Shown: one piece after another, positions 1 through 64,000 of the stretch
Numbering within the stretch: position 1 is the stretch's first letter
How the letters are laid out: each line of letters opens with the position of its first letter
Origin: Rasiella rasia
GTDB lineage: Bacteria > Bacteroidota > Bacteroidia > Flavobacteriales > Flavobacteriaceae
Assembly (NCBI RefSeq): GCF_011044175.1
Contig: NZ_CP049057.1
Coordinates: forward strand, 1,937,501-2,001,500
Reading direction: 5' to 3'
DNA length: 64,000 bases
Notes under the pieces: model-generated
The model's database searches: none
The model's input: the letters and a program-made list of their open reading frames with translations, nothing else
Told to the model about the DNA's origin: nothing
Position numbers and translations under genes: made by a program

Positions 1-1
1 C

Positions 2-1216
2 GATGAAATAGAAGTGCCACTACTTCGTGTTTTAGCCGACATGGAGCTAGAAGGTATTAATCTAGACGAAAATTTCTTAAAATCTCTTTCTTCAGAATTA
101 GATTCGGATATAAAAAACTTGGAAAAGGCAATTTATGAAGAGGCTGGCGAAGCATTCAATATTGCTTCCCCAAAGCAGTTGGGTGAAATTCTCTTCGGAA
201 AGTTAAAGCTCATTGATAAACCGAAAAAAACGAAAACTGGACAATACTCCACCGCAGAAGATGTCTTGAGCTATTTAGCAAAAGACCATAAAATTATAGC
301 CGATGTGCTCGAATATCGCGGACTTGCAAAATTAAAAAGTACCTATGTAGATGCCTTGCCAGAACAGGTAGAGCCAAGCACCCAACATGTGCACACAGAC
401 TATATGCAGACCGTGGCAGCCACCGGAAGGCTAAGTAGCAACAATCCGAACCTGCAAAATATCCCAATACGTACCGAACGCGGTAGACAGGTGCGTAAAG
501 CTTTTGTTCCCAGAAACGAAGATTACGTGCTTCTGGCAGCAGATTATTCGCAGATTGAGCTTCGTATAATTGCTGCATTAAGCCAAGAAGACACCATGAT
601 AGCCGCTTTTAAGAATAATGAAGACATTCATACCACCACAGCTTCTAAAGTGTTTAATGTGCCTTTAGATGAAGTTACTCGAGAGCAGCGCAGCAATGCA
701 AAGACTGTCAACTTCGGAATTATATACGGTGTTTCAGCTTTTGGTCTTAGCAATCAAACAGACCTCTCACGAGGAGAAGCAAAAGATCTTATTGAAACCT
801 ACTATAAAACATACCCAAAACTTCGAAATTACATGAGCGAATTGGTAGATTTTGCTCGAGACAATGGCTATGTGCAAACGGTTTTAGGCAGACGTCGCTA
901 CCTCAACGGAATTAACGGTAGTAATCAGGTGGTTCGGGGAGCTGCAGAACGAAATGCGGTTAATGCACCTATTCAAGGAAGTGCAGCAGATATTATTAAA
1001 ATAGCCATGATTAATATTCACCGTAAACTTTCCGAAGGAAATTATAAAAGTAAAATGTTGCTGCAAGTACATGATGAATTGGTATTTGACGTGTACAAAC
1101 CTGAATTAGAAGCAATGAAAACTCTCATCAAAACTGAAATGGAGAACGCTTATACGTTGAATGTCCCACTAGATGTAGAAATTGGAGTGGGTAACGATTG
1201 GTTAGAAGCCCATTAA
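2..1216 (+). CDS. polA: DNA polymerase I, C-terminal part (5' end outside window)
   Basis: Template-directed DNA polymerase used in repair and in replacing Okazaki primers. The reading frame is open from base 2, so the gene enters from the left edge and only about the last 404 codons are present; a complete flavobacterial PolA is roughly 930-950 residues. The part seen is the family-A palm, fingers and thumb. Motif A (DYSQIELR) lies near residue 177 counted from the first GTG in the window, motif B (RSNAKTVNFGIIYG) follows, and motif C (QVHDELVFD) is near residue 351. The exonuclease domains are off the edge. A 13-bp hairpin follows the stop codon. Family assignment is secure from the three motifs. 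Confidence 0.97.
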   Translation, partial: DEIEVPLLRVLADMELEGINLDENFLKSLSSELDSDIKNLEKAIYEEAGEAFNIASPKQLGEILFGKLKLIDKPKKTKTGQYSTAEDVLSYLAKDHKIIADVLEYRGLAKLKSTYVDALPEQVEPSTQHVHTDYMQTVAATGRLSSNNPNLQNIPIRTERGRQVRKAFVPRNEDYVLLAADYSQIELRIIAALSQEDTMIAAFKNNEDIHTTTASKVFNVPLDEVTREQRSNAKTVNFGIIYGVSAFGLSNQTDLSRGEAKDLIETYYKTYPKLRNYMSELVDFARDNGYVQTVLGRRRYLNGINGSNQVVRGAAERNAVNAPIQGSAADIIKIAMINIHRKLSEGNYKSKMLLQVHDELVFDVYKPELEAMKTLIKTEMENAYTLNVPLDVEIGVGNDWLEAH

Positions 1217-1241
1217 TACTACTATAATATGTTTATAAAGC

Positions 1242-1272
1242 ACAAGCCAATGCATTAATTGCATTGGCTTGT
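1242..1272. terminator. Hairpin between convergent polA and surface protein gene
   Basis: A perfect 13-bp inverted repeat (1242-1254 with 1260-1272) encloses a 5-nt loop. It lies 26 bp after the polA stop and ahead of the convergent gene's stop, so it could end transcription from both sides. The flanking T tract is weak. Confidence 0.6.
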
Positions 1273-1320
1273 TACATATAGATAAGTAGGTAGTTTTAAA
1301 GCTAAATATATGTTGTAATT

Positions 1321-2052
1321 TTAATAGCGGTGCGCTTCGTAAATTATTACTAACGGTTCACTTGCTAAGTAAGAATCTACATTCAACACAAAGCCTGTTG
1401 CAGTGAATGATGTTACTCGTGCGGTGGTTAGACCTAATTTTACCGCATCTTGGTTAGCATAACGCATTCCAATACAGTGATTAGGCGAAGCATACCTAGA
1501 AATATTATTTATGGATTCTCCAGACCCTCCACCGTTGATAACTTGTTGCTCTATGCTCCCACCGTTGTTATTAGCATACCCTTTCATGTAACCGAAAGAA
1601 TTATCTTTATTATTGCTACTAGATCCAGTAGTGTCTAATGTGTAAGATTCAATATTTGCATATGCCGTAAAAGTTATTCTTTTTGGTGTAAACCCTACAT
1701 TTATAGTAACATTACCAGTACCGTTTATGATTGTTTTACCAATAGCAGCACTTGCTGAATCGTCTATTAATTTTGCCCATCTAGCACCATTCCAATGGAA
1801 AAAACCAGCTTCAGAGAGCCCAGCAGCTCCAGTATTATAAACTAGTGTACCTACTACTATTGAGGCTGAATTTGGGCTCACAACTGTGGTAACGTCGGTA
1901 GTTGAGGTAAGCGCAACTCTTGGAATAAGGATACCATTATTATTTGAAGAAACATCTAAAGCAGCTTGGGGATTTACACTTCCTATACCTACTTGAGCAT
2001 GTATAGAAAAGCTAAGAAGCATTAGTAGAAAAAGGGATACATTTTTTAACAT
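1321..2052 (-). CDS. Secreted surface protein with fibre-like 'VGIG..NPQAALDV' N-terminus
   Basis: A 243-residue protein of unknown function. Residues 1-19 form a signal peptide ending in HAQ. The mature protein opens with VGIGSVNPQAALDV, a motif common at the mature N-terminus of secreted Bacteroidota proteins that resemble phage tail-fibre and head-fibre proteins. The rest is rich in Gly, Ser, Asn and Thr with beta-type patterning. There is no T9SS sorting domain. A CAAAACTA at 2079-2086, read on the minus strand as the -7 element TAGTTTTG, lies 27 bp upstream of the start. Secretion is well supported by the sequence; an adhesive or structural surface role is inference from the motif only. 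Confidence 0.75.
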   Translation of the reverse strand: MLKNVSLFLLMLLSFSIHAQVGIGSVNPQAALDVSSNNNGILIPRVALTSTTDVTTVVSPNSASIVVGTLVYNTGAAGLSEAGFFHWNGARWAKLIDDSASAAIGKTIINGTGNVTINVGFTPKRITFTAYANIESYTLDTTGSSSNNKDNSFGYMKGYANNNGGSIEQQVINGGGSGESINNISRYASPNHCIGMRYANQDAVKLGLTTARVTSFTATGFVLNVDSYLASEPLVIIYEAHRY

Positions 2053-2289
2053 AGTTATTGGGGATTAAATTCTGACTACAAAACTATAACATATAACGAA
2101 AATTCTTACGTCTCAGATGTTCTGAGATGTCTCTTTTCGGTGACTAACATTGTATTTTCGACAAACCAATAGTTTTTTCAATCCATTTATGAAAGTTTTA
2201 GGGTTTTTATAAGGACTTTTAACGAACGGAGCGCAAGGATTAGAATTAAAAAACACAAGGAAATCTTAGCATATGTGTATTTTTAAAAG

Positions 2290-3087
2290 ATGAAAAGAAC
2301 ACTTCAAATTAGTAACATCATTGCCTTCATCGTAACCATCTACTTCAACTATGCATCCAGCACCGGAGTTTTTAACGATACTACACAGGCAACCATGAGC
2401 AACAACTATCAAACGTTATTCACGCCAGCTGGATATGCATTCTTGATCTGGGGCGTTATTTACTTGTTGCTATTTGGTTTTGTTTTTTATCAGTCGCGAG
2501 GTCTTTTTATTACTGTTAGGAATAACGATTTTATACTAAAAACAGGTTGGTGGTTTGTCTTCAGTTGTGCCGCTAATAGTCTCTGGTGTTATTTGTTTGT
2601 TTCAGATTACATTTTGTTTTCAGTCATTGTTATCTTCTTACTACTATTTTGTTTGCTGAAAATTGTACTGAACAATCGAATGGAATTAGACGATGAACCT
2701 ATTTCGGTAATTGTGTTTTTATGGTGGCCTTTTGTTCTTTATAGTGGTTGGCTTACGGTGGCTTGTATTGCTAACGTTTCAACCTATCTTATTAAAATTG
2801 GCTGGGATGGTTTTGGTGTTGCGCCTGAACTATGGACAATTACTTTAATTGGTATAGCAACCTCCATAAACCTTATCGTAACATGGAAACGTAATATGCG
2901 AGAATTTGCATTAGTAGGTGCTTGGGCACTCTTTGCAATTGCTATTGCCAATTGTGAAACTAATGAAGCAATAAAAATTACAGCATGCATCGCTGCAGGG
3001 ATCTTAATTATAAGCAGTAGTATACACGCCATTAAAAATCGAGAGACAAATCCTGCAAGAAAATGTATTGCATATTTTAAAAACTAG
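2290..3087 (+). CDS. TspO/MBR-like (tryptophan-rich sensory protein-like) membrane protein
   Basis: A 265-residue integral membrane protein with about seven hydrophobic segments. The stretch FTPAGYAFLIWGVIYLLL near residues 44-61 matches the first conserved block of TspO/MBR-related proteins, and tryptophans recur in later helices. TspO proteins bind porphyrins, but this longer flavobacterial type (TspO itself is about 160 residues) has no established ligand, so its function is unknown. The stop is 12 bp before the PLP enzyme at 3100, suggesting co-transcription. The ATG at 2290 was chosen because it begins the first membrane helix and nothing upstream in frame is convincing. Confidence 0.7.
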   Translation: MKRTLQISNIIAFIVTIYFNYASSTGVFNDTTQATMSNNYQTLFTPAGYAFLIWGVIYLLLFGFVFYQSRGLFITVRNNDFILKTGWWFVFSCAANSLWCYLFVSDYILFSVIVIFLLLFCLLKIVLNNRMELDDEPISVIVFLWWPFVLYSGWLTVACIANVSTYLIKIGWDGFGVAPELWTITLIGIATSINLIVTWKRNMREFALVGAWALFAIAIANCETNEAIKITACIAAGILIISSSIHAIKNRETNPARKCIAYFKN

Positions 3088-3099
3088 TAACTTTAGAAC

Positions 3100-4242
3100 A
3101 TGCACAACCAAAAAGAACTTTTTAATCTAGACAAACAAATAACATACCTCAATGGCGCATACATGTCGCCACAACTTAAATCTGTAGAATCTATTGGTCT
3201 CGCTGCTTTGACCAAAAAGAGTAATCCTCATCTGATTTCTGGCGATGATTTTTTTACTGAAAAAGTAATATTGAAACAACGTTTTGCCCAATTAATTGAA
3301 GTCCAAGATTTTGAGACCATAGCAATAATTCCATCTGTTTCATACGGAATTGCAATTGCAGTAAATAACATTCCTTTTGAGCGTGGCGATGAAATAGTGG
3401 TCTTAGAAGAGCAGTTTCCGAGTAATTACTATGCTTGGAAAGCGTTAGAAGCCGAAAAGGGTGTTATTATTAAAACAGTTGGAGCACCCGAAATAAAATT
3501 AGGTAGAGGAGAGCATTGGAACCAACGTTTATTAGAAGCCATTTCACCAAAAACTAAATGTATTGCCATACCTCATTGCCATTGGGCAGATGGCACACTT
3601 TTTAACGTAAAAGAAATTAAACTACGAAGTGCAGAAGTAGGAGCATATTTGGTAATAGATGCTACGCAAAGCGTGGGTGCCTTGCCGTTTTCTGTTGCCG
3701 AAATACAACCCGACGCCCTAATTTGTGGTGGTTACAAATGGTTAATGGGACCCTATGGCTTAGGTGTTGCATATTTTGGCGAGCGATTTCATCATGGAAA
3801 ACCGCTTGAAAACAACTGGATGAACCACATTGGGTCTGAAAACTTTTCAAATTTGGTGAATTACAACCACACCTTAAAACCAAAAGCAACCCGATATGAT
3901 GTAGGGGAAAGCAGTAATTTTATACTTACTCCTATGCTTTCTGAAGCTATTAGGCAGCTTACTAATTGGCAGCCAAGAAACATTCAGCAGTATTGTAAAG
4001 ACATAACGAGTAGCGCAATCTCACAGTTAAAAAATAAAGGATATTTTATCGAGGAAGACGATTTCCGAAGTCATCACCTTTTCGGAATCTATCCTGCAGC
4101 CAACAAAAACATAGAGCAGATAAAAGCGCATTTGGCTGATAAGAAAGTTTTTGTTTCGTATCGCGGTAAAGCAATTCGGGTTTCACCTAATGTATACAAC
4201 AATGAAGCAGATCTAGACAAACTAGTTAGCTGTTTAACCTAA
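3100..4242 (+). CDS. Class V aminotransferase-fold PLP-dependent enzyme
   Basis: A 380-residue cytoplasmic enzyme of PLP fold type I, class V group (cysteine desulfurase, isopenicillin epimerase and kynureninase relatives). Lys213 in GGYKWLMGPYG is the expected Schiff-base lysine. Asp187 in VIDATQS should contact the pyridine nitrogen, and His159/His161 are near the expected ring-stacking position. There is no obvious mobile loop with a catalytic cysteine as in IscS/SufS, so a desulfurase role is not supported. The start lies 12 bp after the TspO-like gene. The family is secure, the substrate unknown. Confidence 0.85.
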   Translation: MHNQKELFNLDKQITYLNGAYMSPQLKSVESIGLAALTKKSNPHLISGDDFFTEKVILKQRFAQLIEVQDFETIAIIPSVSYGIAIAVNNIPFERGDEIVVLEEQFPSNYYAWKALEAEKGVIIKTVGAPEIKLGRGEHWNQRLLEAISPKTKCIAIPHCHWADGTLFNVKEIKLRSAEVGAYLVIDATQSVGALPFSVAEIQPDALICGGYKWLMGPYGLGVAYFGERFHHGKPLENNWMNHIGSENFSNLVNYNHTLKPKATRYDVGESSNFILTPMLSEAIRQLTNWQPRNIQQYCKDITSSAISQLKNKGYFIEEDDFRSHHLFGIYPAANKNIEQIKAHLADKKVFVSYRGKAIRVSPNVYNNEADLDKLVSCLT

Positions 4243-4263
4243 CAAAAATTTCCTCACTTTTAA

Positions 4264-5616
4264 TTAAACCATTCCTCGAATATCATTACCCCAAGTTGGA
4301 TAGGCGAAAACCATCTCTTTGAGGGCTGCTGTTTCTAATTTTCCGCGCATTGCTAATACAAACAAATTAATCATTTCTGCGGCGTGCATACCACAAATGT
4401 GGGCTCCCAAAATAAGATTTCGCTCTTTATCTACAATAGTCTTATAGGCATATACAGCTTCTCCATTTTGTTTAGCATTAAACCAATTCGGTACATTTTT
4501 ATACTCAACAACGTAGGCTAACCCTTGCGCCTTTACTTGGGCTTCTGTTAATCCAATTGAAGCCAATTGAGGCAGGGTAAATACCACCGAAGGTACTGGC
4601 GGGCAATCTAGTCTCGTAGTGTTTCCTTCTCTAATATTTTTAGAAACAACCCTAAACTCATGCGAAGAAACAGGGGTTAATGGCAATGTTCCACTAGCCG
4701 AAACATCGCCACAAGCATACACATTTTTATTAGTGGTGTTCTGCAAGTAAGAGTTCACCGAGATTCCTCCCTTTTCAAATGCAACATTGCCCTTTTCTAG
4801 GTCTAAATCTTGTATACTTGGTACGCGTCCTGCGGTATTAAAAACGGCCTTTGCTTTACAACTTAAAGTTTTCCCGTCTTTTTTATAGGTAACACGAAAA
4901 TTAGTTCGCAACTTTTCAACCTTCGTGGCTTGGGCATTAAATATGAAGTTAATGCCAAGTTCTTCAGAACGTTGGGTGAGATGAAGAACCAAATCCTTGT
5001 CAAAATTTTCTAGGGGTCTGTCTCCCGCTTCTACAATAGTGACCTTAGCACCAAAGCGAATGGCAACATGGGCAAATTCCATCCCGATATAGCCAGCACC
5101 GATAAAAATAATTTCATCTGGAAGCTCTGGTTGATGCAAAAAATCTTCGCTCTTTAAAAGATATTCTCGTCCGGGTATCTTAAGTTCCATTGGTCTTTGT
5201 CCCGTTGCTATCACAATTTTGTCTGCTGTAACAGTTTTACCTTCTACGGAAAGCGTCTCTTCATCTAAAAACTTAGGAGACTGATGATACATGGTTATTC
5301 CTTCTTTTTTTAAGGCTCTTTCTGTTGCGGCAGGTACGGCATTTGTAAACTGTTCTTTAAACTTCTGAAGATTCTTCCAGTTTAGTTTAGGTGTGTTAGA
5401 AATTCCTTTACCCTTTAAGTTTTCTGCCATTTGCCATACTTGTGTGGCCCCGACCAACACTTTTTTTGGGTCGCAACCTCGATTGGGGCAGGTACCCCCG
5501 TACTCACGGTTGTCTGCAATTGCTACTTTCAGACCAGCCCTTGAACAATCTTTAGCAACACCTTTGCCTGCGGTGCCTGTTCCTATTACAAATACGTCGA
5601 AGTGTTCTGCCTTCAT
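4264..5616 (-). CDS. FAD-dependent pyridine nucleotide-disulfide oxidoreductase family protein
   Basis: A 450-residue flavoprotein related to dihydrolipoyl dehydrogenase, glutathione reductase and mercuric reductase. It has the FAD-binding GTGTAGKG near the N-terminus, a redox-active pair Cys43 and Cys48 in GGTCPNRGC, a second dinucleotide site (GAGYIGMEFA) near residue 178, and YACGDV for FAD. The C-terminal dimerisation domain is present, but where true disulfide reductases carry the HPTxxE His-Glu pair this protein reads YPTWGND, so the usual acid-base is absent. It converges on the PLP enzyme gene (21 bp apart). I would not call it lipoamide dehydrogenase; the substrate is unknown. Confidence 0.85.
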   Translation of the reverse strand: MKAEHFDVFVIGTGTAGKGVAKDCSRAGLKVAIADNREYGGTCPNRGCDPKKVLVGATQVWQMAENLKGKGISNTPKLNWKNLQKFKEQFTNAVPAATERALKKEGITMYHQSPKFLDEETLSVEGKTVTADKIVIATGQRPMELKIPGREYLLKSEDFLHQPELPDEIIFIGAGYIGMEFAHVAIRFGAKVTIVEAGDRPLENFDKDLVLHLTQRSEELGINFIFNAQATKVEKLRTNFRVTYKKDGKTLSCKAKAVFNTAGRVPSIQDLDLEKGNVAFEKGGISVNSYLQNTTNKNVYACGDVSASGTLPLTPVSSHEFRVVSKNIREGNTTRLDCPPVPSVVFTLPQLASIGLTEAQVKAQGLAYVVEYKNVPNWFNAKQNGEAVYAYKTIVDKERNLILGAHICGMHAAEMINLFVLAMRGKLETAALKEMVFAYPTWGNDIRGMV

Positions 5617-5691
5617 ATTTGAAATTTACACAATGCTAGAGCGAGGCTATGTTATGGAAATGATAAAATTAATTCAAAAGCACCAATAGGT

Positions 5692-5722
5692 TTTGAAAAC
5701 CTAAAAGGTTCAACTATTTTTG
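5692..5722 (+). promoter_or_regulatory. Putative mfd promoter
   Basis: TTTG at 5692-5695 and TATTTTTG at 5715-5722 are separated by 19 bp, matching the Bacteroidota -33/-7 consensus. The mfd ATG is 38 bp downstream. Confidence 0.6.
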
Positions 5723-5739
5723 CCTTTCAATAAAAGTTA

Positions 5740-5753
5740 CCCGACTTTTCGGG
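5740..5753. repeat. Short GC-rich hairpin just upstream of mfd
   Basis: CCCGA (5740-5744) and TCGGG (5749-5753) pair around a CTTT loop, ending 7 bp before the mfd ATG. Similar CCCG...CGGG hairpins lie upstream of rpsB, tsf and frr in this window. The structure would fall in the 5' leader. Confidence 0.5.
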
Positions 5754-5760
5754 CATTTCA

Positions 5761-8700
5761 ATGAGCAAACCTATTGTTCGTTCTCTATTTAAACAGTCTT
5801 CCTCACTCGGAAAACTAAGGGAAGCTATTACCCAATCTGAACAGAATTTAGAAGTATCCGGATTAGTAGGAAGCGCCACATCTCTTGTTATTGCAGAGGC
5901 TTTTAAATCGTCTGAACGGCCTTTTTTATTAATTCTAAATGATAAAGAAGAAGCTGCATATCACCTTAACGACCTAGAAAATTTGCTAGACGAAGATACG
6001 GTGCTATTTTATCCTGGTAGCTACCGAAGGCCCTATCAGATTGAAGAGACAGACAATGCCAACATATTATTACGTAGTGAAGTTTTAAACCGAATAAACT
6101 CACGCAGGAAACCTGCACTAATTGTAACTTATCCGGAAGCTCTTTTTGAAAAGGTTGTCACCAAAAAAGAGCTCGAGAAGAACACCTTAAAACTTTCGCT
6201 TAATGAGACTGTTTCAATAGATTTTGTGAATGAAGTATTGTTTGAATACAAATTTAAACGCACCGATTTTGTAACTGAACCCGGTGAATTTTCGGTGCGT
6301 GGAGGAATTCTAGACGTTTTCAGCTTTAGCAACGACGAGCCATACAGAATTGAGTTTTTTGGAGACGACGTAGATAGTATTAGAACATTTGACGTAGAAA
6401 CACAACTCTCGTTAGAACAGTTAAAGAAAATTTCAATTATACCAAATGTTGACGCGTCGACAACACAAACCAACCGCACCAGTTTTTTAGAATATATCGC
6501 TAGCAAAACGGTAATCTGCCTCAAGAATGAAGAATTGCTAAGTGGAGCAATTGATAAACTCTTCAAAAAAGCGACAGAAGCTTACGCTAAACAAGTAGGA
6601 GCTGTAAAAATGAGTGACCCTAGCCAGCTGTTTTGCACGTCAACTTTATTACAGAAGCAGCTTAGAGAATTCACCACAATAACTCTTAGCACCGCGTTAA
6701 AAGCCGGGGAATCTGATGAAAACTCGAGCGGTCGTGACGAAACACCATTAATTGCAATTCCTTTTTCTACCGTTCCGCAGCCTTCTTTCAACAAGCAATT
6801 TAATCTGCTCATTGAAAACCTAAATCAGAATACTGCAGATGGATATACCAACTATATTTTCTGTAGTAGTGAATCGCAAGCCAAGCGATTTCATGATATT
6901 TTTGATGATATTTCCACGTCACTAGATGCAGGTTCGCAAAAAGTAAAACAATATCAAACCATTGTTTTTCCGCTCTATCAAGGTTTTATTGATCATGAAA
7001 GCCGAAATGTTTGTTATACAGATCATCAAATATTTGAGCGCTACCATAAGTTTAGCTTAAAAAACGGTTATGCAAAGAAGCAAGCCATTACACTAAAAGA
7101 ACTTACCAACTTAGAAGTAGGCGATTACGTAACTCATATCGATCATGGAATTGGGCGCTTTGGCGGACTGCAAAAAATTGACGTCGAAGGGAAGCAACAG
7201 GAGGCCATCAAACTAATTTATGGCGAGCGTGATATATTGTACCTCAGCATTCATTCGCTTCACAAAATTTCAAAATACAACGGCAAAGACGGCACCACGC
7301 CAAAAATTTATAAACTAGGGAGCGCTGCTTGGAAAAAATTAAAGCAAAAAACAAAAACTCGTGTAAAGCAGATTGCCTTCAATCTAATTGAGTTATACGC
7401 AAAAAGACGTTTACAAAAAGGATTTCAGTACGATCCGGATAGTTATCTACAGCATGAATTAGAGTCATCGTTTATGTACGAAGACACCCCAGATCAAAGC
7501 TCGGCTACCGCAGACGTAAAAGCAGACATGGAAAGTGAGCGCCCAATGGACCGTTTGGTCTGTGGTGATGTAGGTTTTGGAAAAACTGAAGTCGCTGTTA
7601 GAGCAGCCTTTAAAGCGGTTGATAATGGTAAACAAGTAGCCATTCTTGTGCCTACTACCATTTTAGCATTTCAACATTACAAAACATTTAGCGAACGACT
7701 TGAAGGAATGCCTGTAAACGTAGATTATCTTAATCGCTTTAGAACTGCAAAGCAACGTCGCGCCGTTCTAGACGGACTTAAAGATGGTAAATTAGATATC
7801 GTGATTGGCACCCATCAACTTGTGAGTAAGGCGGTAGAATTTAAAGACTTAGGGTTACTTATTATAGATGAAGAGCAAAAATTTGGTGTTTCAGTAAAAG
7901 ACAAACTAAAGACCATCAAAGAAAATGTAGACACACTTACATTAACCGCAACCCCAATTCCTCGCACCCTGCAATTTAGCTTGATGGCGGCGCGCGACTT
8001 AAGCGTAATTACTACACCCCCTCCTAACCGATATCCAGTAGAAACCCATGTGGTTCGATTTGGAGAAGAAACCATTCGAGATGCCGTTAGATATGAAATA
8101 TCGCGGGGCGGACAAGTATTTTTTGTTCACAACCGTATTGAAAACATTAAAGAAGTTGCGGGTATGATTCAGCGTCTTGTCCCAGATGCTAAAATAGGTA
8201 TTGGTCATGGACAAATGGACGGAAAAAAACTGGAAGATGTTATGCTTCGTTTTATGAATAACGAATTTGACGTTCTGGTTTCTACTACAATTATTGAAAG
8301 CGGCTTAGATGTGCCAAATGCAAATACCATTTTTATTAATAATGCTAACAACTTTGGTCTTTCAGACCTGCACCAAATGCGCGGACGCGTTGGGCGAAGT
8401 AACAAAAAGGCATTCTGCTACTTTATAACACCCCCATATTCTGCCATGACCGACGAGGCACGAAAAAGAATTACCGCCTTAGAACAGTTTAGTGAACTAG
8501 GAAGCGGGCTAAATATTGCCATGAAAGATTTAGAAATTCGAGGTGCAGGTGATTTATTAGGGGGTGAACAGAGTGGGTTTATTAATGAGATTGGTTTTGA
8601 AACATATCAGAAAATTCTGGCTGAAGCAATTGAAGAACTAAAAGAAAAAGAGTTTAAAGATCTCTATACTGAAACAGATAAAAATTTCAAAAACCGAACG

Positions 8701-9168
8701 TTTGTAAAAGAAGTAGTGATTGATACCGACTTTGAATTACTTTTCCCAGACGACTATGTTAATAATATTACTGAAAGATTAAATCTTTACACCAAACTTA
8801 ACGAAATTAAAGATGAGGCCGCTTTAAAGATATTTGAAAAGGAACTAACAGACCGTTTTGGAGAACTTCCAAGTGAAGTGAGAGACCTACTAGATAGTGT
8901 ACGTATTAAATGGAAAGCCATTGCCATGGGATTAGAGCGTGTTGTTATGAAGAAAGGGCGTTTGGTTGGATATTTTATTAGCGATCAACAAAGTGATTTT
9001 TACCAGAGTTCAGCATTTGGTAAGATGCTACAGTTTGTGCAAACGTATTCGCCTAGAGTAAAAATGAAAGAAAAACAAACTAGAAATGGGTTACGACTAC
9101 TTTTTACGATAGAAAAAGTGACCTCAATACAACAAGTTTTAGCCGTACTTCAAAATTTTAACGCCTAA
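5761..9168 (+). CDS. mfd: Transcription-repair coupling factor Mfd
   Basis: A DNA translocase that removes RNA polymerase stalled at lesions and recruits UvrA. The 1135 residues are full length for the family. In order: a UvrB-like N-terminal module (PGEFSVRGGILDVFS near 175-190), the CarD-like RNA-polymerase interaction domain starting near residue 450 (VGDYVTHIDHGIGRFGG), Walker A GDVGFGKTE near 603, DEEQ box near 701, helicase motif III TATPIPRTL, motif VI QMRGRVGRS, and a C-terminal TRCF domain. It stands alone behind its own promoter and a small leader hairpin. Identification is secure. Confidence 0.98.
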   Translation: MSKPIVRSLFKQSSSLGKLREAITQSEQNLEVSGLVGSATSLVIAEAFKSSERPFLLILNDKEEAAYHLNDLENLLDEDTVLFYPGSYRRPYQIEETDNANILLRSEVLNRINSRRKPALIVTYPEALFEKVVTKKELEKNTLKLSLNETVSIDFVNEVLFEYKFKRTDFVTEPGEFSVRGGILDVFSFSNDEPYRIEFFGDDVDSIRTFDVETQLSLEQLKKISIIPNVDASTTQTNRTSFLEYIASKTVICLKNEELLSGAIDKLFKKATEAYAKQVGAVKMSDPSQLFCTSTLLQKQLREFTTITLSTALKAGESDENSSGRDETPLIAIPFSTVPQPSFNKQFNLLIENLNQNTADGYTNYIFCSSESQAKRFHDIFDDISTSLDAGSQKVKQYQTIVFPLYQGFIDHESRNVCYTDHQIFERYHKFSLKNGYAKKQAITLKELTNLEVGDYVTHIDHGIGRFGGLQKIDVEGKQQEAIKLIYGERDILYLSIHSLHKISKYNGKDGTTPKIYKLGSAAWKKLKQKTKTRVKQIAFNLIELYAKRRLQKGFQYDPDSYLQHELESSFMYEDTPDQSSATADVKADMESERPMDRLVCGDVGFGKTEVAVRAAFKAVDNGKQVAILVPTTILAFQHYKTFSERLEGMPVNVDYLNRFRTAKQRRAVLDGLKDGKLDIVIGTHQLVSKAVEFKDLGLLIIDEEQKFGVSVKDKLKTIKENVDTLTLTATPIPRTLQFSLMAARDLSVITTPPPNRYPVETHVVRFGEETIRDAVRYEISRGGQVFFVHNRIENIKEVAGMIQRLVPDAKIGIGHGQMDGKKLEDVMLRFMNNEFDVLVSTTIIESGLDVPNANTIFINNANNFGLSDLHQMRGRVGRSNKKAFCYFITPPYSAMTDEARKRITALEQFSELGSGLNIAMKDLEIRGAGDLLGGEQSGFINEIGFETYQKILAEAIEELKEKEFKDLYTETDKNFKNRTFVKEVVIDTDFELLFPDDYVNNITERLNLYTKLNEIKDEAALKIFEKELTDRFGELPSEVRDLLDSVRIKWKAIAMGLERVVMKKGRLVGYFISDQQSDFYQSSAFGKMLQFVQTYSPRVKMKEKQTRNGLRLLFTIEKVTSIQQVLAVLQNFNA

Positions 9169-9200
9169 TGGAAAACCTCTAAACTAACTGTTATTACTAC

Positions 9201-9221
9201 AATGACGGGTAAATGACGGGT
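9201..9221. promoter_or_regulatory. Direct repeat upstream of XRE regulator, possible operator
   Basis: AATGACGGGT occurs twice (9201-9210 and 9212-9221) with an 11-bp period, about one helical turn. It lies 75-95 bp upstream of the regulator's ATG at 9297. The spacing suits two protomers binding on the same DNA face, possibly for autoregulation. The operator role is inference. Confidence 0.4.
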
Positions 9222-9296
9222 GAATTTCAGCTAAAATAATTGGACTAATTTTTAAACCATCGTACTCTTGTGGAAACAAATAAAAACATATTCACG

Positions 9297-10127
9297 ATGA
9301 AACAGCCAGCACTCGGGCAACATATTTTAGCCCTACGACAAGAGAAAGGATTAACACAAGAAGATTTAGTTGCACAATGTAACATTAGCGTACGAACCAT
9401 ACAACGTATTGAGGCAGGTGAGGTTGTACCTAGAAGTTATACTGTAAAGACTATTTTATCGGCACTTGGCGAAGACTTCGAGTCTATTACTGAAAGTAAT
9501 GTTGAAAGCGGACTTAAAAAAGCCTTCTTCTTAAAAATTGATGATACGAAACAAGCAAATTTCTTAACAAAACACCTTAAGATTGCCTGGATTGCTGGTA
9601 TCGTTTATTTTGTATTAGGTTTTGCAGAATTTCCCGCAGATATCGCCAGGATGTTTGAAGATAGCACACTGCTATACCCTAACTATATCTATATACCCCT
9701 TAAATTAGTAATTCTTGCCTCTATAATATTGTTCTTGCGAGGCTTTATTTTAACAGGAAATATATTGAACAATTATCTCTTAAAGATTGTTGTTTTTATC
9801 ATGTTAATCTTCAATGTTGCCTATTACGTGTTAGATCTAACCTCTTTATTCTTTGATGGCTTAGATCAGAGTGTAATTTTAATTGCTGAGTCTATTTCTT
9901 TTGGTATTGTTGGAATATTAATGGGTATCGCTATGTTGCGCTTGCAAAAGGCTTTAGGAAATTTGGCTACCATTACTGGGATTTTTGAAATCGTTGCCTA
10001 CGCATGCTTCACTATTGTAATTTTTGCTGCAGGAGGAGCTATCCTCTTGCTTCCCACACTTATTTTAGAAATTATAATATTGTATAAAGTGGCTCAATTG
10101 GTGAAAGAAAAACAAGCGGCACTCTAA
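9297..10127 (+). CDS. XRE-family HTH regulator with C-terminal membrane domain
   Basis: A 276-residue protein. Residues 5-60 form an XRE/Cro helix-turn-helix (LRQEKGLTQEDLVAQC, then SVRTIQRIEAGEVVPRSYT). From about residue 95 onward it has five or six hydrophobic segments, so it is probably a membrane-anchored DNA-binding protein. A GTG at 9270 would add nine residues, but the ATG at 9297 gives the standard family N-terminus and was chosen. A direct repeat lies 75-95 bp upstream. It ends in a good terminator, so it is monocistronic. The signal and targets are unknown. Confidence 0.8.
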   Translation: MKQPALGQHILALRQEKGLTQEDLVAQCNISVRTIQRIEAGEVVPRSYTVKTILSALGEDFESITESNVESGLKKAFFLKIDDTKQANFLTKHLKIAWIAGIVYFVLGFAEFPADIARMFEDSTLLYPNYIYIPLKLVILASIILFLRGFILTGNILNNYLLKIVVFIMLIFNVAYYVLDLTSLFFDGLDQSVILIAESISFGIVGILMGIAMLRLQKALGNLATITGIFEIVAYACFTIVIFAAGGAILLLPTLILEIIILYKVAQLVKEKQAAL

Positions 10128-10138
10128 CCCTATTAAAG

Positions 10139-10175
10139 AGGGTCTGTAGATTCACCATGCCCACAGACCCTTTTT
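10139..10175 (+). terminator. Rho-independent terminator after XRE regulator
   Basis: GGGTCTGT (10140-10147) pairs with ACAGACCC (10163-10170), followed by TTTTT. It starts 12 bp after the regulator's stop and lies just before the stop of the convergent NHL-repeat gene. Confidence 0.75.
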
Positions 10176-10182
10176 CGACCCC

Positions 10183-11298
10183 CTATTCTTTTATCCATTG
10201 TTTTGTTATCGAGCCTACGTCTGTTGTTATGGTAACCAAGTAAGTTGCGGCTGCTAGGTCTGAAACAGAAATTGTTTTTGCTCCCTTATCTCGACCCCCT
10301 TTCAGCATAACTTCCTTAAGAATTTTACCTTCCATTGAAGTAAACGTTATGGTATACATTGCTGTATGGTTCAATCCTTTTATATGCAAATATTCGCTAG
10401 ACGGATTAGGATGCAAAACAACAGTTGATAGTGCTACGGTTTCCGAAGGTATGCTTAAAATAACATCATCTATTATCCTAAGATTCTTTGTGCCAAAATC
10501 GGTTACATACAAAGTAGTTTCTGAAGCGTTAAAGCGAATACCATTGGGTTGGCTAAAAGTTGCTTGGGAAATGTCTCCATCTTGATTACCAGCAGTACTA
10601 CCTGCAAACAAGGTTACATCGTTTACGGCATTATGATTAATCGTATAAATTTTGTGTTCTCCTAACACTGTACCCCACAATCTTCCATGGCCAAAGGTTA
10701 TAAAACCCAGATTCGAACTTCCCCCAACAGTGGCTACAAAGCTAAGTACTCCATTTGTACCTACTCTGTATATTTTTCTGTCATTGTAATTACCTACATA
10801 TAAATTTCCGTTTTCGTCATAAGCTAGACCAACCGGACCGTCTAATTCTGAAGCATCTGAAATTTGTGTTATTATGCCTTCTGGGGTTATTCGGTTAATT
10901 GTATTTGCACCATATCGCGTATAGATCATATCGTCGTTGTCTATAGCCTTTAACATTCCTGAAGGGTTTCCAGAAATACTAATACTAGTATCTAAAGTCC
11001 CATCAATAAAATACCTTAACAGCTCATTGGCGTCCCAATCGTTTACATACAGGGCATCGTTACTGTCAAACTCGATGCCATTAGCATTATTTAGACCCGT
11101 AATAAAGGTACTTGCAACTCCCTGAGGTGTAAATTTGTAGATGGCTCCTTCTTCAAAGCTTGCGGCATAAACAGCACCCTGACTGTCAAATGTGATGGCA
11201 TCATCTGGTTCTAATTCTGAAATTGTTGATACGGTTTGGGCGTGCATTACAATTATACTTCCGCATGCACATGCAATACAATAGATTAATTTTTTCAT
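10183..11298 (-). CDS. Secreted NHL/SMP-30-like beta-propeller protein with T9SS sorting domain
   Basis: A 371-residue exported protein. Residues 1-20 are a signal peptide ending in HAQ. Residues of about 25-285 carry repeated blades of the NHL/SMP-30 type (GPVGLAYDENGNLYVGNYNDRK, QPNGIRFNASETTLYVTDFG), which fold as a beta-propeller. From about residue 297, LHPNPSSEYLHIKG opens a type A T9SS C-terminal domain, so the protein should be carried across the outer membrane and anchored or released. No catalytic residues are recognisable; a lactonase activity is possible but unproven. It is a single gene, facing the XRE regulator across a terminator. Confidence 0.85.
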   Translation of the reverse strand: MKKLIYCIACACGSIIVMHAQTVSTISELEPDDAITFDSQGAVYAASFEEGAIYKFTPQGVASTFITGLNNANGIEFDSNDALYVNDWDANELLRYFIDGTLDTSISISGNPSGMLKAIDNDDMIYTRYGANTINRITPEGIITQISDASELDGPVGLAYDENGNLYVGNYNDRKIYRVGTNGVLSFVATVGGSSNLGFITFGHGRLWGTVLGEHKIYTINHNAVNDVTLFAGSTAGNQDGDISQATFSQPNGIRFNASETTLYVTDFGTKNLRIIDDVILSIPSETVALSTVVLHPNPSSEYLHIKGLNHTAMYTITFTSMEGKILKEVMLKGGRDKGAKTISVSDLAAATYLVTITTDVGSITKQWIKE

Positions 11299-11377
11299 AA
11301 CTCTAATAATTTAAATTTAGAGCTAATCTACTTTTTGGGAGCATGCAAATCGACCGTTTGGATACAATTGAACGAAT

Positions 11378-12511
11378 TTACGCTGCCGTATTTTTTTTTA
11401 TATAATTACTAGGAGTATCGTTCATGGTTTGCTTAAACGCTTTATTAAAAGTAGATTTTGAGTTAAAACCCACATCCATTGAAAGGGCGAGAATTGTATG
11501 TTGAAGATGTTCCTTATTTTTAACTCTCTCAACAAATTCTTTTATTCGATACCCATTAATATAATCGTAAAAAGTGGTACGGTATACTTTATTGAGCAAC
11601 CACGACACATTGTTTGTAGATGTTTTAAGTTGAAGCGCCACCTGTTGCAACGTCAGGTCATTTTCCAAAAAAAGCCGCTCATTGCTCATTAGACTATTCA
11701 ATTTTTCATCAAGTATACGCACCTCATCTGCCGACAATCGATCCCTTTTTTGCGTTACTTTTTCTAGCACAGGAATTCTAAAAAGCTCCGGTTGCTTTAA
11801 GCTGAAATACCCTATCACATAAATACATAGAGAAATAGCAATCCAAACACTATCATATCCAAGGTACGTAAAATACGTATTGAACAATGCCCAGTTCAGA
11901 TAACTGAACCACCACACTAATAAACACAATGCAAATGCCAAATGAAAAGCATATAAGTAGCGCAACGGACCTTGTTCAAAAGAAAACACCTTTTTCTCTG
12001 TTTCTTTAAACTCTTTTAACAATAAAAAAGATCGGATTAAGTAATACGAATTTAACAATAGCGCCGTGCCTGAAATAACCAAGAACATAACCTTTAACTT
12101 TCCATCTTCAAAGGCTTGCCAATAGCTACTCGGGGTGTGTACCACCAAGAGTATGAAAAACAATAGCAATATGGAGGCAAATGGTAAATAGTGAATTAAC
12201 GGTAATGTTTTCTTGGTACGCTCGTAAAACAAAAGGCGACTAGTATACATTAAAAATAGTGGGCCAAATAAAAATATAATTGAATCTACACCCATACTAA
12301 GTAAGAATACCCATTCATTTAGATACTCAGAATATATGAATCTACCCAAAAGCATCACTGTTGCAGCAATCAATAACAATGAGAGTATTGTATTGGCCCT
12401 TTTGTTATTGTTTGTTATACGTTGAAGTGTAAGAGATAAAAAAATACCTTGACAGATGCCAATAAAGATGATAATATCAATAAGTTCAAACGAGATTGTC
12501 ATATCAATCAT
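11378..12511 (-). CDS. AraC-family regulator with N-terminal membrane domain
   Basis: A 377-residue protein. The first 235 or so residues hold about seven hydrophobic helices. The C-terminal 100 residues are an AraC-type double helix-turn-helix (LQLKTSTNNVSWLLNKVYRTTFYDYINGYRIKEF, then MDVGFNSKSTFNKAFKQTMNDTPSNYIKK). This layout, a seven-helix sensor joined directly to AraC, is common in Flavobacteriaceae and implies a membrane receptor that controls transcription without a kinase. A second ATG three codons in is equally possible as the start. Targets are unknown. Confidence 0.85.
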   Translation of the reverse strand: MIDMTISFELIDIIIFIGICQGIFLSLTLQRITNNNKRANTILSLLLIAATVMLLGRFIYSEYLNEWVFLLSMGVDSIIFLFGPLFLMYTSRLLFYERTKKTLPLIHYLPFASILLLFFILLVVHTPSSYWQAFEDGKLKVMFLVISGTALLLNSYYLIRSFLLLKEFKETEKKVFSFEQGPLRYLYAFHLAFALCLLVWWFSYLNWALFNTYFTYLGYDSVWIAISLCIYVIGYFSLKQPELFRIPVLEKVTQKRDRLSADEVRILDEKLNSLMSNERLFLENDLTLQQVALQLKTSTNNVSWLLNKVYRTTFYDYINGYRIKEFVERVKNKEHLQHTILALSMDVGFNSKSTFNKAFKQTMNDTPSNYIKKNTAA

Positions 12512-12573
12512 TTAATGCTTTAAATGTAGCGCTTGTCGTCTGTATTGTGGTATTTCTGTATACAAATGCACAA

Positions 12574-12936
12574 CTAAAAATGATAAAATGCATTCTCAAA
12601 ATGCTCAATGCGTTCTTCTTTACTGTTTTTAAGAATGGCAACAATATCGAAACGAGCTTCAACATCTAACTGATTAGAAATTAGATATTCGTTTGCCGCC
12701 TTTACCAACAACTTTATTTTAGAAGGTGTAACAAAATCTTGTGGATTGCCAAAGAAGGCGCTATTTCTAGTTTTAACTTCAACAAAAATGATGGTGCCTT
12801 CTTCTTTTTGGGCAATAATATCGATTTCAGCTTTTTGAAATCGCCAGTTTCTTTCTAAAATGGCAAAACCACTGCGCAGTAAATATTTTGTTGCCAGTTC
12901 TTCTCCAAGAATACCCAGTTCGTTATGGTCTGCCAT
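12574..12936 (-). CDS. YraN/UPF0102 family endonuclease-like protein
   Basis: A 120-residue protein of the UPF0102 (YraN) family. The family has a restriction-endonuclease-like fold; here Glu and Asp in KAEIDIIA and the VEVKTR motif give the E/D...ExK active-site pattern. The cellular role of the family is not settled; a link to DNA processing is inferred from the fold. Length is typical. It is followed by the LD-carboxypeptidase gene on the same strand upstream, 56 bp away, so the two may be co-transcribed. Confidence 0.9.
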   Translation of the reverse strand: MADHNELGILGEELATKYLLRSGFAILERNWRFQKAEIDIIAQKEEGTIIFVEVKTRNSAFFGNPQDFVTPSKIKLLVKAANEYLISNQLDVEARFDIVAILKNSKEERIEHFENAFYHF

Positions 12937-12992
12937 AAAAAATTAATTCAATATAGAAGAAACACACGAGTAGCCACAGTAATATATATTTT

Positions 12993-13904
12993 TTAGTCGT
13001 GCTTCTCTATAAATGATAAAGTTACATTTTTTTCTCGCACATTTAATTTTGTTTTCGCCCCCATAACTAGCGCTCGATTGTCAAGAATATGTCCTGCTGG
13101 GAAGTGAAAGCATACAGGGAAATCATATTCTTTTACGGCGTCGTAAATTATTTTGTTCGCAGTGGCACCAAATGGAATGCTATTATCATTCATTTGGGTC
13201 ATCCCGCCAACAATGAGTCCTTTTAAATTAGTAAAATATCCATTGCGTTTTAGGTTCTGTGTCATTCTATCTATGTGGTACAAATATTCGTCTAAATCTT
13301 CAAGAAAAAGAATTTTGCCTTTGGTATCTATTGCTGAAGCGCTTCCCATTAAGGAATATAAAACCGAAAGATTTCCACCAACCAATACTCCTGTTGCTGT
13401 TCCCAACCGATTTAGTGGTTCTTCGGAAGGAATTTGGATTGTATGCTCATTTCCGAAGAGAACATTGTAAATAGATTGCTGCGTCTCGAAAGTTTTTTTC
13501 TCAATTTCTAACCCCATCTGAGCATGCAAACTGGCAATTCCTAAATTCTGAAAGGTGTTGTGTAAAACGGTAACATCGCTATAACCAATAATCCATTTTG
13601 GATTTTGAATAAACTTACTGAAATCTAACTTATCCACCATTCGTACGGTTCCATAACCTCCACGAGCACACCAAACAGCTTTTACTTTAGGGTTGTCTAT
13701 CATTTCCTGAAAATCTTGCGTACGCAGTGCGTCAGAACCAGCAAATTGATGATCTGAAGCACCAATTGTTTTCCCTAGTAATGGTTGAAGCTTCCACTCT
13801 TTTAGTAGTGAAAGAAATGGTTTCAGCTCGGTTTCGGTTATCTTTCGAGCTGTAGAGACAATACCTATGGTATCTCCTTGCATTAGGTTTGGGGGCAGAA
13901 TCAT
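12993..13904 (-). CDS. LD-carboxypeptidase (peptidase family S66)
   Basis: A 303-residue serine peptidase that in this family trims the terminal D-alanine from murein tetrapeptides during peptidoglycan recycling in the cytoplasm. The catalytic triad is readable: Ser109 in GYSDVT, Glu202 in LEDLDE and His272 in PAGHILDNR, at spacings like those of characterised S66 enzymes. There is no signal peptide, consistent with the cytosol. Microcin-C immunity proteins (MccF) share the fold, but the genomic setting gives no hint of that. It is probably the first gene of a pair with the YraN gene downstream. Confidence 0.92.
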   Translation of the reverse strand: MILPPNLMQGDTIGIVSTARKITETELKPFLSLLKEWKLQPLLGKTIGASDHQFAGSDALRTQDFQEMIDNPKVKAVWCARGGYGTVRMVDKLDFSKFIQNPKWIIGYSDVTVLHNTFQNLGIASLHAQMGLEIEKKTFETQQSIYNVLFGNEHTIQIPSEEPLNRLGTATGVLVGGNLSVLYSLMGSASAIDTKGKILFLEDLDEYLYHIDRMTQNLKRNGYFTNLKGLIVGGMTQMNDNSIPFGATANKIIYDAVKEYDFPVCFHFPAGHILDNRALVMGAKTKLNVREKNVTLSFIEKHD

Positions 13905-14047
13905 TTATTCGTTTTAATTCAATAAAGATAGCGAATTGTGCCAAAATCATACTGCCTTCGCAACATTGCAGAGAACAAGAATCTGCATTTTTTCTAAAAT
14001 TTATTGTCTAATGTCGTAAGGCTTTATGCGTAGCTATCTTGTTTCTG

Positions 14048-16672
14048 TTATAAAACAAATCGATACGTTGCTTTTACTAAGAAGGTATTCTGTGGTTTCT
14101 GACTTAGCAATTGGTTGTCTACAATAGTATTAAAACTGTTTTCTGGATCACCTATTCCTGTTACTCCTTGGCTCCATACCAAGAAAATCTCTGAGCCCGG
14201 AATATATTCCCAACGCACAACTAAATTACTTCTAAACTGCACAAAAGCGAAATCGGGGTCTCCAAAAGAATAGTCTGTGTTACCATCTAAGTCTTCATCT
14301 ACTAAGTAAGCACCTTCTTCAAAAGAAATTTGAGAATTATCATATAAGCTAATACGATTATTCAAATCGCTTGCAATTGCATCATTAACATAATTAAAGT
14401 CAGAAAATTTCGCTTTAAAAATGAATGGTTGTCCGTAATACTGAATGGTTAAATTCGGATTTATACTATAATTTACGCGTAGTGTAGCACTCAAGGTTTC
14501 TCGGTCTATAGCACCTAAAACATATCGAGGAGTTCCGTTAAAATTGCGCTCGGTAACATATTGTGTTTTACTGGGGCTATCGTCGTAATCTACTCCTAAC
14601 GATAAACTTAGGCTATTTAGTGGTTGGTATCGGGCATTTATTTCGTACCGATATACACTAAAATTATCTTGTTTTGACCTAGATTGAACAGTACCTCCAC
14701 TAAAACTTAACTTTTTACGCTGATCTGTTCCTGAGAATAAAAAGATATAGTTTTCGTCGCTATAGCGCCACCGTGGTCCTCCTCTTAAGAACGTGTTTAC
14801 AAAAATTCTAGGTTTATGAACCGCCCCAACTTCACTCCACCAATTATTCTTCCAGTTTACAAAACCGCCAATTTCATATTGAATGCGATTGTAATTTCCT
14901 TCAAAATCGAATGAAGAAGACAATGACACTCTTAAATTTGCCTGTCTGTACCAACTGGTTGGCTTATTAAAAAGTCTTCGTAACACCGCGTATTGTCTAA
15001 TATCATCGGCCTGTCGTAAAAAACCTAAATCGTTTAATTCTAACTCTGGTGATTTAAAATTTCCGCCTATAGCGTAACGCCAATCTCCACCGCCACCTTT
15101 TCCGAACTCAAAACGACCTCCGGTTCCAGTGAGCTGAGTTCTGGTTGGATCTACTTGTACGTGATCTGCATCTACTCTTTGAAATAAATGTGTAATTGCA
15201 GTTTGTGAGCGCAATATAGATTCTGCACTTCCGCGAACGTTACTCATAACCGCACTTCCCTCTACATAGTACGTCCTGTCTTTCCAGTTATGCTTAAAAT
15301 CTAATCCGCCAGAATAGGCTTGGGCGTGCAAAAATGACACATTATCGTCCATATTACGGATTGCACTGGTAAAAATTCCACCTATATAGCTGTTATTATC
15401 ATTAAAATCTTGTTGAACACGACCTACTAGGTAATTGGTTAAAGGTTCTACCAATTCTTCAGATTCTGACCCGTCTACATCTATAACATCTGCAAATTCT
15501 TTTGCTGTTACACTTTCTAAAACACCAACAGTTAAACCGTCTTTTGTTTTTCCACTAAATTTTGCAGCACCTAAAATTGTTGTGTTATTTGGTTGGTCTA
15601 TATAGGCTGTAGTCGCTCCAAATGGTGATCTCTGCGGACTTCGCCCAATACGTCTTGAAAAGAAAAGGTTGTCTGCGTCTCCACCAATCTGAAAATCGAA
15701 AACACTTTTATTCTCTACAAAAAAGGGTCGCCTTTCTTGAAAAAAGATTTCAAATCCGTCTAAGGCCACGGCCCCTGGATCTGCATCTACTTGTCCAAAA
15801 TCTGGATTTATAGTAACGTCTAAGGTAAGGTCATTCGTCACTCCAATCTTAGCATCGAGGCCTCCAGTGAGCTTAGTGTCGCTACCATCGCGAAAAGGAT
15901 TTCCAATTTCCTTTTCGTAGGTGTCTAGTTGGGCTACAGTATAGGGCTGAATTTCTAATTGCTTTTGAGGTTTTATTCCTTTAATTCCCAGTAAATCACC
16001 AAATTCACTTACCCAGCCTGGTGGGTTTGCTGGTAATGGTTGCCATGTAGAGCGCTCTTCATTTTTAAAATATCTTCGTGTAGATTGAATACCCCAAACC
16101 TGTTCATCTGCGTTGCTAAAGCGTAACTGACTTAATGGAATCCTCATTTCGGCAGTCCAACCATCACTATCAATTTTTGTGTCTAAATACCATATTGGAT
16201 TCCAACTATCGTCAAAGTTTCCATTATTACTAATAAATTCATCGCCTTTTACCCCAGACGCCGATGCCGTAAACGAAAAACCGGTGCGGTCGTCGCCATA
16301 ACTATCTATATTAATTTCAACCCAATCGCCAGGAAAATCGTCGCGCCTTCCCATTCGTCTCTCTATGGTCTCTGGATCCTTTTGATAACACTTAAAAGCT
16401 ACATATAGGTTTTTGTCATCGTAGATGATTTTCATTTTCGTTTGCTCTGTGGGTGCTGTGCCATTGTCGGGTTCAAACTCTACATAGTCTGAGGTCCACG
16501 CTACCAAATCCCAAGCGGGTTCGGTAATAGAGCCGTCAATTTTAGGCGATTCTAAAGCGCCTACAGCCGTAGTGGTATAACTTCGTTTTTTTAATTTTAC
16601 ATCTGTTTCAGTTTCTTGAGCGCCTACTATTCCGAACAAAAGTAGAAACATTAGATTGGTAAGTCCTTTCAT
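14048..16672 (-). CDS. DUF5916 / CBM9-like outer-membrane protein
   Basis: An 874-residue exported protein. A signal peptide ends near residue 18. Residues of about 40-230 look like a family-9 carbohydrate-binding (DOMON-like) module, beginning with PKIDGSITEPAWDLV. The remainder matches the DUF5916 type: VTINPDFGQVDADP and FFQERRPFFVENKSVF near 285-325, then a series of alternating strands ending in a C-terminal aromatic residue region (KATYRFVL), as in outer-membrane barrels. The function of the family is unknown; sugar or metabolite binding is inferred from the N-terminal module. It is monocistronic. Confidence 0.85.
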   Translation of the reverse strand: MKGLTNLMFLLLFGIVGAQETETDVKLKKRSYTTTAVGALESPKIDGSITEPAWDLVAWTSDYVEFEPDNGTAPTEQTKMKIIYDDKNLYVAFKCYQKDPETIERRMGRRDDFPGDWVEINIDSYGDDRTGFSFTASASGVKGDEFISNNGNFDDSWNPIWYLDTKIDSDGWTAEMRIPLSQLRFSNADEQVWGIQSTRRYFKNEERSTWQPLPANPPGWVSEFGDLLGIKGIKPQKQLEIQPYTVAQLDTYEKEIGNPFRDGSDTKLTGGLDAKIGVTNDLTLDVTINPDFGQVDADPGAVALDGFEIFFQERRPFFVENKSVFDFQIGGDADNLFFSRRIGRSPQRSPFGATTAYIDQPNNTTILGAAKFSGKTKDGLTVGVLESVTAKEFADVIDVDGSESEELVEPLTNYLVGRVQQDFNDNNSYIGGIFTSAIRNMDDNVSFLHAQAYSGGLDFKHNWKDRTYYVEGSAVMSNVRGSAESILRSQTAITHLFQRVDADHVQVDPTRTQLTGTGGRFEFGKGGGGDWRYAIGGNFKSPELELNDLGFLRQADDIRQYAVLRRLFNKPTSWYRQANLRVSLSSSFDFEGNYNRIQYEIGGFVNWKNNWWSEVGAVHKPRIFVNTFLRGGPRWRYSDENYIFLFSGTDQRKKLSFSGGTVQSRSKQDNFSVYRYEINARYQPLNSLSLSLGVDYDDSPSKTQYVTERNFNGTPRYVLGAIDRETLSATLRVNYSINPNLTIQYYGQPFIFKAKFSDFNYVNDAIASDLNNRISLYDNSQISFEEGAYLVDEDLDGNTDYSFGDPDFAFVQFRSNLVVRWEYIPGSEIFLVWSQGVTGIGDPENSFNTIVDNQLLSQKPQNTFLVKATYRFVL

Positions 16673-16883
16673 GATGATGAGTCAGCTAGTGTTGATTGAT
16701 ATTATAAAGGACTGAAAAACATAGCATACGTGGCAGCTATTTACGTTTATTAAGATAATTTTAACAATTGTGTTAAGGTTCAGACATAGTATTACGACGG
16801 CACTTTTTTAGTTGACATCTTAGGCATAATAGTTCTGTTTTTTATAACATTAACATTTTCAGCAAAAAAGAGCCCTTCATGTC

Positions 16884-16913
16884 TTGCCAATCAAATAAAT
16901 ACCATTACATTTG
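16884..16913 (+). promoter_or_regulatory. Putative rplM-rpsI promoter
   Basis: TTG at 16884-16886 and TACATTTG at 16906-16913 are 19 bp apart. The expected start point leaves a leader of about 70 nt before the rplM ATG at 16991. The 318-bp gap between 16672 and 16991 holds no gene that I can see. Confidence 0.6.
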
Positions 16914-16990
16914 CACCCCTCAAAAAGCGGAAAATTTTCGTTTTAGCGGGTGAAAACAATGAATTATTAACTATTTACACAAAGAACGAA

Positions 16991-17446
16991 ATGGACACAT
17001 TGAGTTACAAAACAGTATCTGCCAATAAGGCAACCGTTACAAAAGAGTGGTTGTTGGTAGATGCGGACGGGCAAACATTGGGTCGTCTTGCAAGTGAAGT
17101 TGCTAAATTACTTCGCGGAAAACACAAACCAAGTTTTACTCCACACGTAGATTGTGGCGACAACGTAATTATTACGAATGCTGCCAAAATCAAGTTAACA
17201 GGAAACAAATGGGAAGCTAAAGAATACATTCGCCACACGGGTTATCCAGGCGGGCAACGTTCTTTAACTGCTAGAGAATTGTTTGGAAAAGACCCTGCTA
17301 GACTTGTAGAAAAATCTGTAAAAGGAATGCTACCTAAAAACAAATTAGGCGCTGCAATTTTCAGAAATCTAAAAGTTTATGCAGATGACAACCACGGTCA
17401 AGAAGCACAAAAACCCAGAGTAATTAACCTTAACGACAATAAGTAA
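16991..17446 (+). CDS. rplM: 50S ribosomal protein L13
   Basis: A large-subunit protein that binds 23S rRNA early in assembly. The 151-residue product has the standard core: [49 protein letters not shown] and [19 protein letters not shown]. It begins a two-gene unit with rpsI, whose ATG shares the last base of this stop codon (TAATG), so translation is probably coupled. A promoter with a good -7 element lies upstream. Secure. Confidence 0.99.
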
Positions 17447-17832
17447 TGGAGACAATTCACAAAATTGGAAGAAGAAAGACCGCTATTGCACGTGTATACC
17501 TTTCGGAAGGAAAAGGAAACATTACCATTAACAAGCGTGATCTTGAAAAATATTTTACTACAGCTACACTACAGTATAAAGTGAAGCAACCACTAATGTT
17601 AACAGATAACGAAACAACTTTCGATATTTCTGTAAATGTTTTTGGTGGTGGTATTACTGGTCAGGCAGAAGCAATTCGCTTGGCTATTGCACGTGCTATG
17701 TGCACACTTAATGATGAGAACAGAGGTATCTTAAAGCCAGAAGGATTATTAACACGTGATCCAAGAATGGTTGAACGTAAGAAATTCGGTCAGAAGAAAG
17801 CTCGTAAGAAATTCCAGTTCTCTAAGCGTTAA
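17446..17832 (+). CDS. rpsI: 30S ribosomal protein S9
   Basis: A small-subunit protein whose C-terminal tail reaches the P-site tRNA. The 128-residue product carries GRRKTAIARVYLSEGKG at the N-terminus, VFGGGITGQAEAIRLAIARA in the middle and the basic tail ending in KKFQFSKR, with the invariant final Lys-Arg. It overlaps rplM by one base. The 213 bp that follow hold two hairpins and lead to rpsB. Secure. Confidence 0.99.
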   Translation: METIHKIGRRKTAIARVYLSEGKGNITINKRDLEKYFTTATLQYKVKQPLMLTDNETTFDISVNVFGGGITGQAEAIRLAIARAMCTLNDENRGILKPEGLLTRDPRMVERKKFGQKKARKKFQFSKR

Positions 17833-17838
17833 TTTTCA

Positions 17839-17958
17839 ATTTCACATATTGTATCGCAGTTGTGGTACCACTTTACAAAAAGTGCACTGTGAAATTTACA
17901 AGTTCATACAAATTCAATTATTAATAAGCTGTTAGTCCCGCTCTTTGCCGGGCGGGAC
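17839..17958 (+). promoter_or_regulatory. Structured region between rpsI and rpsB, possible rpsB leader
   Basis: Two structures are visible. ATTTCACA (17839-17846) can pair with TGTGAAAT (17888-17895), enclosing a smaller stem CACTTT/AAAGTG (17869-17874 with 17879-17884). Then GTCCCGC (17935-17941) pairs with GCGGGAC (17952-17958). Neither has a proper T tract, so they look more like leader or processing structures than terminators. A control role for rpsB is inference. Confidence 0.4.
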
Positions 17959-18045
17959 AATTAGTTTAGTATCTAAATCAAATAGTTCAGAAAAACTGAA
18001 GGAAAGATTGCGATCTAAATTTACAGAACGTAAACTAAAAACAAA

Positions 18046-18846
18046 ATGGCAGACAACAAGCAAGTTAAGGAACTCCTTGACGCAGGTGTACACTTTGGAC
18101 ACCTAACCAGAAAATGGAACCCAAACATGGCACCGTATATCTATATGGAGCGTAACGGGATTCACATCATCAACCTTTATAAAACCACTGCAAAATTAGC
18201 AGAGGCTAACGAAGCTTTGGCTAAGATTGCCGCTAGCGGACGTAAAATTCTTTTCGTAGCTACTAAAAAGCAAGCTAAAGACATCGTTGCTGAAAAAGTA
18301 AAAAATGTAAACATGCCTTACATCACTGAAAGATGGCCAGGTGGGATGTTAACTAATTTTGTTACTATTCGTAAAGCGGTTAAGAAAATGGCTTCTATCG
18401 ATAGAATGAAGCAGGACGGAACATTCATGACTCTTTCTAAAAAAGAGCGTTTGGCTGTAGACCGTTTAAGAGCTAAGTTAGAAAAGAACTTAGGTTCAAT
18501 TTCAGACATGAGTCGTCTTCCAGGCGCATTGTTTATTGTAGATACTACACGTGAGCACATTGCAGTAAAAGAAGCACAGAAATTAAATATTCCAATCTTT
18601 GCAATGGTAGACACAAACAGTGATCCACGCGAGATTGACTATGCAATTCCTTCTAATGATGATGCATCAAAATCTATTGAAAAAATTATAACAAGCGTAA
18701 CCGATGCTATTGCAGGAGGTTTGGCAGATAGAAAGTCTGAAAAAGGCCAAGATGCTAAAGAAGCTCCAGCTAAGAAAGAGGCAGGAGCTCCTAAAAAAGC
18801 TAAAGCAGCTAAAGTAGCAGTAGAAGCTTCTAAAGAAGAAGAGTAG
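18046..18846 (+). CDS. rpsB: 30S ribosomal protein S2
   Basis: A small-subunit protein added late in assembly. The 266 residues include the standard opening LLDAGVHFGHLTRKWNPNM, the ILFVATKKQAK block, ITERWPGGMLTNF and the PIFAMVDTNSDP region. The last 35 or so residues form an Ala/Lys/Glu-rich extension of the kind common in Bacteroidota S2. The gene sits 213 bp after rpsI, behind a structured intergenic region, and is followed by a terminator-like hairpin before tsf. Secure. Confidence 0.99.
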   Translation: MADNKQVKELLDAGVHFGHLTRKWNPNMAPYIYMERNGIHIINLYKTTAKLAEANEALAKIAASGRKILFVATKKQAKDIVAEKVKNVNMPYITERWPGGMLTNFVTIRKAVKKMASIDRMKQDGTFMTLSKKERLAVDRLRAKLEKNLGSISDMSRLPGALFIVDTTREHIAVKEAQKLNIPIFAMVDTNSDPREIDYAIPSNDDASKSIEKIITSVTDAIAGGLADRKSEKGQDAKEAPAKKEAGAPKKAKAAKVAVEASKEEE

Positions 18847-18913
18847 TTTATTAGTAAACGGTAACAGTTGCGATATGCTACGTTACTGAAGAACATAACC
18901 TTTTCATAAAATT

Positions 18914-18964
18914 AAAAAGTCGTCAGGTTCATTTCTTAAACTGAAATTTGCGACGGCTTTTTTT
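18914..18964 (+). terminator. Terminator between rpsB and tsf
   Basis: AAAAAGTCGTC (18914-18924) pairs with GACGGCTTTTT (18952-18962) with one G-U pair, and an inner TTCATTTC/GAAATTTG region may extend it. The arm runs into a T tract. It implies that tsf is at least partly transcribed separately from rpsB. Confidence 0.65.
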
Positions 18965-18992
18965 CAAAATATAAAATAAACTATTAATCAGA

Positions 18993-19010
18993 TTCCCGCC
19001 TGCGCGGGAA
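18993..19010. repeat. Short GC-rich palindrome upstream of tsf
   Basis: TTCCCGC (18993-18999) and GCGGGAA (19004-19010) form a 7-bp stem with a CTGC loop, 16 bp before the tsf ATG. It resembles the widespread short interspersed TTCCCGC-n-GCGGGAA palindromes of bacterial genomes and the hairpins near mfd, rpsB and frr here. Confidence 0.55.
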
Positions 19011-19026
19011 AAATATCAAAGATATT

Positions 19027-19989
19027 ATGGTAAAAGTAACCGCCGCAGAAGTAAACGAATTAAGAAAAAAAACCGGAGCTGGTATGATGGACTGTAAAAA
19101 GGCATTAGTTGAAGCAGAAGGTAATATGGAAGAAGCAATTAACATCCTTAGAAAAAAAGGACAAAAAATTGCTGAAAAAAGAGCAGACCGTGACTCAAGC
19201 GAAGGGGCTGTTGTTTCTAAAATTAACGACGCTAACACAAGAGGTGTTGTGGTGTCGGTAAATTGTGAAACTGATTTCGTTGCAAAAAATGATAGTTACA
19301 AAGAGCTAGCTCAGCAAATTGCAGATGTTGCAATTAACGTGAACTCTAAAGAAGAATTGCTTGCAGCAGATTTCGACGGAATGACTGTTGAAGAAAAGCT
19401 TATCGAGCAAACAGGAGTTATTGGTGAGAAAATTGAAATTGGTGGTTTTGAAACATTAGAAGCACCTTTCGTAGGAACATACATTCACGGAAACAAGATT
19501 GGAGCCCTTACAGGACTGTCTGCAGCCATCGACAACGCCGCAGAAGTAGCTAAGAACGTGTCTATGCAAGTTGCCTCTATGGGTGCTACTACACTATCTT
19601 ACAAAGATTTTGACCCTGCATACGTCGCTGCTGAAACCGAAGCTAGAATCGCTGTTATTGAAAAAGATAATATCGAGCTTGGTCGTCTAGGAAAAACACT
19701 TAAAAATGTTCCTCAGTTTATCTCAAGAGCGCAACTTACAGAAGAAGCTATGGCACAAGCCGAAGCAGACGCTAAAGAACAGTTAAAAGCTGAAGGAAAG
19801 CCTGAGCAAATCTGGGACAGAATTCTTCCTGGTAAAATGGAACGTTTTGTAAGTGACAATACTACATTAGATCAAGAGCAGTGTCTTTTAGACCAAAACT
19901 ACATCATGGACGACAAGAAATCTGTTGCTGAATACGTTGCAGACCAAGGTGTAGAAGTAATAGGATTTAAAAGAGTTACTCTAGCATAG
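19027..19989 (+). CDS. tsf: Translation elongation factor Ts
   Basis: The nucleotide exchange factor that regenerates EF-Tu-GTP. The 320-residue protein has the N-terminal UBA-like region (VNELRKKTGAGMMDCKKALVEAEGNMEEAI), the nucleotide-exchange motif CETDFVAKND and the two core subdomains, with an insertion between them typical of Bacteroidota. It follows rpsB but is separated by a terminator-like hairpin and a GC-rich palindrome. A strong terminator ends the transcript. Secure. Confidence 0.99.
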   Translation: MVKVTAAEVNELRKKTGAGMMDCKKALVEAEGNMEEAINILRKKGQKIAEKRADRDSSEGAVVSKINDANTRGVVVSVNCETDFVAKNDSYKELAQQIADVAINVNSKEELLAADFDGMTVEEKLIEQTGVIGEKIEIGGFETLEAPFVGTYIHGNKIGALTGLSAAIDNAAEVAKNVSMQVASMGATTLSYKDFDPAYVAAETEARIAVIEKDNIELGRLGKTLKNVPQFISRAQLTEEAMAQAEADAKEQLKAEGKPEQIWDRILPGKMERFVSDNTTLDQEQCLLDQNYIMDDKKSVAEYVADQGVEVIGFKRVTLA

Positions 19990-20047
19990 TTTAGTAAGTC
20001 TTAAACTTTCTAGTAGCCAGTTGCAGTTTGCGTTGGCCAGAACATAT

Positions 20048-20085
20048 AAAATCCGTTTTCAGGTTTTCTGAAAACGGATTTTTTT
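20048..20085 (+). terminator. Strong rho-independent terminator after tsf
   Basis: A perfect 15-bp stem (20048-20062 with 20068-20082) with a 5-nt loop runs into T residues to 20085. It lies about 60 bp after the tsf stop and before the convergent M23 peptidase gene. Confidence 0.9.
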
Positions 20086-20123
20086 ATCACAGTATATTAA
20101 AACACAACGAACCTAAGTCCAAA

Positions 20124-21518
20124 TTACTGTTTGACTAGTTTTTTGACTGCTTTTTTACCTTCCGAAGTAATAATTACCATATACACACCACTACTCATAG
20201 TGGATAGGTTAAGCTCGGCTAACGAATTTTTTGGCGCTATTTCCAATACTTTTCTTCCAGCAAGATCTACTATAGTAATCATTTCTATAGTAGCAGTACT
20301 TTCAACAATTAATTTTTCGTGTACTGGGTTTGGGTACATTGTAATGCTGTTTGTAGCAACATCTTCAACTCCTAATGTGGTGTTTATTCCAAATATGGTT
20401 TCATAAGCTGTTCCTCCAAAAGTTGCTGTAACTTCATAAACTCCATCTGCCCATGAAGAGTCGGTTGGAAATATCCATTCTGCATACGCTGCTTCATAGT
20501 TTGGCCATGGCGAAGTAAATATATAATCATATAATGTAGTTCCGTTTGGATCTGTAATTACAATGTGTGTATCGCTATTCGTCTGAATATCTCTAAAAAA
20601 GATTCTCAGTACGATATCTTCGCCATGTAAGAAATTTAATTCTTCATAGGTATTTTCAACTTCACCACAGGTGTCGTCAAAATTTGTTGAGTTATGCGTA
20701 GAAATTTTGTTGATAGCTGGCACGTAATAATCTGGCTGGTTGGCCCACCAACTAACAGAATTCAATGTATTACAAGTTCCTTCATAAGGGTCTATTAAAT
20801 TATTACTTGCATCATAAATTTCAAAATGTAAATGTGGTATTGAGCTACTTCCCGAGCTTCCTGCAGCACCCAAATATTCACCTTCTGCAACCGTATCGCC
20901 AATAGCCTTTGTTGTAATAGCTCCGTCTTTGAAATGCCAGTACCATGCCTGCGATCCATCGGCATGTTCTATAATAATTCCATTCCAGTTCGGATTGCCC
21001 GAGTTGTCACAATTTAAATCAAAATTACCATCTCTTTTATCGATAATAATACCTGGCGCTGCTGCCACAATCTCCATAACTTCTTCTTGCATGTATTTCC
21101 ACGGGTAAGGCCAAATTACATAGTCTGTGCCTTCATGATTTCCAGTAGCCCAATCGTAGGTACGTTCGTTACATTCATAATCTGTTAAATTCCCATTAGG
21201 CGCCAAGTCGTGGTCTACTTGAAAATTTACAATGTAAAAACCAGGATTATCAAACCCAGCCTTTGCTTTAATTGGTGAGATAAACAACGGAGATCCACCG
21301 CCGTTTCGAAAGGCATCTGGCTTAGCTTCTAAAATTTGTTGTTTATTAATTAAAAGCTGCTCCCGTACCTGCTGTCGTTGCGCATTGGTGATGCATTCAG
21401 ATTTTACATAGGTTGCTGGATGAAATGTTTCTGGAGATGGCGACTGCTTGCTAAGTGGGTTTTGAGCAAATAAAGTTGTTGTTAAAGCCAAGAACGCTAA
21501 ACGTATTGTTGTTTTCAT
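20124..21518 (-). CDS. Secreted M23 (LytM-type) metallopeptidase with T9SS sorting domain
   Basis: A 464-residue exported zinc peptidase, probably acting on peptidoglycan or other peptides outside the cell. A signal peptide ends near residue 19. The M23 zinc ligands are readable: His128 and Asp132 in NHEGTD, and His231 in HLHFE, with His195 (YWHFK) and His229 as catalytic histidines. After a beta domain, MYPNPVHEKLIVES near residue 385 opens a T9SS type A sorting domain ending in KKLVKQ. It lies opposite to and within the translation gene block, between tsf and pyrH. Confidence 0.9.
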   Translation of the reverse strand: MKTTIRLAFLALTTTLFAQNPLSKQSPSPETFHPATYVKSECITNAQRQQVREQLLINKQQILEAKPDAFRNGGGSPLFISPIKAKAGFDNPGFYIVNFQVDHDLAPNGNLTDYECNERTYDWATGNHEGTDYVIWPYPWKYMQEEVMEIVAAAPGIIIDKRDGNFDLNCDNSGNPNWNGIIIEHADGSQAWYWHFKDGAITTKAIGDTVAEGEYLGAAGSSGSSSIPHLHFEIYDASNNLIDPYEGTCNTLNSVSWWANQPDYYVPAINKISTHNSTNFDDTCGEVENTYEELNFLHGEDIVLRIFFRDIQTNSDTHIVITDPNGTTLYDYIFTSPWPNYEAAYAEWIFPTDSSWADGVYEVTATFGGTAYETIFGINTTLGVEDVATNSITMYPNPVHEKLIVESTATIEMITIVDLAGRKVLEIAPKNSLAELNLSTMSSGVYMVIITSEGKKAVKKLVKQ

Positions 21519-21732
21519 AATGTGAAGTTTTAAAATTAAAAATGTGCGCTATTTTAAGTACATCGCACAAAATTTAATTTGTCATCACATTTATAATGCT
21601 TTTAACCTTTATTGTCTGTACTTAAGAGAATAGAAATTAATAGTAAAACTTTACTAGTGTTTTTGAAATTTTCTGAAAACAGCGTTTTTTATGTGTTCAT
21701 TAGAGTGAAAACACATTGTACTTCACAAACTA

Positions 21733-23121
21733 TTATCTATTGGGATTCATTCTTAGCAAGGTGGAACCAATTAAGGCGTTGTCTTCACTATAAACACGTA
21801 CACGATACGTTCCCACATCATAAAAATTAAAGTCAAAATAAAGCTTAGGAGACGTTCGTTTCGCACTATACACTACATCTTTATACTTATAATACTTAAA
21901 GTCTGACGTACTTAACTTATCTATCGCGACAATTAATTTTTCAGTGTTAAGCGCTTTATAACCGTGGTCTACACAAACCGATATTTTTCCTCTATTTGCA
22001 CCAGTACCTTGGTTTATACTTGTTGTACCAAACGAACCTTTTTTAAATTTCTCATAGTAACCATTTCTGTTAATAGCAAAATACAACTGAGCTCCTTTAT
22101 AGTATTCTTCTAATACCTTGATTTTCGCTGCTTTTTCTGCTGCCAGTCTTTTTTCAACTATAGCTTGGGCTTGTTTGGTGGTTTTAATAATGTGAGGTGT
22201 ACCCTTAGTAGAATTTATTGAAGCAGATCTTTTTGGTAGTGTGAGACCGTTTTCAACAAGTTCGGTGTGTGCTTTGCTATCAATAGCCGAAATATAGTAC
22301 ATACCATTTATCCCTCCTAACAAACCTATTCCTGTAGAACGCCCCTTGGCTGTAGCAATTCCAATTACTTTATTTTCTTCACTAAAAACAGGACCTCCAC
22401 TGTTGCCAGGATGTATTTCTGCATCAGTTTTTAAATATCCGTAGTCTCTATTTATAACAAAATCGTATCCACTCATAATACCAAGGCTAATAGTACTTAA
22501 ATCTTTCAGCATTAGGTCTGCAGATCCAGTAAATTGCGCAGGATACCCATAAACACATAGATTTTCTCCTTGGGTTACATTATCTGAATTCCCAAGAGGG
22601 ACTGTTGAGAATTTTCTTTTAACGGGTTTCCAGTCTAGTGTTCCCACAATTTTTAACATGGCGCCATCGTATGTTCCAGAACCAATAGAGACAACCTCGG
22701 CAATATATAATTTGTAATCGCTTTCTCCCGGACCGTCATAGACTTGTACTATAGGTATTGTATGACCTGTTCTATTAATTTTGGTAATGGTTCTATCGTT
22801 CAACAGCTCTTCAGAATACAAACTAATGGTTGTCATTTCTTTGTCGCCTTCCATATAGTTATAATCTATAAACCCCTTTACGCACATCTCAACTACGTGC
22901 TTATTAGTAAACAGATATCCATCTTTAGTAACAATAAAACCTGATCCTCTGCCCATGTATCCATCGCCAGCATTTTTTCCTTCCATGCCCGGATCCATTA
23001 GCAAAATTTTTACAACACCCTTGTAATATTTAGAGGCTATTAATTTAGTGTCTAGACCTTTTTCTTTACAGGAAAAGAGACATAAAAAGGCTACTAAATA
23101 CAACGGCCATCTATTTTTCAT
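21733..23121 (-). CDS. Lipoprotein trypsin-like (S1C/HtrA-like) serine peptidase
   Basis: A 462-residue protein with a lipoprotein signal (LCLFSC, Cys18), so it is probably anchored in the envelope. The catalytic triad is complete: His75 in FTNKHVVE, Asp152 in TYDGAMLKI and Ser241 in HPGNSGGPVF. Unlike DegP, no PDZ domain is evident; the C-terminal third has a helical segment near 310-345 (QAQAIVEKRLAAEKAAK) and a beta-rich end of unknown type. It probably takes part in envelope protein quality control or signalling, which is inference. It lies next to the M23 peptidase gene, 214 bp apart, on the same strand. Confidence 0.85.
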   Translation of the reverse strand: MKNRWPLYLVAFLCLFSCKEKGLDTKLIASKYYKGVVKILLMDPGMEGKNAGDGYMGRGSGFIVTKDGYLFTNKHVVEMCVKGFIDYNYMEGDKEMTTISLYSEELLNDRTITKINRTGHTIPIVQVYDGPGESDYKLYIAEVVSIGSGTYDGAMLKIVGTLDWKPVKRKFSTVPLGNSDNVTQGENLCVYGYPAQFTGSADLMLKDLSTISLGIMSGYDFVINRDYGYLKTDAEIHPGNSGGPVFSEENKVIGIATAKGRSTGIGLLGGINGMYYISAIDSKAHTELVENGLTLPKRSASINSTKGTPHIIKTTKQAQAIVEKRLAAEKAAKIKVLEEYYKGAQLYFAINRNGYYEKFKKGSFGTTSINQGTGANRGKISVCVDHGYKALNTEKLIVAIDKLSTSDFKYYKYKDVVYSAKRTSPKLYFDFNFYDVGTYRVRVYSEDNALIGSTLLRMNPNR

Positions 23122-23315
23122 ATTGAAATAATTTGAGTTGATTATGCTAACTAATTGACACTGCTAAAAGTAGCAATAGTTTATGAAACAGGATAAAACA
23201 AATTCCATTTATTTAAAGACTCGCAAATTGAAATAGAATTTCTAGCGAAAAAAAACAAAATATCCCTTGGTAAAGACGCTGTTAGAAAACCCTACATACA
23301 CGTTAACTTTTTCAC

Positions 23316-23323
23316 TATTTTTG
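23316..23323 (+). promoter_or_regulatory. -7 element upstream of pyrH
   Basis: TATTTTTG ends 15 bp before the pyrH ATG. No well-spaced -33 TTG is visible, so only the -7 box is claimed. Confidence 0.45.
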
Positions 23324-23338
23324 TAACAAATTTGAAAA

Positions 23339-24046
23339 ATGCACTATAAAAGAATTCTCCTTAAATTAAGTGGCGAAGCGCTAATGGGCAACCGCCAGTA
23401 CGGAATTGACCCCGACCGTCTTAAAGAATATGCTGAAGAAATTAAAGAAATCATCGCTCTTGGCGTAGAAGTAGCCATTGTTATTGGTGGAGGAAACATT
23501 TTTCGAGGCCTCGCAGGAGCCAGTAAAGGAATGGATCGCGTGCAAGGAGACCATATGGGTATGCTAGCCACAGTAATTAATGGCCTAGCCCTACAAGGTG
23601 CCTTAGAAGACGAGAAGATTCCTACTCGTTTGCAAAGCGCCATTAAAATTAATGAAGTAGCAGAGCCATTTATTAGACGTAAGGCAATACGGCATTTAGA
23701 AAAAGGACGTGTTGTTATATTTGGAGGAGGCACAGGGAACCCATATTTCACTACAGATAGTGCTGCAGTGCTGCGTGCTATCGAAATTCAGGCCGATGTT
23801 ATCCTAAAAGGCACTCGCGTAGATGGTATTTACACCAGCGATCCTGAAAAAGATACCGACGCTACAAAATTCGACTCTATTAGCTTCGACGATGTATTGA
23901 AAAAGGGACTAAAAGTAATGGATACTACTGCTTTTACCCTGAGCCAAGAAAATGAATTACCAATTATTGTATTCGATATGAATACGAAAGGTAACCTAAT
24001 GAAGGTTGTGAAGGGAGAAACAATTGGAACTAAAGTGAATCTTTAA
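23339..24046 (+). CDS. pyrH: UMP kinase
   Basis: Phosphorylates UMP to UDP in pyrimidine nucleotide synthesis. The 235-residue protein has the amino-acid kinase fold: [14 protein letters not shown] at the N-terminus, [42 protein letters not shown] and the [14 protein letters not shown] loop. Bacterial hexameric PyrH is typically 235-245 residues. It is followed by frr 137 bp downstream, the usual order, although tsf is separated from it here by two peptidase genes. Secure. Confidence 0.99.
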
Positions 24047-24161
24047 TTATTGAAGTGCGATTGTGCACTCAGAAGATTTTTAGATTTTTCTCGTTTAATT
24101 TGCTATTTTTGAATTGGTCTGGTTTTTGAAACTACACTGAAAACGGTTAATTAAAAAATTT

Positions 24162-24175
24162 CCCGCCGCCGCGGG
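24162..24175. repeat. Short GC-rich hairpin upstream of frr
   Basis: CCCGC (24162-24166) pairs with GCGGG (24171-24175) around a CGCC loop and ends 8 bp before the frr ATG. It belongs with the similar hairpins before mfd, rpsB and tsf. Confidence 0.5.
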
Positions 24176-24183
24176 CATTGAAA

Positions 24184-24738
24184 ATGGAAGACGAAATAAA
24201 ATTTATAATAGATAGTACAAAAGAGGCAATGGACAATGCATTGGTTCATTTAGAAAAAAAACTAGTAAACATTAGAGCAGGAAAGGCATCTCCTTCTATG
24301 GTAGGAAGTGTTATGGTAGATTACTACGGAAGCCCAACGCCTTTAAACCAGGTGGCTAATGTAAATACCCCAGACGGTATGACAATCACCATACAACCTT
24401 GGGAAAAAACATTAATTCCTGAAATTGAAAAAGGAATTCATCTGGCTAATATTGGTTTTAACCCTATGAATAATGGTGAAAGTATTATTATAAACGTTCC
24501 TCCATTAACCGAAGAACGCCGCGGCGAACTAGCCAAGCAAGCAAAAGCCGAAGCTGAAGAAGCCAAAATTGGGGTTCGTAACGACCGTAAGAATGCTAAT
24601 AACGATATTAAAAAATTGGATATTTCCGAAGATTTAAAAGCTAATTTAGAAATCGATATCCAAAAAATGACCGACAATCATATCGAAAAAATCGATGCTG
24701 TGTTTGCGAAGAAAGAAAAAGAAATAATGACTGTATAA
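24184..24738 (+). CDS. frr: Ribosome recycling factor
   Basis: Splits post-termination ribosomes together with EF-G. The 184-residue protein shows NIRAGKASPSMVGSVMVDYYG, TPLNQVANV, ITIQPWEK and PPLTEERRGELAKQAK, the full family pattern. A TTG two codons upstream is open, but the ATG at 24184 gives the standard length and was chosen. A TATTTTTG -7 element lies at 24104-24111, so the leader is about 65 nt and contains a small GC-rich hairpin. A terminator follows. Secure. Confidence 0.99.
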   Translation: MEDEIKFIIDSTKEAMDNALVHLEKKLVNIRAGKASPSMVGSVMVDYYGSPTPLNQVANVNTPDGMTITIQPWEKTLIPEIEKGIHLANIGFNPMNNGESIIINVPPLTEERRGELAKQAKAEAEEAKIGVRNDRKNANNDIKKLDISEDLKANLEIDIQKMTDNHIEKIDAVFAKKEKEIMTV

Positions 24739-24769
24739 ACACGTTATTATAGTTAAACAAAACAAAAAC

Positions 24770-24796
24770 AAGCGGCTCATAAGCCGCTTTCTTTTT
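24770..24796 (+). terminator. Rho-independent terminator after frr
   Basis: AAGCGGCT (24770-24777) pairs with AGCCGCTT (24782-24789), followed by a T-rich run to 24796. It sits about 30 bp after the frr stop. Confidence 0.75.
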
Positions 24797-24826
24797 ACTT
24801 TCGCCAGTATTAATTTCCTCACGTAT

Positions 24827-26092
24827 ATGCGCAGTTTCCTCCTGCTGTTTATTCTACTGTTACCTGTTGGGCTTTTTGCGCAAAAACCCGCCATACAAAC
24901 CAAACAAGATACTACTGCAACTACGCCCGAAAAAAAATCCAACCCCTTTAACACAGGATTTTACCCTCTTGGCTTTTTTGACGTAGACTTACGGTATCTC
25001 ATAAAATATAATAATTATGAAGGCTTACGTCTTGGTGTTGGAGGTGTAACCAATGACCGTTTTTCAGAAAAATTTAGAATTGGTGGATATTTTGCACGAG
25101 GATTTAAAGACAGAGATATAAAATTTGGTTTAGGCGGTAGTGTTCGTCTCAAAAAAGAAAATAAAATCTGGCTTAACCTATTCTATAAAGATGATATACA
25201 GGAGATTGGAAAGTTCAATTTTCTAACAGACGATCGTGTTTATTCGGTCTTTGAGCCTCGTTTGGTAAACGTTACTCAGTTTTACAAAGAACGTACGTGG
25301 CAAAGCAATGTTCAGGCAGAATTTCTCGACAAAATATTGGCTGAAGTACGCCTTTCCCGAAGTAGAATAGACCAGATTGAAGACTATCAGTTTTTAAACG
25401 ATGGCACGTTGTACAGCAACTACGAATTGGCAGAGGTTACCACTTCATTTCGGATAAGTCCGAAAACCGATTTTATTACTACCGAAGACGGTAGAATAGA
25501 ATATTTTGATGGGTTCCCAAAGATAAGCGCGCAAGTTACACAAGGTTTGTCTGGCATAACAGGAAGTGACTTTAACTACACAAAATTTGGATTAAAACTA
25601 GACTATTACATAAAGCGTACTAATCTAACATCTACCAACTTCTTGTTAGAAGGAGATTATGCAATTGGCGATGCACCCCTCACCCATTTGTATCACGCAT
25701 ACCCTAACGCGCCTACTAAAGATGAAATTTTACAACGTTTTTCTGTGGCAGGCAGAAGGAGTTTTGAAACTATGTATTTTGGTGAGTTCTTCTCAGATAA
25801 GTTAATGACGTTGCAAGTTAGGCATAGCTTACGAAGGTTTAATCTTGGCAATAGGTTTAAACCCGAGCTAGTACTCATTACCCGCCATGCCTTAGGAGAT
25901 TTCTCAAATCCTGAACAACACATTGGCCTTCCATTTAATACGTTAGACGAGCTATACAGCGAATCTGGTTTTGAACTCAATAAACTCCTCTTTGGCTTTG
26001 GGCTAAGTGGTGCATACCGATATGGCTACTACTACCTCCCCGATTTTGAAGATAATATCTCGGTGAAGTTTACTTTTTATGCGAAATTTTAA
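24827..26092 (+). CDS. Outer-membrane protein resembling the C-terminal barrel of DUF5686 proteins
   Basis: A 421-residue exported protein with a signal peptide (LLLPVGLFAQ, cleavage near 19), a short Thr/Lys-rich linker, then strands with alternating polarity from about residue 40 to the terminal FTFYAKF. The pattern (GFYPLGFFDVDLRYLIKYNNYEGLRLGVGG; FFSDKLMTLQVRHSL) resembles the barrel half of DUF5686 family outer-membrane proteins, without the N-terminal carboxypeptidase-regulatory-like domain they usually carry. Function is unknown. A variant -7 box TACTTTCG lies at 24796-24803, inside the frr terminator tail. Confidence 0.7.
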   Translation: MRSFLLLFILLLPVGLFAQKPAIQTKQDTTATTPEKKSNPFNTGFYPLGFFDVDLRYLIKYNNYEGLRLGVGGVTNDRFSEKFRIGGYFARGFKDRDIKFGLGGSVRLKKENKIWLNLFYKDDIQEIGKFNFLTDDRVYSVFEPRLVNVTQFYKERTWQSNVQAEFLDKILAEVRLSRSRIDQIEDYQFLNDGTLYSNYELAEVTTSFRISPKTDFITTEDGRIEYFDGFPKISAQVTQGLSGITGSDFNYTKFGLKLDYYIKRTNLTSTNFLLEGDYAIGDAPLTHLYHAYPNAPTKDEILQRFSVAGRRSFETMYFGEFFSDKLMTLQVRHSLRRFNLGNRFKPELVLITRHALGDFSNPEQHIGLPFNTLDELYSESGFELNKLLFGFGLSGAYRYGYYYLPDFEDNISVKFTFYAKF

Positions 26093-26288
26093 GTTAAAAA
26101 TCTCTTTTCCACCTGAAACAATGGTTTTTCCTCTTAAAACAACAATTCGTTTAATCAATTTATTGTGAATGATACACGTATTTTTATACAGCCCCGCACC
26201 ATACTATTTAAACTTTCCTATAAGTTGTAAACCTATAAAGCAATTTTCAGTTTCATTTTCGGTTTCAATAAACTTCACCTCCTCAAAC

Positions 26289-26321
26289 TTGATGATAACC
26301 CACACCTATTCATTACCTTTG
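26289..26321 (+). promoter_or_regulatory. Putative promoter of the RND/MMPL exporter gene
   Basis: TTG at 26289-26291 and TACCTTTG at 26314-26321 are 22 bp apart, 22 bp before the GTG start at 26344. The remaining 195 bp upstream hold nothing else that I recognise. Confidence 0.5.
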
Positions 26322-26343
26322 CCACGTTCGTAAATACCCCCTT

Positions 26344-28749
26344 GTGAATAAGCTTTTTAGTATCGGTTTTTGGAGTGCAGTAGCACGTTTTATTCTACGG
26401 AATAGACCACTACTTCTCATTATTATCGCTGCGATTACCGTTTTTATGGGATGGCAGTGGCAACACATGCGCTTTACCTACACCGAAGCCAACCTATTAC
26501 CAGACGACCATGAAGTAAATGTAGAATACAACAAGTTTCTAGATCAGTTTGGTGAAGAAGGCAACCTTATTATCATGGGAGTGAAAGACAGCTCGCTCTT
26601 TACGCCTAAAAACTTTAATGCTTGGGCCACGCTTTCGCGGAAACTTAAAACCTACGAAGCCGTAGATCTTACGTTATCTATCGGGGAGCTTCAAATGCTG
26701 AAAAAAGTACAAGATTCTACCAGCTTCGCTCTTGTACCGTTTATTCAGGATAGTATACTTTCCGAAGAAGCCTTAAAAAAATACAAGTACGAACTCTTTA
26801 ACAAGCTTCCCTTCTACAAAGGCTTGGTATATAGCCCAAACAAACTGGGCGTGCGCACCGCGGTTTATCTAAAAAAGGACATCATAAATACCGCATTACG
26901 TCGCGATTTTATTGTGAATGACCTAATCCCTGCCATAGAACAATTTGAAACCGATACAGGCATAGACGTTCATACATCTGGGATGCCTTACATTCGCACA
27001 TTAAATTCGCAGAACATTATCGATGAAATAGGCACCTTTATTGCAGCCGCTTTGTTAGTAACCTCCCTTATTTTTTTCTTTTTCTTTAGAAGCTTTCGGG
27101 CTACGTTTATCTCTATGATAACCGTAATTATTGGGGTAATGTGGGCCTTTGGTATTTTGGGCTTGCTTCGCTATGAGATTACGGTGCTTACGGCATTAAT
27201 ACCTCCCTTAATTATCGTTATTGGAATTCCAAATTGTATTTTCCTTATCAATAAATACCAGCAAGAGATTAAATTACACGGCAATCAGGCAAAGTCGTTA
27301 CAGCGCGTTATTGCCAAGGTAGGTAATGCTACTTTAATGACCAACGTAACCACTGCTTCTGGTTTTGCTACGTTTATACTTACCAACAGCAAGTTATTAA
27401 AGGAGTTTGGTATCGTTGCCTCCATAAACATTATTGTCATTTTTCTACTTAGCTTGTTTATTATCCCCATAATTTACAGCTATATGAGTGTGCCAAAAGG
27501 TAAACACTTAAAGCACTTAAATAAGCGATGGATAGGCAGCTTTGTAGACTGGATGGAGCGCATGGTGCGCGAACATAGAATTGCCATCTTTATTGCCGCT
27601 ATTGTTTTGCTCTGCGCAAGTATTGTGGGGATGAATAATATTAAAATTTCAGGAAGTATTATTGAAGATATGCCTAAAGGTGAAGCCTTCTTTAGTGATA
27701 TTAAGTTTTTTGAAAAAGAGTACGAAGGTATTATGCCGTTGGAAATTTTAGTAGATACCAAACGTAAAAAAGGGGTGATGAAACTCGCTACCTTAAAACG
27801 AATGGACGAGCTCCAAGAGTATTTAGCCGAAATTCCAGAATTTTCGCAACCCCTCTCTGTAGTTGAATTAGTAAAATACAGCAAGCAGGCATATTACAAT
27901 GGCAATCCAGAATACTACCAATTACCCAACAGTCAAGAGCGTACTTTTATACTTTCGTATGCCAAAAACAGCGCAAAAAACACCAATTTACTAGCTAGCT
28001 ATGTAGATACAACAGGCCAATTTGCTCGTATCACGGTGTTCATGAAAGATACCAAAACCGAACGCTACGATAGGCTAGAAGAAGATATAAGGGCAAAAAT
28101 CGACAAGATTTTTCCTAGCGACCGATACGAAGTTACATTAACTGGTAAAGCCTTAGTGTTTCAAAAGGGAACAAAATATCTGGTGAACAACCTAGTTATT
28201 TCTTTGTCGTTAGCCATTCTACTTATTGCCTTATTTATGGCATGGATGTTTAGAAGTTTTAAAATGATATTAGTATCATTATTGCCCAACTTACTACCAC
28301 TAATAATTACCGCTGGACTCATGGGCTTCTTGGGTGTACCCATAAAACCTTCTACAATTTTAGTGTTTAGTATTGCTTTTGGTATTTCTGTAGACGATAC
28401 CATTCATTTCTTGGCAAAATACAGGCAAGAACTAATCGCAAATGACTGGAAGATTAAAAAATCTGTCTATGCTGCATTGCGAGAGACTGGAGTAAGTATG
28501 TTTTATACATCTATTGTATTATTTTTCGGGTTTTCGGTATTCACCATTTCTAGTTTTGGTGGCACCGTAGCGCTGGGTGCGTTAGTTTCTATCACATTGG
28601 TTTTTGCGATGCTCGCAAATCTTCTATTATTACCTGCGCTGCTACTTTCTCTAGAAAAAGAAATTGCCAATAAGAAAACGTTTAAAAAGCCAGCGATGCA
28701 GATATTAGAGGCAAATGTTGACGAAACTATTTCCGAAGAAGAAAAATAG
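26344..28749 (+). CDS. RND superfamily exporter (MMPL/HpnN-like)
   Basis: An 801-residue inner-membrane protein with twelve predicted helices in two halves, each half a helix, a periplasmic loop and five helices. The first half has LIIVIGIPNCIFLINKYQQE, the second VFSIAFGISVDDTIHFLAKYRQE, the paired SSD-like segments of the MMPL subgroup. Relatives export lipids, hopanoids or other hydrophobic molecules by proton antiport; the substrate here is unknown. There is no adaptor or TolC gene next to it, unlike the efflux operon near 50 kb. The GTG at 26344 is the only suitable start before the first helix. Confidence 0.85.
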   Translation: MNKLFSIGFWSAVARFILRNRPLLLIIIAAITVFMGWQWQHMRFTYTEANLLPDDHEVNVEYNKFLDQFGEEGNLIIMGVKDSSLFTPKNFNAWATLSRKLKTYEAVDLTLSIGELQMLKKVQDSTSFALVPFIQDSILSEEALKKYKYELFNKLPFYKGLVYSPNKLGVRTAVYLKKDIINTALRRDFIVNDLIPAIEQFETDTGIDVHTSGMPYIRTLNSQNIIDEIGTFIAAALLVTSLIFFFFFRSFRATFISMITVIIGVMWAFGILGLLRYEITVLTALIPPLIIVIGIPNCIFLINKYQQEIKLHGNQAKSLQRVIAKVGNATLMTNVTTASGFATFILTNSKLLKEFGIVASINIIVIFLLSLFIIPIIYSYMSVPKGKHLKHLNKRWIGSFVDWMERMVREHRIAIFIAAIVLLCASIVGMNNIKISGSIIEDMPKGEAFFSDIKFFEKEYEGIMPLEILVDTKRKKGVMKLATLKRMDELQEYLAEIPEFSQPLSVVELVKYSKQAYYNGNPEYYQLPNSQERTFILSYAKNSAKNTNLLASYVDTTGQFARITVFMKDTKTERYDRLEEDIRAKIDKIFPSDRYEVTLTGKALVFQKGTKYLVNNLVISLSLAILLIALFMAWMFRSFKMILVSLLPNLLPLIITAGLMGFLGVPIKPSTILVFSIAFGISVDDTIHFLAKYRQELIANDWKIKKSVYAALRETGVSMFYTSIVLFFGFSVFTISSFGGTVALGALVSITLVFAMLANLLLLPALLLSLEKEIANKKTFKKPAMQILEANVDETISEEEK

Positions 28750-28832
28750 AGCTAATACCTGTATTCTAGCCGAAATATTCTATTGCTGAATTCCTATTTC
28801 TGAATCAAAAAAGTATCTTTGCCATCCATAAA

Positions 28833-30284
28833 ATGAAGACTATGAAAGCAATTGCTATCACACATATATTACAAATGGAACCTTCACTTACCCAAATAAC
28901 GTTGCGAGGCTGGGTACGTTCGTTTAGAAGTAACAGATTTATTGCACTTAACGACGGTTCTACCATCAATAATATTCAATGTGTCGTAGATTTTGAAAAT
29001 TTTGACGAAGCTGTTCTTAAAGAAGTAACAACCGGAGCTGCAATAGAAGTAAAAGGAACATTAGTAGCTAGTCAAGGGCAAGGACAGGATGTGGAAATTC
29101 AAGTTTCAGATATTGAAGTTCTTGGAAAAGCAGACCCTGAAGAAGTGAAGCTAACTATCTTGTCTCCTAAGCGTCATTCATTAGAAAAGCTTCGAGAGCA
29201 AGCACATTTGCGAGTACGCACCAACACATTTGGTGCTATTATGAGAGTACGTTCTAAACTATCGTTTGCCATTCACGAATACTTTCAGAAAAACGATTTC
29301 TACTATATGCACACCCCTATTATTACAGGTAGTGATGCAGAAGGAGCTGGAGAAATGTTTAGGGTTACCAACCTAGATCCTGTAAAGCCACCCCTTACCG
29401 ACGATGGTAGCGTGAACTATGCAGAAGATTTCTTTGAAAAAGAGACCAACCTTACGGTAAGCGGTCAGTTAGAAGCTGAAACTTATGCCATGGGTTTAGG
29501 TAAAGTATATACATTTGGGCCAACGTTTAGAGCTGAGAACAGTAACACGTCTAGACACTTAGCAGAATTTTGGATGATTGAGCCAGAAGTTGCCTTTAAT
29601 GATCTTGCAGACAATATGGATCTTGCCGAAGATTTTATAAAGTATGTAGTAAACTATGCTCTTGAAAATTGTGCCGATGATCTTGAATTCTTAGAAAATA
29701 GACTCTTACAAGAAGAAAAGAGCAAGCCACAAGCAGAGCGCAGTGAAATGGCATTGCGCGACAAGTTAAAGTTTGTTTTAGAAAACAACTTTAAGCGTGT
29801 AAGTTATACAGAGGCAATTGATATCTTAAAAAGTAGCAAGCCTAATAAAAAGAAAAAGTTTAAGTACCTAATAGAAGAGTGGGGCGCAGACCTTCAGAGT
29901 GAGCATGAGCGTTTTTTAGTTGAAAAGCATTTTAAATGTCCCGTGATTTTATTCGATTATCCAGCTAAAATAAAAGCATTTTACATGCGCTTAAACGACG
30001 ATGGAAAGACCGTACGTGCCATGGATGTGCTTTTCCCAGGTATTGGGGAAATAGTTGGTGGAAGTCAGCGAGAAGAACGCTATGACGTGCTAAAGGAAAA
30101 AATGGCCGCCATGGATATTTCCGAAGAAGAACTACATTGGTATCTCGATTTAAGAAAATTTGGAACCTGTGTACACAGTGGTTTCGGACTTGGATTTGAG
30201 CGACTTGTGTTGTTTGTAACGGGCATGGGGAATATTAGAGATGTAATTCCGTATCCTAGAACTCCAGGCAATGCGAGTTTTTAA
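28833..30284 (+). CDS. asnS: Asparaginyl-tRNA synthetase
   Basis: Charges tRNA-Asn directly. The 483-residue class IIb enzyme has an N-terminal OB-fold anticodon-binding domain ([21 protein letters not shown]), motif 2 [25 protein letters not shown] and motif 3 [16 protein letters not shown] with [14 protein letters not shown]. An in-frame ATG three codons in (28842) is an alternative start. TATCTTTG at 28814-28821 places the -7 box 11 bp before the first ATG, so the leader is very short. A strong terminator follows. Secure. Confidence 0.98.
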
Positions 30285-30311
30285 ACCAACTAAAAGTCAT
30301 AAGCTTATATT

Positions 30312-30349
30312 AAAAATCCCTTCGTATCGCTTGATGTGAAGGGATTTTT
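30312..30349 (+). terminator. Rho-independent terminator after asnS
   Basis: AAAAATCCCTTC (30312-30323) pairs perfectly with GAAGGGATTTTT (30338-30349) over a 14-nt loop, 28 bp after the asnS stop and before rpoN. Confidence 0.85.
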
Positions 30350-30376
30350 CTATTTTTATAGTTCAGTTGAAACCAT

Positions 30377-31831
30377 ATGTTAAAACAACAGCTAAATTTT
30401 AAACTTTCACAGAAACTTTCACCTCAACAAATACAGTTGATGAAGTTAATACAATTGCCTACACAGGCTTTTGAACAGCGTATTTCGCAAGAAATGAACG
30501 AAAATCCTGCGTTGGAGGGCGGTAAAGATGAAAGTACAGATTTTGACGATGAATTTAGCAATGAAGATGACTACAGCGAAGACAATGAAATTATAGAAAC
30601 TGAGATTAATGTAGATGATTACTTGAGTGATGACGAGATACCAAGTTATAAGCTTTCAGCAAACAATTATAGTGCCGATGATGAAGATAGACAAACACCT
30701 TATGCTTCTGGCACATCCTTTAATCAGCATCTGCTACAACAACTAAACACCCATAGGTTTAGTGATGAAGAGGAGCAAATAGCTAAATTCTTGGTGGGTA
30801 GTGTAGATGAAAGTGGTTATATACGACGTGAGATTGCAGACATATTAGACGATTTAGCTTTCACCCAAAATGTATATACTACCGAAGAAAAAATTAAGAA
30901 GGTTCTAGAGATTGTCCAGGAGTTAGATCCAGCTGGTGTAGGTGCAAGAGACTTACAGGAATGTTTGTTGTTACAACTATATCGAAAAAACCCAACAGAA
31001 CCGGTAAGTTTAGCCATAGAAATTATAGATGATGCTTTTGACCACTTTATAAAAAAGCATTATAATAAATTAATACAGAAATTTACGATCACCGAAGACG
31101 ACCTGAGAGCTGCCATAGGTGAAATTGAAAGTCTAAATCCGAAACCAGGTGGTGCCTATTCTGGTAATTCGCGCATGGTAGAACACGTAGTACCAGACTT
31201 TGCTATTAAGATTGTAGATGGTGAGCTTGACCTTACATTAAATGGTAGAAATGCTCCAGAATTACATGTGTCTCGAGAGTATACAAATATGCTGAAGGGC
31301 TACAAAGACGCAACTAAAAAATCGAAGTCACAAAAAGATGCGGTGCTATTTATTAAACAAAAATTAGATGCCGCAAAATGGTTTATAGATGCCATTAAAC
31401 AGCGTCAGCAAACCCTGTATGTGACTATGAATGCCATAATGCACCGTCAAAAAGAGTATTTTTTAACAGGCGATGAGCGAAAGTTGAAGCCTATGATTTT
31501 AAAAGATATTGCAGACGCTATTAATATGGATGTCTCTACGGTTTCTAGGGTAGCTAATAGCAAGTATGTAGACACCCCATACGGCACCAAGTTGATTAAA
31601 GATTTTTTCAGTGAATCGATGAAAAATGATCAGGGAGAAGACGTATCTACCCGTGAAATAAAGAAAATACTTGAGCTTACTATCGCCGAAGAAAGTAAAA
31701 AGAAACCTCTTACAGACGATCGATTGGCAAAGATTTTAAAAGAAAAAGGGTATCCTATTGCCCGAAGAACAGTGGCTAAATATCGCGAACAGCTAGACAT
31801 ACCCGTGGCGCGTTTAAGAAAAGAAATTTAA
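30377..31831 (+). CDS. rpoN: RNA polymerase sigma-54 factor
   Basis: The alternative sigma factor that recognises -24/-12 promoters and needs an AAA+ activator. The 484-residue protein has the Gln/Leu-rich region I (FKLSQKLSPQQIQLMKLIQLPTQAFEQRI), an acidic region II (about residues 48-95), a core-binding region and the RpoN box ARRTVAKYRE at residues 462-471. No sigma-54 activator gene is in the window. The next gene's ATG overlaps this stop (TAATG), so the pair is probably translated together. Secure. Confidence 0.98.
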   Translation: MLKQQLNFKLSQKLSPQQIQLMKLIQLPTQAFEQRISQEMNENPALEGGKDESTDFDDEFSNEDDYSEDNEIIETEINVDDYLSDDEIPSYKLSANNYSADDEDRQTPYASGTSFNQHLLQQLNTHRFSDEEEQIAKFLVGSVDESGYIRREIADILDDLAFTQNVYTTEEKIKKVLEIVQELDPAGVGARDLQECLLLQLYRKNPTEPVSLAIEIIDDAFDHFIKKHYNKLIQKFTITEDDLRAAIGEIESLNPKPGGAYSGNSRMVEHVVPDFAIKIVDGELDLTLNGRNAPELHVSREYTNMLKGYKDATKKSKSQKDAVLFIKQKLDAAKWFIDAIKQRQQTLYVTMNAIMHRQKEYFLTGDERKLKPMILKDIADAINMDVSTVSRVANSKYVDTPYGTKLIKDFFSESMKNDQGEDVSTREIKKILELTIAEESKKKPLTDDRLAKILKEKGYPIARRTVAKYREQLDIPVARLRKEI

Positions 31832-32436
31832 TGAATTTCTTTTTACGTCTTGGAGCCTACGTATTACATCCATTGCTCATGCCTCTGGTTGGTACCTTAC
31901 TGTACTTTATCTATACGCCTCGGTACGTTGAAATAGACATCGCAAAATCTAGGTTATTGGCAGTAGTCATAATCACCGTATTTATACCTATTGTCACCTT
32001 CTTTTTACTTCGAAATTTAAATCTTGTGAGCTCCATTCACTTAGAAGATGTAAAAGAGCGAAAAACTCCTTTAATGCTTCAATCGTTATTGATACTTCTT
32101 ATCATTAAGATGGTTTTCGATCCACAATCTAGTGCAGAGCCTTATTACTTCTTTGTGGGTATTCTCTTTTCAGGCATTACCGCACTCTTCCTTGTATTCC
32201 TAAAATTTAAAGTTAGCCTACACCAAATGGGCATAGCTGGAGTCACCATGTTCTTAATTGGATTAAGCGTTCACTTTCAGATTAATATGCTGTTATGGAT
32301 GTGCGTCTTTTTTATCGCCAACGGCTGGGTTGCATCTTCTAGATTACATACCAATTCGCACACATATCCAGAGCTTATTGCAGGGTTTTTTATAGGATTT
32401 ATACCGCAGTTATTGCTGTTCAATTACTGGTTATAG
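31831..32436 (+). CDS. PAP2-like integral membrane protein
   Basis: A 201-residue protein with about six membrane helices. Two loops resemble a reduced PAP2 phosphatase signature: DVKERKTPL near 74-82, and SRLHTNSHTYPELIAGFFIGF near 171-191, like the third PAP2 motif. The central SGH motif is not evident, so catalytic activity is doubtful. It overlaps rpoN by one base and runs 6 bp into the convergent PorT-like gene. The role is unknown; a membrane-lipid link is inference. Confidence 0.65.
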   Translation: MNFFLRLGAYVLHPLLMPLVGTLLYFIYTPRYVEIDIAKSRLLAVVIITVFIPIVTFFLLRNLNLVSSIHLEDVKERKTPLMLQSLLILLIIKMVFDPQSSAEPYYFFVGILFSGITALFLVFLKFKVSLHQMGIAGVTMFLIGLSVHFQINMLLWMCVFFIANGWVASSRLHTNSHTYPELIAGFFIGFIPQLLLFNYWL

Positions 32437-33165
32437 AATGTAGAAAATAATACCTAGTTTAATGGTTCTAAAATCTACGTTTTCTCCGGTATTTGTTGTA
32501 ACCGCATTATCGAAAAATGGATTGATGCTGTAGTAGGCGTAGAAATTTACTTTGTTATACCCAAAGCTAAGTGTGGCTGCGAGGCGAGTTCGGTTAAATT
32601 CTGGAATATCTGTTTGTATTACGGTATTACCTGTTTGTACAAACTTGGCCTTATACCAATATGCATATCCTACTCTAAAGCCCGCATACACTCTCCAAAA
32701 GCCATATTTCTGGGCTGTAGAGCTTCGCCAACGTAGTTCTATTGGTGCCTCAATCACCGCTGTACTAAATCGGTTGGTATCGAAGTCGTATTCGTCTGAA
32801 GTTAGCACGGTAAAAATTGTCTTGTCCTGCGTGCTTTCCCCTATAAAAAATGTACTTCCATAGATATCATAACTAAGCCCAAACCCGGCTGCAATAGCTA
32901 TATTGCGTCGCTCATTTATAGGCATATCACGTAGAAATCCAAAGTGAATGCCTCCTGATAGTCCACGAAGATTTACTGTAGAAGGAACGCTTGAAAGTAA
33001 ATTATAGGTTACCCCTAGATAGAATTGATCTTCACGGTATTTTTGGTCACCTAGTGTATCTTTAACTATTAAATTAGCATTGGTACCATTAGTTTCTTGA
33101 GCATGAGAAAAAGTACAAGCCAAGCACCATAAAAACAAGCCAATAAAGAGCCTTTTAATCGTCAT
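32431..33165 (-). CDS. PorT-like outer-membrane beta-barrel protein
   Basis: A 244-residue exported protein with a signal peptide ending in SHAQ (near residue 23) and alternating-polarity strands ending in the aromatic/hydrophobic LGIIFYIL. Length and pattern fit the PorT/porin-family small barrels of Bacteroidota. PorT is a T9SS component, but many paralogues exist and I cannot say this is PorT itself. It lies downstream of the ExbB/ExbD genes, separated from them by a terminator, so it likely has its own promoter. Its 3' end overlaps the PAP2-like gene by 6 bp. Confidence 0.7.
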   Translation of the reverse strand: MTIKRLFIGLFLWCLACTFSHAQETNGTNANLIVKDTLGDQKYREDQFYLGVTYNLLSSVPSTVNLRGLSGGIHFGFLRDMPINERRNIAIAAGFGLSYDIYGSTFFIGESTQDKTIFTVLTSDEYDFDTNRFSTAVIEAPIELRWRSSTAQKYGFWRVYAGFRVGYAYWYKAKFVQTGNTVIQTDIPEFNRTRLAATLSFGYNKVNFYAYYSINPFFDNAVTTNTGENVDFRTIKLGIIFYIL

Positions 33166-33201
33166 AGATTATAAAGATAGTTTTATTTGAATAGTAAACG
33201 C

Positions 33202-33232
33202 AAAAAAAACGCCTTGAAATATCAAGGCGTTT
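33202..33232 (-). terminator. Terminator after the exbB/exbD operon
   Basis: AAACGCCTTGA (33207-33217) pairs with TCAAGGCGTTT (33222-33232). Read on the minus strand the stem is followed by a run of eight T residues, 20 bp after the last exbD stop. Confidence 0.85.
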
Positions 33233-33252
33233 ATAGTTTATATTACGTGCGA

Positions 33253-33729
33253 TTATTTTTGATCTAGCTCACTTCCTGGAGCTGCTATATAAATAATCTT
33301 CACCATATTAAGTTCTCTTAATTCTTCTTTTATGTCAGAGACAATACCTGTATTGGTTTCCTTATCTACTTTTAATGCAACAACTACATAATCCTGTAAT
33401 TCTGGACGTAGTTTTTCTCTCGCCCCAGTAAGTGCAAACTGCAGGCTAGAAACATCAGTAAATTTGTCACCAATTTGAATTCTACTTTCGGTACCGAACT
33501 TGTCTTTGTATTGATCGCTAGGTTTTCCAGCATAAATAAAGACAGAACGATCTTTCTTGAGTTTTTCTACTTCATTTGCCTTTGGCAACTCATTCTTGAT
33601 CATTAAATCATTATTACGAAGTACGGTTACAACCATAAAGAAGAATAACAGCATAAATACAATATCAGGTAATGATGCAGTATTTACGGCTGGCAAATCG
33701 CCTCCCTTTTTCTTTTTAAATTTTGACAT
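33253..33729 (-). CDS. exbD: ExbD/TolR-family biopolymer transport protein (second copy)
   Basis: A 158-residue energy-transducing protein for TonB-dependent uptake. It has one N-terminal membrane helix (LPDIVFMLLFFFMVVTVLR, near 21-39) with the conserved Asp before it, and a periplasmic domain of about 110 residues. It forms the last gene of the cluster exbB, small TM protein, exbD, exbD, 13 bp after the other exbD. Two different ExbD proteins per ExbB are usual in Bacteroidota. A terminator follows. Confidence 0.92.
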   Translation of the reverse strand: MSKFKKKKGGDLPAVNTASLPDIVFMLLFFFMVVTVLRNNDLMIKNELPKANEVEKLKKDRSVFIYAGKPSDQYKDKFGTESRIQIGDKFTDVSSLQFALTGAREKLRPELQDYVVVALKVDKETNTGIVSDIKEELRELNMVKIIYIAAPGSELDQK

Positions 33730-33742
33730 ACTCTTCTATGTT

Positions 33743-34372
33743 TTATTGACCTCGTTTCTTAGGTTCAGCTTCTGAAAGTTTTAAAGGAAATAGGCTTTGA
33801 ACCTGCTTCAATTTTTCCTCTGCATCTTCAACATTACCTTGGTATTTCCCTTCGTTAATAGCGTTTTTTACATCTGTATAAACGAAATTAGATCCAAATA
33901 AGCGTACTGATTCTCGATTACGAAGTTCGTTGTAAGCTCCAACCAGCTCATTCTGTACAGCGATGTACATCTGATAGGATGTTAAACGGTCATTCTGAAC
34001 CGATATTACAGCCTTGTCTGGGTTATCTGAAGAACGTGGATCTTTTGCACCTTGACAGTGTCTGCAGTACTCAGGACTTCCAGAAGGCGCACCCCCATTA
34101 TCTAAAAAAGCGATAGCTGCTTCTTTCAAGTCTTTAAGTTCCATGAGTTCCTCTTCTACCAGTAACTGATCGTCTTGATTCACCGTTACAATAAAGATAT
34201 TTTTTTCCTTTAAAGGTGGTGGCGGTGTCGTTTCGTCTTGCTTAGGCGGCAACTGTCTTGCAATCCCCTTATCCTTTTCAATAGTTGTTGTTACTAAGAA
34301 AAAGATAAGCAAAAGGAATGCGATGTCTGCCATAGACCCAGCATTTACTTCTGGTGTTGCTCTTCTTGCCAT
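33743..34372 (-). CDS. exbD: ExbD/TolR-family protein with periplasmic CxxC insertion
   Basis: A 209-residue ExbD-type protein. The helix MADIAFLLLIFFLVTTTI (near 14-31) includes the membrane Asp thought to carry protons. The periplasmic part is longer than in the neighbouring ExbD and contains EYCRHCQGAKD near residues 101-111, a CxxC that would face the oxidising periplasm. The start overlaps the preceding gene's stop by one base (TAATG). The CxxC could form a disulfide or bind metal; I cannot tell which. Confidence 0.9.
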   Translation of the reverse strand: MARRATPEVNAGSMADIAFLLLIFFLVTTTIEKDKGIARQLPPKQDETTPPPPLKEKNIFIVTVNQDDQLLVEEELMELKDLKEAAIAFLDNGGAPSGSPEYCRHCQGAKDPRSSDNPDKAVISVQNDRLTSYQMYIAVQNELVGAYNELRNRESVRLFGSNFVYTDVKNAINEGKYQGNVEDAEEKLKQVQSLFPLKLSEAEPKKRGQ

Positions 34373-34782
34373 TATCTGTTTGTTATTTTTTTGAATCCGC
34401 TAAATACCATCAATCCTACAGCAACAATTGCCAAGATATAGAATGTATATAGTCCTGTTCCTACCCACTTAGACCCAGACTCTGATGTCATTCCACCATC
34501 GTCAGGAAGCTCCATTGGGGTACTATCTGCTAGCACGTAAGAAACAATAATTATGGCAGCAAAAACACCAACTGAAATCAGTGTTTTCTTTATATCGCCT
34601 TCAAATACTCCTTTCAAAACAAATAAAAGAACCATTACAATTACTACGGCAAGAACGATATAGCCTGTGTAAATAAGCCAGTCCATCGCAGATTCGTTTC
34701 CACCTAAAAGTAATGCCATAAACAAAACACCTAGCAGGCCAAGAACGATTCCAATGATTTTAAAAATTTTATGTAAAGCCAT
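34372..34782 (-). CDS. Small membrane protein of the ExbB/ExbD operon
   Basis: A 136-residue protein with four hydrophobic segments (near 8-26, 36-60, 67-86 and 108-128) and a short acidic loop rich in Asp, Glu, Gly and Ser before the last helix. I do not recognise a named family. It sits between exbB (20 bp upstream) and exbD (1-bp overlap), so it is almost certainly part of the same complex or its assembly, which is inference from position. Confidence 0.75.
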   Translation of the reverse strand: MALHKIFKIIGIVLGLLGVLFMALLLGGNESAMDWLIYTGYIVLAVVIVMVLLFVLKGVFEGDIKKTLISVGVFAAIIIVSYVLADSTPMELPDDGGMTSESGSKWVGTGLYTFYILAIVAVGLMVFSGFKKITNR

Positions 34783-34802
34783 GTTATATGGTGTGTTTTA
34801 AA

Positions 34803-35606
34803 TTACTTTTTATTCTTGTAGTCAACTAACATATCTATTAAGGTAATAGAAGCATCTTCCATACTGTTTACAATACGGTCGATTTTTGCAATAATGTAGT
34901 TGTAAAAAATCTGAAGTATAATCGCTACAATTAAACCAAATACGGTTGTTAAAAGTGCCACCTTAATACCACCTGCCACTAAAGAAGGGTTCATATCACC
35001 TGCCGCAGCAATTTTATCGAATGCCAAGATCATACCAATTACCGTACCCATGAAACCAAGCATTGGTGCCAAAGCGATAAACAATGAAATCCAAGATACA
35101 TTTTTCTCTAATTGTCCCATTTGAACTCCACCATAAGCAACAACTGCTTTTTCAGCGGCTTCGATGCTCTCATCTGCACGTTCAAGACCTTGATAATATA
35201 TAGAAGCAACAGGTCCTTTTGTATTTCTACAAACCTCTTTTGCAGCTTCAATACCACCACTATTTAAAGCGTCTTCTACATTTTCAGCCAATTTCTGAGT
35301 ATTGGTTGTAGATAAGTTAAGGTAGATAATTCTTTCGATTGCAATTGCTAATCCAAGAATTAAACAAAGTAGTACGATTCCCATAAATTCTGGGCCTCCT
35401 TCTACAAAACGTTCTTTTAATTTTTGGTGCCAACCTACTTCATCACCAGCTGCTGTTTCTTCTACATCTTGTATAAAGTTTACAGTGGCTGCAGTGGTTA
35501 ATTGTTGTACACTAGTAGGTGCATTGTTAGCTACAGTAGCATTTGCACTTAACGATCCCGCAAAAACTAGTGCGGCAATTGCCATAATTGAAAATAATTT
35601 TTTCAT
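34803..35606 (-). CDS. exbB: ExbB/TolQ/MotA-family proton channel protein
   Basis: The inner-membrane channel that feeds proton-motive force to TonB. The 267-residue protein has an N-terminal signal-like helix (ending near residue 25), a short periplasmic segment, one helix near 77-97, a cytoplasmic loop and two further helices with LAPMLGFMGTVIGMILAFDKIA and the GGIKVALLTTVFGLIVAI segment typical of ExbB/TolQ. It is the first gene of a four-gene minus-strand operon. It would serve TonB-dependent receptors such as the SusC protein near 58 kb. Confidence 0.93.
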   Translation of the reverse strand: MKKLFSIMAIAALVFAGSLSANATVANNAPTSVQQLTTAATVNFIQDVEETAAGDEVGWHQKLKERFVEGGPEFMGIVLLCLILGLAIAIERIIYLNLSTTNTQKLAENVEDALNSGGIEAAKEVCRNTKGPVASIYYQGLERADESIEAAEKAVVAYGGVQMGQLEKNVSWISLFIALAPMLGFMGTVIGMILAFDKIAAAGDMNPSLVAGGIKVALLTTVFGLIVAIILQIFYNYIIAKIDRIVNSMEDASITLIDMLVDYKNKK

Positions 35607-35866
35607 TGCTATCGACTTAAAGTTTGTTTTTAGTTAAAGGTTTAAAGATATAAAATTATTATTGTATTCTGCAACATTAAATTTCCGCGCGGTCAATAAT
35701 TACTTGTATTTCAGCGCAACTAAATTTTATGCTGTAGATTAATTCGTCTATTTCATGAATCATAAATTTTGATAAACTACATGAATATCAAAAATGAGTT
35801 TGGAAAAGTACCTTTTTATATTGAGTTTCCAAAATTTAGCGTTACCCGATTTAAATAAATTTAAGC

Positions 35867-36742
35867 CTACTCACTAATTATTAGTTTGATCCCCTTTCGG
35901 TATTGTAGCGCAGTTTTTCCTGTTATGAGTTTAAATTTTTTATTGAAATGTGAGAAACTGTTAAATCCGCACTCAAAACAAATATCTGTAACGCTGAGCT
36001 GGCTTTCAGTTAATAACTTGGTTGCATGAACCACTCTATACTCATTAAGCACTTCAGTAAAGGTCTTGTTTGTACTCTTTTTAAAATATCTGCAGAATGA
36101 TGGAACCGTCATACTTACCTTATCTGCCACATCTGCCAATTGAATCTCTTTTTGGAAATTCTTATGCATATACTTATAAACTATGTCAATTTTAACGCTG
36201 TCTTTATGCGATGTTTCAAACACAAAACCATCTACATTGAGAAGCAAATAATCTTCTGAAACCGCAAGGTCATTCAAAATTTCTAAAAATATTAGCAGCC
36301 TAGAAAATCCTTCTTTCTCTGCAAGCAGCTCAATCTTAGCACCAATGCTCTTTTTGGTATTTTCTCCAAACACAATACCCTTTTTGGCTCGTTCCAGCAA
36401 ATTCGAAACAGCCGAAAATTCTGGAATCTTCACACTTAACCCTTCTAAAAAATCTGGGTGAAACTGAATTACGGTCTCTTTTCCTCGTGCAGTTAATCGA
36501 TCTACAAATCCGTGGTGTGGAAGATTACTGCCTATTAATAGTAATTGACTATGGTTAAAATAAGAGAAGTAATTTCCTATATGGCACTTTCCCCTTCCTT
36601 CACTTATATACACCAACTCCACCTCAGGATGAAAATGCCACAAAGCATTTTTAATCTCACGGTTATCAGCGTGCTGCCGTACCATGAAGGAAGAACCAAA
36701 GCCGGGATTCAGCTTTTTTAAAACTGGTGTTTTTATCATCAC
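35867..36742 (-). CDS. AraC-family transcriptional regulator with cupin sensor domain
   Basis: A 291-residue cytoplasmic regulator. The N-terminal half is an AraC-type cupin (ALWHFHPEVELVYISEGRGKCHIG near 31-54; LIGSNLPHHGF). The C-terminal 100 residues have two helix-turn-helix units (QLADVADKVSMTVPSFCRYFKKSTNKTFTEVLNEYR; ICFECGFNSFSHFNKKFKLITGKTALQYRK). Regulators of this type usually sense sugars. The divergent gene at 36938 is a candidate target. A second ATG follows the first directly. Confidence 0.88.
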   Translation of the reverse strand: MMIKTPVLKKLNPGFGSSFMVRQHADNREIKNALWHFHPEVELVYISEGRGKCHIGNYFSYFNHSQLLLIGSNLPHHGFVDRLTARGKETVIQFHPDFLEGLSVKIPEFSAVSNLLERAKKGIVFGENTKKSIGAKIELLAEKEGFSRLLIFLEILNDLAVSEDYLLLNVDGFVFETSHKDSVKIDIVYKYMHKNFQKEIQLADVADKVSMTVPSFCRYFKKSTNKTFTEVLNEYRVVHATKLLTESQLSVTDICFECGFNSFSHFNKKFKLITGKTALQYRKGIKLIISE

Positions 36743-36884
36743 TAATTTTATTTATAAAATTACAATACGCATATATTATTCACTATGCTATATTACCTAA
36801 TAAATGCTCAATATTACCCTGTTAAGTTTCACTTCCAAAAGTTAAAGAGACAAAATAGCACATAAATTGGAAAATCTAGTTGTT

Positions 36885-36913
36885 TTTGTAGCGATTAATT
36901 CGCGATACATTTA
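36885..36913 (+). promoter_or_regulatory. Putative promoter of the secreted protein gene at 36938
   Basis: TTTG (36885-36888) and TACATTTA (36906-36913, one base off consensus) are 17 bp apart, 24 bp before the ATG, in the 195-bp region shared with the divergent AraC regulator. Confidence 0.5.
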
Positions 36914-36937
36914 CATATAATTTAAAACCATATTATT

Positions 36938-37537
36938 ATGAAAAATGCAATGAAATTTACCGTACTGCTAGCACTGTTCTTTGTCACAACAGCTATAAAC
37001 GCAACAATTCCTCAAGAAAAATTCCAGAAACAACTATTAAATAGTGAGTATACGAATTCAAAAGACCCTAAGACAGTAATTATTCGAAATAAAAAAGGAA
37101 CTGCGGTTTATGAAACCGAAGTAACTGCTACTGACTCTAAACACGCATTAGTGAGAAGTGTAAATCTGGCTGACGGCACATACGTTTTTGAAATCGTAGA
37201 AGACTCAGAAGTGAAATTAATCCCATTTATAGTTACAGAAGGGACAGTCCTTTTAGATGAAGAAAATACAAAGACCGTTTTCAAACCTACTTTGCAAGTA
37301 AAGGACGACCTATTATTAGTGAATCAATTATCACTCACACAAGAGCCTCTCAATGTTACTATTTATTATAGTGAAGAAGGATTCGACCTAAATGCTTTTG
37401 GAGTGATACAATCCGATGAAATCAAAAGCGGGATTATACTTCAAAAAGCGTATAAGCTGGATAAGAATAAAACCGGAAGATATTTAGTAAAGCTAACTTC
37501 TGAAGGAAAGGTGTTTACTGAGATGTTCAATTTTTAG
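36938..37537 (+). CDS. Secreted protein of unknown function, divergent from AraC regulator
   Basis: A 199-residue exported protein with a signal peptide (VLLALFFVTTAINA, cleavage near residue 23). The mature part is beta-rich with two similar halves: DGTYVFEIVEDSEV near 79-92 and TGRYLVKLTSEGKVFTEMF at the end, resembling the short Ig-like repeat of secreted Bacteroidota proteins. There is no T9SS domain and no lipobox. It probably resides in the periplasm or outside the cell. It has a good promoter and terminator of its own and lies divergent from an AraC regulator that may control it (inference). Confidence 0.75.
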   Translation: MKNAMKFTVLLALFFVTTAINATIPQEKFQKQLLNSEYTNSKDPKTVIIRNKKGTAVYETEVTATDSKHALVRSVNLADGTYVFEIVEDSEVKLIPFIVTEGTVLLDEENTKTVFKPTLQVKDDLLLVNQLSLTQEPLNVTIYYSEEGFDLNAFGVIQSDEIKSGIILQKAYKLDKNKTGRYLVKLTSEGKVFTEMFNF

Positions 37538-37584
37538 ATTTTGGATTCTCATATAGGTATCCCCAGAAACCCCCAAATATTTTA

Positions 37585-37616
37585 AAAGCTCCTACAGAAA
37601 TGTAGGGGCTTTTTTT
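37585..37616 (+). terminator. Rho-independent terminator after the secreted protein gene
   Basis: AAAGCTCCTACA (37585-37596) pairs with TGTAGGGGCTTT (37601-37612), one G-U pair, GAAA tetraloop, followed by T residues to 37616. It ends just before the tandem repeats. Confidence 0.9.
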
Positions 37617-37630
37617 AGTTAAGTAGAAAA

Positions 37631-37968
37631 TACTCAAGCAAGCTTGGAAAGGGATTACCTCCCTACGGTCGGTGATCCCAAAAGGGGAGACTGGCAACCA
37701 AATCGCTACGCGATTTAAAAAATGCCTAAGTAAAAAATACTCAAGCAAGCTTGGAAAGGGATTACCTCCCTACGGTCGGTGATCCCAAAAGGGGAGACTG
37801 GCAACCAAATCGCTACGCGATTTAAAAAATGCCTAAGTAAAAAATACTCAAGCAAGCTTGGAAAGGGATTACCTCCCTGCGGTCGGTGATCCCAAAAGGG
37901 GAGACTGGCAACCAAATCGCTACGCGATTTAAAAAATGCCTAAGTAAAAAATACTCAAGCAAGCTTGG
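37631..37968. repeat. Three 107-bp tandem repeats plus a 17-bp partial fourth copy
   Basis: Full units span 37631-37737, 37738-37844 and 37845-37951; 37952-37968 repeats the first 17 bases. Between units only one substitution is visible (A to G in the CCCTACGGTC segment of unit 3). Each unit holds hairpin-forming parts: GGGATTACC with GGTGATCCC, AAATCGC with GCGATTT, and a terminal copy of the AAAAAATGCCTAAGT arm. The unit length is not a multiple of three, so the open frames crossing the array change frame at each copy and are not credible genes. The array lies between a terminator and tRNA-Ser. I do not recognise the element. Confidence 0.95.
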
Positions 37969-37992
37969 ACATTTTTTACTTAGGCATTTTTT
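37931..37992 (-). terminator. Perfect 22-bp inverted repeat 3' of tRNA-Ser
   Basis: The 22 bases at 37931-37952 are the exact reverse complement of 37971-37992, with an 18-nt loop. It begins 4 bp after the tRNA gene's 3' end on the minus strand. A terminator or 3' processing structure for the tRNA is the simplest reading. The left arm lies in the last 107-bp repeat unit, and the same arm recurs in the other two units. Confidence 0.7.
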
Positions 37993-37996
37993 GTTG

Positions 37997-38081
37997 CAGA
38001 GAGGAAGGGATTCGAACCCTCGATACGTTGCCGTATACACGCTTTCCAAGCGTGCGCCTTAAGCCACTCGGCCACCTCTCT
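37997..38081 (-). tRNA. tRNA-Ser (anticodon GGA)
   Basis: An 85-nt class II tRNA on the minus strand. The 7-bp acceptor stem AGAGAGG/CCTCTCT, the D arm GCCGAGTGGCTTAAGGC, the anticodon arm CACGC-TTGGAAA-GCGTG with anticodon GGA, a long variable arm (TATACG/CGTAT) and the T arm with GGTTCGAAT are all readable; the long variable arm supports serine. The discriminator is G73 and the 3' CCA is not encoded. It reads UCC and UCU codons. It sits between ansA and the tandem repeat. Confidence 0.97.
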
Positions 38082-38164
38082 ATAGTTTCAAAAACTATAA
38101 ATGTTCAATCAGGGCGCAAAGAACGTTATTTTTTATTAGTTCCGAAGTACCACATGTAATATAA

Positions 38165-39196
38165 CTACGCCATTTCGCCACGCAATGAGGTCTCGAATAG
38201 CGTCTTAAAACTTGCTGGGGCAACCTTTCTACCTAATAAATACATCAACTTTGCCAATGCGGCTTCGGTTGTGCAGTCTTTTCCAGAAATTACACCAATT
38301 TTCTTCAACAATACACTCGTTTCATATAATCCCATCGCTACACTACCTCCAGAACATTGGGTGACATTAACTACTGGGATTTTCTTCTGAATTACACCCT
38401 TTATAGCGTCAATAAACCACACTTCTGTTGTTGTATTGCCACTTCCGTAGGTCTCTATAACCAATCCTTTCAACCCATCGTAACGCAGCATATGAAGCAC
38501 CGTTTCTTTATCGATTCCAGGAAACAGCTTTAGCAATACTACCCCATCTTCCATGGTGGTATGCACCGTAAACTTTTTTCGTCTATTTGGCACATATAGC
38601 GCAGGCCTATTTACTTGTAAATGCACACCGCTCTCCACTAGCGCCGGATAATTTAATGATGCAAACGCTTCAAAATGTTCTGCATTAATCTTGGTTGTTC
38701 TATTAGCGCGATACAACTTATATTCAAAATACAAGCACACCTCTGCAATGGTAGATCGCCCTCTCTCCTGTAGAGCAGCGATTTGAATAGAGGTAATTAA
38801 ATTCTCCTTAGCATCTGTCCGTAAGTCACCAATAGGTAATTGAGACCCAGTGAACACCACTGGTTTTCCTAAATTCTCAAGCATAAAGCTTAAAGCCGAT
38901 GCTGTATAAGACATGGTATCACTACCATGAAGCACTACAAAGCCATCGAAAGCATCGTAATTATCTTCAATTAATTTTGCCAACATCGTCCAATAAGTAG
39001 GGTTCATATTAGAACTATCTATTGGCTTTTCGAAGCTAGTGGTATCAATGTCACAATCTAAAAGTTGTAATTCTGGAATGTGTTCCAACAATTGGTCGAA
39101 GTTAAAATTCTGCAACGCTCCCGTTTCAAAATCTTTTATCATCCCAATAGTTCCACCTGTATAGATGAGTAAAATTTTAGGTTGTTCATTTGCCAT
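38165..39196 (-). CDS. ansA: Type I (cytoplasmic) L-asparaginase
   Basis: Hydrolyses asparagine to aspartate and ammonia. The 343-residue protein lacks a signal peptide. The first catalytic threonine is Thr16 in YTGGTIGM. The second active-site segment reads HGSDTMSYTAS at residues 90-100, so the Thr normally found in HGTDT is Ser92 beside Asp93. The frame is open further upstream, but those codons overlap tatD; the ATG at 39196 gives the normal N-terminus and was chosen. It follows tatD by 11 bp, so the two are likely co-transcribed, and tRNA-Ser lies downstream. Confidence 0.93.
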   Translation of the reverse strand: MANEQPKILLIYTGGTIGMIKDFETGALQNFNFDQLLEHIPELQLLDCDIDTTSFEKPIDSSNMNPTYWTMLAKLIEDNYDAFDGFVVLHGSDTMSYTASALSFMLENLGKPVVFTGSQLPIGDLRTDAKENLITSIQIAALQERGRSTIAEVCLYFEYKLYRANRTTKINAEHFEAFASLNYPALVESGVHLQVNRPALYVPNRRKKFTVHTTMEDGVVLLKLFPGIDKETVLHMLRYDGLKGLVIETYGSGNTTTEVWFIDAIKGVIQKKIPVVNVTQCSGGSVAMGLYETSVLLKKIGVISGKDCTTEAALAKLMYLLGRKVAPASFKTLFETSLRGEMA

Positions 39197-39207
39197 GAGC
39201 GTATGTT

Positions 39208-39972
39208 TTAAATTCCAAAAATATCTTTTGAGTTCTGTGTGGTAATTCGTGCTACTTCTTCTGTAGTAATACCATAAATACTGGCCACTTTTTCGCACAC
39301 CAATGCTACGTAACTACTTTCGTTTCTTTTTCCTCTGTAAGGTACGGGAGAAAGATAAGGTGCATCTGTTTCTAATACGATATGTTCTAAGGGAATTTCG
39401 TTTAAAAACTTATCTATTTTCCCATTCTTAAAAGTAACTACGCCACCAATTCCCAATTTCATGTTATAGCTTATGGCCTGAAGCGCCTGTTCGTGTGTTC
39501 CGGTAAAACAATGAAAAATTCCGAAAAGGTCATCGCTTTTCTCAGACTCTAATACCTCAAAAATTTCGTCGAATGCCTCTCTACAATGAATCACTATGGG
39601 CAATTTAAACTTTTTTGCAAGCTGTATTTGTTCCTTGAAAGCAATTTTCTGGATTTCTAAGGTGCTTTTATCCCAGTACAAATCGATCCCTATTTCACCC
39701 ACAGCATAAAAACTCCGAGAAGCAAACTGCTCTCTTACATGTAGAAGCTCGTCCACGTAATTTTCTTTTACCGATGTAGGGTGCAGCCCCATCATTAAAT
39801 ACACCTTTTCAGGAAAATCTAACTCTAATTGATACATCGCTTCTGTGTATTCTGAATCGATCGCAGGGATAAAAAAACGAGTTACTCCAGCAGCTTCGGC
39901 ACGTTTCATCATGGCAACACGGTCTTCTGCAAATGCATCGCTGTATAGGTGGGTGTGGGTATCTGTTAACAT
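39208..39972 (-). CDS. tatD: TatD-family metal-dependent hydrolase (DNase-like)
   Basis: A 254-residue amidohydrolase-superfamily enzyme; characterised TatD proteins are metal-dependent 3'-5' exonucleases. Metal ligands are visible: His6 and His8 in DTHTHLYS, a Glu in AVGEIGIDLYWD, His in VIHCREAF and HCFTGTHE, and Asp in ETDAPYLSP. The ATG at 39972 was chosen over one 13 codons upstream because it starts the family N-terminus and because a -7 box (39978-39985) lies inside the longer frame. Ahead of ansA, 11 bp apart. Confidence 0.95.
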   Translation of the reverse strand: MLTDTHTHLYSDAFAEDRVAMMKRAEAAGVTRFFIPAIDSEYTEAMYQLELDFPEKVYLMMGLHPTSVKENYVDELLHVREQFASRSFYAVGEIGIDLYWDKSTLEIQKIAFKEQIQLAKKFKLPIVIHCREAFDEIFEVLESEKSDDLFGIFHCFTGTHEQALQAISYNMKLGIGGVVTFKNGKIDKFLNEIPLEHIVLETDAPYLSPVPYRGKRNESSYVALVCEKVASIYGITTEEVARITTQNSKDIFGI

Positions 39973-39974
39973 GG

Positions 39975-40012
39975 TTGCAAAACTACATATTTTGTTGCCT
40001 ATCTTTACCAAA
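39975..40012. promoter_or_regulatory. Overlapping divergent promoters for tatD and the retropepsin-like gene
   Basis: Minus strand: TAGTTTTG (39985-39978) with TTG at 40011-40009, spacer 23 bp, for tatD. Plus strand: TTG at 39975-39977 with TATCTTTA (40000-40007), spacer 22 bp, for the gene at 40018. The boxes of each promoter lie within the other, and both put the start of transcription within a few bases of the start codon. Confidence 0.5.
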
Positions 40013-40017
40013 AAAAA

Positions 40018-40458
40018 GTGAGTGACTTACGTTCTTTTTTAGAGGCAGATGGGTTCTATAGAATTCCTTTGAAAAAATTGCAGACTGGGCATTATAAATT
40101 TCAAGCAAAAATAAACGGTGTAAAAGGGCAGTTTATTCTAGATACAGGCGCTTCTACGAGCTGTATTGGCATGCAAAGCATTCTCTTTTTTTTACTACAC
40201 AATGAAGACAGTGACGTTAAAGCGGCTGGTGCGGGAGCCACTAACATGCAAACGCAGATAGCCAGAAATAACATACTAACAATTGGAGCGCTAGCAATCA
40301 AACGAACAGACTTCGTACTTTTCGATCTTTCTCATGTAAATGAGGCACTAGAACAGGCATTTGAAGAACCTGTTCATGGGATTATTGGCGCAGATATCTT
40401 GAAAAAGTACCGAGCAGTTATTGATTACGGTCGTAATTGTTTCTATCTGAAAGATTAA
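40018..40458 (+). CDS. Retropepsin-like aspartic protease (clan AA)
   Basis: A 146-residue protein of the bacterial single-domain retropepsin-like group. The catalytic motif is LDTGASTSCIG with Asp42, and IHGIIGADILKKYRAVIDY-like sequence near 123-140 provides the second conserved Gly-Ala-Asp segment. Such proteins dimerise to form the active site. There is no signal peptide, so it is cytoplasmic. It begins at GTG 40018; a promoter overlapping that of tatD lies just upstream. The natural substrate is unknown. Confidence 0.85.
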   Translation: MSDLRSFLEADGFYRIPLKKLQTGHYKFQAKINGVKGQFILDTGASTSCIGMQSILFFLLHNEDSDVKAAGAGATNMQTQIARNNILTIGALAIKRTDFVLFDLSHVNEALEQAFEEPVHGIIGADILKKYRAVIDYGRNCFYLKD

Positions 40459-40518
40459 TAGGGCACTCTTAATCAATTTTTTAACTATATTTAAGCTATA
40501 CTTTGGCCCTTACTTATT

Positions 40519-42522
40519 TTGAAAACCCGTCTTACCTTTCTATTCATTTTTGCGTCGCTACCTATCTTAGCTCAGGATATTTCCTTTTACAAAAATGCCG
40601 CAGAGACAGCCACCAATAAATTAGACCAGCTTGAGGCTATAGATTCGGTCATTGCAAAATCTTTTAGGATAGATGCCGATACTTTTGTAACATACAGCCA
40701 AAAATATATCTCGTTAGCTAAAGAGCTTGACAGCATAGAAGCTGCTGCCAGAAAGGCAATGAATTTACAACATACGCTAACCGTTGAGATAAGCGAACCC
40801 CGCAGGGCAATTACTATAATAAACAGTGTTTTAGCAGAAAAATATAAAATTAGAGACAGTTTTTTATTGGGTGGACTCTATTTAAAACGAGGGGGAGCTA
40901 ATTCTAGAATTAATTTAGAAGACGCCATTGACGACTATACCTTAGCCATTCAAAATTTTGGCAAAAAAGATTCTCTATATGTTGCAGATGCTCTTTTGTT
41001 TCGCGGACAAGCATATTCTACCATGGGCAAATTTGTTCCTGCCGGAGAGAACTACGACCTTGCCTATCGCTATTTTGAAAACTTGAAAGATTACCAGTAC
41101 ATGGCGCATGCGCAACAGGGAAATATTACCATGTTTAGTATGAACGGTTTTTTTGAAAAATCGAAAGCAGAGCGAGAAAAACTAATTCTTAAACTAAAAG
41201 AACTAAACCTAAAAGAGTTTATTCCTACCGAATTATACAACCAAGGCATAGATTATCGAACGCAGGGCAAAGATGCATTAGCGCTAGATTATTTTTTACA
41301 AGCTAAAGAAAGTACCTTACAAAAAGACATAGGTGGGCCAAATTACAATACAATTATAGCAGCTTTAGTCAGGCACTATAGTAAAAAAGGCAACTATGCA
41401 AAGGCAACAGAATATCTAGAAATCTTAGAGACTCATGCACCAAGTTTTGAAAAAAATGAATACGCTCGGATTTTTTATTACGATTCAAAAGCGCGCTACG
41501 CAAAAGCATTTGACATGCCAAAACAGGCCCTCGACCTTGCCAATAAAAAATTAATTGCAGCTAATAATTTACGATACAATGAGGAAATAATGAGCGCTCA
41601 CTTATTACTTTCAGAAATTCAAGAATCCTTGGGCGATTACAAATCTAGTCTCGCCAACAAGAAAAAATATGCAGAAAAAAGAGACTCTCTTTTTAATTCT
41701 TCATCTGCAAACAGCTTGGCATATTATCAAACACTATATGAGACAGAGAAGAAAGAAAATGAACTTATCTCTCAGAATGCGAATATTAAATTGCTTGAAA
41801 AAGACAACGATGCATTTCGAAAGTTAATGGTTTTTAGCGTAGTTGCCATTCTGTTAACTTTCGGATTAATTCTTTTATATCGCAACCAGCGACACTTAAA
41901 AAAGAAAAAAACATTACAAGAAGAGTTTAGCCAAGAATTACTGGCTTCACAGGAAAAAGAACGCATGCGCATTTCTAAAGATTTACATGATGGCCTTGGA
42001 CAACGCCTATTGGTTCTAAAAAATAAGCTAATTACATCTGGAGATTTGGATGCTCAAAAGATGGTAGACACAACCATAGATGAAGTACGCTCCATCTCTA
42101 GAGATTTACACCCTTTCCAGCTCCAAGAGTTAGGCATTACAAAGGCAATTGAACATACTATTACTCAAATAGATGAAAATACATCTCTGTTTATTTCTTC
42201 GGAAATTGAAAATATTGACAACCTGTTTAGTCAAGAACAAGAGGTAAATATATACAGAATTGTACAAGAAAGTCTTAGTAACATTCTAAAACATGCTAAT
42301 GCCGAAGCCGGTAAAATTTCAGTAACTAAATTGGTAGACAAAGTGGTTATTTCAATTAAAGATAATGGTAAAGGCTTTGACTTTTCAGAACAATACAAGA
42401 ATATAAAATCTCTCGGATTAAAAACCCTATTAGAACGCACCAAATTTTTAAACGGGCAAATGAAAGTACAATCTAAAGATCAAGCCGGTACTGTTATAGA
42501 ATTTCAACTCCCCTACTCATGA
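40519..42522 (+). CDS. Sensor histidine kinase with TPR-type periplasmic domain
   Basis: A 667-residue two-component sensor of the NarX/DesK (HisKA_3) type. It has a signal peptide or first helix (ASLPILAQ, near residue 19), a periplasmic region of about 400 residues with helical TPR-like repeats, a membrane helix near 437-456, a coiled coil, then the phosphoacceptor His490 in KDLHDGLGQRL and an ATPase domain with NIYRIVQESLSNILKHANA and DNGKGFDF. It starts at TTG 40519, the only start before the signal sequence. It overlaps the response regulator by 4 bp. Confidence 0.92.
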   Translation: MKTRLTFLFIFASLPILAQDISFYKNAAETATNKLDQLEAIDSVIAKSFRIDADTFVTYSQKYISLAKELDSIEAAARKAMNLQHTLTVEISEPRRAITIINSVLAEKYKIRDSFLLGGLYLKRGGANSRINLEDAIDDYTLAIQNFGKKDSLYVADALLFRGQAYSTMGKFVPAGENYDLAYRYFENLKDYQYMAHAQQGNITMFSMNGFFEKSKAEREKLILKLKELNLKEFIPTELYNQGIDYRTQGKDALALDYFLQAKESTLQKDIGGPNYNTIIAALVRHYSKKGNYAKATEYLEILETHAPSFEKNEYARIFYYDSKARYAKAFDMPKQALDLANKKLIAANNLRYNEEIMSAHLLLSEIQESLGDYKSSLANKKKYAEKRDSLFNSSSANSLAYYQTLYETEKKENELISQNANIKLLEKDNDAFRKLMVFSVVAILLTFGLILLYRNQRHLKKKKTLQEEFSQELLASQEKERMRISKDLHDGLGQRLLVLKNKLITSGDLDAQKMVDTTIDEVRSISRDLHPFQLQELGITKAIEHTITQIDENTSLFISSEIENIDNLFSQEQEVNIYRIVQESLSNILKHANAEAGKISVTKLVDKVVISIKDNGKGFDFSEQYKNIKSLGLKTLLERTKFLNGQMKVQSKDQAGTVIEFQLPYS

Positions 42523-43151
42523 ATAAAACAAGCATCATAACGGCAGATGATCACCCTTTACTACTTAAGGGGTTAAATGACTTTTTAATTGAAAAGGGAT
42601 ACAACATTATTGGCAGCGCCAATGACGGACGCGAAGCATACGACCTTATTATTAATGAAAAGCCTGGTATCGCAATTTTAGACATACAAATGCCCTATTT
42701 GTCGGGGATAGACATTGCCCAAAAGTGTAAAACTAATTGTTCTGATGTAAAGATAATTCTTATCACCTTGCACAAAGAGCGCGAGCTTTATCAACAAGCC
42801 AAAGAACTCAATATCTTTGGTTATATTCTAAAGGAGTTTGCTTTAGAGGAAATTGAAACCTGCCTCGAAAATGTAAGCAATAACAAACATTACTTTAGTC
42901 CGAAAATTGTGGGGAAACTCGATAAAGTCAATACCGCATTATCTGCTCTTGAACTATTAACCCCTTCAGAAAAGAAGATTTTAAAGTTGATAGGAAAGGA
43001 TAAGACCAACAAAGAGATTGCATCACTTCTCTTTATTTCTTATCGAACTGTAGAAAAACACCGTAGTAATATTATAACTAAACTAGAATTAGAACATAAG
43101 ACAAACAGTTTACTTATATGGGCTAAGCAACACTACGAACAATTAAAATAG
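42519..43151 (+). CDS. LuxR/NarL-family response regulator
   Basis: The 210-residue partner of the upstream kinase, with ATGA overlap. The receiver domain has the acidic pair Asp10/Asp11, phosphoacceptor Asp55 in AILDIQMPYLSG, Thr in LITLHK and Lys in GYILKEF. The C-terminal GerE-type helix-turn-helix (LTPSEKKILKLIGKDKTNKEIASLLFISYRTVEKHRSNI, about 146-184) binds DNA. Targets are unknown; the small membrane peptide gene 69 bp downstream may share the transcript. Confidence 0.95.
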   Translation: MNKTSIITADDHPLLLKGLNDFLIEKGYNIIGSANDGREAYDLIINEKPGIAILDIQMPYLSGIDIAQKCKTNCSDVKIILITLHKERELYQQAKELNIFGYILKEFALEEIETCLENVSNNKHYFSPKIVGKLDKVNTALSALELLTPSEKKILKLIGKDKTNKEIASLLFISYRTVEKHRSNIITKLELEHKTNSLLIWAKQHYEQLK

Positions 43152-43220
43152 ACTACTCTTTTTAAAAATTACGTGTAAATACGTATTGTCTAGGTTACAA
43201 ATTCTTCAGACTTTTACTCT

Positions 43221-43352
43221 ATGGAAAAAGCAACAGAGCAAACTGTCGGTATGAAGCATTTAACATGGAAACAGAAAATAACCATGATAACGCTAACAGT
43301 GTGTGTTATTTCTGTTATTCTATTAAACATTGTCAACTTTATTTTAGCATAA
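43221..43352 (+). CDS. Small single-pass membrane peptide (43 residues)
   Basis: A short open frame starting at ATG 43221 encodes a 43-residue peptide with a polar, positively charged first half (containing KHLTWKQK) and a hydrophobic second half (ITMITLTVCVISVILLNIV), the shape of a small single-pass membrane protein. It lies 69 bp after the response regulator on the same strand and is followed at once by a strong terminator, so it looks like the last gene of that transcript. I do not recognise a family; coding is likely but unproven. Confidence 0.5.
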   Translation: MEKATEQTVGMKHLTWKQKITMITLTVCVISVILLNIVNFILA

Positions 43353-43382
43353 TATTCACCTTTTTCAACTAACTGCTAACTT

Positions 43383-43412
43383 AAAAAACCCAGCCTTTCG
43401 GCTGGGTTTTTC
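43383..43412. terminator. Bidirectional terminator between two-component genes and odhB
   Basis: AAAAAACCCAGCC pairs with GGCTGGGTTTTT around a TTTC loop. T runs on both strands suit termination from the plus-strand genes and from odhB on the minus strand (stop at 43435). Confidence 0.92.
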
Positions 43413-43434
43413 TTATTATAAAGCTGTTTGTTTA

Positions 43435-44745
43435 TTAAAGTTCTAATGCCTTTTTTACATCGTTGTTCATTAATAATTCGGTTGGATTTTCTAATGCTTC
43501 TTTTACAGCTACCAAGAATCCAACAGATTCTTTTCCATCAATAATTCTATGATCGTAAGATAATGCTACAAACATGATTGGTGCAATTGCAATGGCTCCA
43601 TCTTTCACTACAGGACGTTCTACAATGTTATGCATTCCTAAAATTCCAGATTGTGGTGGGTTAATAATTGGTGTAGACAACATGCTACCAAACACCCCCC
43701 CGTTAGAAATTGTGAATGTTCCTCCTGTCATTTCATCTACAGTTATTTGTCCATCTCTTGCACGTATAGCCAATCTCTTTACTTCAGACTCTACGCCTCT
43801 AAAGCTTAAATTTTCAGCATTTCTAATTACAGGAACCATTAATCCTTTAGGTCCAGATACTGCGATGGAAATATCTTTATAATCGAACGTGAGCATTTCT
43901 TTTCCGTCAATCATGCTATTCACTGCAGGATACATTTCTAAGGCACGAACAACAGCCAATGTAAAAAATGACATAAACCCAAGGCTTACCCCATGCTTTT
44001 CTTTAAATGTTTCTTTGTATTCCTTACGTAATTCGAAAATTGGCGTCATGTCTACTTCGTTGAACGTTGTTAACATGGCCGTTGTATTCTTAGCCTCTAC
44101 CAAGCGTTCTGCAACTTTTCTACGCAACATAGACAATTTGGTGCGTGAAGAACCTCTATCTCCTGTTCCAGGGGTTCCCATAGATGGCGTTGCATTTTCG
44201 GCATCGCCTTTGGTAATTCTACCGTCTCGACCTGTACCTTTTACATCTGCGACATTAATATCTTTTTCAGCAAGTATTTTCTTAGCGGCTGGCGAGGGTG
44301 TTCCCGTTGCATACGTTTTGCCTCCGTCCTGCTCTTGGCTTTGCGTCGAACTTTTTGAAGGTGTCTGCGTTAATGCCTTTGCCTTATCGTTAGAATCTTT
44401 ATTTTGAGCATTTTGCTTGTCTAAATCTGGACCCGCATTACCTCCTCCTTTTTCGTCACCTGGCTTGTCATAGGTTTCGGTTGACGCGTCATCGCCGCCA
44501 GGCTTTTCTGCATCTGTATCTATTAAGCAAACCACTTCGCCTACACCTACGGCATCACCCTCTTCTGCTTTTAAGGTAATAATACCGCTAGCTTCTGCAG
44601 GAAGTTCTAGTGTAGCCTTATCGCTATCAACTTCAGCAATTGCTTGATCTTTTTCAACCCAATCGCCATCTTCAACAAGCCATTGTGCTATTTCTACTTC
44701 GGTTATAGACTCTCCCGGTGAAGGGACTTTCATTTCTAATGCCAT
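43435..44745 (-). CDS. odhB: 2-oxoglutarate dehydrogenase E2 (dihydrolipoyl succinyltransferase)
   Basis: Transfers succinyl groups to CoA in the 2-oxoglutarate dehydrogenase complex of the TCA cycle. The 436-residue protein has one lipoyl domain (Lys43 in EVDSDKATLELPA), a long linker rich in Asp, Gly, Lys, Ser and Gln, a peripheral subunit-binding domain (PSPAAKKILAEKDINVADVKGTGRDGRITKGD) and the catalytic domain with His399 and Asp403 in SYDHRIIDGKESVGF. It lies 64 bp downstream of odhA on the same strand. The E1 partner there makes the succinyl rather than acetyl specificity likely. Confidence 0.97.
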   Translation of the reverse strand: MALEMKVPSPGESITEVEIAQWLVEDGDWVEKDQAIAEVDSDKATLELPAEASGIITLKAEEGDAVGVGEVVCLIDTDAEKPGGDDASTETYDKPGDEKGGGNAGPDLDKQNAQNKDSNDKAKALTQTPSKSSTQSQEQDGGKTYATGTPSPAAKKILAEKDINVADVKGTGRDGRITKGDAENATPSMGTPGTGDRGSSRTKLSMLRRKVAERLVEAKNTTAMLTTFNEVDMTPIFELRKEYKETFKEKHGVSLGFMSFFTLAVVRALEMYPAVNSMIDGKEMLTFDYKDISIAVSGPKGLMVPVIRNAENLSFRGVESEVKRLAIRARDGQITVDEMTGGTFTISNGGVFGSMLSTPIINPPQSGILGMHNIVERPVVKDGAIAIAPIMFVALSYDHRIIDGKESVGFLVAVKEALENPTELLMNNDVKKALEL

Positions 44746-44809
44746 ACGTATTACTATTACTTCCCAACGGGAAATTTATGATCCTTTTCTTATTAGTTAG
44801 GCGTGAACC

Positions 44810-47563
44810 CTATTTCATTTCTTTATCAAAAACACTTTCAATTACCTTCATGTGGCGTGCTTTACTTCGCACACTACTTCCTGATGCTGGTGCTGCATAC
44901 ATTTTTCTACTACAAACCCTCCATGCTCTGGTCTCTTCAAAATGAAGCAACAAATGCGAATATGCCCCCATGTTTCGAGGCTCTTCTTGCGCCCAAACAA
45001 TATCATCTGCGTTTTTATACTTTTTTATAATTGCTTTCATTTCTTCTACCGGTAGCGGGAACAATTGTTCTACGCGCACTAAAGCAACATCCTTACGTTT
45101 GTCTTCTTCTTTCTTCTCTAACAAATCGTAGTAAAATTTCCCCGTAACAAAAACAAGGCTCTTTACCTCAGCTGGTTTTGCCTGTGGATCGTCTATTACC
45201 ATTTTAAAACTGCCCTCTGCAAACTCTTCTTTGGTAGAAAGTACTTTTGGATGACGTAATAAACTCTTTGGTGTAAATACAATTAGAGGTTTGCGATAGT
45301 TTACCTTTAATTGTCTACGCAGCAAATGAAACATTTGCGCCGGTGTGGTAACATCTGCAACAAACATATTATCCTTAGCACATAATTGTAAAAAGCGCTC
45401 CATTCTTGCCGATGAGTGTTCGGCGCCTTGGCCTTCATAACCATGTGGCAACAACATTACTAATCCATTCTGAAGTTTCCATTTATCTTCTGCCGAAGAT
45501 ATATACTGGTCTATCATTATTTGAGCTCCGTTGCTAAAATCTCCAAATTGGGCTTCCCAAATAGTAAGCGTGATAGGACTAGCCATGGCGTAACCATAGT
45601 CGAAGCCTACTACACCGTATTCTGAAAGTAGTGAATTGTAAATAAAGAAATTTGCTTGATCTCCTTTTAGTTGATTTAGCAACACTATTTCTTCTTCACT
45701 ATCTTCTACTTTAACCACGGCATGACGGTGACTAAATGTGCCTCGCTCTACATCCTGACCGCTCATGCGTACATCGTGACCTTCTTTTAATAAAGATCCA
45801 TATGCCAATAATTCTCCCATAGCCCAATCTAATTGATTGTCTTTAAAGTACATGGTCTTTCTAGCTTCAATTAATTTCGAAATTTTACGTAAAAATTTCT
45901 TGTCTTCAGGCAGGGCTGTAATAACCTCGGCAATTTCATCTAGTTTATCTATACTAAAAGATGTGTCTGCCGATTCCATCATTTTATCTTCTTCTGCATA
46001 TTCATACCCTTCCCACTCGTCTTGCATAAAAGGGGTTATTCTAGTTTTTTCTTCTTTTCGAGAATCTTCGAGGTTCTCTTCTAGTGTATCCTTGTATTCT
46101 TGTTCTAATTTTTTTGTGTACCCTTTATCGATGACCTCTTCATTCAATAATTTTTCAGCATAAATATCGCGCGGATTGTCATGCTTGCTAATAGCTTTGT
46201 ACAATTTTGGCTGAGTAAATCTAGGTTCGTCACCTTCATTATGCCCATATTTACGGTATCCTAATAAATCGATAAAAACATCTCGACCAAATTTCATACG
46301 GAAGTGTAATGCAAACTCCATAGCATGCACAACTGCTTCTACATCATCTGCGTTTACATGCAATATTGGCGACAAAGTTACTTTAGCAACATCTGTACAA
46401 TAGGTTGAAGAACGCCCATCTAAGTAATTGGTAGTAAAACCAACTTGGTTATTTACCACAATATGTATGGTACCTCCAGTTTTGTATCCGTCGAGTTGTG
46501 CCATTTGTACAACTTCATACACCAGGCCTTGTCCGGCGATGGCAGCATCTCCATGCACAATAATAGGCAATACAGCTTTTGGATTTTCTTTATGATGGTC
46601 GTCTTGCTTTGCTCGTGCAATACCTTGAACAACGGCGCCTACGGTTTCTAAGTGAGATGGATTAGGAGCAATATTCAAATTAATTTCGTGACCCGAATCT
46701 GTATTGCGTTTGGAAGTCCATCCTAGGTGGTACTTAACATCCCCATCAAAAATATCTTCGGCATAATCTTTTCCGTCAAATTCACTAAAGATGTCTTTTG
46801 CACTTTTACCAAAAATATTAGTTAGTGTGCTTAGTCTACCACGGTGAGCCATACCCATGACAAATTCTTTCACTCCTTGCTCTGCAGCATTTTCTACAAG
46901 TGAATCTAGTGCTGGTATTAGACTCTCACCTCCTTCTAGTGAGAAACGTTTTTGACCAACATATTTTGTATGTAAGAAATTTTCAAACGAAACAGCTTCG
47001 TTCAATTTCTTTAAAATTTGTTTTTTCTTCGCTGCGGAAAATTTAGGTTGATTGTCATTTATATTCAGCTTATTCTGAATCCATTGAATTTCTTCTGGCT
47101 TCCGAATGTACATATATTCAATACCTATACTATCGCAGTAGATACTATTTAGATGTTTTATAATATTCTCTAGGGTGCTTTCACCTATGCCAAGCACCTC
47201 TCCAGCCTTAAACATGGTTTGAAGATCATCTTTCGAAAGGCCAAAATTCTCAATATCTAAGGTTGGCTCGTACTTTCTACGCTCACGTACGGGGTTGGTT
47301 TTTGTAAATAAGTGTCCTCGGGTACGATACCCATCTATGAGTTTTATAACCTGAAATTCTTTTAAAACTTCTTCGGTTAATGCACCAGCATTACCAGCAT
47401 CAATCCCTAGACCTTCTAGCGACCCGCTTTCTATTCCAAAGTCGAATCCTTGAAAGAACGCGCGCCAACTTGGCTCAACGCTATCTGGAAATTGTAAGTA
47501 TTTATCGTAAAGTTCTGCTATCTGTGCAGGGTGAACGGCATTTAAGAAGGAATATTTATCCAT
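44810..47563 (-). CDS. odhA: 2-oxoglutarate dehydrogenase E1 component
   Basis: The thiamine-diphosphate decarboxylase of the TCA-cycle complex. The 917-residue protein has the N-terminal region MDKYSFLNAVHPAQIAELYDKY, the GMAHRGRLSTLTNIFGKS block, HGDAAIAGQGLVYE, the ThDP-binding GYRKYGHNEGDEPRFTQP and LPHGYEGQGAEHSSARMERFLQL. The frame is open for 16 more codons upstream, but these lie across the region of the -7 box (47601-47608), and the ATG at 47563 gives the family start. The start lies 114 bp from a divergent barrel protein gene. Confidence 0.98.
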   Translation of the reverse strand: MDKYSFLNAVHPAQIAELYDKYLQFPDSVEPSWRAFFQGFDFGIESGSLEGLGIDAGNAGALTEEVLKEFQVIKLIDGYRTRGHLFTKTNPVRERRKYEPTLDIENFGLSKDDLQTMFKAGEVLGIGESTLENIIKHLNSIYCDSIGIEYMYIRKPEEIQWIQNKLNINDNQPKFSAAKKKQILKKLNEAVSFENFLHTKYVGQKRFSLEGGESLIPALDSLVENAAEQGVKEFVMGMAHRGRLSTLTNIFGKSAKDIFSEFDGKDYAEDIFDGDVKYHLGWTSKRNTDSGHEINLNIAPNPSHLETVGAVVQGIARAKQDDHHKENPKAVLPIIVHGDAAIAGQGLVYEVVQMAQLDGYKTGGTIHIVVNNQVGFTTNYLDGRSSTYCTDVAKVTLSPILHVNADDVEAVVHAMEFALHFRMKFGRDVFIDLLGYRKYGHNEGDEPRFTQPKLYKAISKHDNPRDIYAEKLLNEEVIDKGYTKKLEQEYKDTLEENLEDSRKEEKTRITPFMQDEWEGYEYAEEDKMMESADTSFSIDKLDEIAEVITALPEDKKFLRKISKLIEARKTMYFKDNQLDWAMGELLAYGSLLKEGHDVRMSGQDVERGTFSHRHAVVKVEDSEEEIVLLNQLKGDQANFFIYNSLLSEYGVVGFDYGYAMASPITLTIWEAQFGDFSNGAQIMIDQYISSAEDKWKLQNGLVMLLPHGYEGQGAEHSSARMERFLQLCAKDNMFVADVTTPAQMFHLLRRQLKVNYRKPLIVFTPKSLLRHPKVLSTKEEFAEGSFKMVIDDPQAKPAEVKSLVFVTGKFYYDLLEKKEEDKRKDVALVRVEQLFPLPVEEMKAIIKKYKNADDIVWAQEEPRNMGAYSHLLLHFEETRAWRVCSRKMYAAPASGSSVRSKARHMKVIESVFDKEMK

Positions 47564-47600
47564 AGTTGAATCTTCAACATTTTGTTTTGATAAAACGATA

Positions 47601-47627
47601 CAAAAATACAATAATTACAGAAACCAA
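47601..47627 (-). promoter_or_regulatory. Putative odhA-odhB promoter
   Basis: On the minus strand TATTTTTG (47608-47601) and TTG (47627-47625) are 16 bp apart, one below the usual 17-23 spacing. The odhA ATG (47563) is 37 bp downstream. Confidence 0.5.
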
Positions 47628-47676
47628 CGTAATGTGATTTTGTATATTTATGGATAGAATTCCTAAATTTTTCACA

Positions 47677-48204
47677 ATGAAATTACCCAAGGTTAGCTAC
47701 ATAAACCCAATTATACTGTTTTTTGCTATGTTTTTCTTGCTTGCCAACGTTCACGCACAAGAATCTGACAGTCAGTTTTGGGAACGTGTTCAGTTTGGTG
47801 GCGGACTAGGAGTTTCTTTTGGAAACGGCAACTTTAGTGGCTCTATTTCCCCTAGCGCTGTTTACAATTTTAATGATTATGTTGCCATGGGACCGTCACT
47901 TATCGTTAGTTACCAGAGCAGTGATTTTTTTAAGAGCACCCTCTACGGTGGCAGTTGGATTACGTTGGTAAATCCTATTCCAGCAATTCAGTTATCTGCC
48001 GAGTTAGAACAACTTCGTGTGAATCAAGAAATTGAATTTATAGAAGGCACAGAAAAAGATAATTTTTGGAGTACAGCACTTTTTGCAGGAGCTGGATACA
48101 GGTCTGGCCCTGTTACCATTGGCTTGCGGTACAATCTTTTACACAATGAAAACGATCGTGTGTATGCCACGGCTTGGAACCCTTTTGTAAGAGTCTATTT
48201 TTAA
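47677..48204 (+). CDS. Small outer-membrane beta-barrel-like protein
   Basis: A 175-residue exported protein with a signal peptide ending in VHAQ (near residue 28) and alternating-polarity strands (QFGGGLGVSFGNGNFSGSISPSAVYNF; GAGYRSGPVTIGLRYNLL), ending in the aromatic FVRVYF. The frame could start nine codons earlier, but the ATG at 47677 gives the better signal peptide. It resembles small barrel proteins annotated as hypothetical in Flavobacteriia, function unknown. It lies divergent from odhA. Confidence 0.7.
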   Translation: MKLPKVSYINPIILFFAMFFLLANVHAQESDSQFWERVQFGGGLGVSFGNGNFSGSISPSAVYNFNDYVAMGPSLIVSYQSSDFFKSTLYGGSWITLVNPIPAIQLSAELEQLRVNQEIEFIEGTEKDNFWSTALFAGAGYRSGPVTIGLRYNLLHNENDRVYATAWNPFVRVYF

Positions 48205-48234
48205 CTAGGTACAGAAACTTTAAAATGAATTCTT

Positions 48235-49209
48235 TTAGACTGTTCTTTTCATTAACCACTGTCCAAAACTTTTAAGCTTTTCTTTTTTCTCTTCGGAAAG
48301 TTTAATACCTTCTAAAATATCGTTAGCCTTTGTTGTGTAGCTCTCTATTTCGGCGATTGTAGCTTTGGCAGCACCAGAAGAGACAAATAGTTCTTTTACA
48401 GTTTCAATCTTGTCTGAAGGATCTTTCGGATTTACACCAAATAAATATTCTAATGTTTGAGAGTCGTTTGGATCGCTATTAGCTACGGCGGTAAGATATA
48501 AGAATGTCTTTTTATTCGCTATAATATCACCTCCTATCTGTTTTCCGAATGTTTTAGGATTTCCGAAGGCATCTAGATAATCGTCTTGTAGTTGAAATGC
48601 AATTCCTAAATTTCTACCAAACTCATAGATTCCTTCGCAACACGCCTGAGAAGCACCTGCCACAATAGCCCCCATTTTCATGGCAGCTCCTATAAGCACC
48701 GCAGTCTTATAATCAATCATCTTTATGTATTCTGCGATGGTAACGTCGTCTCTTGTTTCAAAATCTACGTCGTATTGCTGGCCTTCACACACTTCGAGCG
48801 CAGTTTTACTGAATAATTTTGCCAATTCTTGAAACTGACTTGGTTCATAGCCTTCAAACAATTGGTAGGCTAAAATAAGCATGGCATCCCCACTTAAAAT
48901 CCCTGTATTTATATCCCACTTTTCGTGCACCGTTTGTTGTCCGCGTCGCAATGGTGCATTATCCATAATATCATCATGTATCAATGAGAAGTTATGAAAA
49001 AGCTCTACTGCTAACGCCGCATGTATTGCCTTATGGTCTTGGTCGCCAAAGAAATCTGCGGCCAATAAAGTAAGTACCGGGCGAAGACGTTTTCCGCCTA
49101 GGGTTAATATATATTGTATAGGCTCATATAACTGTGCTGGTTCTTTAGTACGCACTACATCGTTCAAATGATTGGTTAGTACCGTATTGTATTTTTGAAG
49201 AAGTTCCAT
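48235..49209 (-). CDS. Polyprenyl (geranylgeranyl/octaprenyl-type) diphosphate synthase
   Basis: Condenses isopentenyl units for quinone, carotenoid or lipid-carrier precursors. The 324-residue protein has the two aspartate-rich motifs: DDIMD at residues 79-83 in SLIHDDIMDNAPLRRG and QLQDDYLDAFG in the second half; GGKRLRPVL is also present. The ATG at 49209 was chosen over one nine codons upstream, because a TATTTTTG on this strand (49232-49225) overlaps the longer start. Product chain length cannot be read from sequence alone. Confidence 0.92.
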   Translation of the reverse strand: MELLQKYNTVLTNHLNDVVRTKEPAQLYEPIQYILTLGGKRLRPVLTLLAADFFGDQDHKAIHAALAVELFHNFSLIHDDIMDNAPLRRGQQTVHEKWDINTGILSGDAMLILAYQLFEGYEPSQFQELAKLFSKTALEVCEGQQYDVDFETRDDVTIAEYIKMIDYKTAVLIGAAMKMGAIVAGASQACCEGIYEFGRNLGIAFQLQDDYLDAFGNPKTFGKQIGGDIIANKKTFLYLTAVANSDPNDSQTLEYLFGVNPKDPSDKIETVKELFVSSGAAKATIAEIESYTTKANDILEGIKLSEEKKEKLKSFGQWLMKRTV

Positions 49210-49324
49210 GAGCAAATTTTCATGCAAAAATACCATATGCTACCAAATTGTAGGCTAAAGAAACTATAAAAAGCCCTCCATATTAACAAAATGTTAAAAA
49301 AAAGCAAAACTTTGGAAACTTATA

Positions 49325-49354
49325 TTGTTTTTAAAGTTTCCTGTTCTATTTTTG
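49325..49354 (+). promoter_or_regulatory. Putative promoter of the tetR-RND efflux operon
   Basis: TTG (49325-49327) and TATTTTTG (49347-49354) are 19 bp apart. The -7 box ends 10 bp before the tetR-like ATG, so the 5' leader is only a few bases. Confidence 0.6.
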
Positions 49355-49364
49355 CGCTCTTATT

Positions 49365-49970
49365 ATGAAGGAAAAAATTATACAGAAGGCAACCGAATTA
49401 TTTATCACCCTGGGTTTTAAAAGTGTAACCATGGATGATATTGCCAATGAAATGGGTATATCGAAAAAAACAATTTACACCCATTTCAATAATAAAGAAA
49501 CCATTGTTGCTGTAGTGACCGACTCGATGTTTGAGCGTATTTCGCAGCAAATAGATTCTATTTGCGAGCTAAATAAAAATCCGATTGAAGAAACATACGA
49601 GATAAAAAAGTGTGTTATGGAGCATATGCGCAACGAAAAAAAATCGCCATCGCACCAACTTCAAAAGTACTACCCTAGCATCTATCAAAATATTAAAAAC
49701 AGGCAATTTGCTCTAATGCAAGAATGCGTTGTAAAAAACCTTGAAAGGGGGATAATGCAGGGGTTGTTTCGTGAAAATATAGATGTTCAGTTTGTTTCTC
49801 GCATCTACTTTAATGGCGTAACCGGAATTAAAGACAACAACTTGTTTCCTGTTACTATGTTCGAAGGCTCTGCTTTATATGAAATGTTCTTAGAATACCA
49901 TTTAAGAGGTATTGTAACTCCAGACGGTAGAAAAATTCTCAATCAACTTATTCAATCAAACCAAGATTAA
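49365..49970 (+). CDS. TetR/AcrR-family transcriptional regulator
   Basis: A 201-residue regulator that heads an RND efflux operon. The N-terminal helix-turn-helix is KATELFITLGFKSVTMDDIANEMGISKKTIYTHFNNKETIV (about 8-48), typical of TetR. The C-terminal ligand domain is not recognisable by substrate. The next gene starts on the last base of its stop (TAATG), so regulator and pump are co-transcribed, and the regulator probably represses its own operon in the absence of ligand (inference). Confidence 0.93.
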   Translation: MKEKIIQKATELFITLGFKSVTMDDIANEMGISKKTIYTHFNNKETIVAVVTDSMFERISQQIDSICELNKNPIEETYEIKKCVMEHMRNEKKSPSHQLQKYYPSIYQNIKNRQFALMQECVVKNLERGIMQGLFRENIDVQFVSRIYFNGVTGIKDNNLFPVTMFEGSALYEMFLEYHLRGIVTPDGRKILNQLIQSNQD

Positions 49971-51343
49971 TGAAACAGTTTATAATTATAGTCGTGCTGC
50001 TTACATCGCTAACAACCGTTGGCCAAGACAAAGGGTATTCCTTTAGTCTAGACGAAGCAGTTACATTTGCGTTAGACAGCAACTATACTGCTCTAAATGC
50101 CCGAAGAGACATAGCAAAAGCTATTAAGCAGAAGTGGGAAACCACAGCAACGGGCTTGCCACAATTAAGCGGAAATATTAATTACCAAAACAATTTAAAA
50201 CAACAAGTGACACTTATTCCTGCAGAATTTAGTGGGGGTGAGCCAGGAACATTTGTACCTGTGGTTTTTGGAACCAAACAAAATGCTAGTGCCGTTGCCA
50301 CTTTAAATCAATTAATTTTTGATGGTAGTTATTTGGTAGGACTTCAAGCAGCTAAGGCTTTTCTAGATTTTTCAGAAAATGCAGCAGAAAAGACCAACCT
50401 CGAAGTACGTAAAGGTGTTATAAATGCCTACGGAAGTGTTCTTTTAGCAGAAGAATTGATAGCGATTTTCAAAAAAAATAAAGTTACACTAGAAAAAAAC
50501 GTTTTTGAAACACGTAAAATATTTGAGAACGGACTTACAGAAGAGGAAAGTGTAGAACAGTTAGAAATAACCTTATTAGATATAGATACGCAACTAAAAA
50601 ATGCCGAACGAAGTGCCGTTATTGCTAAACAAATGTTTAATGTGGCTCTTGGTATACCTATTGAAAGCCCTGTGCTTTTTGAAGACACCCTTGACACCTT
50701 GGTTGAAGAAAGTGCAAATCTTGAGCTACTAGACAGTACGCTATCTATTGAAGAAAACATAGATTACAAAATAGCATTTAATCTTACTGAGCAACGCCAT
50801 TTAGAGATGAAACTTGAAAAGAGTAAAGCGCTACCAAGTATTTCTGCTTTTGTAAACTATGGAACATCTGCTTTTAGAGACGAATTCTCTTTTCTCGATT
50901 CTGGCGAACCGTGGTTTCAATCTTCTGTAGTTGGCGTTAGTATGAATGTACCCATTTTTAGCAGTGGCATGCGAAGTGCTAAAACGCAACGTGCTAGAAT
51001 CGCGCTAGACCAAGCAAAAACAGAACTAGAAGAGACTAAACAAAACGTAACATTGCAGCTAAATACGGCAAGAAGCAACTATCAATTTGCTATCGAAAAG
51101 TTCGAAAATTCGAAAAAGAACAAAGCCTTGGCAGAGCGAATCGAAACTAAAAATCAAGTTAAGTTTACTGAAGGCTTGAGTACAAGTTTCGATTTGCGCC
51201 AAGCACAAACACAGTTGTATTCAGCTCAACAGCAGTATTTTCAATCCATGCTGGATCTCATTAATTCGAAAGCAGAAATTGAAGCGGTATTAAACCTACC
51301 CGATTTAAGAATAGAATCTGAACAAATTAAAGGAAAGTATTAA
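49970..51343 (+). CDS. TolC-family outer-membrane efflux channel
   Basis: The outer-membrane duct of a tripartite RND pump. The 457-residue protein has a signal peptide (near residue 18, ending in TVGQ) and two TolC-type helical repeats (YSFSLDEAVTFALDSNYTALNARRDI; ISAFVNYGTSAFRDEF; then the long RIALDQAKTELEETKQNVTLQLNTARSNYQFAIEKF coil). It is the second gene of the operon, coupled to the TetR regulator by a TAATG overlap and followed by the adaptor. Its length is normal for the family. Confidence 0.92.
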   Translation: MKQFIIIVVLLTSLTTVGQDKGYSFSLDEAVTFALDSNYTALNARRDIAKAIKQKWETTATGLPQLSGNINYQNNLKQQVTLIPAEFSGGEPGTFVPVVFGTKQNASAVATLNQLIFDGSYLVGLQAAKAFLDFSENAAEKTNLEVRKGVINAYGSVLLAEELIAIFKKNKVTLEKNVFETRKIFENGLTEEESVEQLEITLLDIDTQLKNAERSAVIAKQMFNVALGIPIESPVLFEDTLDTLVEESANLELLDSTLSIEENIDYKIAFNLTEQRHLEMKLEKSKALPSISAFVNYGTSAFRDEFSFLDSGEPWFQSSVVGVSMNVPIFSSGMRSAKTQRARIALDQAKTELEETKQNVTLQLNTARSNYQFAIEKFENSKKNKALAERIETKNQVKFTEGLSTSFDLRQAQTQLYSAQQQYFQSMLDLINSKAEIEAVLNLPDLRIESEQIKGKY

Positions 51344-51423
51344 TGCAACCATATACTACCCCACAACAAACAAACTCATCGACTAACAGACGTAATGCAA
51401 ACACGTCCAACAAATTAATAATT

Positions 51424-52590
51424 ATGAAATATTCAATTATAGCATTGATTTCGCTTTTTTTCATCTCTTGTGGTGGTGGAGCAGGTGGTAATTCAATAGA
51501 AGCTGTTTTAGAAAGCAACGATCTTGTTACGCTTCAGAAGAAAAAAGACGAACTCGCTTCGCAACAACAAACGCTCCATGAGCAGTTAACGCAGCTTGAT
51601 AAAAAAATAAACGAACTAAATCCTGAGAAAAACATCCCATTAATTACCACATTAGTTGCAACAGACACGGTGTTTCATCACTATGTAGAATTACAGGGAA
51701 GTGTAGATACTAAACAAAATATAGTAGTCACCCCAGAAATGGCGGGTGTATTACAACGTGTATACGTGAAAGAAGGACAACGAGTAAGTAAAGGTCAACT
51801 TTTGGCAAGTGTAGATGACGGCGGATTGAGCCAGCAACTTGCACAAATGCAGGTGCAAGCCGATTTAGCCAAAACTACATTCGACAGACAAAAACGTTTA
51901 TGGGATCAAAAAATAGGTAGTGAAATCCAATACCTACAGGCTAAGTCTAATTACGAAGCACAACAAAATGCAATCAATGCCATGAAACAACAACTTGGTA
52001 AGTCTAGCATACGAGCACCGTTTTCTGGAACCATAGACGATGTAATTACTGAGCAAGGTAGCGTAGTGGCTCCAGGACAGACTCCAATTATAAGAATTGT
52101 GAATCTCAACAATATGTATATTGAAACAGACGTGCCTGAGACGTATATAAGCAATGTAACTACTGGTAAAGATGTTCAAGTAAACTTTCCGGTTTTAGGA
52201 AAAACTATGGATGCCAAAATTCGCCAAACGGGAGATTTCATTAATCCAGAAAATAGAACATTTAAGATAGAGGTAGCAGTACCAAATTCAGACAAGCTTA
52301 TAAAACCTAACCTTACTGCCCGCTTAAAAATTAACGATTACACCAATGAAAACGCAGTTTTAATTCCACAGAACATCATTTCTGAAAATGCATCGGGCGA
52401 GCAATATATTTATATCCTTGAGGCTAAGGAAGGACAAAAAGCTACCGCCAAACGTATTATCATTGAAACTGGACAATCGCAAGGAGATGTCATTGAAGTG
52501 CTTAGCGGGTTATCCCCAGGGGCAGAGATTATTAATGAAGGTGCCCGAAGTGTAAAAGACGGACAAACCGTAAAAATTATTACCTACTAA
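51424..52590 (+). CDS. RND efflux periplasmic adaptor (HlyD/AcrA-type lipoprotein)
   Basis: Links the inner-membrane pump to the channel. The 388-residue protein has a lipoprotein signal with Cys16 in LFFISCGGG, a coiled coil near 30-60 and in the middle, the lipoyl-like half-motif (VVTPEMAGVLQRVYVKEGQRVSKGQLLA; IRAPFSGTIDDVITEQGSVVAPGQ) and a C-terminal barrel. A longer start at 51343 overlaps the tolC stop as TAATG, which would add 27 residues ahead of the signal peptide; 51424 gives the better signal sequence and is preferred, though coupling argues for 51343. Confidence 0.9.
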   Translation: MKYSIIALISLFFISCGGGAGGNSIEAVLESNDLVTLQKKKDELASQQQTLHEQLTQLDKKINELNPEKNIPLITTLVATDTVFHHYVELQGSVDTKQNIVVTPEMAGVLQRVYVKEGQRVSKGQLLASVDDGGLSQQLAQMQVQADLAKTTFDRQKRLWDQKIGSEIQYLQAKSNYEAQQNAINAMKQQLGKSSIRAPFSGTIDDVITEQGSVVAPGQTPIIRIVNLNNMYIETDVPETYISNVTTGKDVQVNFPVLGKTMDAKIRQTGDFINPENRTFKIEVAVPNSDKLIKPNLTARLKINDYTNENAVLIPQNIISENASGEQYIYILEAKEGQKATAKRIIIETGQSQGDVIEVLSGLSPGAEIINEGARSVKDGQTVKIITY

Positions 52591-52639
52591 GGTACTTTTT
52601 GAACCGCACTAACTACTAACGCCAACTAACAAACATCTT

Positions 52640-55600
52640 ATGGCAAAGCAAAAGAAAAATACCGAAAAGGAATTTAAACTCTCCTCATGGGCCATTAATA
52701 ATAAGACCACCATTTATGTGATGATGGCAATGATTCTGTATATGGGTATTTCGGCATATTTCAGCATGGCTCGTGAGAGCTTTCCTGAAATTCATGAAAC
52801 CAAAATTTACATTAGTTCATTATTTCCTGGAAATACGGCAGAAGACATAGAAAAATTAATCACAGACCCATTAGAAGATAAGCTAAAAACTGTGAGTAAT
52901 GTGGTAGAAATCACCTCAACTTCACAAGAAGATTATTCTATGGTTGTGGTTGAATTTGACGAAGATATTTCTGTAGAATTGGCGAAACAGAAAATAAAAG
53001 ATGAAATAGATTCTGAAACTGCGGGTGAAGATTGGCCAACTTTTAATGGCGCCAAGGTTGAACCCAACGTGTTTGAATTAAGTCTTTCTGAAGAAATGCC
53101 TATTCTAAACATTAATATTTCGGGAGACTACCCCGTCTTAAAGCTGAAAGAATATGCAGAGTACTTGCAAGATGAAATCGAAAACCTTGAGCAAATTAAG
53201 AAAGCCGATATCCGAGGCGTGCAAGACAAAGAAGTTGAAGTTGCCGTAGACATCTATAAAATGATGGCTAGCAATGTAAGTTTTCAAGACGTAAGTAGTG
53301 CTATTGCTAATGGCAACATGACCATGTCTGCAGGAAACTTTATTGCAAGTGGGCAGCGACGTACCATCAGGATTTTAGGTGAAATTAACGACCCTCAAGA
53401 GTTAAACGATTTTGTGGTAAAATCTGAAAATGGAAATACTGTTTTCTTACAGGACATCGCATCTATAAAGTTTACAGAAAAAGACAGAACTACCTATGCC
53501 CGTGAATTTGGAGAGCGGGTAGTTATGCTAGACGTAAAAAAACGTTCTGGGAAAAACATGGTAGTAGCTGCAGAACAAATTCAAGAAATTGTTGCCGATG
53601 CAAAAAAAGACATATTTCCTTCCAACCTAAACGTGACAATAACCAACGACCAATCTTCAAAAACAATTGGTCAGGTAGACGATTTGGTGAACAATATTAT
53701 CTTCGGAATCATCTTAGTAGTAACAGTTTTAATGTTCTTTTTAGGATTTAAAAATGCGCTTTTTGTTGGATTTGCGATCCCCATGTCTATGTTTATGTCA
53801 CTTATGATCCTAAATCAGTTAGGGTACACCATGAACACTATGATACTCTTCGGACTGATTATGGGATTAGGAATGCTGGTAGATAACGGTATTGTGGTGG
53901 TAGAGAACGTGTATAGGCTTATGGATGAAGAAGGCCTTAGCAGGGTTGAAGCAGCCAAAAAAGGGATTGGAGAAATCGCTTTTCCTATTATAATTTCAAC
54001 AGCTACTACCGTTGCCGCGTTTATCCCATTAGGGTTATGGCCTGGGCTCATGGGACAGTTTATGATTTATTTCCCAATCACGCTTTCGGTGGTATTAGGA
54101 TCCTCACTATTTGTTGCTATTTTCTTTAACTCGGTTTTGGTATCGCAGTTTATGAAAACAGAAGATAAAAATATGCCGAAAAAGCAATTGGTTAAAATTT
54201 CAGCAATTGTAGGGGGTATTGGGTTACTCATATTGATTTTTGGTGGAGAATATAGAGCACTAGGTACTTTAATGGTGTTTACCGCTATTATGTTGTGGGC
54301 GTACAGGTTAGTAATAAGAGGAATGGCAAATCGCTTTCAGAAGAAGACATTAGCTCGATTAGAAAACTGGTATGAAAAGAAACTTACAGGATCGTTTAAA
54401 AGAAAAAGGCCTTACTGGATTGTAGGCGGAACATTCGTGCTATTATTTGCCGCATTTATTGCCTTTGGCGCTTCGGTGGGTATGCAGCGTACTAAAATAG
54501 AATTTTTCCCAGACAATAAGCCCAACCAGATTATTGTCTATATCGAGTACCCACAAGGTACCGATATCGAAAAGACCAACGCCATTACAAAAGAAATTGA
54601 GAATGTTGTTTATGAAACATTAAATAGTGAAGAATATACAGATGGCGACTATAACTTTTTAGTTGAAAGCGCCGTGAGTCAAGTAGGTGAAGGTGCTGGA
54701 AATCCGCAAACCGATGGTGGTTCTGCAGCAGAAATGCCGCATAAAGGGAAAATTACTGCCTCCATGCGAGAGTATAAATATAGAAGAGGAGAAGACAGTG
54801 AAATATTGCGTCAGAAAGTACAAGAAGCTCTCGTTGGAATTTATCCAGGAGTGCTAATTTCTGTTGAAAAGGATGTAAACGGACCCCCGGCAGGAGCTCC
54901 AATTAATATAGAGCTTGAGGGCGATGACTATAATGAACTTATTGCTGCTGCCGAAACAATGCGCGAGTATATTAATTCTAAGAGCATTGCAGCTATCGAT
55001 GAGTTAAAGATTGATGTTAACAAAGACAAACCAGCAATGGAAGTTGTTGTAGATCGTGAAAAAGCAGGTGAGTTAGGCATAAGCGCTGGGCAAGTTGGAC
55101 AACAACTTAGAAATGCTATTTTTGGTACCAAGGCTGGCATTTATAAGGAAGATGGAGAGGACTATGATATCTATATTCGTTTTGACGAAGAAAGCCGCTA
55201 TAATGTAAGTGCGTTGTTTAATCAGACTATGACGTTTAGAACAAATACCGGTCAACTGCGTAACGTCCCTGTTTCTGCCGTTGCCACAAAACGTAACAAT
55301 TCTGGTTTTAGTGCTATTAAACACAAACAAGGTCAACGCATAGTAACTGTTTATTCTGCATTAGCGCCAGGATATACAGATGCGGGTGCCGTGGTGAGTC
55401 AGATTCAAAATGAAATGCGGAATTTTGAAGGTATTCCTGATACTATAAAATTCGATTTTACGGGGCAGATAGAAGAGCAGAACAAGCAAATGGCATTCTT
55501 GATGGGCGCATTCTTCAGTGGATTGGGCCTCATTTTCTTGATTTTAATTTTTCAGTTTAACTCAATATCTAAGCCTACAATCATCATGATTGCAATATTC

Positions 55601-56155
55601 TTAAGTTTTATTGGGGTTTTTGGAGGAATTGTAATTTCAGGATCTCCGTTTGTAATTATGATGACAATGATGGGAATTATCTCTTTAGCTGGTATTGTTG
55701 TGAACAATGGGGTGGTGCTACTAGATTACGCTCAACTATTAATAGATCGAAAGAAGAATGAATTAAACTTAGATGATGATGAGTATCTTAACAAAGAAGA
55801 TTTATTAGTGAGTATAATTAAGGCAGGAAAAGCGCGTTTGCGTCCCGTGTTACTTACGGCTATTACAACTATTTTAGGTTTAATACCTTTAGCCATAGGG
55901 CTCAATATAAACTTTTACACCCTAGTTAGCGAGTTTAATCCTAACATCTATTTTGGAGGGGATAATGTAATTTTCTGGGGGCCATTAGCATGGACCGTTA
56001 TTTATGGTTTGCTTATAGCAACGTTCTTAACGCTAATTGTGGTACCTGTATTATTCTATATTTCTATGCGTATGAAAATGTGGTGGAGTGCTAGAAAAAA
56101 TCCTGTTGCTCAAGAAGTAGACTTTGAAAATGCAAACGTAGAGGCTGCAGAATAA
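52640..56155 (+). CDS. RND (HAE-type) efflux pump inner-membrane permease
   Basis: The proton-driven transporter of the tripartite pump. The 1171-residue protein has the AcrB/MexB topology of twelve helices and two large periplasmic loops. The TM4 segment GLGMLVDNGIVVVENVY carries Asp415 of the proton relay but reads LVDNG rather than LVDDA. The second half repeats the helix bundle (GIISLAGIVVNNGVVLLDYAQL). It is about 100 residues longer than AcrB, with an insertion near 510-560 carrying extra hydrophobic segments. It is the last gene of the operon; a bidirectional terminator follows. Substrates are unknown. Confidence 0.93.
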   Translation: MAKQKKNTEKEFKLSSWAINNKTTIYVMMAMILYMGISAYFSMARESFPEIHETKIYISSLFPGNTAEDIEKLITDPLEDKLKTVSNVVEITSTSQEDYSMVVVEFDEDISVELAKQKIKDEIDSETAGEDWPTFNGAKVEPNVFELSLSEEMPILNINISGDYPVLKLKEYAEYLQDEIENLEQIKKADIRGVQDKEVEVAVDIYKMMASNVSFQDVSSAIANGNMTMSAGNFIASGQRRTIRILGEINDPQELNDFVVKSENGNTVFLQDIASIKFTEKDRTTYAREFGERVVMLDVKKRSGKNMVVAAEQIQEIVADAKKDIFPSNLNVTITNDQSSKTIGQVDDLVNNIIFGIILVVTVLMFFLGFKNALFVGFAIPMSMFMSLMILNQLGYTMNTMILFGLIMGLGMLVDNGIVVVENVYRLMDEEGLSRVEAAKKGIGEIAFPIIISTATTVAAFIPLGLWPGLMGQFMIYFPITLSVVLGSSLFVAIFFNSVLVSQFMKTEDKNMPKKQLVKISAIVGGIGLLILIFGGEYRALGTLMVFTAIMLWAYRLVIRGMANRFQKKTLARLENWYEKKLTGSFKRKRPYWIVGGTFVLLFAAFIAFGASVGMQRTKIEFFPDNKPNQIIVYIEYPQGTDIEKTNAITKEIENVVYETLNSEEYTDGDYNFLVESAVSQVGEGAGNPQTDGGSAAEMPHKGKITASMREYKYRRGEDSEILRQKVQEALVGIYPGVLISVEKDVNGPPAGAPINIELEGDDYNELIAAAETMREYINSKSIAAIDELKIDVNKDKPAMEVVVDREKAGELGISAGQVGQQLRNAIFGTKAGIYKEDGEDYDIYIRFDEESRYNVSALFNQTMTFRTNTGQLRNVPVSAVATKRNNSGFSAIKHKQGQRIVTVYSALAPGYTDAGAVVSQIQNEMRNFEGIPDTIKFDFTGQIEEQNKQMAFLMGAFFSGLGLIFLILIFQFNSISKPTIIMIAIFLSFIGVFGGIVISGSPFVIMMTMMGIISLAGIVVNNGVVLLDYAQLLIDRKKNELNLDDDEYLNKEDLLVSIIKAGKARLRPVLLTAITTILGLIPLAIGLNINFYTLVSEFNPNIYFGGDNVIFWGPLAWTVIYGLLIATFLTLIVVPVLFYISMRMKMWWSARKNPVAQEVDFENANVEAAE

Positions 56156-56179
56156 GTCTCTAGTTGAAATTCTAAATTG

Positions 56180-56213
56180 AAAAGCCCTTTCAATAAATAT
56201 TGAAAGGGCTTTT
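56180..56213. terminator. Bidirectional terminator between RND operon and susD-like gene
   Basis: AAAAGCCCTTTCAATA (56180-56195) is the exact reverse complement of 56198-56213. It separates the convergent permease gene (stop 56155) and SusD-like gene (stop 56234). Confidence 0.92.
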
Positions 56214-56233
56214 CTAATGGAAGCTAATCCAAA

Positions 56234-57559
56234 TTAATTTCCTTCCGTTAATGGAATTGGAAATTGAGAGAACACGTCATCGTTTGGACGAGCTAGTGGA
56301 AGCTCATCTAATTTATTGTAACGTCTCATATCAATCCATCTATGCCCTTCGGCATAAAGTGAATAGCGTCGTTGTCTCAAAACCTCATTAATTAGTGAAG
56401 TTGCATCGGTATCACCTGTGTACGGATCTAATCCTGCACTTTCACGAATTATATTAATTCCGTTTAATGCTTCGGCTGTATTATTACTAATATTGGCTTC
56501 AGCATATAATAAAATTAACTCCTCGTTTCTAATGATAGGAATTGAAGATTCTTGAGAGGTATATAAAAACACATCATAATTTCCTGTAAGATCATCTAAA
56601 GTGATTTCTTCATCTCGTTCCACAACTTTACTTAGCCTGTTGTCACCTGCTTCTGCATCTGTAAGGAATGATGGCTCCATAATTCTAGCCCCAGCAGTAG
56701 TTGCATTTAAAGGGAAGAACATTGGATTTGAAATATCTGTTGCACCTAGAGAAAAGGTATGATAAATTCCTGTGCTAAGATCTGAAGAGCTTAGGTTCAA
56801 GAATGATCCACTTAAGAAAGTTCTCGTCGCTCCCATATCACCCTGATATGCTGCTACTCGAGCAGAAATCGCTCGGTTTGCAGACAAAAATGATGCTGGT
56901 GTATCAAAACCACTAAACCCAGATGTAATAGAGAATGGGAAAGCACTACCTCCATTTCCAAGATTTCCTGCAGCCTCCTCAAGCATAGATCTTATGTCTG
57001 AAAGCGCCTGAGTTTTTGAAACAAAAGGTCCCAAATTATCTGAATCGGATACATCTGTACGAATACCGTTTGCATCTGTCAAGTTTAAGTTAAGTAACAA
57101 CTCGTAGGCAATAAAGGTTTGTAAAAATCCTTTAGTTGCATTTACTTCAGCATTTGTAAATTGGGCAGAAACATCTTGTGCCTCTAAAAACCCTAAAATT
57201 AGATTTGCATTCTTTACAGTTCTATACCTCGAAGCCCATGGCTGGGTAATATAGAATGTATTGTTATCTAAGACTGCATTCTCACCGCCAAGTAAATCAC
57301 TTGTAAAGCGAGGGTCGGAGCTAGAAAACCTCCAATACTCGCGACCAATTACACCGCAATCGTCGTAATAGGTTCCTAATCGAGTTCGAGAGCTGTATAA
57401 TACCCCTCCCACTAAATCTTGAAGGTCTCCTCGCGTTAAGTTCTCATTAAACGCATCCACTTCTGGATTGTTTAGGTCTGAAAATTCTTCTACCTCACAG
57501 GAAAACAAGGTTCCAGCAACGGCAAGCAAGAATAAAATTTTATATATCTGTTTTTTCAT
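56234..57559 (-). CDS. SusD/RagB-family nutrient-binding outer-membrane lipoprotein
   Basis: A 441-residue lipoprotein that caps the SusC-type transporter and captures a glycan or peptide ligand. The lipobox is LFSC with Cys21. The C-terminal region has the SusD pattern IPIIRNEELILLYAEANI, LNGINIIRESAGL and INEVLRQRRYSLYAEGHRWIDMRRYN. It follows the SusC gene by 11 bp, the canonical order. No glycoside hydrolase, peptidase, sulfatase or regulator gene adjoins it, so the substrate class cannot be guessed. Confidence 0.93.
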   Translation of the reverse strand: MKKQIYKILFLLAVAGTLFSCEVEEFSDLNNPEVDAFNENLTRGDLQDLVGGVLYSSRTRLGTYYDDCGVIGREYWRFSSSDPRFTSDLLGGENAVLDNNTFYITQPWASRYRTVKNANLILGFLEAQDVSAQFTNAEVNATKGFLQTFIAYELLLNLNLTDANGIRTDVSDSDNLGPFVSKTQALSDIRSMLEEAAGNLGNGGSAFPFSITSGFSGFDTPASFLSANRAISARVAAYQGDMGATRTFLSGSFLNLSSSDLSTGIYHTFSLGATDISNPMFFPLNATTAGARIMEPSFLTDAEAGDNRLSKVVERDEEITLDDLTGNYDVFLYTSQESSIPIIRNEELILLYAEANISNNTAEALNGINIIRESAGLDPYTGDTDATSLINEVLRQRRYSLYAEGHRWIDMRRYNKLDELPLARPNDDVFSQFPIPLTEGN

Positions 57560-57570
57560 AATAGTTTTTT

Positions 57571-60558
57571 TTAAAAGTTAACTCCTAGGTGAAATAAGTA
57601 TCTCTTAGAAGAAGGGAAAGGTGTTACTTCTACACCTGTAAAAATAGACCCTCCACCAAAGTTAGACACTTCAGGATCATAGCTATTGTAGTCGAAGAAA
57701 TTAAGTAGATTAGTTCCTGAAAGACCTATTCGAACCGAGTCTATAGCTCCTCCAATTACACCACCTAATGCATTACTATCTAATGTGTAGTATAATCCTA
57801 CTTCACGAAGACGTACGTACGATGCGTCTTCTACAAATACTTCGGCAGAAGAACCTAATTGGCTCACTCTGTAAGGACCATTACCTAATTGCCCTTCAGG
57901 ATCTAAGTCTATGGTATCATAATCATGGCTTGTTCCGTTAAGGTCTGTTAAAAGGGCTGTTAAGTTGATATTATCTCCACCCTTTTTCCATTGCCATAAA
58001 AATGCCAAATCTAAATTCTTGTATTTGAAATTGTTATTAATTCCCATTTGGAAATCTGGCTCAGCATCTCCAAAAACTTGGAAACCATTAGGTCCAGGAT
58101 TTGGACCAATACCTACAATTTGGGTAGCACTAAAACCTTCTTCAATTCGGTAGGTACCTAAGGTAGCTCCAAAGGCTCCAACATTAAACGGATCTACATC
58201 TAATCTGGTAATTTCCGAAGTATTCTTAAACCAATTTACACCTAAGTCCCACTGAAAGTTATCATTTGAAACTGGTGTAGCACTTAACGAAAGTTCGATA
58301 CCCTTGTTTTGTAGTTCACCTGCATTAACGATTTCAGAAGTAAACCCTGAAGATGGTGGCAGTGCAGATTGTAAGATAAGATCATCTATAGTTTTTATAT
58401 AGTATGTACCTGATAAATTAACTCTGTCTTCGAACAATCCAAAGTCTGCACCAAATTCTAATTCTTTTTGTCTCTCAAAATTAATGTCTTTAGAACCTCT
58501 AACACCTTGCAGGCTGATTCCTAATACTCCATCAGACGTAACGGCACCTCCATAAGAAGTAAACAAAGCACCTCTAGGTGGGAAGTTTCCAGCCTCTCCA
58601 TAGGCAGCTCTCAATTTAAATTGACTCAACGCGGTTCCATCTCCTCCTATGCCAAACTCTGTTAGGTTAAAAGCAACAGATGCTTTCGGATAGTAGTTAA
58701 ATTGATCTGGAATTCCTGTTCTAGAAGATTGATCACCTCTAACTCCAAAAGTTGCTATCACTTTATCGTCGAAGTTAATTTCTTCTTGTGCAAAAAATCC
58801 TGCATCTTCCTGCTTGTCACGTATTTGATTTACACCTACATTGGCAGCTTGATCTACGTTGGTTTCTGATGCAACTAATCCAGTGGCATTAATACGTTTT
58901 GTATCTCTATCAAAACGCTCATTGGTTAAACCTACTTGGGTTCTAAAGTTAATATCGTTATTCGTTGTAAAATTATGAACTAAGAATCCTGAAAGGTTGT
59001 AAATTTTGTTCTGCGTATCTCCCTGTACCGAAACACCATTCAATCCTCCATTTACAGGTTTTTGAAATTGTAATCCTTTTGGGAAAAAAGCTCTAGACTG
59101 TTGTCCGTACATATCTAAACCACCACGGAGTACTAATTCTAAACTCGAATTATCGCCTCTGTAAAAATCAAGGTTCATTGTTCCTCCAATTATAAAACGA
59201 TTTACCCGCTCACTATTGGTAACCAAATCTCTTGTTTGCAAAGGGTTAGATGAGTTATTAGGATGGTCTGGGTAAATACCATTGGCATTTGCTAAAAGAT
59301 TGTCCCACGGACGCGTAGCTGTAAGTGCAATACCTATAGTAGTACCTGAGTTATCATTATTAAAGAACCCACGATCTGAAGACGAATAGATATAGTTAGA
59401 ACTTAAGCTGAACTTAAGCCAATCTTTCGCTCTGTGATCTAAATTTAAACGTAACGAAGTTTTTTCATACCCTGTGTTGCGTACAATACCTTCTTCGTTG
59501 TTATGACTTACACCGGCAAAAAATTTCGTTTTCGAATCTCCCCCACTCATGCTAAAATTTGTAAGACGAATAAATCCTTTTTCACCAAAGATTTCATTTT
59601 CGTAGTCAACTAATGTTCCATTGTTTTGTGCGTTTACAAAGTCGTTGGCAGCATCTTCTCCAAAGGTATCTAAGACACGTTGTCTATTGTAGTCTCTAAC
59701 ACCTAATAAGTTAATTGCTTCAGTCCATCCTACAGATTGTGAAAATTTAAACTTTGTCTCACCTGCTTTACCTCTTTTTGTAGTGATAATAACCACCCCT
59801 GCTGCTGCACGAGAACCATAAATAGCCGCGGCAGAAGCACCTTTCAAAATTTCGATATTTGCAATATCTTCTGGGTTAATATCCGCAATACGGTTGGTAG
59901 CATTGTCTTGAGCATCTCCCTGTGTGCTCCCTCCTGCTGCAGAGGCGGAAACAAAGCTTAAACCTGATGCAATAGATGAGTTATCTACATACACCCCATC
60001 TACAATATATAAAGGTTGTACATTACTATTAATAGATGTTGCACCACGAAGCTTTACAGATAATCCTCCTCCAGGTGCACCCGAGTTTTGATTCACTACG
60101 GCTCCTGCAAATTTACCATAGAGCGCACCATCTAATGTAGGTGGTGGCGTTTTTCCAGTGATATCTTCTGCAGATAACGAGGCTACTGCATTTGCAGAAT
60201 TTGTTCGCTTAATAGAGGTTGCCAAACCTGTAATTACAACCTCATCTAGTGCTTGTGCAGATTCGGCCATAGTAATATTAACAGTCCCTGCACTACTTAC
60301 AGATTGCTCAATTGTTGTATATCCCAATGAGGAAAAAACTAAGGTAACAGGCACATTAGCGACATTAATAGTATAATTACCATCAATATCTGTGGTAGTA
60401 CCATTGGTAGTACCTTTTTCAATGACATTTGCGAAGGGAACGGTTTCACCTCCTTCACTAGTTACTTTACCTGTAATTGCATTTTGAGCAAATACGAAGC
60501 ACGGTAACAAGAATAAGAAAAGCAAAAGCCTCCCACGATAAAAGTTGTTTTGTTTCAT
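57571..60558 (-). CDS. SusC/RagA-family TonB-dependent outer-membrane transporter
   Basis: A 995-residue TonB-dependent receptor. A signal peptide ends near residue 24, then a carboxypeptidase-regulatory-like domain (GKVTSEGGETVPFANVIEKGTTNGTTTDIDGNYTI, about 29-63), the TonB-box region, the SusC-type plug (LSVKLRGATSINSNVQPLYIVDGVYVD; IEILKGASAAAIYGSRAAAGVVIITTKRG, about 235-265) and a barrel ending in YLFHLGVNF. It forms an operon with the SusD gene. It would be energised by the ExbB/ExbD system near 34 kb. Substrate unknown. Confidence 0.95.
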   Translation of the reverse strand: MKQNNFYRGRLLLFLFLLPCFVFAQNAITGKVTSEGGETVPFANVIEKGTTNGTTTDIDGNYTINVANVPVTLVFSSLGYTTIEQSVSSAGTVNITMAESAQALDEVVITGLATSIKRTNSANAVASLSAEDITGKTPPPTLDGALYGKFAGAVVNQNSGAPGGGLSVKLRGATSINSNVQPLYIVDGVYVDNSSIASGLSFVSASAAGGSTQGDAQDNATNRIADINPEDIANIEILKGASAAAIYGSRAAAGVVIITTKRGKAGETKFKFSQSVGWTEAINLLGVRDYNRQRVLDTFGEDAANDFVNAQNNGTLVDYENEIFGEKGFIRLTNFSMSGGDSKTKFFAGVSHNNEEGIVRNTGYEKTSLRLNLDHRAKDWLKFSLSSNYIYSSSDRGFFNNDNSGTTIGIALTATRPWDNLLANANGIYPDHPNNSSNPLQTRDLVTNSERVNRFIIGGTMNLDFYRGDNSSLELVLRGGLDMYGQQSRAFFPKGLQFQKPVNGGLNGVSVQGDTQNKIYNLSGFLVHNFTTNNDINFRTQVGLTNERFDRDTKRINATGLVASETNVDQAANVGVNQIRDKQEDAGFFAQEEINFDDKVIATFGVRGDQSSRTGIPDQFNYYPKASVAFNLTEFGIGGDGTALSQFKLRAAYGEAGNFPPRGALFTSYGGAVTSDGVLGISLQGVRGSKDINFERQKELEFGADFGLFEDRVNLSGTYYIKTIDDLILQSALPPSSGFTSEIVNAGELQNKGIELSLSATPVSNDNFQWDLGVNWFKNTSEITRLDVDPFNVGAFGATLGTYRIEEGFSATQIVGIGPNPGPNGFQVFGDAEPDFQMGINNNFKYKNLDLAFLWQWKKGGDNINLTALLTDLNGTSHDYDTIDLDPEGQLGNGPYRVSQLGSSAEVFVEDASYVRLREVGLYYTLDSNALGGVIGGAIDSVRIGLSGTNLLNFFDYNSYDPEVSNFGGGSIFTGVEVTPFPSSKRYLFHLGVNF

Positions 60559-60778
60559 AGTTTATGATTTAAGTTAATGTATCTCGAAATTACTGCTTAT
60601 TATTCAATAATTTTACATTTTTATTGAGTTTTTCATAACATTCACTTAACATTGATGATAGAATATTCAATTGCACTGTTAATCATAGGGATACCTCAAA
60701 AATATAGTACTATCCTAATTTTATCTTCTTAAATTTGCATCCGCTTTTCAAGCTTAAAATTTAATTTAAAGTTTCAAC

Positions 60779-62527
60779 ATGTATAGAACGCATAGCAATG
60801 GCCAACTTAGAGCCGTAGATATCGATAAAAAAGTAACCTTGGCAGGATGGGTTCAAAAAACCCGAAACAAAGGTTTTATGGTTTGGGTAGACTTGAGGGA
60901 TCGATACGGTATCACACAACTTATTTTTGATGCAGAACGTACCCCAAAAGCAATGATGGAAACGGCATCTCAACTGGGGCGTGAGTTTGTTATTCAGGTT
61001 ACAGGAACTGTTATTGAGCGTGAAAGTAAAAATCCGAGTATCCCTACAGGTGATATTGAAATTCTGGTTTCTGAAATTTCAGTGCTAAACCAATCATTAA
61101 CGCCTCCTTTTACTATAGAAGACGAAACAGACGGTGGTGAGGATCTTAGAATGAAATATCGTTACTTAGATATTCGTCGTACCCCTGTTAGAAAAAATCT
61201 AGTATTTCGTCATAAAGTAACTATGGCGGTACGTAATTACCTTTCAGATAAAGAATTTATTGAAGTAGAAACGCCCTACCTTATTAAGTCTACTCCAGAA
61301 GGTGCCCGTGATTTTGTGGTGCCAAGCCGCATGAACGAAGGTCAGTTTTATGCACTTCCGCAGTCGCCACAAACATTTAAGCAATTGCTTATGGTAGGCG
61401 GTATGGATAAGTATTTTCAAATTGTAAAGTGCTTTAGAGATGAAGACCTACGCGCAGATAGGCAACCGGAATTTACGCAAATAGATTGCGAAATGGCCTT
61501 TATTGAGCAAGAAGACATTTTAAACACCTTTGAAGGGCTAACCCGCCATTTACTAAAAGAAATTAACGGAGTTGAAGTTGGAGATTTCCCAAGAATGCAG
61601 TACGATGACGCTATGCGAATGTACGGAAATGACAAGCCTGACATTAGATTTGGTATGGAGTTTGGCGAGCTAAATGCGGTTGCTCAACACAAAGATTTTG
61701 GCGTTTTTAATTCTGCTGAAATGGTCGTAGGAATTGCAGTACCAGGAGGTAATAGCTATACACGTAAAGAAATTGACAAACTAATTGACTGGGTAAAACG
61801 TCCTCAAGTAGGCGCTCTGGGTATGGTTTATTGTAGATGTAATGACGATGGAAGCTACAAATCTTCTGTAGATAAGTTCTACGATCAAGAAGACTTGGCA
61901 AAATGGGCCGAAACAACTAGGGCCAAAAAAGGTGACCTTATCTGCGTGCTTTCTGGAGAAACCAATAAGGTGAGAGCGCAACTCTCGGCATTACGTATGG
62001 AGTTAGCCGAAAGATTAGGCCTTCGTAAGGCAGACGAATTTGCACCGCTTTGGGTAGTAGACTTCCCTCTACTAGAGCTAGACGAAGAAACTGGACACTA
62101 CCATGCCATGCATCACCCTTTTACCTCTCCAAAACCAGGACAGCTAGAATTGCTAGACTCCAAACCAGGTGAAGTTAAAGCAAATGCATACGATTTAGTA
62201 TTAAACGGAAACGAAATTGGTGGTGGTTCTATTCGTATACACGACAAAGAAACACAAGCCATCATGCTAAAACACTTAGGTTTCTCAGAGGAAGAGGCAA
62301 AGGCACAATTTGGATTTTTAATGGATGCCTTCGAATATGGAGCACCTCCACATGGTGGAATTGCCTTCGGATTAGATAGATTGGTAGCCATTTTAGGCGG
62401 CCAAGAAACCATTCGCGATTTTATAGCATTTCCGAAGAACAACAGCGGACGCGATGTTATGATTGATGCCCCTGCCCCATTAGACAAAGAGCAATTAGCC
62501 GAACTCAATCTTAAATTAGATTTGTAG
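60779..62527 (+). CDS. aspS: Aspartyl-tRNA synthetase
   Basis: Charges tRNA-Asp. The 582-residue protein is of the bacterial type with an N-terminal OB domain ([29 protein letters not shown]), the catalytic core ([51 protein letters not shown]), the GAD insertion and motif 3 ([30 protein letters not shown]). A TAAATTTG -7 box lies at 60730-60737; no well-spaced -33 box is seen. It diverges from the SusC gene. The enzyme charges Asp; asnS in the window supplies Asn-tRNA directly. Confidence 0.98.
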
Positions 62528-62562
62528 AAAAAAACGCGAACCTTTTAACAAGCATATAAAAA

Positions 62563-62808
62563 ATGCGATTGCTACTCATCATAATCTTTATTTTAATCGC
62601 TAGCTCTGTAGCCTTTGGGTTTTATATAAAACCTGAAGATATTAAAACTGGAGAATTTTGTATAGGTATTGGTATTTCAGCATTATTTTTTCTCTGGATG
62701 CCATTATTTATATACCATCGCTGGCGAAAACGCAGTTTTAAAGACTATATGTTAACTAAAGAAAATCTCGACAAAATGCGCGAAGAAGGGAAGGACAAAA
62801 AACTGTAA
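62563..62808 (+). CDS. Small two-helix membrane protein of unknown function
   Basis: An 81-residue protein with two hydrophobic segments (LLLIIIFILIASSVAFGFYI near 3-22; FCIGIGISALFFLWMPLFIYH near 32-52) and a basic, charged C-terminus (RWRKRSFKDYMLTKENLDKMREEGKDKKL) that should face the cytoplasm. I do not recognise the family. It lies 35 bp after aspS on the same strand and may be co-transcribed with it. Confidence 0.65.
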   Translation: MRLLLIIIFILIASSVAFGFYIKPEDIKTGEFCIGIGISALFFLWMPLFIYHRWRKRSFKDYMLTKENLDKMREEGKDKKL

Positions 62809-62893
62809 AAACTTCATTATTAAGATGTTTCTCGCTTAAAAAGAGCGCCCTAACAAAACGAATCTTCCCGTCCATTTTATGAAAAATTTACAA

Positions 62894-62930
62894 TTTGATT
62901 ACCTACGGCAGCATAAATAATGTAACTTTG
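62894..62930 (+). promoter_or_regulatory. Putative cold-shock gene promoter
   Basis: TAACTTTG (62923-62930) is a full -7 match, 29 bp before the ATG. TTTG at 62894-62897 is 25 bp upstream, slightly long for a -33 box. Confidence 0.4.
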
Positions 62931-62959
62931 CCGCTTATTAATTATATTTTTTTATTACA

Positions 62960-63157
62960 ATGGAAGGAACAGTAAAATTTTTTAACGAATCAAAAGGTTA
63001 CGGATTCATCACTAATGATGATACCGGAAAAGACATTTTCGTACACGTAACTGGACTTAATGGCGAAGCCCTTAACGAAGGTGACAAAGTAGAATATGTT
63101 GAAGAAGAAGGAAGAAAAGGAATGGTTGCGGGTCAAGTACGCGTAATTCACGACTAA
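62960..63157 (+). CDS. Cold-shock domain protein (CspA-like)
   Basis: A 65-residue single cold-shock domain, near family length (about 64-70). The RNA-binding motifs are RNP1 KGYGFI (near 12-17) and RNP2 DIFVHVTGL (near 25-33); the usual VHFS is VHVT here, a variant seen in Bacteroidota. Such proteins act as single-stranded RNA and DNA chaperones, not always cold-induced. The gene has its own putative promoter and a strong terminator. Confidence 0.95.
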   Translation: MEGTVKFFNESKGYGFITNDDTGKDIFVHVTGLNGEALNEGDKVEYVEEEGRKGMVAGQVRVIHD

Positions 63158-63184
63158 GATATATATTCGTAAAAACCAACCAAC

Positions 63185-63217
63185 AAAATCCCTCAAGTTT
63201 AGGCTTGGGGGATTTTT
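63185..63217 (+). terminator. Rho-independent terminator after cold-shock gene
   Basis: AATCCCTCAAG (63187-63197) pairs with CTTGGGGGATT (63204-63214), one G-U pair, and runs into TTTTT. It lies 28 bp after the stop. Confidence 0.85.
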
Positions 63218-63276
63218 CGTTTTTAATAAGGTGTTTTATTTCTGCTGCTAGGGTGTCAACAACAGATGTTACCTAA

Positions 63277-63726
63277 TTAGTTCAAATTTCTTTTCTCTAT
63301 AAAAAATTGTTTCAAGAGTTGGGAAGCCTCTGCCGACAAAACACCACCTTCCATCTTTGTTTTTGGATGCAATTTCGTTCCCATCGCAATGCACCCGCGT
63401 TGTTCATCTCTTGCGCCATAGACCACTCTAGATAGTTGGCTCCAAAATAATGCCCCTGCACACATCTGGCAAGGTTCTATAGTAACATACAGGGTACAAT
63501 CAATTAAATATTTGCCGCCTAAAAAATTTGCCGCAGCCGTGATGGCTTGCATTTCGGCATGGGCGGTTACGTCATTTAAAGTTTCCGTTAGGTTATGTGC
63601 ACGCGCAATAATCTGGTTGTTAACTACCACGATAGCACCTATAGGTATTTCGCCCTGCTCGTAAGCTACCTCAGCTTCTTGCATGGCTTTTTTCATAAAG
63701 TAAGTATCGTCAAAAGGTTCTATCAC
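63277..63726 (-). CDS. tadA: tRNA-specific adenosine deaminase (TadA-like nucleoside deaminase)
   Basis: A 149-residue zinc deaminase that converts the wobble adenosine of tRNA-Arg(ACG) to inosine; related nucleoside deaminases cannot be fully excluded. The catalytic motifs are HAEMQAI with His56 and Glu58, and PCQMCAGAL with Cys86 and Cys89. Length matches TadA. A TATTTTTG box on the minus strand lies 53 bp upstream (63786-63779). It converges on the cold-shock gene. No signal peptide. Confidence 0.9.
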   Translation of the reverse strand: MIEPFDDTYFMKKAMQEAEVAYEQGEIPIGAIVVVNNQIIARAHNLTETLNDVTAHAEMQAITAAANFLGGKYLIDCTLYVTIEPCQMCAGALFWSQLSRVVYGARDEQRGCIAMGTKLHPKTKMEGGVLSAEASQLLKQFFIEKRNLN

Positions 63727-63883
63727 AATTTATAGTTGAGCGTTATACTATTGAATATAATTTTTTTACTTCCCGTTCCAAAAATACAAAATTCAAGTAG
63801 CAGAAAGTTCTATAGCATGAATACAAAATAAATTCCATTTTAGAATTCGCAATAATGTCATGAAGCCTCTTATCTTTGTTTCA

Positions 63884-64000
63884 ATGACAAATAATCTGTT
63901 ACAAACTATTCAATCACCTTTCGATCTTCGGAAACTTCCTAAATCGAAACTCCCTCTATTAACAAGTGAGTTACGGCAATTTATTATCAATGCCGTAGCT
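63884..64000 (+). CDS. dxs: 1-deoxy-D-xylulose-5-phosphate synthase, N-terminal fragment (runs off right edge)
   Basis: Only the first 39 codons are in the window. MTNNLLQTIQSPFDLRKL followed by LPLLTSELRQFIINAV matches the opening of DXS, the thiamine-dependent first enzyme of the non-mevalonate isoprenoid pathway. A TATCTTTG -7 box at 63871-63878 ends only 5 bp before the ATG, so the mRNA is probably leaderless. The catalytic regions lie beyond the edge, so identification rests on the N-terminus alone. Confidence 0.85.
   Translation, partial: MTNNLLQTIQSPFDLRKLPKSKLPLLTSELRQFIINAVA

Follow-up and report, generated by a model that had tools for sequence, protein, structure and literature searches.

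The locus studied here lies within a 64,000-nucleotide stretch of DNA (the window). A tRNA-Ser(GGA) gene is followed on its 3' side by a tandem array, which is placed between the tRNA and a convergent ORF (36938-37537) and is the only tandem array that TRF lists for the 64-kb window (99% matches, score 686). The features of the locus are collected in Table 1. A terminator-like hairpin of the convergent ORF lies just ahead of the array (37584-37613, + strand), and no relative of the ORF's protein (36938-37534) was found in a synteny attempt.

Table 1. Features of the tRNA-Ser(GGA) locus and its tail, in window coordinates.
Feature	Position	Strand	Basis
tRNA-Ser(GGA), anchor gene, nt 58-63 AATCCC	37996..38081	-	ARAGORN; Rfam RF00005, 57.7 bits
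Tandem array, period 107, 3.3 copies	37620..37969	-	TRF, unit comparison
Long hairpin P3, unique 5' arm AAAAAATGCCTAAGTAAAAAAT, directly behind tRNA-Ser(GGA)	37971..37992	-	22-bp exact complement
P3 apex GTCCAAGCTTGCTTGAGT, recurs within array	37953..37970	-	Unit comparison; relatives' tails have similar AGCTTGCT-type apices
P3 3' arm ATTTTTTACTTAGGCATTTTTT, first copy, then T run, terminator-like	37931..37952	-	Terminator scan, unit comparison
P4 hairpin, first copy, AAATCGC-GTA-GCGATTT; further copies at 37807-37823 and 37700-37716	37914..37930	-	Unit comparison
TH1, T-arm-mimic hairpin, loop GCA, extended stem (GA/GA tandem)	37865..37893	-	Covariance model R1, E 4.7e-4
TH2, loop GTA	37758..37786	-	Covariance model, unit comparison
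TH3, loop GTA	37651..37679	-	Covariance model, unit comparison
Truncated P3 copy, 31 bp, after last TH (TTTCCAAGCTTGCTTGAGTATTTTCTACTTA)	37620..37650	-	Genome search of unit, unit comparison

The first-pass annotation had described three near-identical 107-bp units on the 3' side of tRNA-Ser, and this was confirmed by TRF and by comparison of the units. In the phase used there (37631-37737, 37738-37844 and 37845-37951), no base distinguishes units 1 and 2, and unit 3 departs from them at a single base, unit position 35 (window 37879), which on the tRNA strand is the middle (N) of a C-GNA-G triloop, GCA replacing GTA; the 17-bp partial copy shows no differences. The pairing reported between an arm of the unit and a unique arm beside the tRNA is also real, the latter pairing 22/22 with the P3 3' arm and its copies. 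Read on the tRNA strand, the tail runs from the P3 5' arm through the apex and 3' arm to P4, GGTTGCC with a CU-rich spacer, and a final hairpin named TH. Since the P3 apex recurs after TH in the window, the tandem unit spans P3 apex to TH, and the 107-bp unit is a fragment (from one hairpin's apex to TH) of a larger tail element.

Every unit carries a terminator-like hairpin on the tRNA strand, making up 3/4 such sites of the region, with 0.9 expected in all, and a single unit folds with an advantage over shuffles that is no more than moderate (z of -2.26 on one strand and -2.25 on the other). The whole 107-bp unit occurs at one place in its own 3.39-Mb genome (G000). A phage or plasmid origin was rejected, window 37600-38000 having no match in a distant-mode search. 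The earlier description of the feature as structured, apparently non-coding, tied to a tRNA gene and recently amplified or homogenised is thus supported, as is, in the form of a possibility, the suggestion of a mobile palindromic element. The 10-base match to the anticodon arm (GCTTGGAAAG) is found on the complement of the tRNA strand, where it partly coincides with the AAGCTTG apex of P3, and is treated as chance; the meaningful tie to the tRNA is TH, whose 3' arm AATCCC equals tRNA nt 58-63.

TH forms the end of the unit on the tRNA strand and mimics the tRNA T-arm (GGGATCACC...GGTAATCCC; in the window, GGGATCACC-GA-CC-GNA-GG-GA-GGTAATCCC). Its outermost pair follows the T-stem, being AGGA..TCCT at many tRNA-Arg genes and GGGA..TCCC at tRNA-Ser and tmRNA. 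With one mismatch allowed, GGGANNACCGNAGGTAATCC was found in 35/299 family genomes and its reversed-pattern control in 0. An exact TH scan of a species-genome collection yielded at least 115 stretches, nearly all from Bacteroidota, holding at least 149 matches; among the matches listed, 141 belong to Bacteroidota/Chlorobiota and 8 lie elsewhere (assignment made here; one is an unclassified MAG). Among these 141 listed matches, 95 have a tRNA or tmRNA gene no more than 1000 nt upstream on the same strand, compared with 3 that have a tRNA downstream on the same strand, 7 upstream on the opposite strand and 3 downstream on the opposite strand. The remaining 46 comprise 22 that are cut by the sequence start and 24 others, and none of the 8 listed matches outside Bacteroidota/Chlorobiota has an upstream tRNA. 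For the matches listed, the median distance from tRNA to TH is 143 nt, with 60/95 at 120-160 nt, and the anchors of 99 tails are Ser (61, four anticodons), Arg (17), tmRNA (13), Val (3), Pro (2), Lys (2) and Phe (1). Copies beside tRNA genes, the search for which the first-pass annotation had proposed, thus exist as TH hairpins in many Bacteroidota; the whole unit was found only in G000, and its congeners have parts of it.

Because GNA, ACC/GGT and AATCC are built into the pattern used, the TH statistics for loops and anchors carry some ascertainment; this applies to the AATCC found at anchor nt 58-62 in 74/88 tail tRNAs versus 29/81 others among the matches listed. The pattern also misses the window's own TH, which has an extended stem. 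A strict TH covariance model, from which nine loci judged to be chance were excluded, matched patchily, in 9/198 genomes drawn from the phylum, the window's genome included; it misses tails without a canonical TH, such as AGGGATCTATAATCCC at Arg(TCG). Nine TH loci without a called tRNA were read one by one: a masked or gapped tRNA is present in L120 and L172, a tRNA 3' fragment in L122, L197 and L209, a tRNA-like remnant in L154, and repeated tmRNA or tRNA 3' ends in L134 and L166, with nothing recognised in L206. The reading of these nine loci as islands ending at TH was tried and rejected. On two contigs of Flavobacterium terrisoli, L122 and L197 carry similar protein pairs (131 and 253 aa) upstream of fragments of tRNA-Ser and tRNA-Val, with a TH tail after each, and are probably related integrated elements.

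Among the 28 of 44 folds listed, many single-unit tails share the arrangement P1-P2-P3-P4-spacer-TH, in which P1 is a closing stem that reaches from the first bases after the tRNA to the spacer ahead of TH and encloses P2, a terminator-like GC hairpin with a T run, P3, with its AGCTTGCT-type apex, and P4; a few among the 28 (e.g. L114, L140, L146) lack parts of this scheme. For 74 tails among the matches listed, chosen for a TH at 100-200 nt and for distinct starts, folding energies compared with dinucleotide shuffles gave a mean z of -7.0, with z < -3 in 71/74. P1 arms of at least 7 bp were present in 65/74 own pairs versus 136/1480 swapped pairs, and the arms differ between tails; the window's tail reaches 5 bp at best. 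In the P1-type test 28/30 tmRNA tails were retained, and within G000 the Pro, Ser and Arg(TCT) tails alone passed at p 0.005, Val giving 0.065. Compensatory change is visible at the outermost pair of TH (G-C 20, A-U 11 and G-U 9 of 43 sequences) and in L232, L233 and L258, where the inner ACC/GGT is replaced by AAC/GTT. Column covariation in the TH alignment is weak, both sides changing in 1/8 pairs; the covariation score and the percentage paired stand above shuffles (reached by 0 and 1 of 500), but for covarying pairs and pair types the counts stay within the shuffled range (reached by 324 and 500 of 500).

The loops are oriented. Tail hairpins without a T run have GNA in 19/38 triloops and TNC in 2, compared with 40 GNA and 41 TNC among 492 triloops in control DNA from these loci, and the loops of TH itself are GNA triloops in 116/145 among the matches listed, under a pattern that favours GNA. 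GNA triloops are stable DNA loops. From this orientation, the tRNA-sense strand appears to be the folding strand. G-U pairs show no sense excess (132/2416 sense versus 115/2400 antisense), in contrast to tRNA/tmRNA controls in the same loci (256/2284 versus 139/2121), which favours folding of single-stranded DNA over RNA. The sense strand also folds slightly better (-65.1 versus -62.7 kcal/mol; lower in 29/44 tails with RNA parameters, p=0.003, and in 35/44 with DNA parameters), and GNRA tetraloops are found in 14/36 terminator-like tail hairpins versus 4/53 control terminator-like hairpins; these two observations do not settle the question of DNA or RNA folding.

One alternative is that the tail works as an RNA made together with the tRNA, in the manner of an rtT-like trailer with a role in processing, in termination or as a sponge, and that it is kept by selection and multiplied in tandem. 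Hairpins, T run and oriented loops all lie on the tRNA strand, and both the GNRA tetraloops and the lower sense energies speak for it. However, the sense strand lacks the G-U excess of the RNA controls, P2 with its T run would stop most transcripts ahead of P3-TH, and mostly decayed 3'-end copies together with a tail-less congener, both described below, are unlike a needed RNA. We therefore consider a trailer RNA unlikely, if still the strongest of the alternatives.

Further evidence comes from the sequence that follows TH. Among the matches listed, a copy of the anchor's 3' end with at least 80% identity is present in 25/114 testable copies, 17 of them perfect; the distribution of identity is two-peaked, with 80/114 copies below 60%, and 89/114 are without a good 3'-end copy. 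The test covered tRNAs with a fitting T-loop (TTTGAAT, present in some tRNA-Arg, did not fit) and copies that lie away from the end of the tail sequence analysed. In 19/25 cases the similarity ends with the gene, the next 14 nt matching the native trailer at less than 50%; this match is 50-80% in 4/25 and at least 80% in 2/25. A block that ends with the gene fits insertion with gene restoration, since a decaying duplication should not stop there. When each hairpin is counted once, giving 137 TH copies among the matches listed, the block after TH can be traced to the tRNA 3' end in 37 and to the tail itself in 32, with no traceable donor in 68. As in the window, the P3 apex follows TH in G001, L145, L164, L170 and L226. 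The tRNA 3' end from nt 58 is thus found in units of the class; the window's array has no full copy, and AATCCCTT alone remains there.

An identity block from nt 58 to the 3' end resembles an att core, and the tails could be scars of ordinary tyrosine-integrase islands that repeatedly integrated at hot-spot tRNAs and were lost, leaving 3' ends and flanking pieces. In line with this, L122 and L197 have similar proteins next to tailed tRNA 3' fragments, and integrase-like ORFs follow the units in L088 and L109. Scars would not, however, share a single hairpin architecture, TH sequence and spacing across a phylum. Moreover, there is no common overlap region between T-loop and TH; the two coincide in AAT next to the stem only, which also argues against a classical double-stranded crossover. 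In addition, a phmmer search with the four tyrosine recombinases of G000, none of which is near the tRNA-Ser locus, found a similar ORF near only 2/163 loci (0.6-8 kb per locus). An origin of the tails as scars is consequently rated as improbable.

Comparable arrays occur elsewhere in the window's own genome. Behind tRNA-Arg(TCT), G000 has an array of 163-bp units (2.5 copies, 99%; L031 1559-1970), each beginning with the tRNA 3' end AATCCTGTCTGGATCAC with T before it, and behind tRNA-Ile of an rRNA operon an array of 77-bp units (2.2 copies) that also begin with the tRNA 3' end and are without TH. The latter repeat is found in two rRNA operons (L027 1558-1730 and L028), with two extra 3' ends versus one. 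Single tails of similar look follow Val, Pro(GGG) and Arg(TCG). Within the genus, the orthologous tRNA-Ser of G003 is followed by a tandem repeat of another kind (121 bp, 1.8 copies) that has the TH core in common, and in G001 and G004 the tmRNA gene is followed by repeats of its 3' end; overall, such 3'-end copies were found behind 4/30 tmRNA genes. Elsewhere in the family, TH units lie behind tRNA-Ser(GGA) in G016, a member of another genus, and one lies behind tRNA-Pro in G011. At the orthologous tRNA-Ser locus of five congeners, G000, G001 and G003 have elements, that of G001 with a tRNA 3'-end copy after the last TH, G004 has an element cut by the contig end, and G002 has a simple terminator only; the G002 flank is not alignable by eye, so either gain or loss is compatible with this pattern.

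Units at different genes were also compared directly. Ten alignments of tmRNA units with tRNA-Arg or tRNA-Ser units gave 72.6-86% identity over 43-132 bp, and in Zobellia (G005) two alignments between the tmRNA and tRNA-Arg loci show identities of 73.6% (163 bp) and 71.7% (152 bp); the tRNA-Pro and tRNA-Ser rows of L245 are one overlapping locus and were left out. As judged from these alignments, units behind different tRNAs are shown to be homologous. Purely local replication slippage at hairpins, arising independently in many genomes with template switching instead of selection or mobility keeping the palindromes perfect, accounts for the near-identical units of the window and their truncated 31-bp copy, as well as for stems that are almost entirely Watson-Crick paired. 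It leaves unexplained the homologous units behind different tRNAs, the phylum-wide TH sequence and the 3'-end copies that stop at the gene end, and the occurrence of homologous units at unrelated tRNAs, which the alignments already suggest, is at odds with it; as a full account, slippage is rated as improbable, on a level with integrase scars.

Several observations extend the range of unit types. In Zobellia G005 (L063), a long unit between two tmRNA 3' ends has a reading frame (MKTMKLSMLLFFALGTVLISC..., collagen-like repeats) for a predicted lipoprotein-like protein; units are thus not always empty and can hold genes. In L063, L078, L079 and L091, behind tmRNA or tRNA-Ser, TH units take turns with units of a second type (CGCTAAAAA..GTC..ACC..GAC..TTTT..AACGC), the end of which is different. 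In G003, a 116-bp stretch with a TH-like hairpin is present twice at 88.8% identity, at the tRNA-Ser locus (L009 1759-1873) and, about 15 kb off and without a tRNA, in L012 (1498-1613). Movement of REP/BIME-like palindromes by a RAYT (Y1) transposase, to which the small palindromic units and this dispersed relative in L012 would conform, is very improbable and was rejected for G000, where PF01797 (Y1_Tnp) has 0 matches, control genomes including E. coli being positive, and where the unit is not dispersed.

Altogether, the feature is real and belongs to a widespread structured tRNA-tail element. On balance, and with moderate confidence, the array is best explained as a locally amplified piece of such an element, about 80-180 bp long, hairpin-rich and placed directly behind a tRNA gene. 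This tRNA-tail element reading is supported by the tie of TH to tRNAs, the strong folds, the 3'-end copies, presence and absence among congeners, the homology of units and the tail blocks behind TH. Counted against it are the TH copies without a donor (68/137) or without a good 3'-end copy (89/114), the patchy matches of the strict model, the scarcity of recombinase-like ORFs, the G002 flank that fits gain as well as loss, and the overlap of T-loop and TH in AAT only, which makes a classical crossover difficult to construct; in the window's array itself, the lack of a full tRNA 3'-end copy, the non-pattern TH stem and a P1 of at most 5 bp also weigh against it. Mobility of the element is likely, and so is local amplification of the 107-bp unit.

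Under the tRNA-tail element reading, the element would insert at tRNA nt 57/58, with TH as its distal end. The insertion would keep the gene intact by supplying a fresh tRNA 3' end, and the old 3' end would be displaced behind TH and decay there. Hairpins formed by the tRNA-sense strand as single-stranded DNA may serve in the joining, together with an enzyme acting in trans. In the window, the P3 apex would also have come to lie after TH, and slippage or unequal recombination between direct repeats, later than the insertion, could then have produced the three near-identical 107-bp copies. The 3' ends of tRNA genes are favourite docking points for genomic islands. If the reading is true, a small and widespread element that rebuilds tRNA 3' ends, carries its own terminator and deposits additional 3' ends would change how such hot spots are to be read.

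In the portions of the open-licence literature available, PMC8040213 included, no description of a tRNA-tail class was found. At gathering score, Rfam 15 gave no family except tRNA/tmRNA, and matches below it (E up to 5) cover no tail; the rtT family in particular has no match in the window at gathering score or in 7 loci with E up to 5. RF04351 was rejected, its matches lying opposite tRNA-Ser genes and below gathering score.

Several known systems share parts of this design. At attachment sites of tRNA-targeting tyrosine integrases, identity stretches from the T-loop as far as the tRNA 3' end and the gene is restored, and the tails are alike in having an identity block that reaches the tRNA 3' end (25/114, with a sharp end in 19/25). 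They differ in their tandem hairpin units of about 80-180 bp without a common overlap region, and an integrase gene of their own is not a feature of the tails (recombinase-like ORF at 2/163 loci). REP/BIME elements with RAYT are short palindromes with defined loops, as are the tails, which are instead tied to tRNA genes, with a unit that is not dispersed and no Y1 transposase in G000. Integron attC cassette arrays are made of units ending in a folded site, a property found again in the tails, and the Zobellia tmRNA unit even has a reading frame; the anchor, however, is a tRNA gene and not attI, and no attC core motif was noticed.

A likeness also exists to the tyrT-tyrV repeats of E. coli (annotated rttR/RtT RNA, tpr), which are, to our knowledge, so far regarded as a single-locus curiosity. 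These too are tandem units directly behind a tRNA. In K-12, tyrV has three copies of a 178-bp repeat, each ending in a tRNA copy of exactly nt 58-76 with T for G57, comparable to GGT followed by AATCC in the window. A 10-bp arm of the unit complements the 3'-end copy (0/2000 mononucleotide shuffles), so that a complementary arm is common to both systems, and 3/4 perfect triloop hairpins (stem of at least 3) are C-GNA-G (GCA, GAA, GCA), one G-AAG-C being different. The tyrT array is matched in 4680/5426 E. coli genomes, at 1-10 places each, and in none of the other 746 at the sensitivity of this search; strain SK1144 has no copy at the locus. On the other hand, the tyrV repeats have no sequence family in common with the tails, their anchor is tRNA-Tyr, their complementary arms are about 100 nt apart rather than forming a short TH, no P1-P4 tail was recognised, and they are annotated as RNA and small protein, unlike the tails. 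Bacteroidota tails and tyrV repeats have a design in common, possibly through convergent use of the same tRNA point. More tentatively, and with less confidence than in the reading of the array itself, both may be branches of a cross-phylum class of minimal non-coding mobile cassettes that insert at nt 58 of tRNA or tmRNA, act through single-strand hairpins (on the tRNA-sense strand, with C-GNA-G loops and an arm that complements the tRNA 3' end), rebuild the gene and form arrays, with the Bacteroidota tails as one branch and E. coli tyrT/rtT as the other. A widespread element of the tRNA-tail kind would also offer a comparative approach to how the tyrT repeats of E. coli arose.
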